Source: Methanosarcina sp. DH2
Lineage (GTDB): Archaea > Halobacteriota > Methanosarcinia > Methanosarcinales > Methanosarcinaceae
Reading direction: 5' to 3'
Assembly: GCF_020804225.1 (NCBI RefSeq)
Contig: NZ_WJBI01000023.1
Span: forward strand, 1-53,492
DNA length: 53,492 nt
Position numbers and translations under genes: made by a program. The notes under the pieces were generated by a model, which had not been told where the DNA came from, did not search any database, and saw only the letters and a program-made list of their open reading frames with translations. Shown here piece by piece: positions 1-53,492 of this stretch (its first letter is position 1; every line of letters starts with the position of its first letter).

Positions 1-300
1 AAGCTGAATGGTCTGGTAAAACAGTTTTGAAGATAGGTCAATGGGAATCATCTTCAAAAACTTGTAACGTTTGTGGTTATAAGCATCCAAATTTGACAGA
101 AGATATTAGAGAGTGGCTTTGTCCTTCCTGTAATGTTTTGCATGATAGGGACATTAATGCAGCTATCAATATAAAGAAATTCGCCGTAGGGACTACGGTT
201 TGAGCCTGTGGACCGGGAAAAAACGGCAACCGCCTAGTATGAAGCAGGAAGCACCTTCCTCAAAAATCTGAGTTTACGAAGATTTTAGGTAGGTGTAGTT
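1..300 (+). mobile_element. tnpB: IS200/IS605-type element, right end (tnpB 3' part plus downstream end)
   Basis: Positions 3-203 encode the last 66 residues of a TnpB/OrfB protein; its start lies left of the window. Two CxxC pairs (TCNVCGY and LCPSCNV) form the zinc ribbon, followed by HDRDINAAINI, the last RuvC-like motif with its catalytic Asp. TnpB is an RNA-guided nuclease that favours retention of its element. The roughly 100 bp after the stop (204-300) is GC-richer, can fold, and is where the omega RNA (reRNA) scaffold of such elements normally lies; this is family knowledge and was not folded here. The element ends at or within a few bases of the stop codon of the convergent stress-protein gene. 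The exact right end cannot be set without a second copy. Confidence 0.85.
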
Positions 301-764
301 CACACACCTAAGTTCTCCGAACTCCCGTTTCGGATGACCATGACAGGGACTTTTGAACCTCTTATTACTTTTTCTGCAACACTTCCCATCAGAAACTTTT
401 CGAATCCGGTTTTTCCGAGTGTACCCATTACTATCAGGTCCATGTTATTATTTTCTGCAAAATTGATAATTTCATCACCAGGGTGGCCATCTAAAAGAAC
501 CTCTCTTACCGCCACTCCTGAGTCCTCTACGATTTTTTTAACTTTAGACAATATTTTCTTTCCATCGTTCATTATTACTTCGTGGATCGTTTCTTTGCAG
601 GCAGTCCAATTTTCAGAAATTACAGAAGGTGTATCCACTACGTAAAGGACGTGGACAGTGGCTCCGCTAAGCTTTGCAATCTCAATACCGCAAGAAACAG
701 CTCTCCGGGAGTTAGCAGATCCGTCTGTTGCAATCACAATATTCCGGTATAAATTACTTGACAT
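300..764 (-). CDS. Universal stress protein (UspA family)
   Basis: A 154-residue single Usp domain. The start at 764 is chosen because GGAGG lies 8 bases upstream and the protein then opens with the typical strand NIVIATDGS; an in-frame extension upstream to 932 has no family similarity. The ATP-binding signature G-x2-G-x9-G-S is present (GTLG, then GS before VAEKVI), so this is probably an ATP-binding member. Usp proteins are small cytoplasmic dimers linked to stress survival; the specific role is unknown. The final residues (NLGV) and TGA stop abut the IS605-type right end, so the original C-terminus may have been altered slightly by the insertion. Confidence 0.93.
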   Translation of the reverse strand: MSSNLYRNIVIATDGSANSRRAVSCGIEIAKLSGATVHVLYVVDTPSVISENWTACKETIHEVIMNDGKKILSKVKKIVEDSGVAVREVLLDGHPGDEIINFAENNNMDLIVMGTLGKTGFEKFLMGSVAEKVIRGSKVPVMVIRNGSSENLGV

Positions 765-1756
765 ATATTGTCCTCCGTCACAAATTTTGATTTGCATTAA
801 ACTTCCATGAAAAATTACAGTGTAATACAGGTGTAAAGAACTAAACATCCACCATGGTCTACAACTTCTTTCCCGTTCTAAAAAAAATGTAGGCTCAAAT
901 GTGTAAACTCTAAACACTTTATAATAATACACTCATCTCATTTTAAATATGAGTGTATGAGACAGTAAGAAAGTGGCAATTCCGGAAAAAGTTACTCACA
1001 GCTTCCAGTTATTCTATTCTAAAATAAACAAATATCACTTCTCAATCTGTCGGTATTGTCGTCAAGCATGCCCGCAAATAATACCTCAGTTTTCTCCCTA
1101 TCTCGCCGCGCAGGGTTTTGGCCGGTCCGCCACTAACTAAGAAAAAAAGAAAGCTGAACATCCAATGCAATTAAAAGAAATCCAATACAATGGGAAAACA
1201 GCCACTTGATATGAAAAATCACTCTCTTACTTCAGGAGGCTGGGTTTAAATTCACAGGATTACAAGTGCTCTCTTCCGTTTGTGTAGCGGTCGTTCCCAA
1301 AAATTTCGGACGCCTCCGCCATCTTTCCTGGCGGCTCTTACCAAAAGGAAGAAAAGGGTAGAAGGAAGAAAGGGGTAGAAGGAGTAAGGAGTAGAATGAA
1401 AGAAATTTAGAAAGGAGAAGTCTAGAAATAATAAAAAGCAGTGCAAGATAACAAGTTTAGAATTTGAAATCAGGAAAGTGTAAAAGAATCAGTTTGTAGA
1501 AATTGGGATATAAATACAGATGCTCAACATTGAAAAGAAATCCGTTTTAGCACAGATTGAAGCATTTGAATCAAGCGGCAAAAAAGAAGGATAGAGAGTG
1601 AATATCAGCAGTGGAAAGGATCTAGCTTTCATGACTTAAGATAGTATCACAGATTGGAATACATATAAAACTGTTTTTTAAATTTTGGATATTCGAAAAT
1701 GCAAAAATAGTTTATAAATAAAATAAGAAAAGAAGGTCTGATTTAAATATTCTTTT
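765..1756. other. Long AT-rich spacer without a convincing gene
   Basis: About 1 kb with no supported protein gene. It holds a short hairpin at 1316-1334 (CCGCCA / TGGCGG, 7-base loop) followed by a purine-rich stretch of degenerate GAAGGAGAAA-like repeats (about 1346-1400). A possible very short reading frame with an internal TAG lies at 1520-1639 and is listed separately. No tRNA or rRNA was recognised. Confidence 0.6.
1520..1639 (+). other. Possible small reading frame interrupted by an in-frame TAG
   Basis: ATG at 1520 opens MLNIEKKSVLAQIEAFESS and reaches TAG at 1592. The same frame continues RVNISSGKDLAFMT to TAA at 1637. Methanosarcina decodes some UAG codons as pyrrolysine, so read-through to a 39-residue peptide is conceivable. 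No ribosome binding site is visible, and the frame may equally be the relic of a longer gene with a nonsense change. The protein is not recognised. Confidence 0.25.
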
Positions 1757-1897
1757 TTATTTTCCTTTTCTTTTCTTATCCTGTTCTTTTGTTTTGTTGT
1801 CCGGCATCTTAACTTCCTCAACTGGTTTTTGAACTTTGCCGTTAGTTTCCTTATCTATCTTATCTCGTTTTGCTGCTTTCTGTTTCTTGGTCGCCAA
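1757..1897 (-). CDS. Small lysine-rich hypothetical protein (46 aa, TTG start)
   Basis: The frame begins at TTG (1895-1897) with AGAGGT 7 bases upstream, a good archaeal ribosome binding site, and encodes MATKKQKAAKRDKIDKETN and so on to GKVQKP...KKRKGK. About 40 percent of residues are Lys or Arg and it has no hydrophobic stretch, so it is likely disordered and might bind nucleic acid. Its strong Shine-Dalgarno site and isolated position argue for a real gene despite its size. The family is not recognised and no function is proposed. Confidence 0.6.
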   Translation of the reverse strand: MATKKQKAAKRDKIDKETNGKVQKPVEEVKMPDNKTKEQDKKRKGK

Positions 1898-2174
1898 GTT
1901 GTAAACCTCTGGTAATCCTTTTTACAAATGAATAATTATAAAACAGTCAGATACTATATAAAGGTTCATCTTTCTTCAATCCGTTCTCATAGTTTCCTAT
2001 AATTGAATATCTGAAATTCAGCCCCGGTACTTTATGAACAGCTGCACACTAAGGACGAACAGATAGAAAAACTAAATAAGAGGATGCATAAGCAAGCGGT
2101 CCATATTCAAGTTTGATACAGGAAAATAGCAGGTTAAATATCAAGCTGCTTCCGGAGACTATGGAAAATAAATA
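1898..2174. other. Spacer with a possible gene relic
   Basis: An open stretch at 2015-2116 on the plus strand, without a start codon, encodes a coiled-coil-like peptide (LYEQLHTKDEQIEKLNKRM). It could be the tail of a lost phage or plasmid gene. Nothing else is evident. Confidence 0.25.
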
Positions 2175-2303
2175 TCACTTTCTCTTTCTTCTGTAAAACA
2201 AATAGAAAATAAGGATAATCAAAATAAAGAACGCTGCAATGAGTAATTCTCCAGGTATTACTTGAGTAGTCATTATAACAGAAGAGCTTGAAACAGTGGA
2301 CAT
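2175..2303 (-). CDS. Small single-pass membrane protein (42 aa)
   Basis: ATG at 2301-2303 opens a peptide with a Ser-rich N-terminus, a PGE turn near residue 17, one hydrophobic segment (ELLIAAFFILIILIFYLF) and a basic tail YRRKRK. The layout (short extracytoplasmic part, membrane helix, positive C-terminus) predicts an N-out single-pass protein. No strong ribosome binding site is seen; translation may be leaderless or start at the second Met, residue 11. The tail resembles C-terminal sorting anchors in general shape, but here it makes up most of the protein. The function is unknown. Confidence 0.5.
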   Translation of the reverse strand: MSTVSSSSVIMTTQVIPGELLIAAFFILIILIFYLFYRRKRK

Positions 2304-2455
2304 ACTGTTATTAAAGATTGAAAAAAGTTAAATAATTTTTCCAAAAGTTCTCTTTTTTGTTCTCTTAAAAATACTTCAAAGCCTGGAAAAAGTTTTACTC
2401 TTTAAAATGAACTCTAAAAATAAACTTAAATAACAAAGTTGATTGAGGACCTCTA

Positions 2456-4711
2456 TTATAAGTCCTCAACTGTATTACCGCATGAGACCTGCCAGTTCTT
2501 AATCTTCTTTACGGTGACCTTTATGGTTTTTGCAAGCTCAATTGCATCGGCTTCAACAAGGGCTTCTATGCTATTTATTCCTGCATCCTCGAGCTTCCCT
2601 GCAGTGGCTTTTCCTACGCCTTCGATGTCTTTAATGGATTTGGGCCTTTCTTTTTTCGGCTGCTGGGCCTGCACTTCCTGCTGGGTTTTCTGCCATTCGA
2701 TAAAATTGCACTGGGGGCAGCCAAGATCCCAGGCTCGTTTTCCCTGATTGATTATGCGGATATGGTGCAGCCCGTGAGTCTCACAGGATTTATCTGTGAC
2801 AATTATCTGGCCACTCTTTGGCAGGGGCAGGGAGAAGGTGCAGTTAGGGTAGTTGCTGCAACCTATGAAACGGCTTCCCCTTTTCGAGCGACGGATCATG
2901 AGATCGTTTCCGCATAAGGAGCAGGTGCCTATGATTTTATCCTCTCTGAGGCCTGCTTGCAGGGACTCTATAATATTATCCCTGTTTTTGTCAAGTTCCG
3001 AAAAGACCTGCTTGAGCATCTCCCTGGACTCTTCAAGTACGGAATCTTCCTTGATTTTGCCTTCTGCAATTTTGTCCATGTTTTCTTCAAGCAACTTTGT
3101 CATGTCCGGTTTCGTAATTGTGGGAGAGTATTTCTCAAGAGTATCCATTACGGCAAAAGAGGTATTTGTAGGCTGTACCGGGTTTCCGTGGATATAAGCC
3201 CTGGAATAAAGCTTGCTGATAATCTCGTGACGTGTAGCTTTTGTGCCAAGCCCGAGGTCTTCCATTATATTGATCAGCCTGCCCTGACCGTAGCGTCCGG
3301 GTGGCTGGGTTTCTTTATCCAGCATTTCTTTCTTTATCACTTTCAGGGAATCTCCTTCCCTGAGTTCCGGAAATAGACGGTCTTCCGGAGCATTGTAAGG
3401 ATAATACCAGCGCCAGCCGTGTTCCAGCAGCCTTGCTCCGTTTGCCCTGAACTCTTCCTCGTCGATATCAAGCCTCAGACGCATGGTCTCCCAGGTGCTC
3501 GGGCCAGCAAAGGTTGCAAAAAAGCGCCTGACCACAAGCTCGTAGACCTTCCATTCCTCTTCTTTTAAGTCAGTTTTCTTTGCCAGGGAAGCAGGATAGA
3601 TAGGTGGGTGGTCTGTTGTTTCTTTTTTCCCACGGGTGGGGACAAGTTCAGCTTTCTCAAGAAGGGCATTTGCATATTCCTTGAAAGGCCCTTCCTTAAA
3701 AATCTCAATTAGAGCCTTCAGGTCCAGAGTATCTGGATAAACCGTGTTGTCTGTCCTGGGATATGAAATGTATCCGTTCGTGTAAAGAGATTCAGCTATA
3801 CGCATGGCGTTTGCGGGGCTGAGCCCGATTGAGTTTGCCGCGCTGATAAATCCGGTAGTATTAAAAGGAGTAGGGGGCTGGTCAATTTTCGTCCCTTTTT
3901 CTATCTCTTTTAATTCCGCTTTTTTTCCAAGTTTCTTGAATACCTTTCCAGCTTCCTCTTTGTCCAGGAAACGGCGGGTTGAGTGCTGGGCGGAAAAAGT
4001 TTCCCTTGATGCGGTTTCAAGTTCGGCATGGATCTCCCAGTAAGGGGTCGGGACAAAGATATTCCTTTCTTTTTCCCTGTCAACTATAAGAGATAGGGTT
4101 GGGGACTGCACCCTTCCTACAGAAAGGAACATTTTCCCGAGCCTGCCTGCTGCAAGGGAAATATATCGGGTAAGGGCAGCTCCCCAGACCAGGTCAATTA
4201 CCTGCCTTGAGTGACCCGCATCTGCGAGGTTAAAGTCAACATCTGTAGGATTTGCAAATGCAGCATCAATTGCTTTTGGAGTTATTGCACTGTAACGTAC
4301 CCTGTCAAAAGGGATATCCGGGTTCACCTTCTTTATAATGTTCAGAGCTTCGACTCCTATCAGTTCCCCTTCCCGGTCGTAGTCAGTTGCAATGGTGACC
4401 CTGTCTGCTTCTTTTCCAAGGCTCTTTAAAGCAGTCACTATCTTCCGGTTGATCGGAGTTGTTGTAATCTCGGCGTCTATCAGGGCTCTGGCATCAACCT
4501 TCTGCCAGTTGTTGTACTCTTTTGGAAAATCTATCCCGACAATATGGCCGGAAAGCCCTATTACTGCAGTCTCCTGCCTGTTTTCGCCGGATCCGATCTC
4601 GTACCGGTATACGTCTACTCCGCTGACTCTTTCCTTCTTGGGACTTTTTGGAGCCAGAATCGCAGCTATCCTCCTTGCTGCTATGTTCTTTTCCGTTACG
4701 ATAAGGTGCAT
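2456..4711 (-). CDS. topA: DNA topoisomerase I (type IA)
   Basis: A 751-residue type IA topoisomerase, which relaxes negatively supercoiled DNA by cutting one strand through a 5'-phosphotyrosine. The Toprim domain starts at residue 1 (LIVTEKN) and carries the metal motif DYDREGE near 110-116. The catalytic tyrosine is Y317 in GYISYPRTD. C-terminal zinc fingers follow near 600-680 (CSLCG...CSNYPNC and CETHG...CPQC), then a helix-hairpin-helix segment (DIEGVGKATAGKLEDAG). Length and order fit archaeal TopA. The start at 4711 places the Toprim strand at the extreme N-terminus, as in relatives. It stands alone, with no operon partner. Confidence 0.97.
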   Translation of the reverse strand: MHLIVTEKNIAARRIAAILAPKSPKKERVSGVDVYRYEIGSGENRQETAVIGLSGHIVGIDFPKEYNNWQKVDARALIDAEITTTPINRKIVTALKSLGKEADRVTIATDYDREGELIGVEALNIIKKVNPDIPFDRVRYSAITPKAIDAAFANPTDVDFNLADAGHSRQVIDLVWGAALTRYISLAAGRLGKMFLSVGRVQSPTLSLIVDREKERNIFVPTPYWEIHAELETASRETFSAQHSTRRFLDKEEAGKVFKKLGKKAELKEIEKGTKIDQPPTPFNTTGFISAANSIGLSPANAMRIAESLYTNGYISYPRTDNTVYPDTLDLKALIEIFKEGPFKEYANALLEKAELVPTRGKKETTDHPPIYPASLAKKTDLKEEEWKVYELVVRRFFATFAGPSTWETMRLRLDIDEEEFRANGARLLEHGWRWYYPYNAPEDRLFPELREGDSLKVIKKEMLDKETQPPGRYGQGRLINIMEDLGLGTKATRHEIISKLYSRAYIHGNPVQPTNTSFAVMDTLEKYSPTITKPDMTKLLEENMDKIAEGKIKEDSVLEESREMLKQVFSELDKNRDNIIESLQAGLREDKIIGTCSLCGNDLMIRRSKRGSRFIGCSNYPNCTFSLPLPKSGQIIVTDKSCETHGLHHIRIINQGKRAWDLGCPQCNFIEWQKTQQEVQAQQPKKERPKSIKDIEGVGKATAGKLEDAGINSIEALVEADAIELAKTIKVTVKKIKNWQVSCGNTVEDL

Positions 4712-5053
4712 TTAAAACTCCGGTATAACTTTTCTTAAATTTTGTGGAGGAATACTGGCGTACCCCAAAACTCCTGCCAGTCTGAGTCGAAGCCTGCCTC
4801 CTAATTCTTGAAGTTTCCTTTTGCAATATAAATTTTTGGATCAAATATTAAGATTTTCTGCCATCCGTAACTAAAATCAGGTTCAGATATTCCTTTTTTG
4901 CCTGTTTTACTTTTTTGCAAAGCGCTTTTTGATCCGGTTTTTGCTTGAGGCTTCAAAATTCGTCTCAAAATTTCTTAAGTTATCTTATTCTTCATTGGAT
5001 TCTTCTTATTCTTCATTAGATTCTTCTTATTCTTCATTGAGTTTTCCTGTTCT
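4712..5053. repeat. Spacer with a 21-bp tandem repeat
   Basis: Positions 4982-5060 contain about four copies of a 21-bp unit whose core is TTCTTATTCTTCATT, just downstream of the TIGR00725-like gene stop. The last copy is degenerate. On the minus strand the unit reads as repeated MKNKKN, but no ribosome binding site supports translation. The rest of the spacer, upstream of topA, shows nothing recognisable. Confidence 0.7.
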
Positions 5054-5523
5054 TCATTGATTTTTAATAAGTGCCAGAGCAAACTCTACAGCTTCCTGCG
5101 GGCTTCTTGCCCTCTTTACGCCTTCTATTTTCCATTTACAGTCGAGTACAAACACAGGTTTTCCCATTTTCAGCCCAAAGGCGATTTCCGAAAGAGTCCC
5201 GTATTCCCCGGAAACAGCAATCAGGGCATCCGAGGATTGGGCTATAAGGGCGTTTCTGGCATGCCCCATTCCACTGAGAATCGCTATGTCTATCCATGGG
5301 TTTGCGTCTTCTCTACAGGTTCCGGGTAAAATCCCTATGGTCACCCCTCCTTCCAGTTTTGCTCCATGCGCTGCTGCTTCCATCACCCCACCCAGGCCTC
5401 CGCATAGAAGAACAGCTCCTTTTTTGCGATCTCTTTTCCCACAGCTTCTGCAAGGGCTCTCGTCTCATTGCTGCAGGTCCCGGCCCCTATAACCCCAATC
5501 TGCTTTCTTACTGGTGCTTTCAC
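5054..5523 (-). CDS. TIGR00725-like Rossmann-fold protein, interrupted by a -1 frameshift
   Basis: The gene starts at GTG 5521-5523, with GGAG 9 bases upstream: KAPVRKQIGVIGAG and so on. It runs through EIAKK, where the frame must shift by -1 to continue as GAVLLCGGLGGVMEAAAHGA and ISGEYGTLSE-like motifs to the stop at 5054. The motifs (VIGAG, CGGLGG, SGEYGTLSEIAFGLKMGKP) match the LOG / molybdenum-cofactor-carrier-like Rossmann family, for which TIGR00725 is the usual archaeal label. The shift falls exactly on the heptamer A-AAA-AAG (5419-5425 complement). It is either a lost A in a run of seven, a sequencing error, or a real slippery site. Without the shift, a 48-residue peptide or an internal-start 110-residue protein would result. 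Confidence 0.8.
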
Positions 5524-5670
5524 TGTATATAACTCCTTTTAGCTCTTTTATTTGAGGTCCGGTCAGGTAGCGCCTCTGTTATCGAGTGACTTCGATATAA
5601 TTGCTTTTCTCTGGATGTAGCTTTCTCTGGATGTAGCTTTCTCGTGTAGGTTCTCTGAATGTAGCCGCCC

Positions 5671-6195
5671 TCAGATGTAATGACTCTGGATTTCCACAAT
5701 CTCGGTACTGTTTTTTGCAGTTGCGTATTCATCAAGAGGCTCCCTGTTCAGTTCAAGAAAGCTGTGCCCCCAGTTAAACTTGGAAAGGACCTTTTCTGCC
5801 TGCTCTTTGTGCCCCAGAATATAGAGGGCTGCTGCAAAGGCTTCTGCCGAGTTGAGTTTGAAGGGCCTTCCGAAGTTGACAGGGTTGCCTGCAAGAAGAT
5901 ATGGAAGAGCCCTGTGTTCAAGATTCAGTTTTCCAAGCTCAGGAAAAATTCGTTCAACTTCTTCCCAGGAGCAGTCAAGTACGATTATTCCTTTCTTAGG
6001 GTTATCAGCTGGCGACAGGGCTTTTTCCGCCATCGGGTCGAGCAGGATCGCTGAACGTGGCAGCCTCTCCACCCTGTCATAAAGTCGGGCAAGCTCAAAG
6101 CGAGCCATTTTTCTTCCTGTGCATTTTTTTGGGTCGCACTGTCCGGCATGGTAGATATAAAGGGAAATATCCCGGGGCTTTTCAGAATTCATCAT
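5671..6195 (-). CDS. tsr3: Tsr3-type rRNA aminocarboxypropyltransferase (DUF367)
   Basis: A 174-residue protein with the DUF367/Tsr3 signatures [13 protein letters not shown] at the N-terminus, VLDCSWEE near the middle and [15 protein letters not shown] plus [11 protein letters not shown]. Tsr3 transfers the aminocarboxypropyl group of S-adenosylmethionine to a small-subunit rRNA hypermodified uridine. Two ATG codons are adjacent (6193-6195 and 6190-6192); GAGG just upstream fits the second slightly better. The C-terminal 15 residues ([12 protein letters not shown]) look variable. The next gene downstream on this strand is the frameshifted Rossmann protein, about 150 bp away, and probably a separate unit. 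Confidence 0.93.
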
Positions 6196-6627
6196 TGATC
6201 CTCTGGAATGTGGGCTTTATATGTCTTACGTCTTTGCTTCTTCTCTCTTTTATTCACAAATTCACCAGGCCTGTTCTATGGCAATTCATCAGTCTCGCCC
6301 TCATCCGAAAATTTCCGGATTTTTGAGCCTTTTTAGCCGGAACTTTCTGGAAACGTTGCGCAAAAATTTCGGAATTTATTTATACACCTCACTGTTTATT
6401 CTCTAAAATATTAGATATGTTAGGCTGTTTCATTCAATTTTTATTTTATTCCATGTTCAAGAAGATTTCAAACCTATATGCTCAGGTTTTTGCACCCTTT
6501 TCCAGGTAGGTTACTTTTTCCTGGACACCTGAGATTTTCCATTCCCTTTAGCAGAACGGTACCTGATAAAAACGCCAGAGGGGTGTGAAAACATGTCCAC
6601 AAACTAATTACTTGAGAGAGGTTTTTC
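6196..6627. other. Divergent promoter region
   Basis: An AT-rich spacer between the divergent tsr3 gene and the large secreted protein gene. A TATA-like stretch (ATTTATTTATACACC, about 6373-6387) could serve the plus-strand gene with a long leader. GAGAGG at 6614-6619 is the ribosome binding site for the ATG at 6628. Nothing else is seen. Confidence 0.5.
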
Positions 6628-9600
6628 ATGATAAATGTGAAAATTATCATCAGTTTATTGCTTTCTGTTATCCTTATTTCGGGATTTGCGGCAGCAGATC
6701 CAGGTGAGGAGACATCTAATGAAAATGAATCCGCTGCACAGTTTACCACTATCTCAGACCCGGTTGCAGAAGAAAGTTCCGGGGAAGAATATTCTTTCGC
6801 TCCTATTAATCCCGAATTTCTGGAATATCAGGAACAAATGGATAAAAAAGAAAATACTGAAAAATTGCTCTTTTCTTCTCTTAACTCGTTGACTTCCGAA
6901 CAAGAGGCTGAAGCTGAACTGGAGGCTGAAACTGAACCAAAGGCTGGAGCGTATGCAACAGGGCTGAACCCTGCTCCTGTAGATCTTTCGCATCTTCAAG
7001 TGGTTGAGGGTATGGAAGGTTCAGGTTCTTCCGAATCTTTCTATGACCTTCGGGCTCTTGGGAGAGTCAGCCCTGTAAAGGACCAGAAAGATGAGGGAAG
7101 CTGTTGGGCTTATGGTTCCTATGCTTCGCTTGAGTCCTATCTGCTCCCCTCAGAAACCTGGGATTTTTCGGAAAATAATATGAAAAACCTGCTTTCACCC
7201 TATTACCCCGAGAGCTTTGATTATTATGAAGGTGGCTTTACTCTGATGTCTGCAGCTTACCTCACACGCTGGAGTGGGCCTGTCATTGAAACAGATGATC
7301 CCTATGATCCTCATTCCAGTATTTCTCCCGAAGGGCTTCCGGCAGTAAAACATGTGCAGGAAATTCTGTTCATCCCGGACAGGCATGGGGCTCTGGACAA
7401 CGAGAATATCAAGTGGGCTCTGCAGGAATACGGGGCAGTTGCCTCCACAATATATGTAGACCTTGACCTTTTTGCTCCTGTTAGCAATAGCTATTATTAC
7501 GCCGGCCAGGAATTTCCCAATCACCTGGTTGCTATTGTCGGCTGGGACGATTCCTTTGATAAAAATAAATTTAATCCGGCTGCTCCGGGAGACGGCGCCT
7601 TTATTGTAAAGAACTCCTGGGGGCCTGATTGGGGAGAAGAGGGTTATTTCTACATCTCCTATTATGATTCGAAAATAGGCAAAGATAATGCCATTTACAC
7701 AGCAGAGGATCTCGGTGACTTCGATTCCGTATACCAGTATGACCCCCTGGGCTGGGTCAACAGTTTCGGTTATGCCCGAAAAACATCTGCCTGGGCTGCC
7801 AATCTCTTCACAGCCGAGGAGAATGAAACACTCAATGCTGTCAGTTTCTATACTACGGATTCAGGGGCTGAGTATGAGGTCTATATCTATACCGATCCGG
7901 TTTCCGGGCCTGTAAATCCTGAAGGCTTGAAGGCATCCGAAAACGGGACATTTACTTACGCAGGGTATCACACCGTCCGGCTGGACCGGGGAGTTCCCCT
8001 TGCCGAAGGGCAGAATTTCTCGGTGGCGATCAGGTTCACCGCTCCTGAATACGGATATCCCCTTGCTCTTGAGTGCCCGGTGAAAGATTACAGCAGCCAG
8101 GCTTCTTCCTACGCCGGGGAAAGCTATGTCAGCCCTGACGGCCTGAACTGGATAGACCTTTCTTCTATCCTTAAAAATTCAAACGCCTGCATAAAAGCGT
8201 TTACTGACAGAGATGCAGCTCCGGAAGCTGCTTTTGTACGAAATGTTACTTCGGGAGCTGCCCCGCTTACGGTTAATTTCTTTGATGCCAGCATTAATTC
8301 CCCGACAGCCTGGGAATGGGATTTTAACTCGGACGGGACCATAGATTCAACTGAACAAAACCCGGTGCATACGTACACAAAAGCAGGACTTTATACGGTA
8401 ACATTTTCAGTGGAGAACGAATTCGGGGCTAATAGTAGTTCCAGGACGGACTGTGTTTCCGTGGGGGAACAGGCGGCGATTCTGTATGTTGATGATGACA
8501 ATGCATCTGGTACTGTATCCGGCACTTATTCTTCCATTCAGGAAGCAGTGGACAGGGCAGCTGCCGGTTCAACGATTATTGTCCGCGAGGGCTGGTACAA
8601 TGAAACTGTAAATGTTGATAAGACACTGACAATCCGATCCGAGTCCGGGCCTGAAAACACCGTGGTCCAGTCTGATAATCCGGAAGATTGTGTGTTTTAC
8701 ATTACCGCCGACTCCGTAAATATCAACGGATTTTCCATAGTCGGAGCAGGCAAGTACTCAAATGGGCTTTTATCCAATTATGGAATCCTACTTTATAATG
8801 CCAATGAAAACAGCATCTGTAACAATATCCTCACAGACAATCTGCTCGGAGTTTGCCTGTACAGCTCATCTAACAATACGGTGCAGGCAAACAACGCCAG
8901 TTCAAATATCCATACAGGGATTTACCTGTATGATTCCCATAATAATACTCTCTACAGGAACAGAGCTATTTCAAACAGTTGCGGCATCTACATTAGAGGT
9001 TCCGGGGGCAACAGGCTCCGCTGCAATGAGATGAGGAACAATAAATATAATTTGAAAATTACAGATTTTGCTTCCTTAAACGATATAGATAAGAGCAATA
9101 CCGTTGACTGCAAGCCTGTCTACCACATTATCGGGGAAACCGACCTGGAAATAAACGCATCTTCCAGGGCAGGGGTCGTTTTCTGTATGGACTGCCAGAA
9201 TGTGACGGTACGGGACCTGGACCTGGAACACAACTATTGGGGAGTTGTCCTTTGCAATACAAGCATCTCCCTGCTTGAAAATAATACGCTTGCAAATAAC
9301 AACATAGGAATGTATCTCCTGGATTCCGGGTATGGGAAAATCGCAAACAACAGTGCGGTTTCAAATGGGGAATGCGGTTTCATGTTTGAGAACGCCTGTG
9401 GAAATACCATTGAGAACAATACAGCAGATTCCAATATATTATACGGGCTCTACCTTAGCAATTCCTGGGGAAATACTCTCCAAAACAATACGATGTCAGA
9501 CAACTGCTTTAACTTCGGAGCCGAGGGAATGCTTGAGCCGAACAGCATAGAAACAAACAATCTTGTGGACGGCAAGCCGGTCTATTTCTACGTAAACGAG

Positions 9601-11214
9601 CCTGAAGGCATTGTGCTTGATTCAAGCTCAAACGCAGGAACTGCTTATTTCATTTCCTGCCAGAACGTTTCAGTCAGGGATCTTGTCGTGGAAAATAACG
9701 TGTGCGGTATTTACCTTTACAATACAAGTGGGGCAAGGCTTGAAAATAACAGCGTATCGGACAACCTTTTTGGGATCTATCTTGAAAGTACTGATGGCGG
9801 TATGCTTGCCAACAACAGCGCCTCATACAACGATGCTGGCATTTATGTTTTAAGTTCGGAAAATACTACCATCACAGACAATATCCTTTCGGAAAACGGA
9901 TATGGTATCTGTCTGGCTATTTCCGAGAACAACAGCTTGCTTAATAACAATGCCTCAGACAATTACAACGGAGTTTACGCATATGAGTCAGAAAATAATA
10001 CGTTTGAAGGAAATCTGGCAAATTGCAATTTTGAAGGCATCTATCTGGAGTCTTCAGACAATAATAAATTAATCAATAACGATGTGTCGGAAAATAGTTA
10101 CGGCATCGATCTGACAGATTCAAACAATAATTCTCTGGATGCGAATACTGCAAGCTTAAACTATTACGGGTTTTCGATGTGGGTTTCCGAAAACAACACA
10201 GCTACGGGCAATGATGCCAGTTCAAACTTAATGGGTATTTTACTCTGGGTGTCTGAAAACAACAGTTTAATCAACAATACTGTCCTTGAAAATCTGTACG
10301 GTGTCTACCTTATAGATGAAAATATAGGCATCGGGGACAAAATAAGTCCAGATGGCAATACTCTTACGTCGAATGTTGTCTCAAACAACTTTGGAACGGG
10401 CATAATGTTCGATGAGAGTTATGGAAACCTGATTTACAACAATTATTTTAACAATACAAAGAATGTTGAAGACGAATACCTGAACACCTGGAACAGTTCC
10501 GAAGTCGGGAACTACTGGAGTGAGTATGAAGGGCAGGATGCTGATGGTGACGGAATAGGAGACATACCCTATGTTATCAATTCTCACACAGGCAGCCTGG
10601 ATTATCTGCCAGTAATCTGTCTTTTCGATTGTCCGGTTCTGCCTGAAGATAACATTTCTGAAACGCAGGATACTCAGGATTCAACTAACATTTCGGAAGG
10701 GCCCGCAGAAAACTTCTGGGCAGTTGAAGTCTCGCAACAAAGTGTATCTGAAGACTCGAAAACCGAGTTCAGCTTGAGCAGCCCTGAGGCTGGCATCCAT
10801 GGAGTAAGTTTTGAACCCTGGAAACATTCTACATTGGTCGCCTTCGGGGTTGAGGCGCTTAAAGAGGATTCCTCAGGTGCCGACCGGGAGCTGGACAGTA
10901 AGCTGAACATTGATCTCTCCCAGGATTTTGAGGCCTCTCAGGTCATTGAGGTCTCCCGGGGTATGAGTCTTCTGGCAGGCAGCGAAGAATTTGAAAATCC
11001 CGAGAGTATCAAGAAGACAGTTATGGAATTAAGAGTTTCAAAAGCCTGGATTGAAGAAAATAACGTCGATATCTCCACGATCATCCTTAAAAGGTTTAAT
11101 GAAGGAGACTGGACTTTCTTTACAACGGCGATGACTGAAGAAGACGATGAATATTACTTCTTCGGGGCTGAAGCTCAGGCTTTTCCCAGTATGCAACTAT
11201 GGGAACAAAAATGA
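6628..11214 (+). CDS. Secreted papain-like protease with PKD, NosD-type beta-helix and pre-PGF domains
   Basis: A 1528-residue exported protein. It has a signal peptide (1-23, cleavage likely after AAA), an acidic linker, then a C1A papain-like peptidase domain with Cys159 (DEGSCWAYGS), His299 (NHLVAIVGW) and Asn329 (VKNSWGPDWGEEGY). A lectin-like segment and one PKD domain follow (about 530-612, WEWDFNSDGT). A long right-handed beta-helix of NosD/periplasmic-copper-binding type then spans about 620-1330, with repeats such as NSLINN and ENNTFEGN. The C-terminal 165 residues resemble the pre-PGF domain (KAWIEENNVD...TTAMTEEDDEYYFFGAEA), but the PGF-CTERM membrane anchor that normally follows is missing: the protein ends at LWEQK. 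It probably acts at the cell surface or is released; the substrate is unknown. Confidence 0.93.
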   Translation: MINVKIIISLLLSVILISGFAAADPGEETSNENESAAQFTTISDPVAEESSGEEYSFAPINPEFLEYQEQMDKKENTEKLLFSSLNSLTSEQEAEAELEAETEPKAGAYATGLNPAPVDLSHLQVVEGMEGSGSSESFYDLRALGRVSPVKDQKDEGSCWAYGSYASLESYLLPSETWDFSENNMKNLLSPYYPESFDYYEGGFTLMSAAYLTRWSGPVIETDDPYDPHSSISPEGLPAVKHVQEILFIPDRHGALDNENIKWALQEYGAVASTIYVDLDLFAPVSNSYYYAGQEFPNHLVAIVGWDDSFDKNKFNPAAPGDGAFIVKNSWGPDWGEEGYFYISYYDSKIGKDNAIYTAEDLGDFDSVYQYDPLGWVNSFGYARKTSAWAANLFTAEENETLNAVSFYTTDSGAEYEVYIYTDPVSGPVNPEGLKASENGTFTYAGYHTVRLDRGVPLAEGQNFSVAIRFTAPEYGYPLALECPVKDYSSQASSYAGESYVSPDGLNWIDLSSILKNSNACIKAFTDRDAAPEAAFVRNVTSGAAPLTVNFFDASINSPTAWEWDFNSDGTIDSTEQNPVHTYTKAGLYTVTFSVENEFGANSSSRTDCVSVGEQAAILYVDDDNASGTVSGTYSSIQEAVDRAAAGSTIIVREGWYNETVNVDKTLTIRSESGPENTVVQSDNPEDCVFYITADSVNINGFSIVGAGKYSNGLLSNYGILLYNANENSICNNILTDNLLGVCLYSSSNNTVQANNASSNIHTGIYLYDSHNNTLYRNRAISNSCGIYIRGSGGNRLRCNEMRNNKYNLKITDFASLNDIDKSNTVDCKPVYHIIGETDLEINASSRAGVVFCMDCQNVTVRDLDLEHNYWGVVLCNTSISLLENNTLANNNIGMYLLDSGYGKIANNSAVSNGECGFMFENACGNTIENNTADSNILYGLYLSNSWGNTLQNNTMSDNCFNFGAEGMLEPNSIETNNLVDGKPVYFYVNEPEGIVLDSSSNAGTAYFISCQNVSVRDLVVENNVCGIYLYNTSGARLENNSVSDNLFGIYLESTDGGMLANNSASYNDAGIYVLSSENTTITDNILSENGYGICLAISENNSLLNNNASDNYNGVYAYESENNTFEGNLANCNFEGIYLESSDNNKLINNDVSENSYGIDLTDSNNNSLDANTASLNYYGFSMWVSENNTATGNDASSNLMGILLWVSENNSLINNTVLENLYGVYLIDENIGIGDKISPDGNTLTSNVVSNNFGTGIMFDESYGNLIYNNYFNNTKNVEDEYLNTWNSSEVGNYWSEYEGQDADGDGIGDIPYVINSHTGSLDYLPVICLFDCPVLPEDNISETQDTQDSTNISEGPAENFWAVEVSQQSVSEDSKTEFSLSSPEAGIHGVSFEPWKHSTLVAFGVEALKEDSSGADRELDSKLNIDLSQDFEASQVIEVSRGMSLLAGSEEFENPESIKKTVMELRVSKAWIEENNVDISTIILKRFNEGDWTFFTTAMTEEDDEYYFFGAEAQAFPSMQLWEQK

Positions 11215-11265
11215 CACTGGGGATTATTCGGAAAAAAAGAATTCCGATACTGAGCTCGCGAGAAG

Positions 11266-11312
11266 AGGTTTAGGTTGAAGAAAACCTTAAACCTAAAATC
11301 TTCTTATTTTTT
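11266..11312 (+). terminator. Hairpin plus T-run downstream of the protease gene
   Basis: AGGTTTAGGTT pairs with AACCTTAAACCT (one bulged base, 7-base loop), followed by TTCTTATTTTTT. It lies 50 bases after the stop of the secreted protease gene, a fitting position for transcription termination. Confidence 0.55.
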
Positions 11313-12244
11313 CGATTTGATTTTGATCCCTTTTCCAATTTAATATCTTTCGCTTTTTTTCGCTCAAGAGGACTAAATAAAAATATCACTTACCTCACAA
11401 TTGTATTAGCCGTACCTAACGTTTCTGCCACGCTCGACGCAGAGAGGAGTCTTTCAAACAAATAAAAAGATGAAGAAAAAGATGAAGAAAAAGATGAAGA
11501 AAAAGATGAAGAAAAAGATTAATAGCGAAAAATGCTTATTTCCATTTCTGCTTTTATGATTTTCACTGTTTTTTCAAACTTCTTTTTTCTCCTTTTTTCT
11601 TTATCTCGGATTTTTCCTTCTTTTTTTTCTCAACTTATTACTTTATTACTTTTTCAATTATTTCCCTTTTTTCGAAAGACCCCCAGCCAAGCTGATGACG
11701 TTCCTGATAAAAGAGTCTTTTTTGAGTACTAATAATAAGTTACTTTATATCCAATGATTTATATATAATTGACAATATCACTGCTTCATCCTCGGGAGAA
11801 TGTGGGGAGGGAATTAATCCTGGTACTGAAACTGATATTGAAATTAACATCGAAATTGAGATCCCAAATGAATCTCGTCTTCATATGCTGCAGCGATAGA
11901 TGAATAGTTTATTTCAGCCTTCATCATGCCGGGCTTTCAATGATGGAATAGATGTACTCAATCAGCACCTTTTACAATGAGATAATTTGAGATTAATTAA
12001 GGGTAAGCTGTACAGATGTGAATTTCATCAATGGACTGTTCGAAATGAAGAAATTGCTCTTCTTTGTGGGAGGAAGGCTGTTTTCTTTTTGACTCTGGCT
12101 ATTCCGGAGTGTATCGGGAATTCTCCGGAAACAGGAAACTCAGTGCTCAGAATGAGTAATGTCTCTTTAGCTGTGCTTACACCTGTATCCTGGTAGCTGG
12201 AAGTATCGATTGAAGCACTAAAAGAACTGGGGAGTTAGATTAAT
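11313..12244. repeat. Intergenic region with a 12-bp tandem repeat
   Basis: Positions 11468-11520 carry just over four copies of GATGAAGAAAAA. Read from an internal ATG it would give MKKK repeats, but there is no ribosome binding site or conserved continuation. The remainder, to the HdeD-like gene, has only short frames without support; TATA-like tracts occur near 11755-11770. No RNA gene was recognised. Confidence 0.65.
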
Positions 12245-12814
12245 ATGGAACAACCAATCGATGTCATTGAACAACCAGTTGATTCTGAAAGCGAGGTAGG
12301 GTATGAAATTCTGGAAGCACCCTGGTGGGTGGTTCTTCTGGAAGGGGTTATCGCTATTATTGTTGGCTTATTCCTGTTATACAGACCTGCAGTAACCACT
12401 ATCTTTCTCTTACAAATCCTGGGTATTTTCTGGCTTGCAGGAGGAATTCTTTCCGTTTTAGGGGCGTTCATATTCTCGGGGAATAGGTTATGGAAACTAC
12501 TTTCAGGTATCCTGAGCATTATTGCAGGAATCGCTATACTGATGTACCCTATTTACAGCCCTTTCGTAGTACTCACATTCTTCGTTATTTTCATAGGGAT
12601 ATGGGCTATAATCAGCGGTGCTGCAAAACTTGCCTGGGGACTTAAAGGGGGAGGGTGGGGGATGGGAATCCTTGGTGTCCTCACCATAGTCCTTGGTCTG
12701 CTCCTTCTAACCAACTCTCTGGCAGGAGCCCTGGCTCTACCGTGGGTATTCGGCTTCTTCCTCGTTATCGGGGGAATCGGGGCAGTCATCGGAGGACTGA
12801 AAATGCGAACCTGA
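12245..12814 (+). CDS. HdeD family (DUF308) membrane protein
   Basis: A 189-residue protein with a 20-residue acidic N-terminus, then six hydrophobic segments arranged as repeated pairs (WWVVLLEGVIAIIVGLFLL, FWLAGGILSVLGAF, LSGILSIIAGIAIL, FVVLTFFVIFIGIWAIISG, and so on). This internal duplication is typical of DUF308/HdeD proteins, named after an acid-resistance membrane protein of enteric bacteria; the role in archaea is unknown. GGGGAG lies about 10 bases before the ATG. The next membrane gene starts 38 bases downstream, which suggests one transcript with it and the MFS carrier. Confidence 0.88.
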   Translation: MEQPIDVIEQPVDSESEVGYEILEAPWWVVLLEGVIAIIVGLFLLYRPAVTTIFLLQILGIFWLAGGILSVLGAFIFSGNRLWKLLSGILSIIAGIAILMYPIYSPFVVLTFFVIFIGIWAIISGAAKLAWGLKGGGWGMGILGVLTIVLGLLLLTNSLAGALALPWVFGFFLVIGGIGAVIGGLKMRT

Positions 12815-12852
12815 AGAAGGAGTTTTTCAAAAAAAAATAAGGAGACAAGAAT

Positions 12853-13404
12853 ATGGAAATACCTATCGGTATTACTATACTGGCCGGTGTGGCCGTGCTT
12901 CTGGCATTTTTAAACGTGATTGCAATGCTTCGGTTTCTTGGATTTTTACCCTTTCTGGGGGTTCTGGATATCCGAATTTTCAATTTCTGGTACGCCCTGA
13001 TGTACGGTCTGCTCGCCTACATATGGGCCTGGGTAGCCCAGCTCTGGCAGGTAGACCCACAAGCCTGGCTCTCCCTGGCTGTCATTGCAGTCTTTAACCT
13101 GTGTCTGGCTTTTGTGGTGCTGGTTACCGGAGGCTCCTGGTATGACATTAATCTGTCAGTTATAGTTCACCCTTATTCTTATTTGCGTCATGCTGCCTGG
13201 GGCGAGGGGAACATTCGGAACGGATTAAGGAGTGGTGTGCTGCTGGCAGTAGATTACGATTTTCAGGGTGATGAAAAAAGGGTTCCTGATCTACTGCTCC
13301 AGCTTTGTTTATCCGGAGGGCAGTCTGCCCGCGAACTGGATAAGGGGATCTTCTTTACCGCAGGTATTGCACCTTATCCCCGGCTATCGGAGATGGTAAG
13401 ATAG
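12853..13404 (+). CDS. Small membrane protein, frame broken near its C-terminus
   Basis: The first about 105 residues carry four hydrophobic segments (ITILAGVAVLLAFLNVIAML; FWYALMYGLLAYIWAWVAQLW; LSLAVIAVFNLCLAFVVLV; DINLSVIV). After about 13165 the natural reading appears to switch frame: the alternative frame gives LILICVMLPGARGTFGTD and stops at 13228, a far better membrane-protein ending than the hydrophilic 80 residues read in the original frame. A one- or two-base indel is therefore likely, and the true protein would be about 125 residues. A purine-rich ATAAGGAGA ribosome site precedes the ATG. The family is not named with confidence; the gene sits between the HdeD-like and MFS genes. 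Confidence 0.7.
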   Translation: MEIPIGITILAGVAVLLAFLNVIAMLRFLGFLPFLGVLDIRIFNFWYALMYGLLAYIWAWVAQLWQVDPQAWLSLAVIAVFNLCLAFVVLVTGGSWYDINLSVIVHPYSYLRHAAWGEGNIRNGLRSGVLLAVDYDFQGDEKRVPDLLLQLCLSGGQSARELDKGIFFTAGIAPYPRLSEMVR

Positions 13405-13439
13405 AGGGAAAGACCGTACTTGTCGCACTAGCGCTTGCA

Positions 13440-15008
13440 ATGTTTGTGCTAGTTATTGATACGACGATAATGAACGTTTCGATTTCGACGCTCATTGAAG
13501 ATTTTGATACTGACGTTGCCACTGTCCAGGCTGCCATTACACTATATGCCCTTGTAATGGCATCTTTTATGATCACCGGGGGAAAGATCGGAGATATTAT
13601 TGGCAGAAAAAGGGCATTCCGAATAGGACTGATCATCTACGGTGCTGGTTCTCTCCTGACTTCAATCAGCCCGACAATGGCTGTATTGTTTATAGGCTGG
13701 TCGATCCTTGAAGGGTTTGGAGCAACCCTTGTCATGCCTGCTATCCAGACTCTCGTGACCTCAAACTACAGCGGGAAGGACCGTGCCCTTGCCTATGGCA
13801 TAATAGGGGGAATTGTTGCAGGCGCAATTGCTCTCGGGCCCATTATAGGAGGCTGGCTGACAACTGAGTACACCTGGAGGCTTGCTTTTGCCGGGGAGGT
13901 AGTGGTCGTGCTCATTGTCCTGTTGTTAAGCCGGTATATTCAGGATTCGCTCCTTGAGACTGAAGAGAAACCCAGGCTGGATATAGTCGGCTCGATACTC
14001 TCTGCACTTGGGATGGGGTTTATTGTTTTTGGCGTATTACTGGCAGGGACCTATGGCTGGTGGAAAGCACGTCAGCCCTTTTACATAGGAGGAATTGAAA
14101 TTTCCCCGTTCGGCCTCTCCCCTACCTCAGTGTTTATTTTAGCAGGAGGCATTATCCTGCTGTGCTTTGCCCTCTGGGAACGCTACGTCATTAGTATGGG
14201 GAAGATGCCGCTCATAAGGCTCGATGTGCTCAGGGACCGCGGGGTTACTTCAGGCGTTTTTGTCCAGATGGTTCAGACCCTTCTCATAGGAGGTTTTCTG
14301 TTCAGTATGGCTCTCTTCTTTCAGATCGCCCTGGGCCTTAACTCGATGCAGACAGGCTTTCTCTACCTTCCCCTTTCCATACCGCTTTTAATTGCTTCGC
14401 TTACAGCATCCCGATTATCTGCCCGCATAGCTCCAAAGCGCATTATCCAGGTTGGGCTACTCGTACTTATTGCAGGGCTTTTACTGGCTATTGCAACCAT
14501 TAATGTGGAGGTTAGAGGGCTTGGCCTGCTGACAGGGTTTGCCTTAATAGGTATAGGTGCAGGAGTTATAGCATCCCAGATAATGAATCTCGTCCTCTCC
14601 CAGGTACTTCCTGAAAGAACGAGCGAGACAGCTGCCCTTATGAGCACTTCCCAGAACCTGGGCATGGCTATTGGGACTGCCCTGATGGGCTCCATCGTCA
14701 TTGCGGGCCTGGTGGGAGGAGCCATTACTCTTACTGATGACAGTACTGTTATTCCAGAGGACCTCAAGCCACTGATAATATCGGCAGTAGAGGAGAATGC
14801 CCGCTTTTTGAGCAATGAAGAACTGACGGATATTCTGAAAGATGCCCCTCCTGACCTTTCACAGGAGATCGTGCGGATCAATGAAATCTCCCGCATTCAG
14901 GGGATAAAAGCTTCCCTCTGGGGGCTGGTGATTTTTTCAATATTCGGAATTATTGTCTCGATCTTTCTGCCGCCTGAAATTTTGGTTTCTCCAGAAACAG
15001 AGCAGTAA
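13440..15008 (+). CDS. MFS drug-efflux transporter, DHA2-like
   Basis: A 522-residue major facilitator with about 14 membrane segments. MFS motif A is GGKIGDIIGRKRAF (after TM2) and motif C is GIVAGAIALGPIIGG (TM5); 14-TM members with these motifs are DHA2-type proton-coupled drug exporters. The ATG at 13440 falls inside TM1: the frame extends upstream as KIEGKTVLVALALA and opens only after a TAA near 13344, with no ATG, GTG or TTG. A nearby ATG (13392) with a good context is one base out of frame, so the real start was probably lost to a single-base indel. The C-terminal domain holds a soluble loop of about 50 residues before the last helix. Confidence 0.88.
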   Translation: MFVLVIDTTIMNVSISTLIEDFDTDVATVQAAITLYALVMASFMITGGKIGDIIGRKRAFRIGLIIYGAGSLLTSISPTMAVLFIGWSILEGFGATLVMPAIQTLVTSNYSGKDRALAYGIIGGIVAGAIALGPIIGGWLTTEYTWRLAFAGEVVVVLIVLLLSRYIQDSLLETEEKPRLDIVGSILSALGMGFIVFGVLLAGTYGWWKARQPFYIGGIEISPFGLSPTSVFILAGGIILLCFALWERYVISMGKMPLIRLDVLRDRGVTSGVFVQMVQTLLIGGFLFSMALFFQIALGLNSMQTGFLYLPLSIPLLIASLTASRLSARIAPKRIIQVGLLVLIAGLLLAIATINVEVRGLGLLTGFALIGIGAGVIASQIMNLVLSQVLPERTSETAALMSTSQNLGMAIGTALMGSIVIAGLVGGAITLTDDSTVIPEDLKPLIISAVEENARFLSNEELTDILKDAPPDLSQEIVRINEISRIQGIKASLWGLVIFSIFGIIVSIFLPPEILVSPETEQ

Positions 15009-15266
15009 AATAGCCAAAAAGTTTAAAAAAAATCTGAAAAGATTTAAGGCTGGAAAAATTATTTCTGATCCAGATCCCAGGATGAAAATATTTTTTCTCT
15101 TTTTTATTCACTTTATTGAGGATAAAAACCTGTTTCCCTACTTTTGTGGCAATTTTGCTTAAAAAGCAGGACTTTTCTGCCAATTAAAGGTCCTGAGCCC
15201 GTTTATTTCAGAATTATAATATTGAGAATGAAAAAATATATATCCATAGTTTTTGCAGTAGAGTTG

Positions 15267-16100
15267 ATGAGATCTTCCTTGATCACAGTTCTCCTGTCTT
15301 CCGAGAAGAGGACAGATCTGCTTTTGTTTCTAAAAGAGAAGCCCAGGACCATCGAAGAAATCAACTCCGAACTCGACACTAACTCTGTCGCTATCCTGCC
15401 CCAGCTTAAAAGGCTGAAAGAAAACGGGCTTGTGGTTCAGGAGGACAGAGCATACAGTCTCTCCCTTCTGGGGAAAATCCTTGTTCGAAGAATGGAATCT
15501 CTTGTGAAAGCTTTCAGGCTACTTGAGGACAACTACGATTACTGGTCAGGTGTTAAGCCAGGAGGAGCCCCACTCACATTTTTTAAGTTAATGGAGGAAC
15601 TTATGGCATTGATACCTGACAGCAGTCAGGACGAAGATGCTTCTTCAGCATACCAGAAAACGACTGAGGCTCTTTACAGCTCAAAACAGATTCTTCTGAT
15701 CATTTCACATTATGATCTGCGCTATCCGGGCATCTGTGCAGAAAATGCAAAAAAAGGACTGAGGGTATCAATAATACTAACTCAATTAGTATTTGAAAAA
15801 TTTATAGAAGAATTTAAAGGAGAGCTTGATACCCTGCTACTTCTTGAAAACTTTGAAATTTATGTGCTGAACGAGAATATCACTCCACCTACAATTGCTG
15901 TAACTGATACTATGGTTCTTACCTGCTTTTCTACCGGTAAAAGTTATGAAAGTGAGAACAACACTATAGCCAGTTTCGGAGAAAAAGCCGTGAACTGGGG
16001 TCAGGAAACTTTTGAATACTTCAGGGTACTGGCCAAACCTCTGGGACCCATGCCATCAAATCAGCTTCTTCTTCCAGATCAGAGGGGCGATTCTAAGTAA
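15267..16100 (+). CDS. Winged-helix transcriptional regulator of the methanogen DUF1724 type
   Basis: A 277-residue protein from the ATG at 15267, beginning MRSSLITVLLSSEKRTDLLLFLKE and followed by the helix-turn-helix TIEEINSELDTNSVAILPQLKRLKENGLV. A larger effector domain (LSLLGKILVRRMESLVKAFRLLEDN and onward) matches the DUF1724 layout known from methanogens. The start is inferred: family members begin with this motif, and an AAAAATATATAT tract at 15232-15243 sits 25-30 bases upstream, where a TATA box for a leaderless message would be. An upstream in-frame ATG (15228) is less likely. The gene is convergent with fumB; its target is unknown. Confidence 0.8.
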   Translation: MRSSLITVLLSSEKRTDLLLFLKEKPRTIEEINSELDTNSVAILPQLKRLKENGLVVQEDRAYSLSLLGKILVRRMESLVKAFRLLEDNYDYWSGVKPGGAPLTFFKLMEELMALIPDSSQDEDASSAYQKTTEALYSSKQILLIISHYDLRYPGICAENAKKGLRVSIILTQLVFEKFIEEFKGELDTLLLLENFEIYVLNENITPPTIAVTDTMVLTCFSTGKSYESENNTIASFGEKAVNWGQETFEYFRVLAKPLGPMPSNQLLLPDQRGDSK

Positions 16101-16190
16101 AAAGAAAATAGCTCTGAATTGTGCTCTTAGAACAGAATGCTCATGAATTATCGTGTATGAAGCAGTATTGAAAGGAGAAGGCTGCCTTTT

Positions 16191-16769
16191 TTATTCTTGC
16201 ATCCTTTCAAGCACTTTTTCAGCTTTTTCTCTTACCTCTGCAAAAATATCTTTGCCTTTTGAATCAATTCCTACAATAAGCGGCCCGAATTTTTCAACCC
16301 TGAGAACCCAGACAGCTTCAGGCATGCCAAGGTCAAGCCAGTGGACGGTTTTTACTTCTTTTATTAGCTCTGCGGCAAGGGCTGCACATCCTCCTGTGTA
16401 TGCGAGGTAGACGCACCTGTTTTTGAGTGCATCTGCAACACCTTTCATTCCACCTTTTCCGATAATTGCCCTTACTTCATTGTTTTTCAGGAGAAGAGGG
16501 GTCATTTTTGACATCCTACCGCTGGTTGTCGGACCTGCTGAAACTACTTTCCAGCCGGATTCGGTCTGCTGCATAAGGGGACCGCAGTGATAGATAACTG
16601 CTCCTTCAAGGGAAAAAGGAAGTTTTTCTCCTTTTTCTTCCATTTCGAGAATCCTTGCATGAGCTTCATCCCTGGCTGTAAGGATTTCTCCTGAGATGTA
16701 AACAATGTCTCTTGCAGTGAGTTTCTCGATATCTTCTAACTTAAGCGGGGTCTGCAGATGATATTCCAT
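16191..16769 (-). CDS. fumB: Fumarate hydratase, class I, beta subunit
   Basis: A 192-residue C-terminal-type subunit of the iron-sulfur fumarase: EYHLQTPLKLEDIEKLTARD at the start, SAGPTTSGRM in the middle and KGGMKGVADAL, YTGGCAAL, VHWLDLGMPEAVWVL further on. Together with the alpha subunit it interconverts fumarate and malate in the partial citric-acid pathway. The ATG at 16767-16769 overlaps the alpha-subunit stop by one base (TAATG), implying translational coupling. An in-frame extension to 16817 is only the alpha gene in another frame. Confidence 0.95.
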   Translation of the reverse strand: MEYHLQTPLKLEDIEKLTARDIVYISGEILTARDEAHARILEMEEKGEKLPFSLEGAVIYHCGPLMQQTESGWKVVSAGPTTSGRMSKMTPLLLKNNEVRAIIGKGGMKGVADALKNRCVYLAYTGGCAALAAELIKEVKTVHWLDLGMPEAVWVLRVEKFGPLIVGIDSKGKDIFAEVREKAEKVLERMQE

Positions 16770-17611
16770 TATTCTACCTCCCCGAATACGATTGAAGCAT
16801 GCCTGTTTGCCCAGCACTGTATGTTTATGGCAACAGGGAGTGAAGCGGTATGGCAGTGTGCGGTTTTTACGTGTACTGCAAGGGCGGTCGTACTGCCTCC
16901 GAGGCCCATACAGCCGATTCCAAGGGCGTTTACCGCGTTCAGAATTTCCTTTTCAAACTCGTTCATGGGGGCATCCAGAGGCTCAAGAAGGGCTTCTTTT
17001 GCAAGCCTGGCTGCTGCATCAAAAGAACCTCCTATCCCCACACCTATTGTCAGGGGCGGGCATGGCATCCCTCCGGCGTTTACCACGGTCTCAAGCACGA
17101 AATTTTTGATACTTCCGGTTTCTGTGGGGTTAAGCATGCGCAGTGAACTCATATTCTCGGAACCTGCACCTTTTGGGGCGGCAGTGATTTTTAATTGTTT
17201 TCCCGGAACCAGCTTCCAGTGAATATCCGGGATTCCTGATCCTGTATTATCCCCGCTGTTTTTGCGGCTCAGGGGATCCACTGCATTCGGGCGCAGAGGG
17301 ACTTCGACTGTTGCAAGGGTAACTGCTTCCTTTATTGCAGCTTCAAGGTCAAAACCCGGCTGAAACTCGTTCCCGAGCTCGGCAAAAAAGATCATGATGC
17401 CTGTATCCTGGCACATTGGAACAGCGTGATTTTTTGCAAGCTCGATATTCTTCAGAATTGCCTGGAGCTGGGACTTTGCAACCTGATTTTCTTCTATGGC
17501 TTCAGCTTTTCTGAGCGCATCCACCACGTCATCAGGAAGCTCGATTTCTGCTTTTCGCAGGAGGTCTGCAATAGACCGGATAAAGGTTTCACGGCTGATT
17601 TTTGAAGACAA
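16769..17611 (-). CDS. fumA: Fumarate hydratase, class I, alpha subunit
   Basis: A 280-residue N-terminal-type subunit of class I fumarase, carrying the cysteines that bind the catalytic 4Fe-4S cluster: C67 in PMCQDTG, C184 in GGMPCPP, and a third among C234, C253 and C266. Other family motifs are GIGGSFDAAARLAKEAL and GCMGLGGSTTALAVHVKTA. The start is TTG at 17609-17611 with GGTGGT just upstream; no ATG precedes the conserved N-terminus. It is followed directly by fumB. Related subunits act in tartrate dehydratase, but gene order and length favour fumarase. Confidence 0.93.
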   Translation of the reverse strand: MSSKISRETFIRSIADLLRKAEIELPDDVVDALRKAEAIEENQVAKSQLQAILKNIELAKNHAVPMCQDTGIMIFFAELGNEFQPGFDLEAAIKEAVTLATVEVPLRPNAVDPLSRKNSGDNTGSGIPDIHWKLVPGKQLKITAAPKGAGSENMSSLRMLNPTETGSIKNFVLETVVNAGGMPCPPLTIGVGIGGSFDAAARLAKEALLEPLDAPMNEFEKEILNAVNALGIGCMGLGGSTTALAVHVKTAHCHTASLPVAINIQCWANRHASIVFGEVE

Positions 17612-17790
17612 AAGACCACCAAAATGGATTAGACGGATAGAAAATAAACATATGATAAATAGAAAATAAACGCAGGAGAAGAGATTTTAATCCCGAATGC
17701 CTAGCGAATAAATCCTGAACTTTCTGGGAATTGCGCTCTTTGATTAAATAAATTCTTGTCCCCTGAACGCTCAAGGTACAGTCTTTGCTT

Positions 17791-18645
17791 TTATTTTTGC
17801 GAGTCTGCAGCCGGCGGCTTTATACTGACATGTTTTTCAGGATACGCTATTCTGCTCCTTTTGCAGATAAAAGACTCTTCCAGATCAGCAGCCATTTGCT
17901 TTGCGAGCGCCGCGGGAATGCCCATAATCATCAACTCGGGTGGAAGCCATGGGTTTCCTGTAGGATCGACAGGCCCAACATAAGCTGAGTCCTCAGGTGC
18001 ATTTTCTGCCATGCCCGCCGGAAAAGCAATCATCATGGAACAGGTAGGGCCTCCGGGTATTACCGTTTTAAAGAAGGGATTGGAGTTGCTGAACTGCGCC
18101 AGCCCGCAGAGGTTTCTGATCTGCTCACTGCCTGCAAACAGGATAAAGGCCCTGACAGTCTCAGGTGCAACTTCATCAGTACACGGCGCAATAACTGTGT
18201 ATTTGCCATGGGGAGTAATTTTCCCTGCGCGTTCTTTCTGCTCATCGAACAACTCAGGGGTCGCCTTTAAGTGTTCGGCTGCACCGCCCCGGAAGTCCGG
18301 AGTGCCCACAGTCACGAAGTACTTCAACTTCGGGTGCGGTTCAGCAAGCCCCATCCATACCAGTCCGCCAGCGCAGCACTGTTCGTGTCCGACTTCGACA
18401 TAGAGGGCGGGAGTCTCATTTAAGAGGGCGGAAATGTAAACCGCCTTTGCCACACAGCGGTCTACAGTATACGATGGGACTGCACTCTGCGGGATCTCAT
18501 CCGTTGCATAGACACAGAGAGGGCGCAGTTGCAGCCTTCCGGCTTCTGTAAGCTTTTTTCCAAGCTCTTCAACGCTTAACGTTGCAACATTCCCCATTAC
18601 ATCACTTTCCCCTGAATTTGCTTTGAAAATACTCTTTCTGCTCAT
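17791..18645 (-). CDS. DUF169 family protein
   Basis: A 284-residue protein with the DUF169 features: RPLCVYATDEIP near 41, CAGGLVWMGL around 91-100, a central FFKTVIPGGPTCSMMIAFPAG and a PPELMIMGIPAALAKQMAADL tail. It is cysteine-bearing and soluble. The biochemical function of DUF169 is not established; it is common in methanogens and other anaerobes. The gene lies 18 bases after the flavoprotein gene on the same strand, so the two are probably co-transcribed. A second possible start is the Met at residue 17, with GGGG upstream. Confidence 0.82.
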   Translation of the reverse strand: MSRKSIFKANSGESDVMGNVATLSVEELGKKLTEAGRLQLRPLCVYATDEIPQSAVPSYTVDRCVAKAVYISALLNETPALYVEVGHEQCCAGGLVWMGLAEPHPKLKYFVTVGTPDFRGGAAEHLKATPELFDEQKERAGKITPHGKYTVIAPCTDEVAPETVRAFILFAGSEQIRNLCGLAQFSNSNPFFKTVIPGGPTCSMMIAFPAGMAENAPEDSAYVGPVDPTGNPWLPPELMIMGIPAALAKQMAADLEESFICKRSRIAYPEKHVSIKPPAADSQK

Positions 18646-18663
18646 ACTGTTTATTTTTTATTT

Positions 18664-19335
18664 TCACTCTTTAATCCAGCCCTTTTCCATCCAGTAGTCG
18701 CAATTGTGAGCCCAGCGTTCTTTATTGGCAAGGATAGAATGTTTGAACCCTTCTTTCCATGCCTGCTGCCTGGCTTCCTGTTCAGGGTATTGTCTTTTCT
18801 CTTTTATCGCTTCAACAAGGTCTTTGCCCATTCCACGCGATTTTTCGATTGCTGCTTCTACCGCTTCAGGGCCAAGGTACATTGAACATCCCACGCCTCC
18901 TATAGATTTACCTCCGCACTGTACCATGAAATTGTTCATAATATCCAGGATAAAATCGAGCTCGTCGCCGCCTGCAGTTGTTAAGGACATGCTGTACTTT
19001 CCTTCAAAGAGCTGCTCATGGATAACAAGCGGGCATCTATCAAAAACTGTCTTGAGCTGAGCTGTCACATTTGTTATGTAGTTAGGGCTGCTCCAGATTA
19101 TGCCGTCTGCAGCCAGTAACTTCTCCAGCAAAGCCGGAAAGTCATCATTTATCGAGCATTCACCTTTTTTATGACATTTATCACATGCTATGCAGTATTT
19201 TATATCCAGCTTTGCAACATCAATAGACTCAACTTCAGCTCCTGCTTCTGCAGCTCCTTCAAGGGCTGCATCCAGTAATTTTAAGGTATTGCTGTTCTTG
19301 CCTCTCGGGCTTGATGATATACCGACTATTTTCAT
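18664..19335 (-). CDS. Iron-sulfur flavoprotein (NADPH-dependent FMN reductase fold)
   Basis: A 223-residue flavodoxin-like protein. It begins KIVGISSSPRGKNSNT, the FMN-phosphate loop, and has the compact cysteine motif C-x2-C-x2-C-x5-C (YCIACDKCHKKGEC) near residues 48-59 that binds a 4Fe-4S cluster in archaeal Isf proteins. SSPNYITNVTAQLKTVFDR follows, as in this family. Such proteins pass electrons and have been linked to oxidant defence in Methanosarcina. It leads a two-gene unit with the DUF169 protein. The C-terminus (HNCDYWMEKGWIKE) extends past the flavodoxin core. Confidence 0.9.
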   Translation of the reverse strand: MKIVGISSSPRGKNSNTLKLLDAALEGAAEAGAEVESIDVAKLDIKYCIACDKCHKKGECSINDDFPALLEKLLAADGIIWSSPNYITNVTAQLKTVFDRCPLVIHEQLFEGKYSMSLTTAGGDELDFILDIMNNFMVQCGGKSIGGVGCSMYLGPEAVEAAIEKSRGMGKDLVEAIKEKRQYPEQEARQQAWKEGFKHSILANKERWAHNCDYWMEKGWIKE

Positions 19336-19607
19336 GGTTTTCCCTCTCTTTATTTTTACAAAATTTTTACAGAAATAACAATACTGTATTCAATTAAAAC
19401 TTTATTGTGTTCTCTATTATATTCGCTGGTTGGGGAAATTACGAATTATAGCAGTTTCAAAATAGAGTTTCTTTCTGGAAGTGATTTAAAAACATAATTC
19501 CTAAAAAATAAGAGACCATTTTTGTTAAAAGTTCAAAATAAGAATTTTGATTGAGCTTGAGTGTTTTAATGCCTTAAACCCAACCAAATTTACAAAATAG
19601 TAGGTAG

Positions 19608-20213
19608 TTATCTTTTCATAAGTGTTGCAATAAAGAATATGCAGAGGCTACTGAATAAACTGATTCCAGGTAATAAAGGAACTTCACATTTTGCATATAT
19701 GTCTCTTATTGAGTTTGAATTAACCATGTGCCATTCAGCCTTGTTTCCATCAATAAAATCAGCATTGGAATCAATTATTTCATTTGGCATCTCTAAATAG
19801 TAATGTATTTTTATAGCGGAATCCATAGCTTCATTCATGCCGAAGGGGTCTTCTTCATCTTTTCCATAATCTGAGGCTAGGTCCCCAATCGGGTCTCTAT
19901 ATGTTAGATAATCTCCGCTTATTTCTGTATATGCTTTTTCCGAAGAAAGACCTGTCATAATTATCCTGACGTTGTCTCCATTTCACTCTTCCTTATAATC
20001 TCCACCCTGCGAGGTCACACTCTCTCGCAAAGATTCTCCATTTTCGGAAGCCTGGGAATTTAACATACCATATACAAAGGAGTTCGTGTCCATTATCATG
20101 TTATATTGAACAATCTCTCCGTTTTTGTTTACCTTTGATTCAAATGACATGTTAATGCATCCGCTCATAAGAACCATAAGGACAATAGATAAACCCAAAA
20201 CCAATTTTTTCGT
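19608..20213 (-). pseudogene. Lipoprotein gene with lost start codon and in-frame TGA
   Basis: In one frame, 20213 to 19608 encodes a lipoprotein: KKLVLGLSIVLMVLMSGC (lipobox) at the N-terminus, about 180 residues of soluble domain, and an ending PLLPGISLFSSLCIFFIATLMKR that is one membrane helix with a basic tip. Two disabling changes are visible. The expected start codon, 9 bases after GGAG, is ACG (complement of 20211-20213) instead of ATG. A TGA at 19983-19985 interrupts KEE-x-NGDN where Trp would fit. As read, only TTG 20204 to 19983 or an internal-start piece from 19958 could be translated. The family is unnamed here. Confidence 0.7.
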
Positions 20214-20615
20214 TTATAATGTCTCCTGCATAGTAATGTAACTGTATAATTTATTCAAAATTTTCTCTTGATATATATTTCGATTTTGTCTCAATAATCA
20301 ATTCTAAAGGTGCTCTATTTTCTTATGTTCCGGAGACACTGGAAAGGATTTTACTATTACAGTTCATCGAGAATAAAAAGCAATAAATTTTCGGTTTTAC
20401 CATTTTAGGTTGCGGGTCAGTAACTGAAAATTGTATACAGAGGAGTTATTCTCAAAATACATAATTATTTTCAACTTTTACAAAACAGTGAAGAACCCAA
20501 CGTGGCAGAAGATCATATCTTACGGAAGAGCCAGTGTATTTTTTTAAAATCATTATTATATAATTCTGAAAAAACTTAAGAAGTTTTATGTTCTACACAT
20601 TCATTATTTGGGTTC
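20214..20615. other. Intergenic region upstream of the zinc-ribbon/TM2 gene
   Basis: AT-rich and non-coding. A TATA-like TTATATAATT at 20557-20566 may drive the downstream gene with a leader of about 25-35 bases. No repeat or RNA gene is seen. Confidence 0.45.
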
Positions 20616-21008
20616 ATGGAAGAAAATGTAGGTGTTTCTCTGGATAGTCAGGTTGTGGAAATGGTTAAAATAAATGAAAGCGTTTTTTGCCGATCCTGCG
20701 GGAAGCAAATCAGGTCAGATGCTGAAATTTGCCCGCATTGTGGAGTGAGACAAAAAACTAATGTTCAGTCTCTATCCCCAAAAAATCCTGGTTTTGCAGC
20801 TGTAGCTTCATTCCTGTTTGCGGGATTAGGACAAATTTACAACGGCGAATTTGTAAAGGGTTTTTTATTCATGGCTATCCAGATAATTAATTTTTTACTA
20901 ATATTTGTTTTCATAGGAATGATTACTTATCCGATAGTTTGGGCAATCGGTATCTACGATGCTTACAAGACTGCTGAAAAGATCAATGCAAAAATCGCAG
21001 AAGCCTAA
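20616..21008 (+). CDS. Zinc-ribbon protein with TM2-like membrane domain
   Basis: A 130-residue protein. Residues 25-44 form a zinc ribbon (CRSCGKQI...CPHCG, two CxxC knuckles), then a Pro/Ser linker, then two membrane helices: NPGFAAVASFLFAGLGQIYNGEF and FLFMAIQIINFLLIFVFIGMITY, ending WAIGIYDAYKTAEKIN. The GLGQIYNGE motif and the YDAY ending are hallmarks of TM2-type domains. The combination is widespread in archaea with unknown function. The Met at residue 17 is an alternative start. Confidence 0.85.
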   Translation: MEENVGVSLDSQVVEMVKINESVFCRSCGKQIRSDAEICPHCGVRQKTNVQSLSPKNPGFAAVASFLFAGLGQIYNGEFVKGFLFMAIQIINFLLIFVFIGMITYPIVWAIGIYDAYKTAEKINAKIAEA

Positions 21009-21482
21009 ATCTGTTGATTTTTTTCTGTTGATTTTTTTCTTTTGTAAATTTATTGCATGGTACGGTGTGGGATCAAGAATACCTAGCCCTTCGCAAGCTG
21101 TCCGACAATTTCCAAAAGTAATAACTTAATTCTTATTTTTCTGTTTAAAGGCTTTATATGCTTTATTTTTTCATATTTTTGTTCTGAAATGGAATTGTCG
21201 GACAGCTCCTTCAGAATACACACGGATTGATTATCAGACCAATTTTAGGAGTTAGTTTGTCTGGTCTGAGAGCACCTCAAATGTGAAAAGATTGTAATGT
21301 ACAAAATTATATTCATAGACCGATAGCTAATCAACTGTTTATCAGAATACCAAAATAATTGGAAACGTAAGGAAAGTGAACTGTTTATTAACCCTGACCC
21401 CTAACACATTGCAGATATTCTTCCTGAGCAAAGCCGAGGGTGCTGGCTAAGCAGAAAAATAGATCAACGGAACGATAATAAC
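21009..21482. repeat. Intergenic region holding a 111-bp inverted-repeat element (21096-21206)
   Basis: AGCTGTCCGACAATTTCC at 21096-21113 is the reverse complement, apart from one extra T, of GGAATTGTCGGACAGCT at 21191-21206. The 78-bp centre is AT-rich and non-coding. This is the layout of a MITE, a non-autonomous derivative of an insertion sequence. The rest of the spacer, up to hsdM, shows no gene; it precedes hsdM by about 270 bp and could carry its promoter. Confidence 0.7.
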
Positions 21483-22658
21483 ATGTTTGAACAAACTTTT
21501 AAAAACATCGATGATACTCTTCGTAAAGATGCCGGTTGCAGTAGCGAACTTGATTATGTGGAGCAGACTTCCTGGATTCTTTTTTTGAAATATCTGGACG
21601 ATCTTGAAAGAGATAACAAAGATAAGGCAGAGCTGAAGGGTGAGGTTTATACAGACATTATCAGTCCGGAGTATAAATGGGAATCCTGGGCAGTTCCCAA
21701 AGACAAAGAAGGTAAAATAGACCATCAAAACGAGCTTACAGGCAGTGATCTGGAGGATTTTGTAAACCTCAAGCTGTTTCCCTACCTGAAAAAGTTCAAA
21801 GTCGATTATCACGAGAACGCCAATACTATCGAATACAAAATCGGGGAGATCTTAAGCGAGTTAAGAAATAAGATTCAGAGCGGATACAACCTGCGTGAAG
21901 TCCTGAATACGGTCGATGAACTCCGCTTCCGTTCTCAGACAGAAAAGCATGAGATGTCGCACCTGTACGAGGATAAAATTAAGAACATGGGCAATGCTGG
22001 CCGAAACGGCGGCGAATATTACACTTCCCGTCCTCTTATCAAAACAATTGTGAAGGTGGTTTCTCCCTCCATCGGTAATAAGGTGTATGATGGGGCTGTG
22101 GGTTCTGCCGGTTTTCTGGCGGAATCCTTTGAATACATGAAAGAGAGCAAGAAACTGACCACGAACAAAGACCTGACCACCAGAGATATGGAGATTCTTC
22201 AGAAAGAAACATTCCACGGTAAAGAAAAGAAGTCGCTTGCCTACATCATCGGCATCATGAACATGATTCTGCACGGCATCGAGGCTCCCAATATTGTGCA
22301 TACCAATACCCTTACCGAGAACATTTCCGATATTCAGGAAAAAGACCGTTACGATATCGTAGTTGCCAATCCCCCATCTGGCGGCAAGGAACGCGCTGAG
22401 GTACAGCAGAACTTCCCTATCAAAACCGGCGAAACCGCTTTTCTGTTCCTCCAGCATTTTATAAAAATTTTAAAAGCAGGCGGCAGAGCTGGCGTAATAA
22501 TCAAGAACACCTTTCTTTCAAATACCGATAATGCGTCCGTGAGCCTGCGCAAAATGCTGCTGGAAAGCTGCAATCTGCACACGGTTCTTGATTTACCAGG
22601 CGGTACTTTCACGGGTGCAGGGGTTAAAACAGTAGTTCTTTTCTTTGAAAGATCTTGA
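21483..22658 (+). CDS. hsdM: Type I restriction-modification methyltransferase HsdM, truncated
   Basis: A 391-residue DNA adenine-N6 methyltransferase subunit. It has the HsdM N-terminal helical domain (FKNIDDTLRKDAG...LDYVEQTSWILFLKYLDDLE) and the SAM-binding motif I VYDGAVGSAGFL. Motif IV reads NPPSGG, where family members have NPPFGG, so the aromatic catalytic residue is lost. The protein stops right after GAGVKTVVLFFERS; complete homologues continue about 90 residues past this point. Truncation plus the F-to-S change predicts an inactive enzyme. hsdR lies 4.3 kb downstream, with unrelated genes between and no hsdS seen. Confidence 0.9.
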   Translation: MFEQTFKNIDDTLRKDAGCSSELDYVEQTSWILFLKYLDDLERDNKDKAELKGEVYTDIISPEYKWESWAVPKDKEGKIDHQNELTGSDLEDFVNLKLFPYLKKFKVDYHENANTIEYKIGEILSELRNKIQSGYNLREVLNTVDELRFRSQTEKHEMSHLYEDKIKNMGNAGRNGGEYYTSRPLIKTIVKVVSPSIGNKVYDGAVGSAGFLAESFEYMKESKKLTTNKDLTTRDMEILQKETFHGKEKKSLAYIIGIMNMILHGIEAPNIVHTNTLTENISDIQEKDRYDIVVANPPSGGKERAEVQQNFPIKTGETAFLFLQHFIKILKAGGRAGVIIKNTFLSNTDNASVSLRKMLLESCNLHTVLDLPGGTFTGAGVKTVVLFFERS

Positions 22659-22730
22659 AGAATAGTCCGTCTTTTGTAACCGATAAACAGCATATCTGTG
22701 CAAATTTTTTAACAGAAAACTTGAATCCGG

Positions 22731-22740
22731 TTTAAATATT
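22731..22740 (+). promoter_or_regulatory. TATA box for a leaderless small membrane gene
   Basis: TTTAAATATT is centred about 28 bases before the ATG at 22763, the distance expected when an archaeal message starts at or next to its start codon. Confidence 0.45.
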
Positions 22741-22762
22741 ATTTTTGTCAAATTCTCCAATT

Positions 22763-22975
22763 ATGAAAATAATCGGTTCATTTATTCTTCTCGTTTCTCT
22801 TTCCATCGTTATCTTGTGCGGCACGATTGCTGCTGAAGATATGATGAATGACGCCAAAGCAGAAAACAGTACTGAAGCTGCCGCAGCGCAAAGCGCAATA
22901 AGCCCAACTCTGATATTAATGGGCTTTTCGTCACTCGTTATCGGTGCAATGATTGTGATTAATGAATATAGGTGA
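22763..22975 (+). CDS. Small two-helix membrane protein
   Basis: 70 residues from the ATG at 22763: MKIIGSFILLVSLSIVILCG is a first helix or signal anchor, then a 30-residue Ala/Glu-rich loop (AEDMMNDAKAENSTEAAAAQ), then a second helix (TLILMGFSSLVIGAMIVI) and the tail NEYR. A TTG at 22745 in the same frame is less likely because the TATA box fits the ATG. It opens the island inserted between hsdM and hsdR. No family is recognised; signal-peptide cleavage after the first segment is possible. Confidence 0.55.
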   Translation: MKIIGSFILLVSLSIVILCGTIAAEDMMNDAKAENSTEAAAAQSAISPTLILMGFSSLVIGAMIVINEYR

Positions 22976-23024
22976 TGCTTATGGGCTTATATGAAAAAGC
23001 AAAAAGAGTAGGGAGGTTGTGAGC

Positions 23025-23190
23025 ATGATCAAATATGTTTACGGATACCCTGTAGAATGTTTACGGATACCCTGTAGAAGTCCCAGACCCCGAACCTCTG
23101 CAAAAGCGAATAAAAATCGGCATGCTGCGCGAGCTTTTTAGACGGCATGATATTCGTTTTTCGATGGATCGAGCATGGAGGTGGAGATAA
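23025..23190 (+). pseudogene. Small gene broken by a 22-bp tandem duplication
   Basis: ATG 23025 (GGGAGG 9 bases upstream) opens MIKYVYGYPVE. Positions 23036-23057 and 23058-23079 are identical 22-bp copies; because 22 is not a multiple of three, the frame is lost and the peptide ends at 38 residues. Removing one copy restores a clean 47-residue protein, MIKYVYGYPVEVPDPEPLQK and so on to MDRAWRWR, ending at 23190. That restored protein overlaps the next gene's ATG (23175), a spacing typical of coupled plasmid or virus genes. Confidence 0.65.
23036..23079. repeat. Exact 22-bp tandem duplication
   Basis: Two perfect head-to-tail copies of a 22-bp unit beginning TGTTTACGGATACCC lie inside a small coding sequence. 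The perfect identity implies a recent event. Confidence 0.9.
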
Positions 23191-23929
23191 TACCCCCAGC
23201 ACAAACAATGCTCCCAAAAATGCTTGATGCTGCCAGTACAATGCAGGAATTTACAGCTCGCACGCTTGCAGACAAGATAGGGACTGATCTGAAAAAGGTT
23301 GCAGACCTCCTTGGACTCCATAACCGCAGAGGATCTGGATACTTCAGGAGGCTGCGGAGAGATGGATGTCTTTGGGTGTATACCAAGCCTGAGTTAAGCG
23401 GAATACTCCACTGAAAGAAGCGCGAGAAGCGGAAGCCGCAAGGCATGTACGTTGGCTCGATGCACAGGAAGAAAGGCGGAGAAAGAAAGAAGCTGAGCGA
23501 AAAGCACGTGCGGAAGCAGCCAAAGCCAGAGAAGTAGAATGGAAAAGAGACCGCGAAGCGAAAAACGCGGAGCGGAGAGAGCGGATTGAGGCTATACTCG
23601 CACCATATCGAGCTTGGTCGAAGCGGACAATGAAAACGATATATGCGTATGTGGGGGAAAGAATTCTATTTCGTGTTCCGGCACACATCTGCACGCAGTA
23701 TGGCTGGAAAAAATACAGTAGATTTTCAATTCTGACCGATCCTGATACGAAGAAAATCACCCTACTGGAAGCAGGTGAAGAACACGAACACGAAGAAATT
23801 GTTTTCGGTGACACTCTCCAGATCTCGATTTCCGCGCGGATCTGTGAGGCTACTGGATGGGAATATGGGGATGTGATTTCGGTGGATTTCAAGGGACGGG
23901 AAATTGTACTTCAGAAGGTGAAACGATGA
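23175..23929 (+). pseudogene. Winged-helix, coiled-coil, AbrB-like fusion gene with a frameshift
   Basis: ATG 23175 encodes a helix-turn-helix region (TARTLADKIGTDLKKVADLLGLHNRRGSG...RRDGCLWVYTKPELSG), then stops at 23414 because one base is missing near 23400 (GGAA where GGAAA restores the frame). The adjacent frame continues without a stop: NTPLKEAREAEAARHVRW, about 60 residues of Arg/Glu/Lys coiled coil, then two AbrB/SpoVT-like repeats (ERILFRVPAHICTQYGW...; TLQISISARICEATGW...VISVDFKG) to 23929. The 99-residue part from ATG 23630 could still be made alone. The restored 250-residue protein would be a DNA-binding regulator of viral or plasmid type. AbrB similarity is by motif only. Confidence 0.65.
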
Positions 23930-24249
23930 TCATACCTCTATCTTTATGGGTGTTTTTGGCTGTTTTTGCAGTCGGAGCATTCTGTTTTTGTTTGTTCGTC
24001 AAGGATCGAAACAACTATAGCAATGTGATTGCAGGCGCTATCGCGATTGTCCTCTGGTTTGTCGCAGGTTTGCAACTCTTCATAGGGATCAGCTCGGAGG
24101 GCGCTGTATATGTTTCAGGATCTTTGGCTTGGATATTCCTTGCGATCGGAGTGATTCAAGGCATCATCACCTTTGTGTTGGTCTTGGACATAGTTGCCGA
24201 ACGAAAAAACAGCAGGAGCACTTACATGGGCTTAGAGGGCTTGAAATAA
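23926..24249 (+). CDS. Small three-helix membrane protein
   Basis: 107 residues; the ATG at 23926 overlaps the preceding stop in an ATGA, so translation is probably coupled. Three hydrophobic stretches are seen: IIPLSLWVFLAVFAVGAFCFCLFV, SNVIAGAIAIVLWFVAGLQLFIG and SLAWIFLAIGVIQGIITFVLVL. The tail is basic (AERKNSRSTYMG). Size and topology recall phage holins or small plasmid membrane proteins, but no family is recognised. An upstream in-frame start (23857) lies inside the previous gene and is rejected. Confidence 0.65.
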   Translation: MIIPLSLWVFLAVFAVGAFCFCLFVKDRNNYSNVIAGAIAIVLWFVAGLQLFIGISSEGAVYVSGSLAWIFLAIGVIQGIITFVLVLDIVAERKNSRSTYMGLEGLK

Positions 24250-24250
24250 G

Positions 24251-24310
24251 ATGGTTGACTCCGGTAAGGCTCTGACAGTGATTGCAGGGATTACCCTCGC
24301 AGCCTTTTGA
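24251..24310 (+). pseudogene. Possible truncated small membrane gene
   Basis: ATG 24251, one base after the previous stop, opens MVDSGKALTVIAGITLAAF and stops at TGA 24308. The start of a membrane helix is cut short, suggesting a gene remnant. The stop region forms a hairpin (GCAGCC / GGCTGC, 24299-24316) that might act as a terminator. Confidence 0.3.
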
Positions 24311-24386
24311 GGCTGCTGAAAAAGAGATAAAGGGGCTGGTTTATCCAGCATTCCACTTAATTTTATTTAAGAAATGTGAGATGTGA

Positions 24387-24551
24387 TTATTTATTATGCT
24401 TGAATTTTGGTTCTTTAGCAAAAAATGCCTTAATAGGGTTTACTTTTTGCGGTTGTATTCTAGTACCTATTTTTGCATCGTGAGGGTATATTGTAATTGG
24501 ACAATAATCACCAGAAGCAGATTTAGAATGCGTTTCTAGTGTCTCTCTCAT
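24387..24551 (-). CDS. Small hypothetical protein (54 aa) downstream of a membrane protein
   Basis: ATG 24549-24551, preceded by GGTG 5 bases upstream, encodes MRETLETHSKSASGDYCPIT to the end KEPKFKHNK. It is soluble, with one Cys and a basic C-terminal half (AKIGTRIQPQKVNPIKAFFA). It begins 34 bases after the stop of the four-helix membrane gene on the same strand, so the two are probably a unit. No family is recognised. Confidence 0.6.
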   Translation of the reverse strand: MRETLETHSKSASGDYCPITIYPHDAKIGTRIQPQKVNPIKAFFAKEPKFKHNK

Positions 24552-24585
24552 ATTTTCACCATACCTATTTACTATTAAGTTTGTA

Positions 24586-25287
24586 TTAATATCTTTTGGC
24601 TTTTGGAGTCAAATTCAAGTTATATCTATAAAAAATAGCTTGATACACAAACGAATTATTGGGAAGTCCTGATAATTTGGAATTGTTCTGAGTAAGATGG
24701 TTTTGTGTGTAATTATTTATTGATATATTGTCTGATATGTTATCTGAATCGTTAAAACTATCAGACGTTACATTAGGTTGTTGTGTATCTACACATGAGT
24801 ACCATATGGAAAATATAAATAATAAAACAGTGCTTATAGAAAAAAATATTACAGCCGTTTTTAATAATGAATTTTTTGTTGCATTAACTTCATTGTTATA
24901 TGAAATTCCGTCGTTTAATCCGTCCGACACTGTTTTAATAAATGGTCTATTTCTGCGAATATATTCACGCATTACATAATCTGTATCTAGTACCCACATT
25001 GACTCATTACCATGAAAAAGAGACTTCATAGCAGCAACTAGCGTAATAGTGAGTGAGATAATGCAAATGATGTAAAACACTAGCATATATACATGACTTC
25101 TAAGTGCATTTAAATGACTAAGACCCAAATCTGCACCGAAGACCAATAACACTCCGATAAATCCTATAATACAGGTGGCTTTGTTCTCTATGCTTTGTGT
25201 TCTCTGCCATTCAAGCAAATATCTATCATTTAAAATCTCATATACATTGTCGTCTACGTTGCCATCTAAATTAGGGTCATCACTCAT
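24586..25287 (-). CDS. Membrane protein with paired N- and C-side helices, possible effector-like
   Basis: 233 residues. The N-terminal region LNDRYLLEWQRTQSIENKATCIIGFIGVLLVFGADL joins a charged helix to TM1; TM2 is VYMLVFYIICIISLTITLVAA; a soluble stretch of about 55 residues follows, then TM3 LLKTAVIFFSISTVLLFIFSIW and an Asn/Ser-rich tail. The pattern of an amphipathic helix with KA at the membrane entry, a helix pair, a soluble part and a further helix resembles membrane effectors of nucleotide-signalling defence (PycTM-like), but this is a topology argument only and no cyclase gene is next to it. It lies in the hsdM-hsdR island, with a 54-residue partner gene downstream. Confidence 0.7.
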   Translation of the reverse strand: MSDDPNLDGNVDDNVYEILNDRYLLEWQRTQSIENKATCIIGFIGVLLVFGADLGLSHLNALRSHVYMLVFYIICIISLTITLVAAMKSLFHGNESMWVLDTDYVMREYIRRNRPFIKTVSDGLNDGISYNNEVNATKNSLLKTAVIFFSISTVLLFIFSIWYSCVDTQQPNVTSDSFNDSDNISDNISINNYTQNHLTQNNSKLSGLPNNSFVYQAIFYRYNLNLTPKAKRY

Positions 25288-25389
25288 AATCGCTCAACGC
25301 TCAGTTGATAAGAACTCACGTTATATATAAAATAGTGTAAATTGTATAAGAGTAAAGCGATAAAAAATTTAAATTACACACGTTTGGTT

Positions 25390-25410
25390 AAACATCTGAA
25401 AAAGATGTTT
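25390..25410. terminator. Perfect 8-bp hairpin between genes
   Basis: AAACATCT and AGATGTTT are separated by 5 bases. It sits between the divergent membrane gene and a gene remnant. It could terminate the minus-strand remnant (25431-25661) or be an operator. Confidence 0.35.
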
Positions 25411-25430
25411 TCCTTAAACTCAATTTTTCA

Positions 25431-25661
25431 TTACCTTACTTGTCGTAAATTGTCGTAAATTATGACCTTATATCTCTTTCCAGCGTGATTGGTCTTGATG
25501 CATCCATTCTCTGGGCTTGTGCCTTCAAGCGTGATTTCATCTCCTACTCGTACCCACGCAAGAAATCCACCATCTATTTCAACACGTTGCGCCTTTCCGG
25601 CTTTCCCTAGATCTTCAAGAATTTTTTGTAGTATTTCAGGCAGAGCTACTGGAAGATTAGT
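25431..25661 (-). pseudogene. Gene remnant without start codon
   Basis: A 76-codon open frame reads LPVALPEILQKILEDLGKAG, AQRVEIDGGFLAWVRVGDEI and ends KRYKVIIYDNLRQVR. It has no start codon and TAG lies just upstream. A short ATG frame (MLKLMSIATAKHLD) ends within a few bases of it in another frame, suggesting the N-terminus shifted by an indel. It is not recognised; probably plasmid or virus derived. Confidence 0.45.
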
Positions 25662-25890
25662 CTAAGTGTTTAGCTGTTGCTATCGACATCAGTTTCAACA
25701 TCCTATGTACTATTCACGCACATCTAGGAATATGCAAAATAAGAATTTCAAGCTAATCTACGAAGATAATCTGTAAATAATAGACGATTCAAAGTTTAAA
25801 AGCGAACTATTATAAATATAAAAATAGAGTATATGCATAACGAAAGCCTTTCCATTAAGGCGTAATAGTCCGTTAAGGAAGTGTTGAAAA

Positions 25891-26241
25891 ATGGGTGAAC
25901 TAAAATGGATTTGTCCGAAATGTGGCAGTGAAGAGACCGTTGTTTTACAACCAGCTGAAAAGGACGGGTTGCTGGAATTTGAGTACGAAGGTAAAACCCA
26001 CAGGTCTCCGACCACTAAAAAAGATGATATCATGCTCCTTTGTACTACTTGCCGTCACAGGGAAATCATCAAGGAGTACAAATACCAAGAAGCCTGCATA
26101 AAATCACAGAGATCAAAAACCGGAAACGGCTGCTGTATGACGGCAGAGATCATTGCAACAGGTGTTGCTATTGGGATAGTTGCAGGTTCTATTGCTACAT
26201 TACTCATTGTTGGATTTTTTGGTCTTCTCCTTGGTGCGTGA
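25891..26241 (+). CDS. Zinc-ribbon protein with C-terminal membrane helix
   Basis: 116 residues. CPKCG (residues 8-12) and a distant CTTC (51-54) can form a split zinc ribbon around a YEGKTHRSPTTKK loop; the C-terminus is one long hydrophobic segment (IIATGVAIGIVAGSIATLLIVGFFGLLLG). AAGGAAGTG lies 6-8 bases before the ATG. It belongs to the island between hsdM and hsdR. Such zinc-ribbon plus anchor proteins are frequent in archaeal mobile regions; the role is unknown. Confidence 0.65.
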   Translation: MGELKWICPKCGSEETVVLQPAEKDGLLEFEYEGKTHRSPTTKKDDIMLLCTTCRHREIIKEYKYQEACIKSQRSKTGNGCCMTAEIIATGVAIGIVAGSIATLLIVGFFGLLLGA

Positions 26242-26259
26242 TAAGGTGGACAAACTAAA

Positions 26260-26770
26260 ACGGATACCAAAGTCCCATTTGTATTCTACTTATAATTACC
26301 ACAATCATGGTAATAACCGGATGCATAGAAGAAAAACCAGCGGTAGAAAAATCGGATGATTATAAGCCAGAATTCAGTAACCGTACGCTTATGACGCATG
26401 CAAATAATACAGCAGCAGCACAAAAAAGCTATGAAACTGTTGGAAAAAAGTTTAATGCTGCACTGGCAGATGTTGAGGATGCAGGGGATGTATACAATCT
26501 AGATCCGACACCTGAGAATGCAAATGAGCTGAATAGAAAAATACACATATTGAGATCTGTGGCGATTGATATGCAGGTCGAAGAGAAAGCATATGATGCT
26601 CAACTCACAACGATGTCCAATTATCTAGATGATAACAGGGAAGAACTCAATGCTATTACGAAACATTCTACATTAATGGAAATCAATTGATCATCAAATC
26701 CCGCGCACAGATTGAAGCTAATCACAATACGATCGAGAAAGCCCTTGCAACAGAACCTGTGGAGTATTAA
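26260..26770 (+). pseudogene. Small lipoprotein gene with two frame breaks
   Basis: The middle part (ATG 26307 to TGA 26690) encodes 127 residues, including VITGC (lipobox end) and a helical domain (AAAQKSYETVGKKFNAALADVEDAG...). The N-terminal signal is split: DTKVPFVFYL in one frame (26263-26292) joins IITTIMVITGC in another if one base is restored. The codon in start position is ACG (26260). At 26683 a missing A restores the C-terminus QLIIKSRAQIEANHNTIEKA...PVEY, ending at 26770. The reconstructed protein is a helical lipoprotein of about 168 residues; the family is not recognised. Confidence 0.6.
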
Positions 26771-26771
26771 C

Positions 26772-26846
26772 ATGTACATCAGGTATATTTTTGAAATAAT
26801 TTTCGATTTTATCGCGAACTATCAAAAAAAGCTCCAAGAGAAGTAG
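26772..26846 (+). CDS. Possible tiny peptide gene (24 aa)
   Basis: ATG one base after the lipoprotein stop; encodes MYIRYIFEIIFDFIANYQKK and ends LQEK. It is amphipathic with aromatic residues. It has no clear ribosome binding site but lies where coupled translation could occur. It may be spurious. Confidence 0.3.
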   Translation: MYIRYIFEIIFDFIANYQKKLQEK

Positions 26847-26883
26847 ACCTATTTTTTACTAAGGCTGAAATTCAGCTGGTATT

Positions 26884-26993
26884 ACTAGTACTGCGATTCC
26901 GAAGTATACTCACAAAACTTGACTTTTGAATACATTCACAGATAACGAATTTTTTCATTAAATTAGGAATTTATTTTGGAGTCGATGCACTAG
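26884..26993. mobile_element. Short inverted-repeat element (MITE) at the hsdR start
   Basis: The left end ACTAGTACTGCGATTCC and right end GGAGTCGATGCACTAG are imperfect inverted repeats. The same terminal motif occurs at 30975-31086 and 31081-31276 in this window. The element ends immediately before the codons of the hsdR N-terminus (NEAQTRAEL) and has replaced its upstream region, including the start codon. Confidence 0.65.
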
Positions 26994-26997
26994 GAAT

Positions 26998-29301
26998 GAG
27001 GCGCAAACCCGGGCAGAACTCATCGATCCGAAGCTGATTGAAAGTGGCTGGAGTGTAGTAGAAGGTTCAAAAATCCTTCGGGAATACCATCTAACTTTAG
27101 GTAGAATTCAGACCGGTGGGAAACTCGCTAAACCGCTCATAGCTGATTATGTACTTGTGTATAAAGACCGCAAAATTGCGGTTATCGAAGCCAAAAGCGA
27201 CAAACTTGAAGTGGGCGAAGGTGTGGCTCAGGCCAAAAACTATGCCGAAAAAATGCACATCGAAACGACCTTTGCTGCCAATGGCAGGGAAATTTACCAG
27301 ATATGCATGAAAACCGGCGCAGAAGGATTAATTGACAATTTCCCAACGCCTGATGAATTATGGAACAGGACATTCGCCACTCAAAACCATTGGCGTGAAA
27401 CCTTTTCTCATGTCCCGTTTGAAAATATGGGCGGCACAAAGGCTGTGCGTTACTATCAGGAAATTGCGGTCAATAATACCATGGCTGCCATTGCCGAAGA
27501 AAAACAGCGTATCCTGCTCACCCTAGCAACCGGCACGGGAAAAACCTTCATCGCTTTTCAGATAGCATGGAAACTTTTTCAGACGCGGTGGAACCTGAAG
27601 CGTGATGGTAAACGCAGGCCGAGGATTTTGTTCCTGGCAGATAGAAACATACTCGCTGACCAGGCTTTTAATGCCTTTTCAGCCTTTCCTGAAGATGCAC
27701 TGGTGCGTATCAGCCCTAAAGAGATCAGCAAAAAAGGGAGTGTGCCGACCAACGGCAGCATATTCTTCACCATCTTTCAGACATTCATGAGCGGCCCGGA
27801 AAACACGCCGTATTTTGGTGCGTATCCTGCGGATTATTTTGATTTTATTGTCATCGATGAGTGCCACCGGGGCGGCGCAAATGATGAAGGTAACTGGCGC
27901 AGCATCATGGAATACTTTTCTCCGGCAGTCCAGCTTGGTTTAACCGCGACGCCCAAACGCAATGACAATGTGGATACCTACAAATACTTCGGCGAGCCGG
28001 TATACATCTACTCACTTAAAGAAGGCATTAACGATGGTTTTCTCACGCCTTTTAAAGTAAAACGGATAAAAACCACATTAGATGACTATATTTATACTAC
28101 GGATGATCAGGTCATTGAGGGCGAAGTTGAAGCAGGGAAAATCTATACTGAAGCTGATTTCAATCGAATCATCGAAATAAGAGAACGTGAAGCCAAGCGG
28201 GTAAAGATCTTTCTTTCTGAAATCGACCAGAAAGAAAAGGCTATCGTCTTCTGTGCCACCCAGATTCATGCAATGGCAGTTCGGGAGCTGGTCAATCAAT
28301 ATAAAACAAGCAGGGAGCCGAACTACTGCGTTCGTGTTACTGCAAATGATGGTTCACTTGGCGAACAGTATTTACGTGAATTTCAGGACAACGAAAACAC
28401 GGTCCCAACGATTCTCACCACTTCACAAAAGCTTTCCACTGGTGTTGATGCCAGAAACATCCGAAATATAATTCTCATGCGTCCCATAAACTCCATGATT
28501 GAGTTTAAGCAGATAATTGGACGCGGAACACGGCTTTTCGATGGAAAAGAATATTTTACCATTTACGATTTTGTAGATGCATACCACCATTTTGCCGATC
28601 CGGAATGGGATGGTGAGCCGATTGAGCCTGAGTCTAAACCTGAGCTGCCGAAAAAAGTAAAAGATCCGAAAGAACCCTACATTTCGTCGAGAGAGGACGA
28701 AAAAGAGGCAAAGAAAAAACTGAAAATAAAGCTGCGTGACGGAAAAGAGCGTGAGATTCAACACATGATTTCCACCTCTTTCTGGAGTGCAGACGGCAAA
28801 CCGATTTCAGCACAGGAGTTTTTACAAAACCTGTTCGGCATTTTGCCAGAATTTTTCAAGGATGAAAATGAGCTTCGTATAATCTGGTCTAATCCGGTGA
28901 CGCGGAGTGCATTCCTTGAAAAACTTGCCAAAGCAGGATACGGTATGGATGAGCTTACAACATTACAAAAACTTATTGATGCTGAAAAAAGTGATTTGTT
29001 TGATGTACTGGAGTACGTCTCTTTTGCCCTGCAGCCAGTCACAAGGGAAACGCGGGTAAACAGGGCTCAATCAAGAATTTTCGAAGGATTAAATGAGAAG
29101 CAAAAAGAGTTTCTGGATTTTGTCCTCTCGAAATATATAGAAACAGGTGTTGGAGAACTCGGCCCGGAAAAATTGCCAGGGCTTCTTGAACTCAAATACC
29201 ATACAATAAGCGATGCTAAGGCAGTCTTGGGCGGGATTGCCAAAACAAGAGAACTATTTGTTGGATTTCAAGAATACCTTTACGCACCGGTTGTTGCATA
29301 A
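26998..29301 (+). CDS. hsdR: Type I restriction endonuclease HsdR, start codon lost
   Basis: The frame from 26998 (EAQTRAELIDPKLIESGW) gives 767 residues, near normal for HsdR. The N-terminal nuclease has the core IADYVLVY...IAVIEAKSD, a D-(E)xK signature. The motor has Walker A TLATGTGKTFIAF, Walker B/DEAD-like IDECHRGG, GLTATPKRND, and motif VI IIGRGTRLFDGKEYF. The codon before NEA is AGG and a MITE abuts it, so the native ATG is gone. The first usable start, GTG 27157, would delete the catalytic Asp. With hsdM truncated and no hsdS visible, the system is probably dead. Confidence 0.88.
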   Translation, partial: EAQTRAELIDPKLIESGWSVVEGSKILREYHLTLGRIQTGGKLAKPLIADYVLVYKDRKIAVIEAKSDKLEVGEGVAQAKNYAEKMHIETTFAANGREIYQICMKTGAEGLIDNFPTPDELWNRTFATQNHWRETFSHVPFENMGGTKAVRYYQEIAVNNTMAAIAEEKQRILLTLATGTGKTFIAFQIAWKLFQTRWNLKRDGKRRPRILFLADRNILADQAFNAFSAFPEDALVRISPKEISKKGSVPTNGSIFFTIFQTFMSGPENTPYFGAYPADYFDFIVIDECHRGGANDEGNWRSIMEYFSPAVQLGLTATPKRNDNVDTYKYFGEPVYIYSLKEGINDGFLTPFKVKRIKTTLDDYIYTTDDQVIEGEVEAGKIYTEADFNRIIEIREREAKRVKIFLSEIDQKEKAIVFCATQIHAMAVRELVNQYKTSREPNYCVRVTANDGSLGEQYLREFQDNENTVPTILTTSQKLSTGVDARNIRNIILMRPINSMIEFKQIIGRGTRLFDGKEYFTIYDFVDAYHHFADPEWDGEPIEPESKPELPKKVKDPKEPYISSREDEKEAKKKLKIKLRDGKEREIQHMISTSFWSADGKPISAQEFLQNLFGILPEFFKDENELRIIWSNPVTRSAFLEKLAKAGYGMDELTTLQKLIDAEKSDLFDVLEYVSFALQPVTRETRVNRAQSRIFEGLNEKQKEFLDFVLSKYIETGVGELGPEKLPGLLELKYHTISDAKAVLGGIAKTRELFVGFQEYLYAPVVA

Positions 29302-29382
29302 TCTGATGCAGGGTAAATGCGAAATTAACTGCAAGGAAAATCAATTTCTCAGTAAAATATATCTCATCCGCCACCAATCACA

Positions 29383-29907
29383 ATGAATATGCCTCCAGGA
29401 AAGAATAATAAGGTCTCGGAGGAGGGTGCCAGAGGCAAAACTCCTTCCAAACTATACACTATGGTCGTCCACTTGATGGGAGGGCCTATGTGTGACGAGT
29501 TCGAGGGTCTGATTATTTCCCGCACCATCCAGATCCGGGGGGAGCAAACTTTAGAAGACCTCCATGAAGCCATCTTCAGGGCATTTGACCGCTTCGACGA
29601 ATATCTCTATGAGTTTTTACTTGGCGTGGGTCCGGATGACAGGTCTGCTGTCTATTCCCTGCCAGCGGACGTAGAGTTTCCGGGCCTGGAAGAGGAAATG
29701 GCAGGAGACGTCCGCACTACAACTATTGATTCCTTGGGCCTGGAAGTGGGCCGAGCTTTCGGCTACCGCTTCGATTTCGGAGACGACTGGCTACACCAGA
29801 TAGATGTCACAGCAATTGAGGATTATTCGGGAAAAGGAAAATATCCGAAGATCACAAAGAAAGTGAGAAAAAGCCCTCCGCAGTACCCTGATGGGGACGA
29901 TGAATAA
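29383..29907 (+). CDS. Plasmid pRiA4b ORF-3-like protein
   Basis: A 174-residue protein of the PRiA4_ORF3 family: YTMVVHLMGGPM, SRTIQIRGEQTLEDLHEAIFRAFDRFDEYLYEF and FGYRFDFGDDWLHQIDV, the last two being the conserved family blocks. The family occurs on plasmids and chromosomes across bacteria and archaea with no settled function. It stands alone between hsdR and the TetR gene. A second ATG six bases downstream is an equal start. Confidence 0.85.
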   Translation: MNMPPGKNNKVSEEGARGKTPSKLYTMVVHLMGGPMCDEFEGLIISRTIQIRGEQTLEDLHEAIFRAFDRFDEYLYEFLLGVGPDDRSAVYSLPADVEFPGLEEEMAGDVRTTTIDSLGLEVGRAFGYRFDFGDDWLHQIDVTAIEDYSGKGKYPKITKKVRKSPPQYPDGDDE

Positions 29908-29983
29908 GGAATGGTTTCTTTGAATAACCTTTGAAATAGCTTTTGATACAGAATAATTACTGCCGGGCTTGAGTCAAAAAAGT

Positions 29984-30625
29984 TTAGGGATTCTTTTGGT
30001 AACCCCATATATTAAGAGAGATATCAACCATCAGTTCAGTCAGGGATTTTTCGCTCTTGATAAGAGAGAGGGAATAGATTACATCGCAGATGATAATACC
30101 TTTTACCGCAATCCCCCAGTCTATAAGAACTTCAACAGGATCTTTGTCGCCTATCTCAACGCCTTTGAAACGGCAAAAAAATTCAGCTACAGCTTTGTAA
30201 TACTCGTTTTTAAAATCCATATTTTTGACTTCGTCCACGATCTCGCTGTCGAGCAGTGCAGTCATAATCAAGGCTTTTGTCAAAGAGCTGTTGTCTTTCC
30301 AGTATTGCTGCATATTGTTTATTACGTTTCTTATGTAGCCAGGGAAATCATTAAAATTGACATTTTCGGGCTTTTTTGTCATCAATAGCTCATCCGTGTA
30401 TTGATAACTGATCTCCTTAAGGATGTCAAACTTGCCTCCCGGGAAGTATTTATAAATCAGCCCTATACTCACACCGCCAGCCTCAGCTATATCCCGGATA
30501 GTCACATTTTCATAACCTTTTGTCTCTATCAGCTTACATGTGGCATCCTGAATAGAGCTAATCTTCGCCTTTTTGTCCCGTTTGATGCTTTTCTGATCGT
30601 CCTGAACAGTCTTTTTAGCTGGCAT
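29984..30625 (-). CDS. TetR/AcrR family transcriptional regulator
   Basis: 213 residues. The N-terminal DNA-binding domain is TCKLIETKGYENVTIRDIAE followed by GVSIGLIYKYFPGGKFDIL, the TetR helix-turn-helix; the C-terminal ligand domain is helical. Two identical TGAACATTGTTCA palindromes at 30641-30653 and 30695-30707 lie just upstream of its start, fitting autorepression and possibly control of the divergent operon at 31405. A 161-bp MITE sits between those sites and that operon. Confidence 0.9.
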   Translation of the reverse strand: MPAKKTVQDDQKSIKRDKKAKISSIQDATCKLIETKGYENVTIRDIAEAGGVSIGLIYKYFPGGKFDILKEISYQYTDELLMTKKPENVNFNDFPGYIRNVINNMQQYWKDNSSLTKALIMTALLDSEIVDEVKNMDFKNEYYKAVAEFFCRFKGVEIGDKDPVEVLIDWGIAVKGIIICDVIYSLSLIKSEKSLTELMVDISLNIWGYQKNP

Positions 30626-30640
30626 ATGAAATCACCTATG

Positions 30641-30707
30641 TGAACATTGTTCAAAAGCTTTATTACTAAGTTGTATGTATTAACATCTCTTAAGTGAACA
30701 TTGTTCA
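30641..30707. promoter_or_regulatory. Twin 13-bp palindromes, likely TetR operators
   Basis: TGAACATTGTTCA occurs twice, at 30641-30653 and 30695-30707, 54 bp centre to centre, about 15 bp upstream of the TetR start codon. Each is a perfect TGAACA-n-TGTTCA inverted repeat. Confidence 0.75.
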
Positions 30708-30719
30708 TGAGCGTTATTA

Positions 30720-30880
30720 CCTACGTTCCGCATTTTTGGCGCATAAAAGTCCCCTGATGTTGAATTATGCGCTTAAAATATAAGCACATAATTTTTTGGA
30801 CTGAATTTCAAAATCGGCATCACAATTGAGATTATATATTTGTAATAATGCTTTATGAGCTTAAAATATGGGAACTAAGG
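30720..30880. mobile_element. 161-bp MITE, copy 1
   Basis: It starts CCTACGTTCCGCATTTTTGG and ends GGGAACTAAGG; the two ends are imperfect inverted repeats of about 27 bp. A second copy in the same orientation lies at 34553-34714 with the same ends and centre. It is non-coding. Confidence 0.8.
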
Positions 30881-30889
30881 ATGTTTACA

Positions 30890-31408
30890 ATGACAATTAA
30901 AGCAGTAAAATCCAAGAATGAACTCATGGTCAGTCCTGCGATTAAAGCTTTCAGCAATAATTGAAAGATGTAAAACTAGTGTATCGATTCAAAAATGAAT
31001 CCATAATTGAAGGAAAAAATTAATTGATCAATGGATAGGTTTTATAGTTCATGTTTTGGAACGTATTTTGGAATCGAAACACTAGTACATCGATTCCATA
31101 TATCCTTAATAAACCACGGATAAACACACATGAACACAGATGAACACAGATAATTTCAATTCGTGTTTATTCATGTCCATCTGTGTCCATCTGTGGTTCT
31201 TTTATGGGAAACCCATTGACCTGTGTTGATTTCAAAATCCAATTTTATTTCCATAATTTGGAATCGATGCACCAGTAAAGAAGAGGGCTCTGAAGAATTG
31301 CTCAAAATCATCGGAGATTATTATCAGCAAATGATTTCATTAGATTTAATTTTTAAAAATCTTGTTGAATTTACAGAAAAAATTCAAAACGAGGTGAGTA
31401 AAAAATGA
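30890..31408 (+). pseudogene. Small gene interrupted by two inverted-repeat elements
   Basis: ATG 30890, with AAGGA upstream, opens MTIKAVKSKNELMVSPAIKA and ends at TGA after FSNN, about 10 bases before an element begins (30975). The far side (from about 31278) encodes EEGSEELLKIIGDYYQQMI and a helical tail ending NEVSKK at 31408, overlapping the ATG of the next gene. Joined, these would make a protein of about 70 residues translationally coupled to the exporter operon. The reconstruction is inferred. Confidence 0.5.
30975..31276. mobile_element. Two abutting ACTAGT-ended inverted-repeat elements
   Basis: Element one, 30975-31086 (112 bp), has ends ACTAGTGTATCGATTCAAAA and its inverted counterpart TTTTGGAATCGAAACACTAGT less one base. 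Element two, 31081-31276, shares the ACTAGT and has ends ACTAGTACATCGATTCC and GGAATCGATGCACCAGT. Inside element two, 31112-31198 is a long imperfect palindrome built from CATCTGTG-type words. The ends match the element at the hsdR start. Confidence 0.65.
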
Positions 31409-32631
31409 ATCCGAAGACAAGACAAACATATTTGCTTTTATTAGTTTTTGCAATTATTTTAACAGGAATTTCTATTGTTGAAGCAGAAATTTCTAGTTAT
31501 GCGTGCGTAAACGCAGAGGTTCAGGAAATAAGACCCAGTTCAATAGGTATCGATGAAGAATTCACCCTGGGAATTAATCTTGAGAGCTGCGGTACTAAAA
31601 CTCCTGAAGATATTACTTTTGAGATAATCAGCATCCCTCCAGATATAATAGTTACAGAAAATTTGGTTACTAATGTTTCAAAATTAACTTATAGTACAAG
31701 TGAAAGGTACCTGATATATCACATGCGAACAACCCCCGATGCTAAACCTGGTCCTCATCTTCTAAAAATGAAATTAACATATGCAAATAAGCCCGTTGAT
31801 ACAGAAAAATATTATGAAGTTGAAATAAGGGTGATAGGCGAAGATGCAGAGCCAAGAATCTCTTCTGTCAAAACCAATCCTGAATACATCTATGAGGGAG
31901 ATACAGTTGACTTAAGTTTAGGCATAGAAAATTTTGGTGACACAATTGCAAAATCTGTAGTAGTTAGTATGGATCATGAGTTTAAAGGAATTAAAACTTC
32001 TACAATTGGAACTCTTGGCTTAAATGCAAGTCAAACTGCATTATTCAAGTTTAAGGCAAACAAGTCAGGGGAGTTTGAAATCCCTGTCATTATAGAGTAT
32101 GAAGATGATTTTGGTAAGCAAAAAAATGCATATGCCATTAAAATAACTGTGCTTGATAAAAAAGGAAGCTTGAATCTTGCATCTGTAAAGGTAGATCCTG
32201 TCCTTCCTTACATGGGTGATACTGTAGAATTGACTATGAGAATCGAAAACTCTGGTGACAGATCAATAAATTCAATAAGAGTCTATGCTGACCATCCATT
32301 CAAAGGATTAAAAGAATCCTTTATAGGAACTCTTGATCCAAATGAAGATGGGCCTGCAGTAATTACTTTTTTAGTTGATCAAGCAGGAGAATACGAAATC
32401 CCTGTAACCATAACGTATGGTGATGATTTTGGTGAAGAACAAATTGAAACGAAAATTAATCTTATAGTCCTGGAAAGTAATAATAGAGCAGGAACAGCTG
32501 CAATTGTATTGCTTATTCTGGCAGTTATTGGGGGACTAATTTACACTAATTATAGAACAAAAAAGTCAAAAGATGAGATAATTAAGCAGTTAATGGAAGG
32601 CAGCGGTGACTCTGCTAACAACGAAAAATAA
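31405..32631 (+). CDS. COG1361-type exported protein with C-terminal anchor
   Basis: 408 residues. It has a signal peptide (TYLLLLVFAIILTGISIVEA), then an N-terminal beta domain and two CARDB-like repeats: SVKTNPEYIYEGDTVDLSLGIENFGD and VKVDPVLPYMGDTVELTMRIENSGD, each ending GEFEIP/GEYEIPV...YGDDFG. A C-terminal helix (AAIVLLILAVIGGLIYTNY) with a basic tail anchors it. COG1361 proteins are S-layer-like and often travel with FtsX/LolD-type ABC genes, as here; it is probably the extracellular part of the exporter or its substrate partner. The start overlaps the preceding remnant gene. Confidence 0.85.
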   Translation: MNPKTRQTYLLLLVFAIILTGISIVEAEISSYACVNAEVQEIRPSSIGIDEEFTLGINLESCGTKTPEDITFEIISIPPDIIVTENLVTNVSKLTYSTSERYLIYHMRTTPDAKPGPHLLKMKLTYANKPVDTEKYYEVEIRVIGEDAEPRISSVKTNPEYIYEGDTVDLSLGIENFGDTIAKSVVVSMDHEFKGIKTSTIGTLGLNASQTALFKFKANKSGEFEIPVIIEYEDDFGKQKNAYAIKITVLDKKGSLNLASVKVDPVLPYMGDTVELTMRIENSGDRSINSIRVYADHPFKGLKESFIGTLDPNEDGPAVITFLVDQAGEYEIPVTITYGDDFGEEQIETKINLIVLESNNRAGTAAIVLLILAVIGGLIYTNYRTKKSKDEIIKQLMEGSGDSANNEK

Positions 32632-32646
32632 TGAGAGGTCTTCAAC

Positions 32647-33855
32647 ATGATCAACGATATCAGAGTGGGGGGCCTCATTGCATACTGCAGTGTAAAAAGA
32701 GGAAACAAAAAAACACTAATGTTCATAGTTTTTGTTCTCTCACTCATTTTTATGAACTTAGTATTCCTTCCATCAATGATAGGGGGAATGACTGTTCTAT
32801 TTACCGGATTTATGCAAGACTACCCTTACGGGGATATTGTCATTGAACCATCAGGTGACAACACCTATATTAACAATGCTGATAACGTTTTGCAGAAAGT
32901 CAGAGCGGTCGAAGGTGTGAGAGCTGCAACAAAACGACTGGACGCTGGAGCATCTATTGAGCATAAGCAGAAAGTTGTAGGGGCAACTATTACAGGATTG
33001 CTTCCCACAGAAGAGTATGATATTTCACAATACCCATACATTATCAGTGAAGGAGATTTCTTAGGAGAGCTTTCCAGGGATGAGATTATCATTGGTGCTA
33101 TGATCGCAGGTACAGGTTTTGGATCAGAAATATATGATAACCTGGGTGAAGTAAGACCAGGATCTCTTGTTGACGTAACATACAGCAATGGCGTAAAGAG
33201 GACCTATAAAGTCAAAGGCATCATGGAAGGCTCATTTGAACTTGTTGATCTTAATGCCCTGGTACATTACAAAGAAATTGAAGAAGTTTATGGTTTAGAA
33301 GAGAGTAAAGCTACCAGTGTAGTCGTAAGGATTGACAAGCAAGGAAGTGAAGAACAGGTACAGGATAAAATTAGAGAAGCTGGGGTGAATGAGCAAATCT
33401 TCACATGGGCTGATAAATCCGAAACTCTCATAAAGCAAGCAATGCAAAGCATGGGTGCTATAAATATTATGTCAAAGTTTGTGAGTTTGATCGTAGGTGC
33501 AGCACTGGTACTTATCATTATCTATATCAACGTACTTAATAGGAAAAAAGAGATAGGTATTTTAAAAGCAGTAGGCATTACTCCAGGATCAATAGTATTG
33601 TCCTATGCATTCCTTAGCATGTTCTATGTTTCTTTAGGAATACTCGCAGGATTGACTTTATACTTTTCACTTATGCTTTACTTCCAGGCAAATCCAGTAA
33701 CATTCTACGAAACCATGGAAATAAGACCCCAGATAGATCCCATGCTGCTTATTCAAAGCATAGTTACCATGCTTACGCTATCAGTAATAGCCGGGACACT
33801 CCCTGCCTGGAGTGTATCAAAAGAGAGCATACTCAAAGCTATATGGGGACGATAA
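32647..33855 (+). CDS. ABC transporter permease, MacB/FtsX type
   Basis: 402 residues with the FtsX-family layout: an N-terminal helix (LMFIVFVLSLIFMNLVFLPSM), an external domain of about 220 residues with the MacB-periplasmic-like fold, then three helices near the C-terminus (MSKFVSLIVGAALVLIIIYI; FLSMFYVSLGILAGLTLYF; IVTMLTLSVIAGTLPAW). The motif RKKEIGILKAVGITPGSIVLSY is the cytoplasmic coupling segment. It lies 15 bases after the COG1361 gene and 3 bases before the ATPase gene, in one operon. Confidence 0.92.
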   Translation: MINDIRVGGLIAYCSVKRGNKKTLMFIVFVLSLIFMNLVFLPSMIGGMTVLFTGFMQDYPYGDIVIEPSGDNTYINNADNVLQKVRAVEGVRAATKRLDAGASIEHKQKVVGATITGLLPTEEYDISQYPYIISEGDFLGELSRDEIIIGAMIAGTGFGSEIYDNLGEVRPGSLVDVTYSNGVKRTYKVKGIMEGSFELVDLNALVHYKEIEEVYGLEESKATSVVVRIDKQGSEEQVQDKIREAGVNEQIFTWADKSETLIKQAMQSMGAINIMSKFVSLIVGAALVLIIIYINVLNRKKEIGILKAVGITPGSIVLSYAFLSMFYVSLGILAGLTLYFSLMLYFQANPVTFYETMEIRPQIDPMLLIQSIVTMLTLSVIAGTLPAWSVSKESILKAIWGR

Positions 33856-33858
33856 AAA

Positions 33859-34572
33859 ATGATCATAGTGAAAAACCTGAAAAGATATTATGGGACTGGG
33901 GAAACTGCTGTCAAGGCTCTCAAGGGCGTTTCGTTTGAAATAAATAAAGGGGAATTTGTAGCGATAATGGGTGCATCTGGAAGTGGAAAAACGACTCTGT
34001 TAAGGATATTGGCATTGTTAGACGACGCAACAGATGGGGAATATACCATTCGGGGATTACAGGTTTCCAGCTTGCCTGAAGCAGAAAGAAGCTATTATAG
34101 GCTAACGCAAGTCGGTTATGTCTTTCAGGATTATGCACTCATTAATGAAATGAGTGCTGCGGAAAATGTTTATATCCTTTCCATGATGGAAGGAAAATCA
34201 AGGAAGGAATCTTATGAAACTGCTCTTGAAGCATTAGATAAGGTTGGTCTGAAAGGGAAACATAACAGGGTTCCTGATGAATTATCTGGTGGAGAAAAGC
34301 AAAGAGTGGCAATCGCAAGAGCCATAGCAAAAAAGCCTGACATATTGTTTGCTGACGAGCCATGCGCAAACCTGGACACTAACAACTCAAAACAAGTACT
34401 GGAGGTGTTCAAAGAATTGAATGAAAAATATGGCCAAACAATTGTAATGGTAACACATGAACCGTGGCATACTGAGTATGTTGATAGAGTAATTACTCTC
34501 GAGGATGGCAACCTGGTTAACGATGAGAAAAAAAAAGAGGTAAAGAATAACCCCTACGTTCCGCATTTTTAG
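33859..34572 (+). CDS. ABC transporter ATP-binding protein, LolD/MacB type
   Basis: 237 residues. Walker A is MGASGSGKTTLLR (near 37-49), the Q-loop lies in GYVFQDYALINEMSAAENVY, the signature is LSGGEKQRVAIARAIA, Walker B is PDILFADEPCANLD and the H-loop is VMVTHEPWH. It powers the permease encoded just upstream. The last residues, NNPYVPHF and the stop, come from the left end of a MITE that begins at 34553, so the native C-terminus has been replaced. The change affects only the tail after the catalytic fold, so activity may be kept. Confidence 0.95.
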   Translation: MIIVKNLKRYYGTGETAVKALKGVSFEINKGEFVAIMGASGSGKTTLLRILALLDDATDGEYTIRGLQVSSLPEAERSYYRLTQVGYVFQDYALINEMSAAENVYILSMMEGKSRKESYETALEALDKVGLKGKHNRVPDELSGGEKQRVAIARAIAKKPDILFADEPCANLDTNNSKQVLEVFKELNEKYGQTIVMVTHEPWHTEYVDRVITLEDGNLVNDEKKKEVKNNPYVPHF

Positions 34573-34714
34573 GCGCATAAAGGTCCCCTGGTATTGAATT
34601 ATACACTTAAAATATAAGCACATAATTTTTTGGGCTGAATTTCAAAATCGGCATCAATTGAGATTATATCTTTGTAATAATGCTTAATATGCGCTTAAAA
34701 TTTGGGAACTAAGG
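34553..34714. mobile_element. 162-bp MITE, copy 2
   Basis: Direct-repeat partner of the element at 30720-30880, with the same ends (CCTACGTTCCGC... and ...GGGAACTAAGG) and about 90 percent similarity by eye. It overlaps the last codons of the ATP-binding gene and supplies its stop. The two copies bracket a 3.7-kb segment holding the ABC operon. Confidence 0.8.
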
Positions 34715-34828
34715 TTGTTAATAAGCTGTATTCAGTAAATCTAGTAAGATTTATGCATAGCCCAGAAAATAATTAAAAATCTTTGAGATCAAAACAATCT
34801 ATTTGTCATCAAATCGGGGAAAAAAACC

Positions 34829-34957
34829 ATGAAAGCCGTGCTTTTCGTACTCTTTTTGTTTTTTACACCGATCCTCCCGGCCTCTGCAGCGGATACCTCC
34901 CAGATTGAGAGAGCAGGTCAAGCCCGCATAGCCGAGCATTTACACTTATTATCATAG
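34829..34957 (+). pseudogene. Signal-peptide fragment of a lost exported protein
   Basis: ATG 34829 encodes MKAVLFVLFLFFTPILPASA, a clear signal peptide, then ADTSQIERAGQARIAE and a stop after a few more residues. It runs out of frame into an FtsX fragment that follows at once, so an internal deletion seems to have joined two genes. Confidence 0.5.
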
Positions 34958-35275
34958 CCTCTTTTGGTGTGGTAAGTGCCCTGAACCTTTCGGTTATTGG
35001 AGCAACAGGCCAGATCGGTATGCTCCGCGCTATGGGTGCCTCTGCCTCAAGCATCCAGAGGATATTCATTCTCCAGAGTGGAATCCTCGGCCTTATGGGC
35101 ACCCTTGCCGGTACTTTTGCAGGAGTCCTTATAGCTCTGACAATAGGCCAGTATGAAGTCCCGTCAGTTCAAAATCTGACCTCTATGGCGGTATGCCCTT
35201 TATCCCGGTTGTTGTACGGGCTCAGAATATTGTATTCATTATTGTCGCTGTGTTTCTGCTGAACCTTTTACTCGT
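34936..35275 (+). pseudogene. C-terminal fragment of an FtsX-type permease
   Basis: The frame AFTLIIIASFGVVSALNLSV, then IGMLRAMGASASSIQRIFIL and GILGLMGTLAGTFAGVLIAL, is the C-terminal membrane half of an ABC permease. Near 35190 one G is missing (ATGGCGG where ATGGGCGG is expected); the other frame continues GGMPFIPVVVRAQNIVFIIV before similarity ends about 35275. The N-terminal half is gone. It may be a paralogue of the intact permease upstream. Confidence 0.75.
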
Positions 35276-35333
35276 GAGGTCTACGGTGTCCATACTTTCG
35301 GGTAAAGGTAGCAAGGTTAATTTTTCGGGCTAT

Positions 35334-36824
35334 TTAACAGCTTACAAACGGCTTTTTTTCCTGTTTACAAAGCCGCATGATTGTGTCTTTTCCGGTAATG
35401 ACTGCGACGGGCAGTCCCCCTGGCGGTTGCAACCATTGACCGGTTAAAAAGAGATTATCCAGACCTTTAATCCGTCCGGTGTGGGCCATCATTTTTCCCC
35501 GAATGGTCGGTAAAAACGGCATGAATGCTCCCCTATAGGCATTGCAATACCGTTCGTAAGTTTTCGGCGTGGCGACATCAAGGACTTTGATTTTTCCTTT
35601 CATCCGGGGAAAACGCGTTTCAATTGCCCGGAGGATCTCTTTGCCTATTCTTTCTTTTTCCCGTTGATAGGCCTCGGGATCCCGGGCGAGAGCATCCCAG
35701 GCTTCGTAATCTGCATGGAACTGGTTGATGCTGCAGGTGATCAGAGTGTGGCCTTCTGGAGCAAATGCCGGCTCATGCCGGTAGTGCGTCATTGTTAAAC
35801 GGTTTATAGGTGATTCATGGATCTCAAATGGGGGCATCGGAAAGGACAGGCTCCGTGGAAGGGTTCCGATTGTGCCTTCATAGCCTAACGCCACCAGAAT
35901 TTGTGAGGCAAGTGGATAATCTGTTGGGTTACTATATCGCTTTTGGAATTCGCGATCCGGGTACTTGCCTTTAAGTAACCGCTCATAAAGTACGTGCGCA
36001 TCGCATGCTGCAATGATATAATCGGCTTCAAAGATTTTGCCGTTGTGACAGATGACGCGATGGACTTTGTTGTGATCTATGGTCAGCTCAACGGCTTCAC
36101 ACGGAGCTTCAATAGCTCCACCCAGGGCAAGGTAACGCTCAACCATGCGCATTGCCAGCGCCTTAGAGCCACCATAGGGAATGGAGGCCTGGCCTTTGGT
36201 AAAGGCCGCGAGCGCAAAGAAAATAAATGAGGCGCTATAGCCTTCCGGTAAAAATGAAGCAAGAGCAGCCTGAAGCGCCGGATGCTTAAAGGTACTGGCG
36301 TAGTCCTTTAAGCTGATCTTACCATATTTTCGCATAACTGTTCCCGCATCTTTCAATGAAATCATCAACCGGAATCTTTGCATAAACGTCATCAAGTCCT
36401 CAGGTTTTTCAACGGGTGTTTCATACGATTGCAGCTTCTTGATCGCCTGGCAAAAATCTTCAATAACATCTTTATCTTCCGGTGATAGTTCAAGCCAGCT
36501 GTACTTAAGCCGGTCAAGATCGCGATAAAGATGTACCATAACGCCGTCGTGCTCAAAAGCCAAAAAACTCTCTGGATGGAAAATCTTAACCCCTTCCAGT
36601 GCGCCAACAGTGACCCAAAGGTCATGAATCGGTGTTCCTACTTTTGTCCCAACCAGCCAGTGGATGCATCCATCGATGTGATAGCCTTCTCGATTCCAGC
36701 CGGTACATTCCCCGCCTAAATTGTGATTTTTCTCCAGGATAACGCTTTCAAATCCGTTCTTTTGGGCAAAGATTCCAGCGCTCAATCCGGCGATACCCCC
36801 ACCTATAATAGTTATTTTCTTCAT
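35334..36824 (-). CDS. Phytoene desaturase-like FAD oxidoreductase
   Basis: 496 residues. The N-terminal FAD-binding Rossmann motif is TIIGGGIAGLSAGIFAQKNG, followed by ILEKNHNLGGECTGWNREGYHIDGCIHWLVG, typical of the CrtI/carotenoid isomerase family. C-terminal motifs are FLTGQWLQPPGGLPVAVITGK, which binds the FAD ribityl/diphosphate. These enzymes oxidise or isomerise polyene or other hydrophobic substrates; the substrate here is unknown. Its ATG overlaps the upstream TetR stop by four bases (ATGA), so the two are co-translated. The pair may be a recent acquisition, since bacterial operons of this type are common. Confidence 0.88.
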   Translation of the reverse strand: MKKITIIGGGIAGLSAGIFAQKNGFESVILEKNHNLGGECTGWNREGYHIDGCIHWLVGTKVGTPIHDLWVTVGALEGVKIFHPESFLAFEHDGVMVHLYRDLDRLKYSWLELSPEDKDVIEDFCQAIKKLQSYETPVEKPEDLMTFMQRFRLMISLKDAGTVMRKYGKISLKDYASTFKHPALQAALASFLPEGYSASFIFFALAAFTKGQASIPYGGSKALAMRMVERYLALGGAIEAPCEAVELTIDHNKVHRVICHNGKIFEADYIIAACDAHVLYERLLKGKYPDREFQKRYSNPTDYPLASQILVALGYEGTIGTLPRSLSFPMPPFEIHESPINRLTMTHYRHEPAFAPEGHTLITCSINQFHADYEAWDALARDPEAYQREKERIGKEILRAIETRFPRMKGKIKVLDVATPKTYERYCNAYRGAFMPFLPTIRGKMMAHTGRIKGLDNLFLTGQWLQPPGGLPVAVITGKDTIMRLCKQEKKPFVSC

Positions 36825-37396
36825 GGCTCCGTCCCCTTTTGTTTTATTTGTTGTATTAGCAGGAGATCCTTCCCCATTTCCATAAGTAGCGTTTCAGCGG
36901 CCTGGTCATCAAGCGAGGACAGATGACCATTGGCGATCATGACCGACATCCCCGTTTGAAAGATCCGCATTTTTAAAAGCAGGCGCTTGCGTTCATCATA
37001 CGTCAAACCACTCATGCTTTCATCTTCAGCCAGTGCTTCAACCATAGTGTCCTGAATGGTTTCATACGAAGTCATGTATGGATTTTGCTGCATTACCAGT
37101 TCACGAAAAAAGACCGGGTATTCCCGCGCAAACACTAAACTGGCTTTCCCGATGTTTTCAAAAAGATGCTGTCCTTTTTGTTTTGCCAGCAGTTCATCCG
37201 AAAGGGCAAAAACACGCTCGACCACAGCCTTAACCAAATCATCAATTGTCCCGAAATTGAGATAGATCGGCGCAACCGAGCAACGAAGGCGTTTCGCCAC
37301 GCTGCGCGCGGTGATGCCGGCAAATCCTTCTTCTTTTGCGATGGCAAAAGCGGCTTCTACAATGGCTTCTTTGTCATATTTTGTTTTGGGTGGCAT
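36821..37396 (-). CDS. TetR family regulator of the oxidoreductase operon
   Basis: 191 residues from the ATG at 37394-37396: MPPKTKYDKEAIVEAAFAIA then GFAGITARSVAKRLRCSVAPIYLNFG, a TetR helix-turn-helix. A longer frame to 37432 starts inside the operator palindrome and is rejected; GGGG lies 6-9 bases upstream of the chosen ATG. A 38-bp palindrome (37407-37444) directly upstream is its likely binding site, so the operon is probably self-repressed. The C-terminal domain is helical, as in dimeric ligand-binding TetR proteins. Confidence 0.9.
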   Translation of the reverse strand: MPPKTKYDKEAIVEAAFAIAKEEGFAGITARSVAKRLRCSVAPIYLNFGTIDDLVKAVVERVFALSDELLAKQKGQHLFENIGKASLVFAREYPVFFRELVMQQNPYMTSYETIQDTMVEALAEDESMSGLTYDERKRLLLKMRIFQTGMSVMIANGHLSSLDDQAAETLLMEMGKDLLLIQQIKQKGTEP

Positions 37397-37406
37397 ACAG
37401 ACCCCA

Positions 37407-37444
37407 ATTGAATAACATATGTTATATAACATGTGTTATTCAAT
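37407..37444. promoter_or_regulatory. 38-bp palindromic operator of the TetR operon
   Basis: The sequence is its own reverse complement except for one mismatched pair. It contains two abutting 12-bp units, TAACATATGTTA and TAACATGTGTTA, inside an ATTGAA / TTCAAT frame, suggesting two TetR dimers. It starts 11 bp upstream of the regulator ATG. Confidence 0.85.
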
Positions 37445-37700
37445 GATAAAATATATTGTCAAGAGAAAAAAACGGGGAATGTTATCAAATGATTAAAATA
37501 ACGAAAAAGGAAGGGAAAAACAGACCGGGTATATACGTAACCCGGCAGAAATCCACGCAGATATTTCCAGGACGGGCGAAAGGCCGCCAGGACACTGGTT
37601 AGGTAAACATTTTACAGGCACAGGAGATGATGTGTTTTTTTCCATCTGGATAAAGAAATATGGGAGTTCTCTTAAATCCGGAAGAAGGAGAAAGATAGTT

Positions 37701-37937
37701 TCATTCAGTCCCTTTATTCTTATTTTTAAGTTTATCAAGCAAAGATGACACTCTTTCTTTAGCTGCTTCTGTCTCCTGAACATCTCTGTTAATGCTGAGA
37801 TTCAGGATATCACCCTCTTTGCTCTCCGGAGGCAGTAAAAAAAGAGGGATACTGAGTTTTATTGACTCCTCTTCCCTTAAAAGCAGCACCACGGTACTGC
37901 CTTCTATCCTGTCGAGAGTAACTTTGAAATTTCCCAT
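37701..37937 (-). CDS. DUF3006 family protein
   Basis: 78 residues, MGNFKVTLDRIEGSTVVLLL to LDKLKNKNKGTE, with the DUF3006 pattern of a small beta domain (RIEG...VVLLL...IPLFLLPPESKEGDILNLSI) and a charged tail. DUF3006 genes often follow secreted ComEC-like metallo-beta-lactamase genes, as here. The ATG at 37937 is preferred to a GTG at 37943 because GGAGAGG then lies at proper distance. It begins three bases past the MBL gene stop and is surely co-translated. Confidence 0.85.
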   Translation of the reverse strand: MGNFKVTLDRIEGSTVVLLLREEESIKLSIPLFLLPPESKEGDILNLSINRDVQETEAAKERVSSLLDKLKNKNKGTE

Positions 37938-37939
37938 CG

Positions 37940-39514
37940 TCACCTCTCCAGTACAGCCACCAGCTTTCCGCTGCTGTCATAGAGAGACGCCGTGTCCCCA
38001 TCGTTGTTCCAGATAGGGTTTCCTGATCCCCAGTATATTTCAGTAGCTGTATCCATACCCTTTCCTGTATATAGAATTACAGTGGCCTGAGAATCCAGTG
38101 TGTAAGACGTAAAGGTGTAGGTATGTTTGCTGCCTTCATCTTCAATCTTCCAGCCTTTTAACGAAACAGGAGAGGACCCTTTGTTTGTGATCTCTACCCA
38201 TTCATCCTGCAGGCTCAGGTCGCTAACATAGACGACTGATTCTGCGGAACTGAATATTCCACTCGCTTCGTCTTCTTCGGGTTCGGAATCTTCTAATCCA
38301 GCTTCTTTTGACTTGGTTCCTTCTGGTGCGGTTTCAGTCATCATCAAAGAACTGTCAGCCCCGCTTTCAGCAGGCTCGGTTCTGGTCACTCCACCTCCAG
38401 ATTCGGTTTTCTGAGCAGTTACTGTATAAGTAGATCCGTCTGTTGTAACTACAATTGAGCCGTCAAGATCGGTTCTGTAAACCATGGAAGCTTTCTGTAA
38501 CCTTTCAATAACTTCTGTATGGGGATGCCCGTAGTCATTACCTGAGCCTACCTCGATTACGCTTATTTCGGGACTTACAGCAGAAATAAAGGTTTCTCCA
38601 CTGCCGGACCCGCTGGCATGGTGCCCGACTTTGAGAATATCAGAGTCTAGGTCGTGCCCGGAGTCTATGAGTTTTTCTTCAGTCTCAAGCCCCGCATCAC
38701 CCATAAGCAGGAATGAAACCTCCCCGTAGATTACTTTAAGGACCACGGAGTTTTCGTTCGGTTCATCGGAGTATTCGGGGCCTGGATTCAAAACTTCCAC
38801 ATCAACAGCAGGGTCAAATTCTATTTCTTCTCCTTTTTCAGCTACATCAAAAGGAATATCTTTCTCATCAATGGTGATCAGCATGTTTTCATATGTTTTT
38901 GAGGTGTGCGGAAAGCCACTGTCAATGAAAAGCCCAACCTGGAAGCTGTTGAGTACCTCACCCATGCCGCCTATATGGTCCGAATGAGGGTGAGTTGCAA
39001 CAACATAATCAATGCTGGAGATGTCATTTTCGTGAAGATATGCTGAAACCCCTGACCCCTGGTTTCTTTCGCCTGCATCTATGAGCATAGCTTTTCCATT
39101 ATATTTCAAGAGAATCGAATCTCCCTGGCCAACATCGAGAAAATGAACCGTCAGGTTTTCATCAGCCGGGTTTTCACCTGCAGCAGGACTGTTGTCTGCA
39201 AGATTATCATGTGCAGGATTATCATCTGCAAGATTATCATCTGCAAGATTATCATCTGCAAGCCCGGTATCCTTAGAATCACTTTCTGCAAGCCCGCTGT
39301 CCTGACCTGATGCTGTTCCTTCAGCCCGAACCTGAGCCTCAATCAGGTCTGTTTCTCCTACCTGCGGTGTGGTTTGCTGGGGCTCTTCAGCGAGCGGAAC
39401 GTCCTTTATTCCTAAGTTTATTACAGCGATAATTATTAAAACAAATATTAAACCGAAAATCCAGCGCGATAATCCGCTTCCGAATGTTTTTCCTGATTTC
39501 GTCAATTCGATCAC
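37940..39514 (-). CDS. Secreted ComEC-like metallo-beta-lactamase with lamin-tail domain
   Basis: 524 residues. One N-terminal helix (WIFGLIFVLIIIAVINLGI) anchors or exports it. An acidic linker contains ADDNL repeats (about 86-107). The MBL domain follows: LDVGQGDSILL (near 127), ATHPHSDHIGG with H175, H177, D179 and H180, LLMGDAG and VGHHASGSGSGE, the ComEC/Rec2-type metal site. After a Ser/Glu linker comes a lamin-tail domain (VYVSDLSLQDEWVEITNKGS...LKGWKIEDEGSKHTYTF). Such proteins are thought to be extracellular nucleases or hydrolases; the substrate is not known. DUF3006 follows. Confidence 0.92.
   Translation of the reverse strand: MIELTKSGKTFGSGLSRWIFGLIFVLIIIAVINLGIKDVPLAEEPQQTTPQVGETDLIEAQVRAEGTASGQDSGLAESDSKDTGLADDNLADDNLADDNPAHDNLADNSPAAGENPADENLTVHFLDVGQGDSILLKYNGKAMLIDAGERNQGSGVSAYLHENDISSIDYVVATHPHSDHIGGMGEVLNSFQVGLFIDSGFPHTSKTYENMLITIDEKDIPFDVAEKGEEIEFDPAVDVEVLNPGPEYSDEPNENSVVLKVIYGEVSFLLMGDAGLETEEKLIDSGHDLDSDILKVGHHASGSGSGETFISAVSPEISVIEVGSGNDYGHPHTEVIERLQKASMVYRTDLDGSIVVTTDGSTYTVTAQKTESGGGVTRTEPAESGADSSLMMTETAPEGTKSKEAGLEDSEPEEDEASGIFSSAESVVYVSDLSLQDEWVEITNKGSSPVSLKGWKIEDEGSKHTYTFTSYTLDSQATVILYTGKGMDTATEIYWGSGNPIWNNDGDTASLYDSSGKLVAVLER
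39195..39262. repeat. 15-bp in-frame tandem repeat in the MBL gene linker
   Basis: Four to five copies of TCATCTGCAAGATTA (with variants) encode the ADDNL repeats. Because 15 is a multiple of three, copy-number change would lengthen or shorten the linker without breaking the frame. Confidence 0.8.
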
Positions 39515-40371
39515 ACCATATTTTTAGCTAAACAATATAAGTGGATTTTATATTAAACTGCCTTTTTATATTCCACTTACACTTTCAAAATTAGGGTTAT
39601 TTGCCAAAAATGTGCGATTATTTGCGACAGTGTATCTCAGGAATTCTGTTGCGGGTAAGCCACCAGGGTACACCATAAACAGGATTAAGGGCAAAATTCT
39701 ATATCGGGGATTGACCCATATGAGAATTCAAAAACTAAGGAAATAAAAAATTATAGTCTGTCAAGTTAAGTCCAGGAAGGTAGTTTCGATAAGCTGGTAA
39801 GCTTGATAGTTGGAAAACCGTTAACTCCGCCTTCTCTATATGCTCCTTATTATAAATGGTCGATTATGGGGACGGTTAAAAGTTATAAGGTTTATTGGTG
39901 AATTACTCTTTTTATTTTTTACCTTTTTTATTTTTTACCTTTTTTATTTTTATTCTTTTGTTTGGAAAATGAATTTCTGTTTCAGATAAGGTTTATAGAT
40001 ATTCAGCTTGCGTTTTTTACTGGTTATCCAGCTTTTAAGATATATTTTTTGGAAGCTGCCAAATTTCCTGCAAAATCAAAAATCTTAGGACACTAGGAGA
40101 AGAAATCTACATCCAGAGAACCGAATTCGGTTCTGTACATAAAATTTGGTTCGAATTTACAATAAATCCGAGACACCGCCAAAATTTGACTTACTATGAC
40201 ACAAAAAAGAGTATGGATAGTTCAATTTGAATGTACGAAACCTTATGAAATGTATTTATCTGCAGATTCTCGAACAGATGTAGAAAGCATTCAATCCTTA
40301 TTTTCCCGAGAATAGTGCCTGAAATGTTAGCCGCGATTTTGAGGTGTTTTCAGGCAAAATCTCAAAAGGTT
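39515..40371. other. Long spacer with a palindrome and a short open frame
   Basis: AGAACCGAATTCGGTTCT at 40117-40134 is a perfect 18-bp palindrome. T-rich tandem TTTTTTACC units lie at 39907-39950. An open frame 40196-40315 (MTQKRVWIVQFECTKPYEMY and onward to a TAG) has no ribosome binding site; its 3' half resembles 40809-40880, so both may be relics of one gene family. No RNA gene was recognised. Confidence 0.5.
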
Positions 40372-40665
40372 TCATACATGTCCTGAGATTGCATTCCGCA
40401 GGCAGGTTTCCCAGTCTTCGGGATGCTCTACGTTGTCACACTGCCACTCAAACTCACGCCTTGCAAGTCTGATCGTTGCACGTGCTTTCTTGAGTGGGAT
40501 TAACTCTTTACCAATATCACCGATGCCAATCACATCCAGGCAGCTCACAACATCAATCGTAAAACCTTCCAGACTTTCTGGCGGTATTGATTCGCCTCTT
40601 GCATGTATTTCTGCGCATTTAGCGAGATATTCTGCAATTACTTTTATCAGTTTTGCGTCATGCAT
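40372..40665 (-). CDS. Hypothetical soluble protein (97 aa)
   Basis: The ATG at 40663-40665 has AAAGGAG 8 bases upstream, a strong ribosome site, and opens MHDAKLIKVIAEYLAKCAEI. The protein is helical and acidic, with IPPESLEGFTIDVVSCLDVIGIGD in the middle and an ending CDNVEHPEDWETCLRNAISG. A longer upstream frame to 40773 is rejected for lack of a start signal. The family is not recognised; it stands alone between two related relic sequences. Confidence 0.7.
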   Translation of the reverse strand: MHDAKLIKVIAEYLAKCAEIHARGESIPPESLEGFTIDVVSCLDVIGIGDIGKELIPLKKARATIRLARREFEWQCDNVEHPEDWETCLRNAISGHV

Positions 40666-40959
40666 GATTCTAACTCCTTTGTACGACAAGCAGGTAATCC
40701 ACTGCGTCACACTGAACTTTAGATTTGAAATAGTCACGAAAATGGCTATAACATTTATTAAAAATGCAGACACATCTTTCTGAATTCAGCCCAGTTTAAA
40801 ATACAGATGTATTTATCTGAATTCAATGATACCTTCAAATCCTCATTTTTCAAGGATAGCGCCTGTAACAGCTATTTAAATATGGTTTTTTCTGAGGTTT
40901 AAAGGTTTCGAAAGCATTTTGAATTAAGGAATACTGTGAAAGTCTGGAGTCAGCCAGGA

Positions 40960-41423
40960 ATGTTAAGGAATTTTATAATGATTTGCACTGGAGGTTTCAT
41001 AGTGACCAGCTCAGCATGTATTACTGGACACCATTTGTACAGCAAAAAGAGCACCTGAAAGCAAAGTTGAATCTCGATCAACGACCTGGTGAAGGCTACC
41101 TTCAGTATTATACGATCAAATCCTAATAATAAAGACGCTAAAGAAATAGAGGCTAAATTAATAAGCTGTTTCGGCATCAGGGACTGGAGCCGGGAACCCT
41201 TTGTAGAGATTGGAGCTGGAGGCCCTTTGAAGCTGGTTGCCATATCTAGAAAGCCGGATTCCATGTTGAAGAGGCAATAAAAGAGTTAATCGCATTCTCA
41301 CTATATGGTGCATCGCTCTCAAACAAGAACGTCCATATATGCGGGGAAGCTTATTCGGACTTTCAGGGTTTTATCGAAGGCGGTTTACGGACACCACTTC
41401 AGGTTATAAAGCACATTAGTTGA
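40960..41423 (+). pseudogene. Decayed gene with two in-frame TGA codons and a frameshift
   Basis: ATG 40960 opens MLRNFIMICTGGFIVTSSAC, a signal or anchor. The same frame meets TGA after KKST and again after KQS, then continues ISINDLVKATFSIIRSNPNN and LISCFGIRDWSREPFVEIG to 41280. One missing G near 41273 restores a further 47 residues (EAIKELIAFSLYGASLSNKN... to VIKHIS) ending at 41423. Trp (TGG) would fit both TGA positions. The restored product is about 154 residues; the family is unknown. Confidence 0.55.
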
Positions 41424-41490
41424 AATCGGATACTTGTGATGCTGGTTGAAGGGATACATAAAAAGGCGTTTATTAGAGATTCTGTAAAAG

Positions 41491-41970
41491 TTATCTGGGA
41501 TAAATAATATCCACTAATTTGGACTGGATGGCTTGAGATATTTTTTCTATTTTTTTCAGCTGCTCTTTCACACGCCTTCTTCCTACGAGAGCGTACTCAA
41601 GGATCTCCTGTGCCTGCTCTCTGGTGATATTCTCATCCGGGTAGATGAGTTTCATAAGGCCTGAGAAGGTCTTTTTAACGGCAATCACATCACGCTGGTT
41701 CAGGTTGTTTCCGAGTTTAAAGAACCTGTTTATATTATCGGCGTAGGATCGCTTCCTCATTTCCCGGAAGAATTCTGAAATACAGTCAACTATGAATCCG
41801 TACCTGTCCGTAAAGTGTTCAGGCCTGAACTTTGGAATTTCCCAGCCAGGGATGTAGTAGTGCGTCCTGTTGAAAAAGGCTTTATCACTTCTTAACTGGA
41901 AAATTCTTTTCAATCCATATAAAACAACGAAGAGCCTAAAAGTTGTTGTGAAATTATGACCTTTTTTCAA
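41491..41970 (-). pseudogene. brxL: BrxL (BREX Lon-like protease) internal fragment
   Basis: Residues from about 30 on (DKAFFNRTHYYIPGWEIPKF, RPEHFTDRYGFIVD, FFKLGNNLNQRDVIAVKKTFSGLMKLIYPDE, YALVGRRRVKEQLKKI) match the segment after the ATPase core of BrxL, a component of BREX phage-defence systems. The preceding AAA core and the C-terminal Lon-type protease domain are absent, and both ends run into unrelated sequence. Full BrxL is about 670-700 residues, so this is a remnant of roughly 125. No other brx or pgl gene is seen in the window. Confidence 0.72.
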
Positions 41971-42089
41971 AATCGAGTGACTTCATTCGTAGCCAAAAAT
42001 GAGCCTGAGATTGACCTATAGAGAAAAACAGAGAAAGAACAAAATTTTATGTAAAAGGTTGCTGTCATGGATTGTTAATAAAATGATCT

Positions 42090-42767
42090 TCAGATCCTTA
42101 TATCCATCTTCTCCCAGTCTATTTCCAGTGCATCGCCGATTTTTGCAAGCACCAGATCAGCACCGGCTTCTTTTAGAATCTCTGGATCTACCGTCTGAGC
42201 CACTCCTATAGCGAAAAGTCCTGCGTTCTTAGCAAGTCGCATATCACCTGGTCCGTCTCCAAAATAGACTGACTGCAACGCAAACTGTTTTAAAGATAAA
42301 CCTTCTTTTTCAGCGAGCATTTCAATATGCTTTGGACCTTTTTTATAAATATCGAACCCTAATAAACAATCAATGTAAGGGAAAATACCAGCTTCATAAA
42401 GACGCTTCATCATCGGTCCGGTACCACTACCAGAAGTGATGAACACCTTGTAGCCTTTGGCTTTGAATAATTTTAAAAGCTCTTCTGCTTTCGGAAACAT
42501 TGAATATGTTTCACTATAAATAATGTTACAGAATTCGTCCATCAGTTTTGGGACTGCATCTTTAGGCAGTTTGTGGTATTCCAAAATATGAGAAAACTGT
42601 TCATCCCACGGTGTGCCTGTTGCGGCAATGGAATATGCAGCTATATTAGGTGATTCAATTCCCGTATATTGTTTCACTATATCGCAGAAGACTCTGGTGT
42701 AAATTGGCATAGCATCCACAAGAGTTCCATTAAGGTCTGAAACAATGTATTTTATTTTTATTTTCAT
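42090..42767 (-). CDS. HAD family hydrolase
   Basis: 225 residues. HAD motif I reads IVSDLNGTLVDAM: the nucleophile Asp is present but the second Asp of DxDGT is Asn. Motif II is VFITSGSGTG, the motif III lysine is in YKKGPKH, and motif IV is YFGDGPGDMRLAKNAG. The helical cap lies between motifs I and II, as in phosphoglycolate phosphatase-like members. The Asn change may lower phosphatase activity or alter chemistry. The ATG at 42767 has GAGTGAGG upstream and is preferred to a GTG at 42776. Confidence 0.85.
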   Translation of the reverse strand: MKIKIKYIVSDLNGTLVDAMPIYTRVFCDIVKQYTGIESPNIAAYSIAATGTPWDEQFSHILEYHKLPKDAVPKLMDEFCNIIYSETYSMFPKAEELLKLFKAKGYKVFITSGSGTGPMMKRLYEAGIFPYIDCLLGFDIYKKGPKHIEMLAEKEGLSLKQFALQSVYFGDGPGDMRLAKNAGLFAIGVAQTVDPEILKEAGADLVLAKIGDALEIDWEKMDIRI

Positions 42768-42878
42768 AAACCTCACTCCCCATGATTTTAATTCTAGATT
42801 ATCGATTTCTAATTAATTCCTTTTTCTTTTAGATTGTAATTCCTCCAGGCATTTCGTCCCTTTCTTCAACTTAATGTT

Positions 42879-43286
42879 TCAAGGCAAAAGTGACTGATTT
42901 TCATTAATCTGGTTTATATATCGACTGATTCTTTCCCTTAATTCGTTTACTGAGTCTACTCTTATTCCTCTCAACATGCTTCTTGTCATTTTACTGAAAA
43001 AACTTTCAATTATATTCAACCACGAAGCATGTTTGGGTGTGAATACAAATTCAAATTTATCAGGAGCACTTTCCAGGTGTTCTCGAGTTTCTATTGAGGT
43101 ATGTATTTTGTGATTATCCGTCAGAATTTTGATTTTTTCTCTTGGATAAATTAACTCAAGTTCTTTAAGGAATTGTACGAATTCCCAGCTTCTATGCCTT
43201 TCAAATACTTTATAATGAATTCTTCCTGATATCAAATCGATTTCAGCTAATAGCGAAAGAGTTCCATTTTTTCTGTATTCATATTT
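42879..43286 (-). pseudogene. IS630-type transposase, C-terminal fragment
   Basis: The frame YRKNGTLSLLAEIDLISGRI, then ILTDNHKIHTS (second catalytic Asp) and HASWLNIIESFFSKMTRSML (catalytic Glu), to YINQINENQSLLP, is the DDE domain of an IS630 transposase. The N-terminal half and the first Asp are missing; TGA bounds the frame at 43287. It is inactive. Confidence 0.85.
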
Positions 43287-43868
43287 TCATTGAAAAATCA
43301 GCACCAACATCAAATGGTAGATCAATATAAATTAATCTTATTCCACTATTTGCTCTATTTCTTTTCTAATGAGGCCATTTTTCAAATTGCTTATTGTCAT
43401 TTTGTTTTCAAATTGCTTATTGTCATTTTGTTTTCAAACTGCTTATTATCAGTTTGTTATCACTCCAAATTAGTTTATTTGTCCAGCCTTTGAGTTGAAG
43501 TCCCCTACTGCCCATACAGGAGTCAAAGAGTGTTGATTGTAGCTTTATTCTTTTCTTGGATCGGGCTCCTCTAAACTCTCTATTTTAAAAAAGGCAACAT
43601 ATAATTTCACACTTCACTATTTTTTTCCGTTAAAGATGAGTTCGATTTCTCTTTTATTCGAGGATAAAAGAAAACAATTTAACCATAAAATTAAAGTTAT
43701 GTAAATTTGTTATTCAATGTGTAAATAAAAAAGTTTATAATGATCAACAAGAATTTACTTTAATATCTTTAATGTGATTTCATATGATAAACAGTATTAA
43801 AATTAACCAGTTTTAAATTTTTTAGCGATGCTGAAAATAATGCTAGAGTGATTTGAAAAGGAGAGCTT
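43287..43868. repeat. Spacer with a 26-bp tandem repeat
   Basis: Positions 43379-43456 hold three head-to-tail copies of a 26-bp unit (TTTTCAAATTGCTTATTGTC and so on); the first two are nearly identical and the third differs at several bases. The remaining spacer, up to the deaminase gene, shows only AT-rich sequence with possible TATA tracts. Confidence 0.85.
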
Positions 43869-44459
43869 ATGAGACACTTCATTACACAGGACACGCCTGT
43901 TACGGAAGAGGCACTTAATGTCATCGCCCACTTGCCCACGAAAAGTCTTCCTGCGCTGGTTGAAGATAAATTCTTTGCTAAACTGAGCGACCGCAATTTT
44001 ATGCATATAGCAGTTTTACTTGCGCAAAAAAGCTATGATGAGGGCGGCTGCCCCATCGGTGGCGTCATTATCGATAACAATACGCGCCGGATTGTCGGCA
44101 AAGGTCATAATACGCTCGTGCAGGATAACGACCCTTACAACCACGGTGAAACGTCTGCCATACGCGATGCGGGACGGCAGGACTTCAGCGATACCACGAT
44201 TTTCACAACGCTCAGCCCCTGCGACATTTGCGCTACGTTGATATATATGCGCCAATTCGGCCGCGTGGTCGTCGGCGATGTTACTAACGCCTCGGGCAAC
44301 GAACAGATGCTGCGCGAGAAGGGTGTCAAAGTCGATATCCTTGAAGACCCTGTAGGAATAGCATTGTATGCGAAATATCGAACCGAAAAGCCGGAGCTCG
44401 ACATGGAAGATTGGAAAGGCCTGGCTGCTGTTCGCAAAGCTCGAAAGGACTATGCTTAA
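43869..44459 (+). CDS. Cytosine/nucleoside deaminase family enzyme
   Basis: 196 residues. The zinc site is complete: HGETSA with H92 and the proton-shuttle E94, and SPCDICA with C118 and C121. GGCPIGGVIIDNNTRRIVGKGHN and RQFGRVVVGD place it near yeast-type cytosine deaminases, which convert cytosine to uracil. An N-terminal extension of about 40 residues (MRHFITQDTPVTEEALNVIA) is unusual for the family. AAGGAGAGCTT precedes the ATG. GC content is higher than nearby DNA, which suggests transfer. Confidence 0.9.
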   Translation: MRHFITQDTPVTEEALNVIAHLPTKSLPALVEDKFFAKLSDRNFMHIAVLLAQKSYDEGGCPIGGVIIDNNTRRIVGKGHNTLVQDNDPYNHGETSAIRDAGRQDFSDTTIFTTLSPCDICATLIYMRQFGRVVVGDVTNASGNEQMLREKGVKVDILEDPVGIALYAKYRTEKPELDMEDWKGLAAVRKARKDYA

Positions 44460-45221
44460 TAAAGGTATGGTCCTGTGGTATCAGAAAAACTTCAGTAAGA
44501 TTATTGCAAAAATAGTTGTTTTCCCATTTCCTACTATTAGAAAAATTCTACAACCTTCCGGCTTAGTATCCCAATATCACTGCAGCTGAGTTATGACGAG
44601 AAAAGATGGTTTCCCCTGATCGGGCAGTTCCATAAGTTTAAGCTCTTTCTGCCGGTTGTAGAATTGCATAATGATTATTTTTTTAATCATTATATTTATA
44701 ATCATTCTCCTGGAATTTGGATTTGTTTAAAGCACAAAGAACATTTATGCAGCACGCTTACAACGACAGGTACTCCCAAAATGTAATACACAAAATTAAA
44801 GAAGATATGCCAACAGTTAATATGGATGAAATATAGGGAGAGCTCAGACCAAGGAAAAATAAATAACCGGTTCTATTTTGTAAGCTGAAGCCCAGAACTT
44901 AAAAATTGAATCAACTTTCAATTATATTTTGTCCATTCAGAAAATAGATTTTTTTCATGTATGATTTTATGGAAAGGCCGCTCTCCTTCGTCGAGCGTGA
45001 CAAGACACGTTAAAAAAGCGAATATGGTTCCCCTGTTTTTCCAAAGAACGTTTCTTCAAAGCTGTCTGCAAGATTTTAATCAAAATCAGTTCTTTTACCA
45101 ATTCTGTAAATTCAATAAGTTTTAGAAACATCGACCTTCATCGCCGCAGGGAAGAAATACTAATTACAATTAGTACTAACCCAGATTAGTATTTTGTAAA
45201 TTCAATAGCAAAAGAAGGTTT
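44460..45221. other. Spacer with an ATPase relic, hairpin and AT-rich motifs
   Basis: It includes the ATPase N-terminal relic at 44577-44669, listed separately. ATAATGATTA / TAATCATTAT (44668-44693) is a perfect 10-bp inverted repeat around its start. A short frame at about 44714-44836 (QRTFMQHAYNDRYSQNVIHK) has no start signal. AATACTAAT...ATTAGTATT words at 45160-45195 resemble an operator. Confidence 0.45.
44577..44669 (-). pseudogene. N-terminal relic of an archaeal ATPase
   Basis: MQFYNRQKELKLMELPDQGK followed by PSFLVIT matches the first 25 residues of archaeal DUF234-type ATPases (usual start M.FYNREKELE...FLVITGRRRVGKT). It breaks off just before the Walker A motif. A related C-terminal relic lies at 45222-45872 on the same strand but in reversed order, so they come from different copies or a rearranged gene. 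Confidence 0.6.
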
Positions 45222-45872
45222 TCACGATAAAGCCTTTTCGAAATCCTCAAGATCAAAGGCCAGATAGCCTTTTTCGCGGAGGGCTTTTTTGCCTTCGATT
45301 TTTCTGGCAAGGAGGCCAAAAGTCTCGGTGCGGGTCTCGTTTTGCCACTGGACGATGGAGGCTTTTTCGCGGAGGGCTTTGAGGAAATTTTCGGCAGCGG
45401 ATCTGGTAAGAATGCGCCATTTGCATTCAAGGAAGGTGATTGAGTTTTCGGGTTCGTTTACGGCAAGGATGTCTATTTCTTCGGTTTTGTGCCACCAGCG
45501 GCCTGTGAGCCGGGACTGGGGGAGGAGGGTGGGGAGAAGTTCTTTTTCGGCGAAAAGTTCGAACTTTTTGGCAAAATACATGGCCAGTGCTTCGGGGTTA
45601 GGGGTCAGGCTGGAATTTTCCCGTTCTATAGCTTCCTTATTTGCGGAAACAAAATTGAACCAGAAGTCAAAAATATGGTCTTTTATCAGGTAGATGCCTT
45701 TTTTTGAGGTTCCAAAGAGAGAGACTCTGCGCTCAAGGAAGCCAAGGCGGATCAGGTTTTCAAGGTAGGGGTAGATCTGGCGGGCTTCCATACCTGCATA
45801 GTTTGCAATCTCGGAAGGTTTTGTGTTTCTTGCGGCTACGGCGTCGAGAATTGAAAAATAAGTCTTGAAAAC
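45222..45872 (-). pseudogene. C-terminal DUF234 part of an archaeal ATPase
   Basis: The open frame starts without a start codon (VFKTYFSILDAVAARNTKPS, a winged helix) and continues to GMEARQIYPYLENLIRLGFL and the DUF234 nuclease-like domain (FDFWFNFV...; EEIDILAVNE...ITFLECKWR, a D-x-ECK site). The AAA motor domain, about 250 residues, is missing. ATG 45791 gives the longest start-bearing piece (189 residues). Such ATPases are numerous in Methanosarcina; this copy is a fragment. Confidence 0.8.
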
Positions 45873-46345
45873 TTAATTTTAGAGGGGTTGAGCAAAAATA
45901 CCCAACTTTTTTTATAGTTTATGCACAGGTTTTTGATAAAACTTGGCATTAGACAAATTAGACAAATATATCTGTGAATTTTGTAACAAATAATTTGAAT
46001 GCAAAAACAGACTCTGTGTGGTCTGGGAGCTGAGATAAATTTCAGTAAGCTCTGAAGCCAGTCCGAAGGTCAGCCCCTGCAAACTACATAGCACAAAACT
46101 TATGACACTGCCCCGTTTTTAGACATATCAAAACAATGAGATAAGGTACGGAGAGAAACCGGCACGAAACTTATTTATTAAAAACTAAAAACCATACTGA
46201 TCGATGTATGTCATATGATGCATGTAGCATATGACACATATTGCTATTTATAGTCTTGTTATAATATGATTGTTGCAGAAAAATGAATATTTTTCAGAGA
46301 ATGTATGGCAGTACATTTCCTGAGTAATTTAATGAGGAAAGTACA
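45873..46345. other. Non-coding stretch with nested hairpin copy 1 and a palindrome
   Basis: The hairpin element 46012-46090 is listed separately. TGTCATATG / CATATGACA (46209-46236) is a perfect 9-bp inverted repeat with a 10-base loop, upstream of the small gene at 46346. No other gene is seen. Confidence 0.5.
46012..46090. ncRNA. Nested hairpin element, copy 1 (candidate structured RNA)
   Basis: It shares the core AAATTTCAGTAAGCTCTGAA with copy 2 at 46617-46690. The inner stem is TTCAG/CTGAA; the outer arms TGTGGT / ACTACA and GAGCTGA / TCAGCCC pair with G-T or single mismatches. Strand and function are unknown. Confidence 0.4.
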
Positions 46346-46468
46346 GTGACAACCAAATTGGTCTTCAAGAATAAGAAGTTTTTCTTTGAGTTAGAAACCT
46401 CTGACCGACTGATACTGTTATGTATCGGGCTGATTTTCCATCAGATTTTTTACTTACAGTTAGTATAA
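46346..46468 (+). CDS. Possible small membrane peptide (40 aa)
   Basis: GTG 46346, with GAGG 8 bases upstream, encodes MTTKLVFKNKKFFFELETSD followed by one hydrophobic segment (RLILLCIGLIFHQIFYLQLV). A basic N-terminus and C-terminal helix fit a small inner-membrane peptide, as in type I toxins or membrane-complex regulators. It lies between two copies of a nested hairpin. No family is recognised. Confidence 0.45.
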   Translation: MTTKLVFKNKKFFFELETSDRLILLCIGLIFHQIFYLQLV

Positions 46469-46796
46469 AAAATATTGACTTGGTAAGAAAATCCGTTTTT
46501 CTTTTTATATTTTTAAGAAATTACTATCAGTCAGCTTTTTCGATTGAATATGATGTATTACTGAAAAATTAATGGAAAAAAATTCCTGTATATCTTCATA
46601 AATTGTAACGGTTCTATGTAGTCTGCGGGGGCTGGAATAAATTTCAGTAAGCTCTGAAGCCATTCCGAAGATCAAACCCCGCAGACTACAAGTACCGCAA
46701 ATAAATGTGATTTATGTACTTTGTTTAATTACTTCTTAAAAAGAATACACTATACATCAAATTAATAAAACAAAAATTCACTCACAATAAGACGAG
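46469..46796. other. Non-coding stretch with nested hairpin copy 2
   Basis: AT-rich. The hairpin element at 46617-46690 is its only clear feature. It separates the small membrane peptide gene from the nuclease relic. Confidence 0.5.
46617..46690. ncRNA. Nested hairpin element, copy 2 (candidate structured RNA)
   Basis: TGTAGTCTGCGGGG (46617-46630) pairs perfectly with CCCCGCAGACTACA (46677-46690). Inside lie a second stem GGAAT/ATTCC and a third, TTCAG/CTGAA with a 6-base loop. About 40 core bases match copy 1. It could be a transcribed RNA or a REP/MITE-like repeat. Confidence 0.45.
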
Positions 46797-47095
46797 TTAA
46801 CCAGTATCTTTTGTTCGATTTTTTACAATGATTTGTAATTCTTCTGTTGACATCATATTAAGGTCATTTTCTAAACCAATTGGATTTCCAATTCTTTCTT
46901 CAGATCATAGACAAAACATAGCAAAGTTTTGCAGCCAAGATGCTTTCCATACTTTGCAATGTCAATTAATAATTGATCCCCTACTTGCTTGCTCTCGAGA
47001 TTTTCCCTCATTTTCTTAGCTTCAATGACAATTTTTTCATCTTCTAACAAAATCTGGGTTTTAGGTTGCCTTTGAAGAGCAGGTTTTAGCAGATT
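46797..47095 (-). pseudogene. DpnII/MboI-like nuclease, C-terminal fragment
   Basis: The frame QILLEDEKIVIEAKKMRENL, GDQLLIDIAKYGKHLGCKTL and LCFVYD then, after one missing C near 46903, EERIGNPIGLENDLNMMSTE to TKDTG. The order IEAKK-x-GDQLLIDIA-x-CKTLLCFVYDP-x-NPxGLENDL is that of the PD-(D/E)xK REase_DpnII-MboI-like family seen in defence loci. The N-terminal half and start codon are missing and the frame is broken, so it is dead. Confidence 0.6.
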
Positions 47096-47230
47096 TTAGC
47101 AAACAAACAAAATAGATTTTTTACTTAAGTAAACCCGTCACCAGTGCAATAGTTAGCATGCAAAAATAAAAAGATAAATTTAGGAAGACGTGCGTTATGT
47201 TAATCGTGTAGTGTTCAGAAAGGTGATTGA

Positions 47231-47758
47231 GTGGTTACTGAAAGTCCTAAAAAGCATGAGAAATCAACATTTTTAGAAGAGTTGCGAAACTGGAAAGAAC
47301 CAACAATACCACAAGATCCAGATTTAATCAAAGATCGAATAACAACTATTATTGGTTTAACTGGAGTACTAATGGGACTTCTAGTACACGCAGTCACAAT
47401 AATAAAATTCGATGATTACGGCAAAATGGGAAATAACATCAGACTGTTCTTCTTCCTAGCCATCTATTTCCTCACCATGTGTGGTTTGACAGGGCTCACA
47501 ACATTCGTTGCAGTCACCGCCCCAAACGATAACGACCCAGCAAAAACACTAAAAAAATCAATTATATGGTTGATGATGACATTTTTCGCAATATCAGTAA
47601 CTATTCCAATGATATTATTTCCAGACAGTAGAATATTCAACATACCAATACCAATGTTATATTTCTTCCTCGTCTTAATCACAGTAGTCTATGAAGGTTT
47701 TACAGGATTAAAAGACGAACAAATTACCGAAATAAAAAATGAGCAAGAGATACACTGA
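47231..47758 (+). CDS. Four-helix membrane protein
   Basis: 175 residues from GTG 47231, with AAAGGTG 6 bases upstream. A charged N-terminus (TESPKKHEKSTFLEELRNWK) precedes two helices (ITTIIGLTGVLMGLLVHAVTII; LFFFLAIYFLTMCGLTGLTTFVAV), a short loop, and two more (SIIWLMMTFFAISVTIPMILF; IPMLYFFLVLITVVYEGFTGL), with an acidic tail. No family is recognised. It is flanked by defence relics, but a defence role is not shown by the sequence. Confidence 0.75.
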   Translation: MVTESPKKHEKSTFLEELRNWKEPTIPQDPDLIKDRITTIIGLTGVLMGLLVHAVTIIKFDDYGKMGNNIRLFFFLAIYFLTMCGLTGLTTFVAVTAPNDNDPAKTLKKSIIWLMMTFFAISVTIPMILFPDSRIFNIPIPMLYFFLVLITVVYEGFTGLKDEQITEIKNEQEIH

Positions 47759-47873
47759 TTTTCCTCAATTGACGAATTAACAGGTTCTTTTAAATTAATT
47801 CAATAATGGGAGCAAACACAAACAATCTTTCATCCTGTACGCATCTCGTTACTTCCGGGTTTGGGTTCGCTGA

Positions 47874-48097
47874 CTATATCCAAAAAACAGGATACACCCA
47901 TCCACGCAGATAGTCCGTGTAACCTTTCGTACCTTCCACGTAGAAGGTGGTGGCCACGTCTGGCTCGTTTAGCAGCGCATTCTGCCTGAAGCGCTCAGGC
48001 AGATCATAAAAGTCAAAAATGGAGCTTTGTAAAAATTTTATAGAAAAATTGGCACACAGCCAAATTGCTATTGTACGTTTTTTAGTATCTCAATTTC
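47874..48097 (-). pseudogene. Unidentified gene remnant
   Basis: An open frame without start reads IFDFYDLPERFRQNALLNEP, then DVATTFYVEGTKGYTDYLRG and WVYPVFWI before TAG. Its GC content is clearly above the surroundings, which suggests an outside origin, perhaps the end of a transposase. The family is not recognised. Confidence 0.35.
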
Positions 48098-48501
48098 GCT
48101 CTATCTTTGTTAATTTCATTTAATAACTCTTTTTCGAGTTCAGCAAGCTGTCTCCTCTTCCATCTGACACGTTCTTGGAGCTGCCCCTCTATGGATTGTG
48201 CTCTTCTCTCTTCAGGAGTAAGATGAAAATCGTTTAAAAATCGATTGACTTTGTTTTTTATATTACTATTTGCTACGTTTTGAAAATCGGAAGAATCTGT
48301 GAATTCTTCCAAATTTTCTAGTTTTCCATTTTTTATCCGTTTTAGTAGAAGTTCATGAATTTTTACTCTACGTTCTATCTCATCTTTTTCCTTTTCTCTT
48401 TCTTTGTTTTTGAATTCCGCTTTATGCAATCTGTAGGTAAGAAATGCGAAGATTATTGATATGAAGCTGAATACTAGTATGATGAGATCTTTTAGTTCCA
48501 T
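48082..48501 (-). CDS. Membrane-anchored coiled-coil protein
   Basis: 139 residues from the ATG at 48499-48501 (AAAGGG upstream): MELKDLIILVFSFISIIFAF is one membrane helix, followed by a long charged helix (RLHKAEFKNKEREKEKDEIERRVKIHELLLKRIK) and a basic coiled-coil end (RVRWKRRQLAELEKELLNEI). A longer frame from 48543 lacks a start signal. It is probably a membrane-tethered cytoplasmic rod; the function is unknown. Confidence 0.65.
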   Translation of the reverse strand: MELKDLIILVFSFISIIFAFLTYRLHKAEFKNKEREKEKDEIERRVKIHELLLKRIKNGKLENLEEFTDSSDFQNVANSNIKNKVNRFLNDFHLTPEERRAQSIEGQLQERVRWKRRQLAELEKELLNEINKDRAKLRY

Positions 48502-48972
48502 CTTTTTCCCTTTGTTGTGTCCTTTAATCTGAAAGAATTTCATTTTCTGAGTTTTTAGGGTTTGTTATTTTTTCCAGTTAGCCACTGCAAAACTGATACA
48601 TTTTCGAAAAATAATAACAAGCTTGGTCTAGCTCCTTCACGACGTCTCATTTTTAAATAATATTCAGAAGAGTGTATTCTTTAAGTTTTATAGACAGTAG
48701 CTCATAATTAATTGTAAATAAGATCTCTATGTTTGTGTCCGCGGGGAGCTCGTGGCTAGCTTCCTGCAATTAAAAATCTTCTTTTACTGAATAGTAAGAA
48801 ATCTTATGCAGTTTCTGTTCTAATGTTACTTTATAAAACTTCCATTTTCAATTTGGACACATGTAATCTTCATTGCTGCCTTGAGTTTACTAAGCGAGCT
48901 TGCTCACCTGGTTATAAGCACAGATGCTGCTAAGATGCGCCATCAATAAAACGCTCTTTATGGCAGCTGGTC

Positions 48973-49037
48973 GATTCTACTTTTCTTCTTTTTTTGCCAG
49001 TGACCGCCCGATATCGCTCACTTTGCGAGCATTCGGG
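48973..49037. repeat. REP-like repeat, copy 1
   Basis: The core CCGCCCGATATCGCTCACTT continues into TGCGAGCAT and folds as a hairpin (GCTC/GAGC inside CCCGA/TCGGG). An inverted copy lies at 50651-50715, so the reductase gene is bracketed by inverted repeats of about 65 bp. Confidence 0.7.
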
Positions 49038-49108
49038 TGTTGAGGAACTATTTATTTGATTGTACACTCACGACTAATTATGTTTTGTATTAAATTTTAA
49101 GATAGTCT

Positions 49109-49283
49109 CTTAGAACCTATCCGAAAAGTAAAATAATCGCAATACAAGCTAATGTGCTGTAAAAACAAACTAAAAACTGGACACAACTACGAGAATATGA
49201 TAAGAAAAAATAGGATTAAGCTTCTGTGCTCATTTCCGCATAACAATGTTCAGAGTAGTAGGACTTTTCGGATAAGCTCTAAG
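49109..49283. mobile_element. 175-bp element with 21-bp inverted ends, IS5-like
   Basis: The left end CTTAGAACCTATCCGAAAAG and right end ACTTTTCGGATAAGCTCTAA are inverted repeats with two mismatches. The TATCCGAAAAGT-type terminus is common in IS5-family elements. The centre on the minus strand retains a short transposase-tail-like reading (YYSEHCYAEMSTEA), suggesting a deletion derivative. Confidence 0.65.
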
Positions 49284-49484
49284 CCAGCTTTTTAATTTCA
49301 AAACACCCTATTTATGTTAAGTGAAGCAGGATTAATAGAAGTGCAACGAGTTACACAACGGCGAATTTGTATAATAAATGAAGGCAATGACAGAGTAAAA
49401 TCCGAGCACCTAAATACTGTGTTGTTCAAAATGAAAAAGATGATATGAATAATTACATTTAGCGACAAAGGGAGAAATAAGAAT

Positions 49485-50081
49485 ATGAGAAAAATTGTTG
49501 TTCTATCTTTCATAACACTCGATGGTATTATGCAGGCTCCCGGCGGACCCGAGGAAGATATTTCGGGCGGTTTCAGATATGGGGGCTGGACTGTTCCTTA
49601 TTTTGATGAGTTTTTAGGTAAGGTTATGTACGAGCAGATGAGCAAGCCGTTTGATTTACTACTTGGAAGAAAAACATATGAGATATTCGCTTCCTATTGG
49701 CCACATCATAAAGACGAGGGTCCTGGGATTAACCAGGCAACAAAATATGTCGCCTCACATAAGTCCATGCAATTTACATGGGATAAATCGGTTTTGCTGC
49801 AAGGTGATATAGTTGAAGCAATAAAAAAACTTAAGGCGCAGGATGGGCCTGAATTACAGGTTCATGGCAGCGGCAACCTCATCCAAACGCTTTTGAAACA
49901 CGATCTGGTTGATGAATTATGGCTAAAAATATTTCCCGTGACACTTGGCTCAGGAAAGCGCTTATTTGCCGAAGGAACGATCCCGGCTGCTTTCAAGTTA
50001 ACCGATGGTAAGGTGTTGCCAAGCGGTGTCATTATTGCCAATTATGAGCGTGCAGGCGAGGTTAAGACAGGATCTTTTTGA
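49485..50081 (+). CDS. RibD C-terminal / dihydrofolate-reductase-like protein
   Basis: 198 residues: VLSFITLDGIMQAPGG at the start, DLLLGRKTYEIFASYWP, then LQVHGSGNLIQTLLKHDLVDELWLKIFPVTLGSGKRLFAEG, all conserved in the RibD_C/YyaP reductase group that binds NADPH. It is often found on its own; substrates are unknown. AAGGGAGAAAT lies upstream of the ATG. The last 12 residues extend past the usual end (YERAGEVKTGSF). Confidence 0.92.
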   Translation: MRKIVVLSFITLDGIMQAPGGPEEDISGGFRYGGWTVPYFDEFLGKVMYEQMSKPFDLLLGRKTYEIFASYWPHHKDEGPGINQATKYVASHKSMQFTWDKSVLLQGDIVEAIKKLKAQDGPELQVHGSGNLIQTLLKHDLVDELWLKIFPVTLGSGKRLFAEGTIPAAFKLTDGKVLPSGVIIANYERAGEVKTGSF

Positions 50082-51017
50082 GGAATGTATCTTAGGGGAA
50101 AAACAGAAATACATAATGAATATCAATAGAATGTCGGGTGGAAGACAGCATGGAGAAAACCAATTGCCCAGTTGTAGAACCGATCTGGATTTAAAACACA
50201 CTCAAGATAATTATATAAAGACGTAAAAATAATATAGCATTAAGCTTTTGCTAATTAGCTTTGAAAATTAGCTGGCGCCGTGGCAAACTTTAATTTTTTT
50301 GCTAGTATTAAGAAAAAACTAGCATTCCGCCTGATGGCGAGGGATAGAAAGAGTAAATGATCCCTCCTTACAAACGGGTGATATTCTAACTATCCATGGA
50401 TATTTTTTAAGTATATTATTAAAAGAGCATTTGTTCAATCCTAAAATTATCTCGCTTTAAGATTCATCATCCTGGGATGTCATCATCCTGGGAGGAACTC
50501 TACTCCACCCCATGTTCGGTGTAGATAACGCTAATAATTTCAACGGTGAAAATAGGAGAGTTTTAGGTATAAAGATCCCGCAGCGCCTTGTTGACTCTCA
50601 AGGAGTTACTAAATTTCTTTTTTAAATTCATTATAAAACTTCCCTCCATGCCCGCATGCTCGCAAAGTGAGCGATATCGGGCGGCCACTGACAGAAAAGA
50701 AGAAAAATAGAGTCAATAACTTTATTCATACGCCACCTGCTTCATCCAGAGTCCATTTTCCCGAACTTTTCCGAGAGTATCTGTATATGCTTTTTCATCA
50801 TTTGAAAAATTAGCAATTGATTCAGTTTGCGTATCAAAAAAGCAAAAATTTTGTTGTAGAACAATATTAAATTGAAGAAAAACAATATCAAATTGATATA
50901 GAAAAACAACAATGAATTGATAGAAAACAACAAAAATCGACCTCAGTAACCATATCTTATCGTTTGAAAGTTCACAACTGATTCGATTTGTGTGTCAAAA
51001 AAGCATTGGAGAGATCT
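50082..51017. repeat. Spacer with two dispersed repeats
   Basis: 50431-50554 is an imperfect direct copy of 52741-52853 (shared GTTCAATCCTAAAA, CTTTAAGATTCAT and GATAACGCTAATAATTTC). Inside it the word CATCATCCTGGGA is tandemly repeated. 50651-50715 is the inverted copy of the REP-like repeat at 48973. The remaining sequence is AT-rich, with CAAAAATT-type runs at 50850-50940. No gene is seen. Confidence 0.6.
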
Positions 51018-51263
51018 ATGAACTGGAGAGAACATATCGTTATTGACCCAGAAGTCCTTACAGGCAAACCCATCATCAAAGGTACACGCCTTGCAGTAGA
51101 GTTTATTATCGACCTGCTGGCTCATGACTGGACTGAGTTGGAGATCCTTCGGAACTACCCCGACCTGACCCATGAAGATATTCAAGCGTGTTTGGGGTAC
51201 GCAAGCGATTTGCTCCGGACAGAAAGGGTTTATCCTATCGAGATTTCTCAGGAAGTAGACTGA
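51018..51263 (+). CDS. DUF433 family antitoxin
   Basis: 81 residues: MNWREHIVIDPEVLTGKPII, then KGTRLAVEFIIDLLAHDWTELEILRNYPDLTHEDIQACLGYA, the full DUF433 helix-turn-helix domain. It is the antitoxin and probable repressor of the DUF5615 toxin encoded next, whose ATG overlaps its stop by one base (TGATG). TTGGAGAG 5 bases upstream supports the start at 51018 over an earlier in-frame one (50988). Confidence 0.92.
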   Translation: MNWREHIVIDPEVLTGKPIIKGTRLAVEFIIDLLAHDWTELEILRNYPDLTHEDIQACLGYASDLLRTERVYPIEISQEVD

Positions 51264-51622
51264 TGCGCCTGCTGGCAAATGAAAACATTCCTCTGAGTGC
51301 GGTGGGGGCTCTCCGAGCCTGTGGACACGACGTCCTGTGGATAAGAGAAAAATCGCCGGGTATCACTGATATAGAAGTTATGGAACTGGGCCATAGAGAA
51401 AAACGTATTCTTGTTACATTCGACAAAGACTTCGGAGAGCTGGTTTTTTCCACAAAGCAACCCCCAGCGCGTGGAATTATTCTTTTTCGCATACCCATGA
51501 TCTCTTCAGCCTACATAGCGAAAGCCCTTGTAAAAGTTATAGATTCACGTGATGATTGGGAAGGACATTTTGCAGTTGTTGAAGAGAATAGAATTAGAAT
51601 AAGGTCATTGAAAAGAGATTAA
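51263..51622 (+). CDS. DUF5615 PIN-like toxin
   Basis: 119 residues: MRLLANENIPLSAVGALRAC with the N-terminal acidic residue of the PIN-like site (ANENIP), GITDIEVMELGHREKRILVTFDKDFGELVF with further acidic residues (TFDKDFG), and a C-terminal beta end (HFAVVEENRIRIRSL). DUF5615 proteins are predicted RNases in Mut7-C/VapC-like toxin systems. It is coupled to the DUF433 antitoxin upstream. Confidence 0.92.
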   Translation: MRLLANENIPLSAVGALRACGHDVLWIREKSPGITDIEVMELGHREKRILVTFDKDFGELVFSTKQPPARGIILFRIPMISSAYIAKALVKVIDSRDDWEGHFAVVEENRIRIRSLKRD

Positions 51623-51711
51623 AAACGTTTTTTGTTAAGTTCTCATAAATAGGGCAATTGATAGCTATTATATACTTAACATCTCTTTTTTCTTTCAATT
51701 GGGTGAATGCT

Positions 51712-52266
51712 ATGGATAAAAGAAAACGTTTTGAAAAATACGACTGGTTAATCTCAAAAACTCAAAGCATACTCAAACATTATATCTGTCCTGAATCATG
51801 TAATGCGAGTTGCTGCAGACATCATATTATTGACTTTCATAGAAAAGAATACGAGAAAATCTTAAAAAATGTAGATAAAGAAAGTGCGAATATTTTAAAA
51901 TTGAATGCGATAAAATCAGAGCTAGAAGGATGTTATAAAGCAATAAATGCCGTTGAGAAGTGCCCATTATTGATAAACTCAAAATGCAGAATATACGATA
52001 ATAGGCCGGAAGCATGTAGAAATTTTCCTTTTGTAATTTTTCAGGATTTGGAAGCAGGATTTGGTTTAACGTTGTTATTGTGTCCGATGTCCGTTAACAT
52101 AATTCAAGATTATGCACAGTGGTATAAATTGGTAAACTCAACAATGTATAGTAAATTAAATGCCGTGTACGAACAGTATAAAAACATAGACAAAAATAAT
52201 GATTTTTGTATTCAAATGAAAGAGCATAATTTAGATTCGTTCATTGAATTTCTTGAAAGGAAGTAA
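51712..52266 (+). CDS. YkgJ-like cysteine-cluster protein
   Basis: 184 residues from ATG 51712, with GGGTGA 5 bases upstream. The cysteine cluster is CPESCNASCC near the N-terminus, then EKCPLLINSKCRIYDNRPEACRNFPF, the YkgJ/zinc-or-iron-chelating signature. The C-terminal half is helical (DYAQWYKLVNSTMYSKLNAV). It probably binds Fe or Zn; the function is unknown. An earlier in-frame start at 51658 lacks a ribosome site. Confidence 0.85.
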   Translation: MDKRKRFEKYDWLISKTQSILKHYICPESCNASCCRHHIIDFHRKEYEKILKNVDKESANILKLNAIKSELEGCYKAINAVEKCPLLINSKCRIYDNRPEACRNFPFVIFQDLEAGFGLTLLLCPMSVNIIQDYAQWYKLVNSTMYSKLNAVYEQYKNIDKNNDFCIQMKEHNLDSFIEFLERK

Positions 52267-52479
52267 TCATTATTCGTTTCCTTTTTTTGCATAAAATATA
52301 CTCCTTTATGCGAGGGAGTATACTGCGTGGCGTTATACCAAATTAAAGTTTGAGCCCATCCCAAAACCATTTTCATTCCTATATCTAGAACTATTTTGAT
52401 GATCCGAACCTCGATTGACTATTCCAAATTCGAAGTTCGTAAGAGTAATTTTGAGTTTTGGGATCAGCTCGTTTATCTA

Positions 52480-52671
52480 TTATTTTTCTTTTCTCCTGCT
52501 GTGTATACCAAGTATCATATCCAGACCTCCTATACACGCCCACATCATAGCTATAGCTATATAGGGAAAGTATCCACCGATAAAATATGCAATAATAAAA
52601 CCAATTGCTGCAATATAACTCAACGAGGCAATCACGAACCATATGTTTATTTTCGTCTTATTTCTCTCCAA
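52480..52671 (-). CDS. Small two-helix membrane protein (63 aa, TTG start)
   Basis: The frame reads MERNKTKINIWFVIASLSYI, AAIGFIIAYFIGGYFPYIAI and AMMWACIGGLDMILGIHSRRKEK: a basic N-terminus, two helices and a basic tail. The only start is TTG (52669-52671), without a clear ribosome site, so expression is uncertain. No family is recognised. Confidence 0.45.
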   Translation of the reverse strand: MERNKTKINIWFVIASLSYIAAIGFIIAYFIGGYFPYIAIAMMWACIGGLDMILGIHSRRKEK

Positions 52672-53128
52672 ATTACTGTTATATCATTCTTTCATAATTT
52701 TTAAGCACATTACTCTCAAGAATTTATTACAAGAAATAGATTGTTCAATCCTAAAAATTATTTCTCTTTAAGATTCATTATCTTGGGGATGAGCCCCTAT
52801 CCCGTCCCAATATTCAGTGCAGATAACGCTAATAATTTCGATGTTGAAAAATATGTTACAAGCTTAAGGACCTCTCATGCCTTGTTTACGCCAAAGGAAT
52901 GGTCTCCTAACCAAATTTAAAATTAATTGAGAATTAGGTATTTTCTCCCAATTCTGCGAAAAAGTAAAAATAAGAACCTATTTGTTGTGTTAAAGAAAAA
53001 AAATAGGCTGAGTTATCTGAAATTTGCAGGTTTCTCCACGCACTGCCCAATAAAATTTGTGTTTTGTTCACAGGAACTAAGTGAGAAAATGGAAAAAAGA
53101 CATTTTTATATCTGGTCGTGTCCCCAAG
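52672..53128. repeat. Spacer with the second dispersed-repeat copy
   Basis: 52741-52853 matches 50431-50554 as a direct imperfect repeat. On the minus strand both copies can be read as EIISVI(C/Y)TE followed by divergent ends, so they may be tails of a decayed gene family. The remainder, to the transposase, holds the IS end region near 53070-53128. Confidence 0.5.
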
Positions 53129-53492
53129 TTATTGAACTGGAACTCTAAACGTTAGTAATTCCTTTAAAGTCCATATGTGATCGGTTATTCCTTCTACCAT
53201 TGCTGGGGTTCTTTGGAACCATTTTCTATTTCCAGAGTTTATTTCTAATCTTAGGGACTTATGAGGTTTTATAAAGTTATACCATGCCTGGAATAAATCA
53301 AAAGCTTTCTGATGCATCTTCATTGTTTTACTGAAATTCATCCCTTTTCTTATAAATCTTGCAAGAGATGTCCTGATCGTAAGATTTATCCTTTCTGCAT
53401 ATGAAGTGCCAATATAACTCTCCGAATTAGTTCCAAGCATTTTGAATATTTCTTTAGGATCTCCAAAAATGATACATTGAATTGTTTCAACT
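53129..53492 (-). CDS. IS1-type transposase, C-terminal part (runs off the window)
   Basis: The frame from the right edge (VETIQCIIFGDPKEIFKMLG) continues YIGTSYAERINLTIRTSLAR, FIRKGMNFSKTMKMHQKAFD and WYNFIKPHKSLRLEI to the stop at 53129. The E-R-x-N-L-x-I-R...NFSK...H pattern is the C-terminal DDE region of IS1-family transposases. The N-terminus lies beyond position 53492. The element's left-hand end, just past the stop, probably lies near 53115 (GTGTCCCCAAGT). Confidence 0.85.
   Translation of the reverse strand, partial: VETIQCIIFGDPKEIFKMLGTNSESYIGTSYAERINLTIRTSLARFIRKGMNFSKTMKMHQKAFDLFQAWYNFIKPHKSLRLEINSGNRKWFQRTPAMVEGITDHIWTLKELLTFRVPVQ

Follow-up and report, generated by a model that had tools for sequence, protein, structure and literature searches.

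The window, i.e. the whole 53,492-nt stretch of Methanosarcina sp. DH2 DNA that was analysed, contains two hairpin elements in the form of 87-letter DNA palindromes, and a gene for a short hydrophobic peptide lies between them (Table 1). Copy 1 and copy 2 are 86% identical across 64 nt and share an identical 23-nt core, for which the chance expectation is 0 occurrences. An earlier note on this DNA had described two related copies with an identical inner hairpin and a perfect 14-bp outer stem in copy 2, and both observations were confirmed (stem at 46617-46630/46677-46690). In comparison to chance, the folding of copy 2 was strong (z -5.8) and that of copy 1 weaker (z -2.2), and both strands of copy 2 folded equally well, as expected of palindromic DNA. 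BLAST queries against the own genome returned only these two hairpin copies, both in the window. The remnant adjoining copy 1 on its left side is probably a piece of coding sequence.

Table 1. Features of the hairpin and peptide region, in window coordinates.
Feature	Position	Strand	Remarks
Remnant left of copy 1	45966..46009	+	91% to G002:C16:55390-55433; match ends at the edge of copy 1
Hairpin element copy 1 (w1)	46010..46096	+	Degenerate ends; 83-86% identity with copies in other Methanosarcina genomes; alignment A1
Core AATTTCAGTAAGCTCTGAAGCCA of copy 1 (inner hairpin)	46038..46060	+	
Predicted leader hairpin GTACATTTCCT/AGGAAAGTAC	46311..46344	+	Covers ribosome site 46334-46338; weak (z -1.8)
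Peptide gene	46346..46468	+	40 residues, hydrophobic C-terminal half, GTG start; full-length 38-residue homologues in genomes G023 and G009
Hairpin element copy 2 (w2)	46610..46696	+	Near-complete ends GGTTCTATGTAGTCTGCGG ... CTACAAGTACC
Core AATTTCAGTAAGCTCTGAAGCCA of copy 2	46640..46662	+	Same as copy 1 core

The 40-residue hydrophobic frame with a ribosome site, previously noticed between the two copies, was recovered as a GTG frame with the ribosome site GAGGA, and residues 22-40 of the peptide have a mean Kyte-Doolittle value of about 2.2. Frame length alone is uninformative, as 67% of resampled segments hold a frame that long, and the gene is held real because of its homologues: those in two other Methanosarcina genomes (G023 and G009) match from start to stop, with alignment scores exceeding all 20,000 shuffles. 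By this comparison of sequences the peptide gene looks real. The three peptide genes are located in unrelated contexts, and no palindrome was found within about 5 kb of the G023 and G009 homologues; palindromes and peptide are therefore taken to be independent, and the joint small-RNA/peptide unit suggested in the earlier note was not supported. Searches for the peptide in plasmids and viral contigs gave no hits.

Conservation of a small hydrophobic peptide, a trait of type I toxin-antitoxin loci, was found here. Like type I toxin peptides and the small membrane proteins of Methanosarcina mazei, the predicted product has about 40 residues, a hydrophobic helix-like segment and a putative structured leader, whereas it differs from them in having no Pfam or NCBIfam match; it would represent a small membrane-protein family not contained in the libraries that were searched. 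The peptide and its leader might accordingly constitute a type I toxin-antitoxin locus with the hairpins as unrelated neighbours, which would be compatible with a transposon origin of the hairpins. This is consistent with the peptides of three Methanosarcina genomes, which are 38-40 residues long and hydrophobic in their C-terminal half, and with the stem-loops, which are strong just before the ribosome site in G023 and G009 (z -2.6 and -4.0) and, as predicted, weaker over the site in the window. We nevertheless regard such a locus as unlikely, as the peptide genes are apparently single copies, and M. mazei has many small proteins without known toxicity (PMC11456600).

Full or partial copies of the hairpin were found in about half of the 31 genomes of the genus, in the best cases 80-86% identical, and one genome had five copies within 28 kb, all in the same orientation. 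Their flanks across the genus were mostly unrelated, and the other copies adjoined unrelated genes. Searching with the end pattern revealed many more palindromes of 86-90 bp, in which the middles vary and the ends are constant; the reversed end pattern, as a control, gave at most one match per genome and strand. The palindromes form a superfamily across Methanosarcina, with the fixed ends GGTWCTRTGTAGTYT and the length of 86-90 bp holding across subfamilies. Copies in direct orientation around genes were present in L117, in G005 and in the window. Some copies have kept their position across several species; a functional site might do likewise, and this counts against a mobile reading. No hairpin was found in plasmid or phage records. 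At L117 (3040-3761), a palindrome and an acetyltransferase-like gene are duplicated in direct tandem, the first gene copy being truncated, and at L131 (2536-2901) a palindrome is interrupted by an insertion of ca. 278 bp that is absent from the orthologue L122.

In the earlier note, the outer arms were said to have changed between the two copies yet still to pair, and this was read as a functional RNA with a compensated stem. The alignments did not bear this out: 0 of 24 aligned outer-stem positions carried a compensated double change between the window copies, and the differences were either one-sided or broke the pair in one copy. Among 23 aligned relatives, the proportion of paired cells in the named structure was 77.2% versus 76.6% in shuffles, and the covariation score and pair types were inside the shuffled range. 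When the pairing partners were slid, pairing fell to 30-46%, and the palindrome is therefore real. Mutations hit its two arms independently, like those of decaying DNA repeats. RNAalifold gave no consensus structure for the 23 copies, for which reason the model R1 is sequence-only and was left unused, and the Rfam search returned no relevant match. It is hence very improbable that the hairpins are copies of a structured RNA gene (small RNA or antitoxin) whose outer stem is conserved and which flanks a toxin-like peptide on both sides. The folding of copy 2, the core conserved between the window copies and the apparently real peptide would fit such a gene, but the lack of covariation, of compensated pairs and of an Rfam match, the unrelated genes beside other copies, the peptide homologues with no hairpin nearby, and the equal folding of both copy 2 strands all argue against it. 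The other reading given in that note, a structured mobile repeat, was supported instead. Transposon ends standing back to back can mimic a compensated RNA stem, and an apparent RNA finding becomes one about mobile elements.

A second family of the order (family f5, genus g25, possibly Methanoperedens) shows this end pattern as well, and one match there led to an IS6-like transposase, with the ORF L286:4067-5218 as an example. Homologues of this transposase are encoded by transposons 2.8-5.0 kb long, whose ends are of the form GGTTCTGT(CA, TA or GT)AGTCT, and perfect target duplications of 8-9 bp were identified in eight of the nine transposons tested. The PF13610/IS6-like transposase was found at L279, L280, L282, L283, L285, L286, L289 and L290. 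The partner transposase matched PF13610 at 1.1e-14 and, with its C-terminal 226 residues as query, the NCBIfam IS6 family at 6.3e-32, with 110.9 bits against a cut-off of 125. The left end of L282, GGTTCTGTGTAGTCTTCGG, matches Methanosarcina palindromes without a mismatch for 15 or more bases. Moreover, L282 has AGTCT at its left and AGTTG at its right end, and palindrome subfamily B shows the same asymmetry. The inner parts of the L282 end and of the hairpins aligned only loosely, and the inner motif of the hairpins lies about 7 bp nearer to the tip. When two ends of ca. 44 bp each stand back to back, they add up to 86-90 bp, the length that is fixed among the palindromes. The hairpin ends, GGTWCTGT, start with GG and carry the cTGT motif, as in the end consensus of the IS6 family (PMC7986276). 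Two other candidate sources were rejected, namely ISL3 transposons, with ends GGCTCTTCGC, and the IS240-type elements of Methanosarcina, with ends GGTTCCGTTGCAAAAA.

The hairpin itself encodes no transposase, and neither PF13610 nor a matching IS6-like transposase was found in the own genome. Within Methanosarcina, no transposon combined an intact transposase with exact GTAG ends, and related transposases were seen solely as decayed pieces or as pieces at contig edges. As a separate result, four of the eight loci with IS6-like transposons carry restriction or defence cargo next to clean target duplications: Methylase_S with N6_Mtase/type IIG, a type I methylase with specificity subunit, GmrSD_N with HNH, and a fused methylase-specificity protein.

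Target duplications with at least 6 of 8 positions matching were found at 0 of 26 palindromes (5.6% in the swapped-flank control). Between ends of different copies, 894 pairs included two 7-of-8 matches (one orthologous pair of ends, in two species), as by chance. The flanks of eight loci, joined without the hairpin and used as queries, were adjacent in no genome, the sole bridging match being an 11-nt overrun with 78% identity. Since there was neither target duplication nor empty site, the data do not demonstrate simple insertion. Of the observations which the earlier note had listed as speaking against its RNA reading, the missing covariation and the dispersed distribution were found, but the short target duplications were absent. 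At the loci where one flank has homologues elsewhere, homology of that flank ended at the hairpin edge or a few bases off it, with a different sequence on the other side, in L118, L064 and L119, and the same edge break was seen in L120 versus L117 and L124, and on the left side of window copy 1. Together with the missing duplications and empty sites, the breaks suggest that flanks were exchanged by IS6-type reactions or by recombination. A tRNA-associated island was also considered and rejected, as there was no tRNA.

The edge breaks with different genes on each side, the missing target duplications and the direct-orientation copies around genes would also be expected of a site-specific recombination site (integron attC-like or inversion site), at which cassettes are joined at the hairpin. 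This is distinctly unlikely in our view, given that the ends match those of IS6-like transposons that do have target duplications; by inspection only, RYYYAAC/GTTRRRY attC boxes were lacking and the ends read GGTWCTGTGTAGTYT.

The hairpins are probably MITE-like non-coding mobile elements, composed of transposon ends back to back that match IS6-like ones, with the peptide gene being independent of them. They resemble MITEs in being short, non-coding and dispersed, in their terminal inverted repeats, and in ends that match a larger transposon. They differ in their length of just 86-90 bp, in the lack of target duplications and empty sites, and in their chimeric junctions. Because target duplication and empty site were both looked for and not found, the hairpins are termed MITE-like and are not filed as MITEs. 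As to an autonomous partner, L282 with its matching end lies in another family of the order, and the own genome is without one. Two IS6-family MITEs, of 227 and 336 bp, are known (PMC7986276). In the literature that was searched, nothing specific was found on MITEs or non-autonomous elements in Methanosarcina.

With IS6/IS26 elements and pseudo-compound transposons, the hairpins have in common the GG..CTGT ends and the arrays in direct orientation, and the matching transposons have 8-bp duplications and an IS240-type DDE transposase. In contrast to these known systems, the hairpin is devoid of a transposase, and the matching transposons are 2.8-5 kb long with cargo and a transposase below the NCBIfam IS6 cut-off. 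IS26 forms direct-orientation arrays, undergoes targeted reactions beside existing copies and exchanges flanking repeats (PMC7986276). Behaviour of the IS26 type would explain the flank pattern, as would recombination between copies.

According to the MITE-like interpretation, transposon ends of about 44 bp would have been joined back to back to give palindromic DNA of 86-90 bp, and the copies would have spread in the past by an IS6-like (IS240-type DDE) transposase acting in trans. Intramolecular or targeted reactions of the IS6 type, or recombination between copies, may then have exchanged the flanks. Copies would thereby have come to lie at new junctions and would often enclose other DNA in direct orientation. 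In the own genome, which is without a helper, the window copies would now be decaying, and the peptide gene with its own leader would have been caught independently between two of them. The hairpins mark junctions of DNA segments that do not adjoin one another elsewhere, and they offer a handle on genome rearrangement in Methanosarcina. A further-reaching proposal, to which we give little credence, is that a family of transposon-end palindromes without target duplications provides archaeal docking points, where an IS6-type transposase exchanges flanks and genes are shuffled as cassettes. If so, the cassettes between hairpins would comprise the membrane-peptide gene here and the acetyltransferase-like gene elsewhere, and the arrangement would resemble IS26 translocatable units, except that the elements measure 89 bp and the helper acts in trans.

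Transposase-like fragments, recognised by eye from translations, are located at 42879-43235 and 53129-53440 of the window. A sequence of about 85 nt (47162-47246), just before and into a 175-aa membrane ORF (47231-47758), recurs with 74-90% identity in roughly twelve genomes of Methanosarcina, frequently as tandem copies 600-850 bp apart, and is likely the promoter/leader of a duplicated membrane-protein family. The remnant at 47909-48006 matches the 3' end of an Old Yellow Enzyme-like gene (named by eye from the translation), and in several relatives this gene is directly followed by a palindrome, the type of which differs at the same position.
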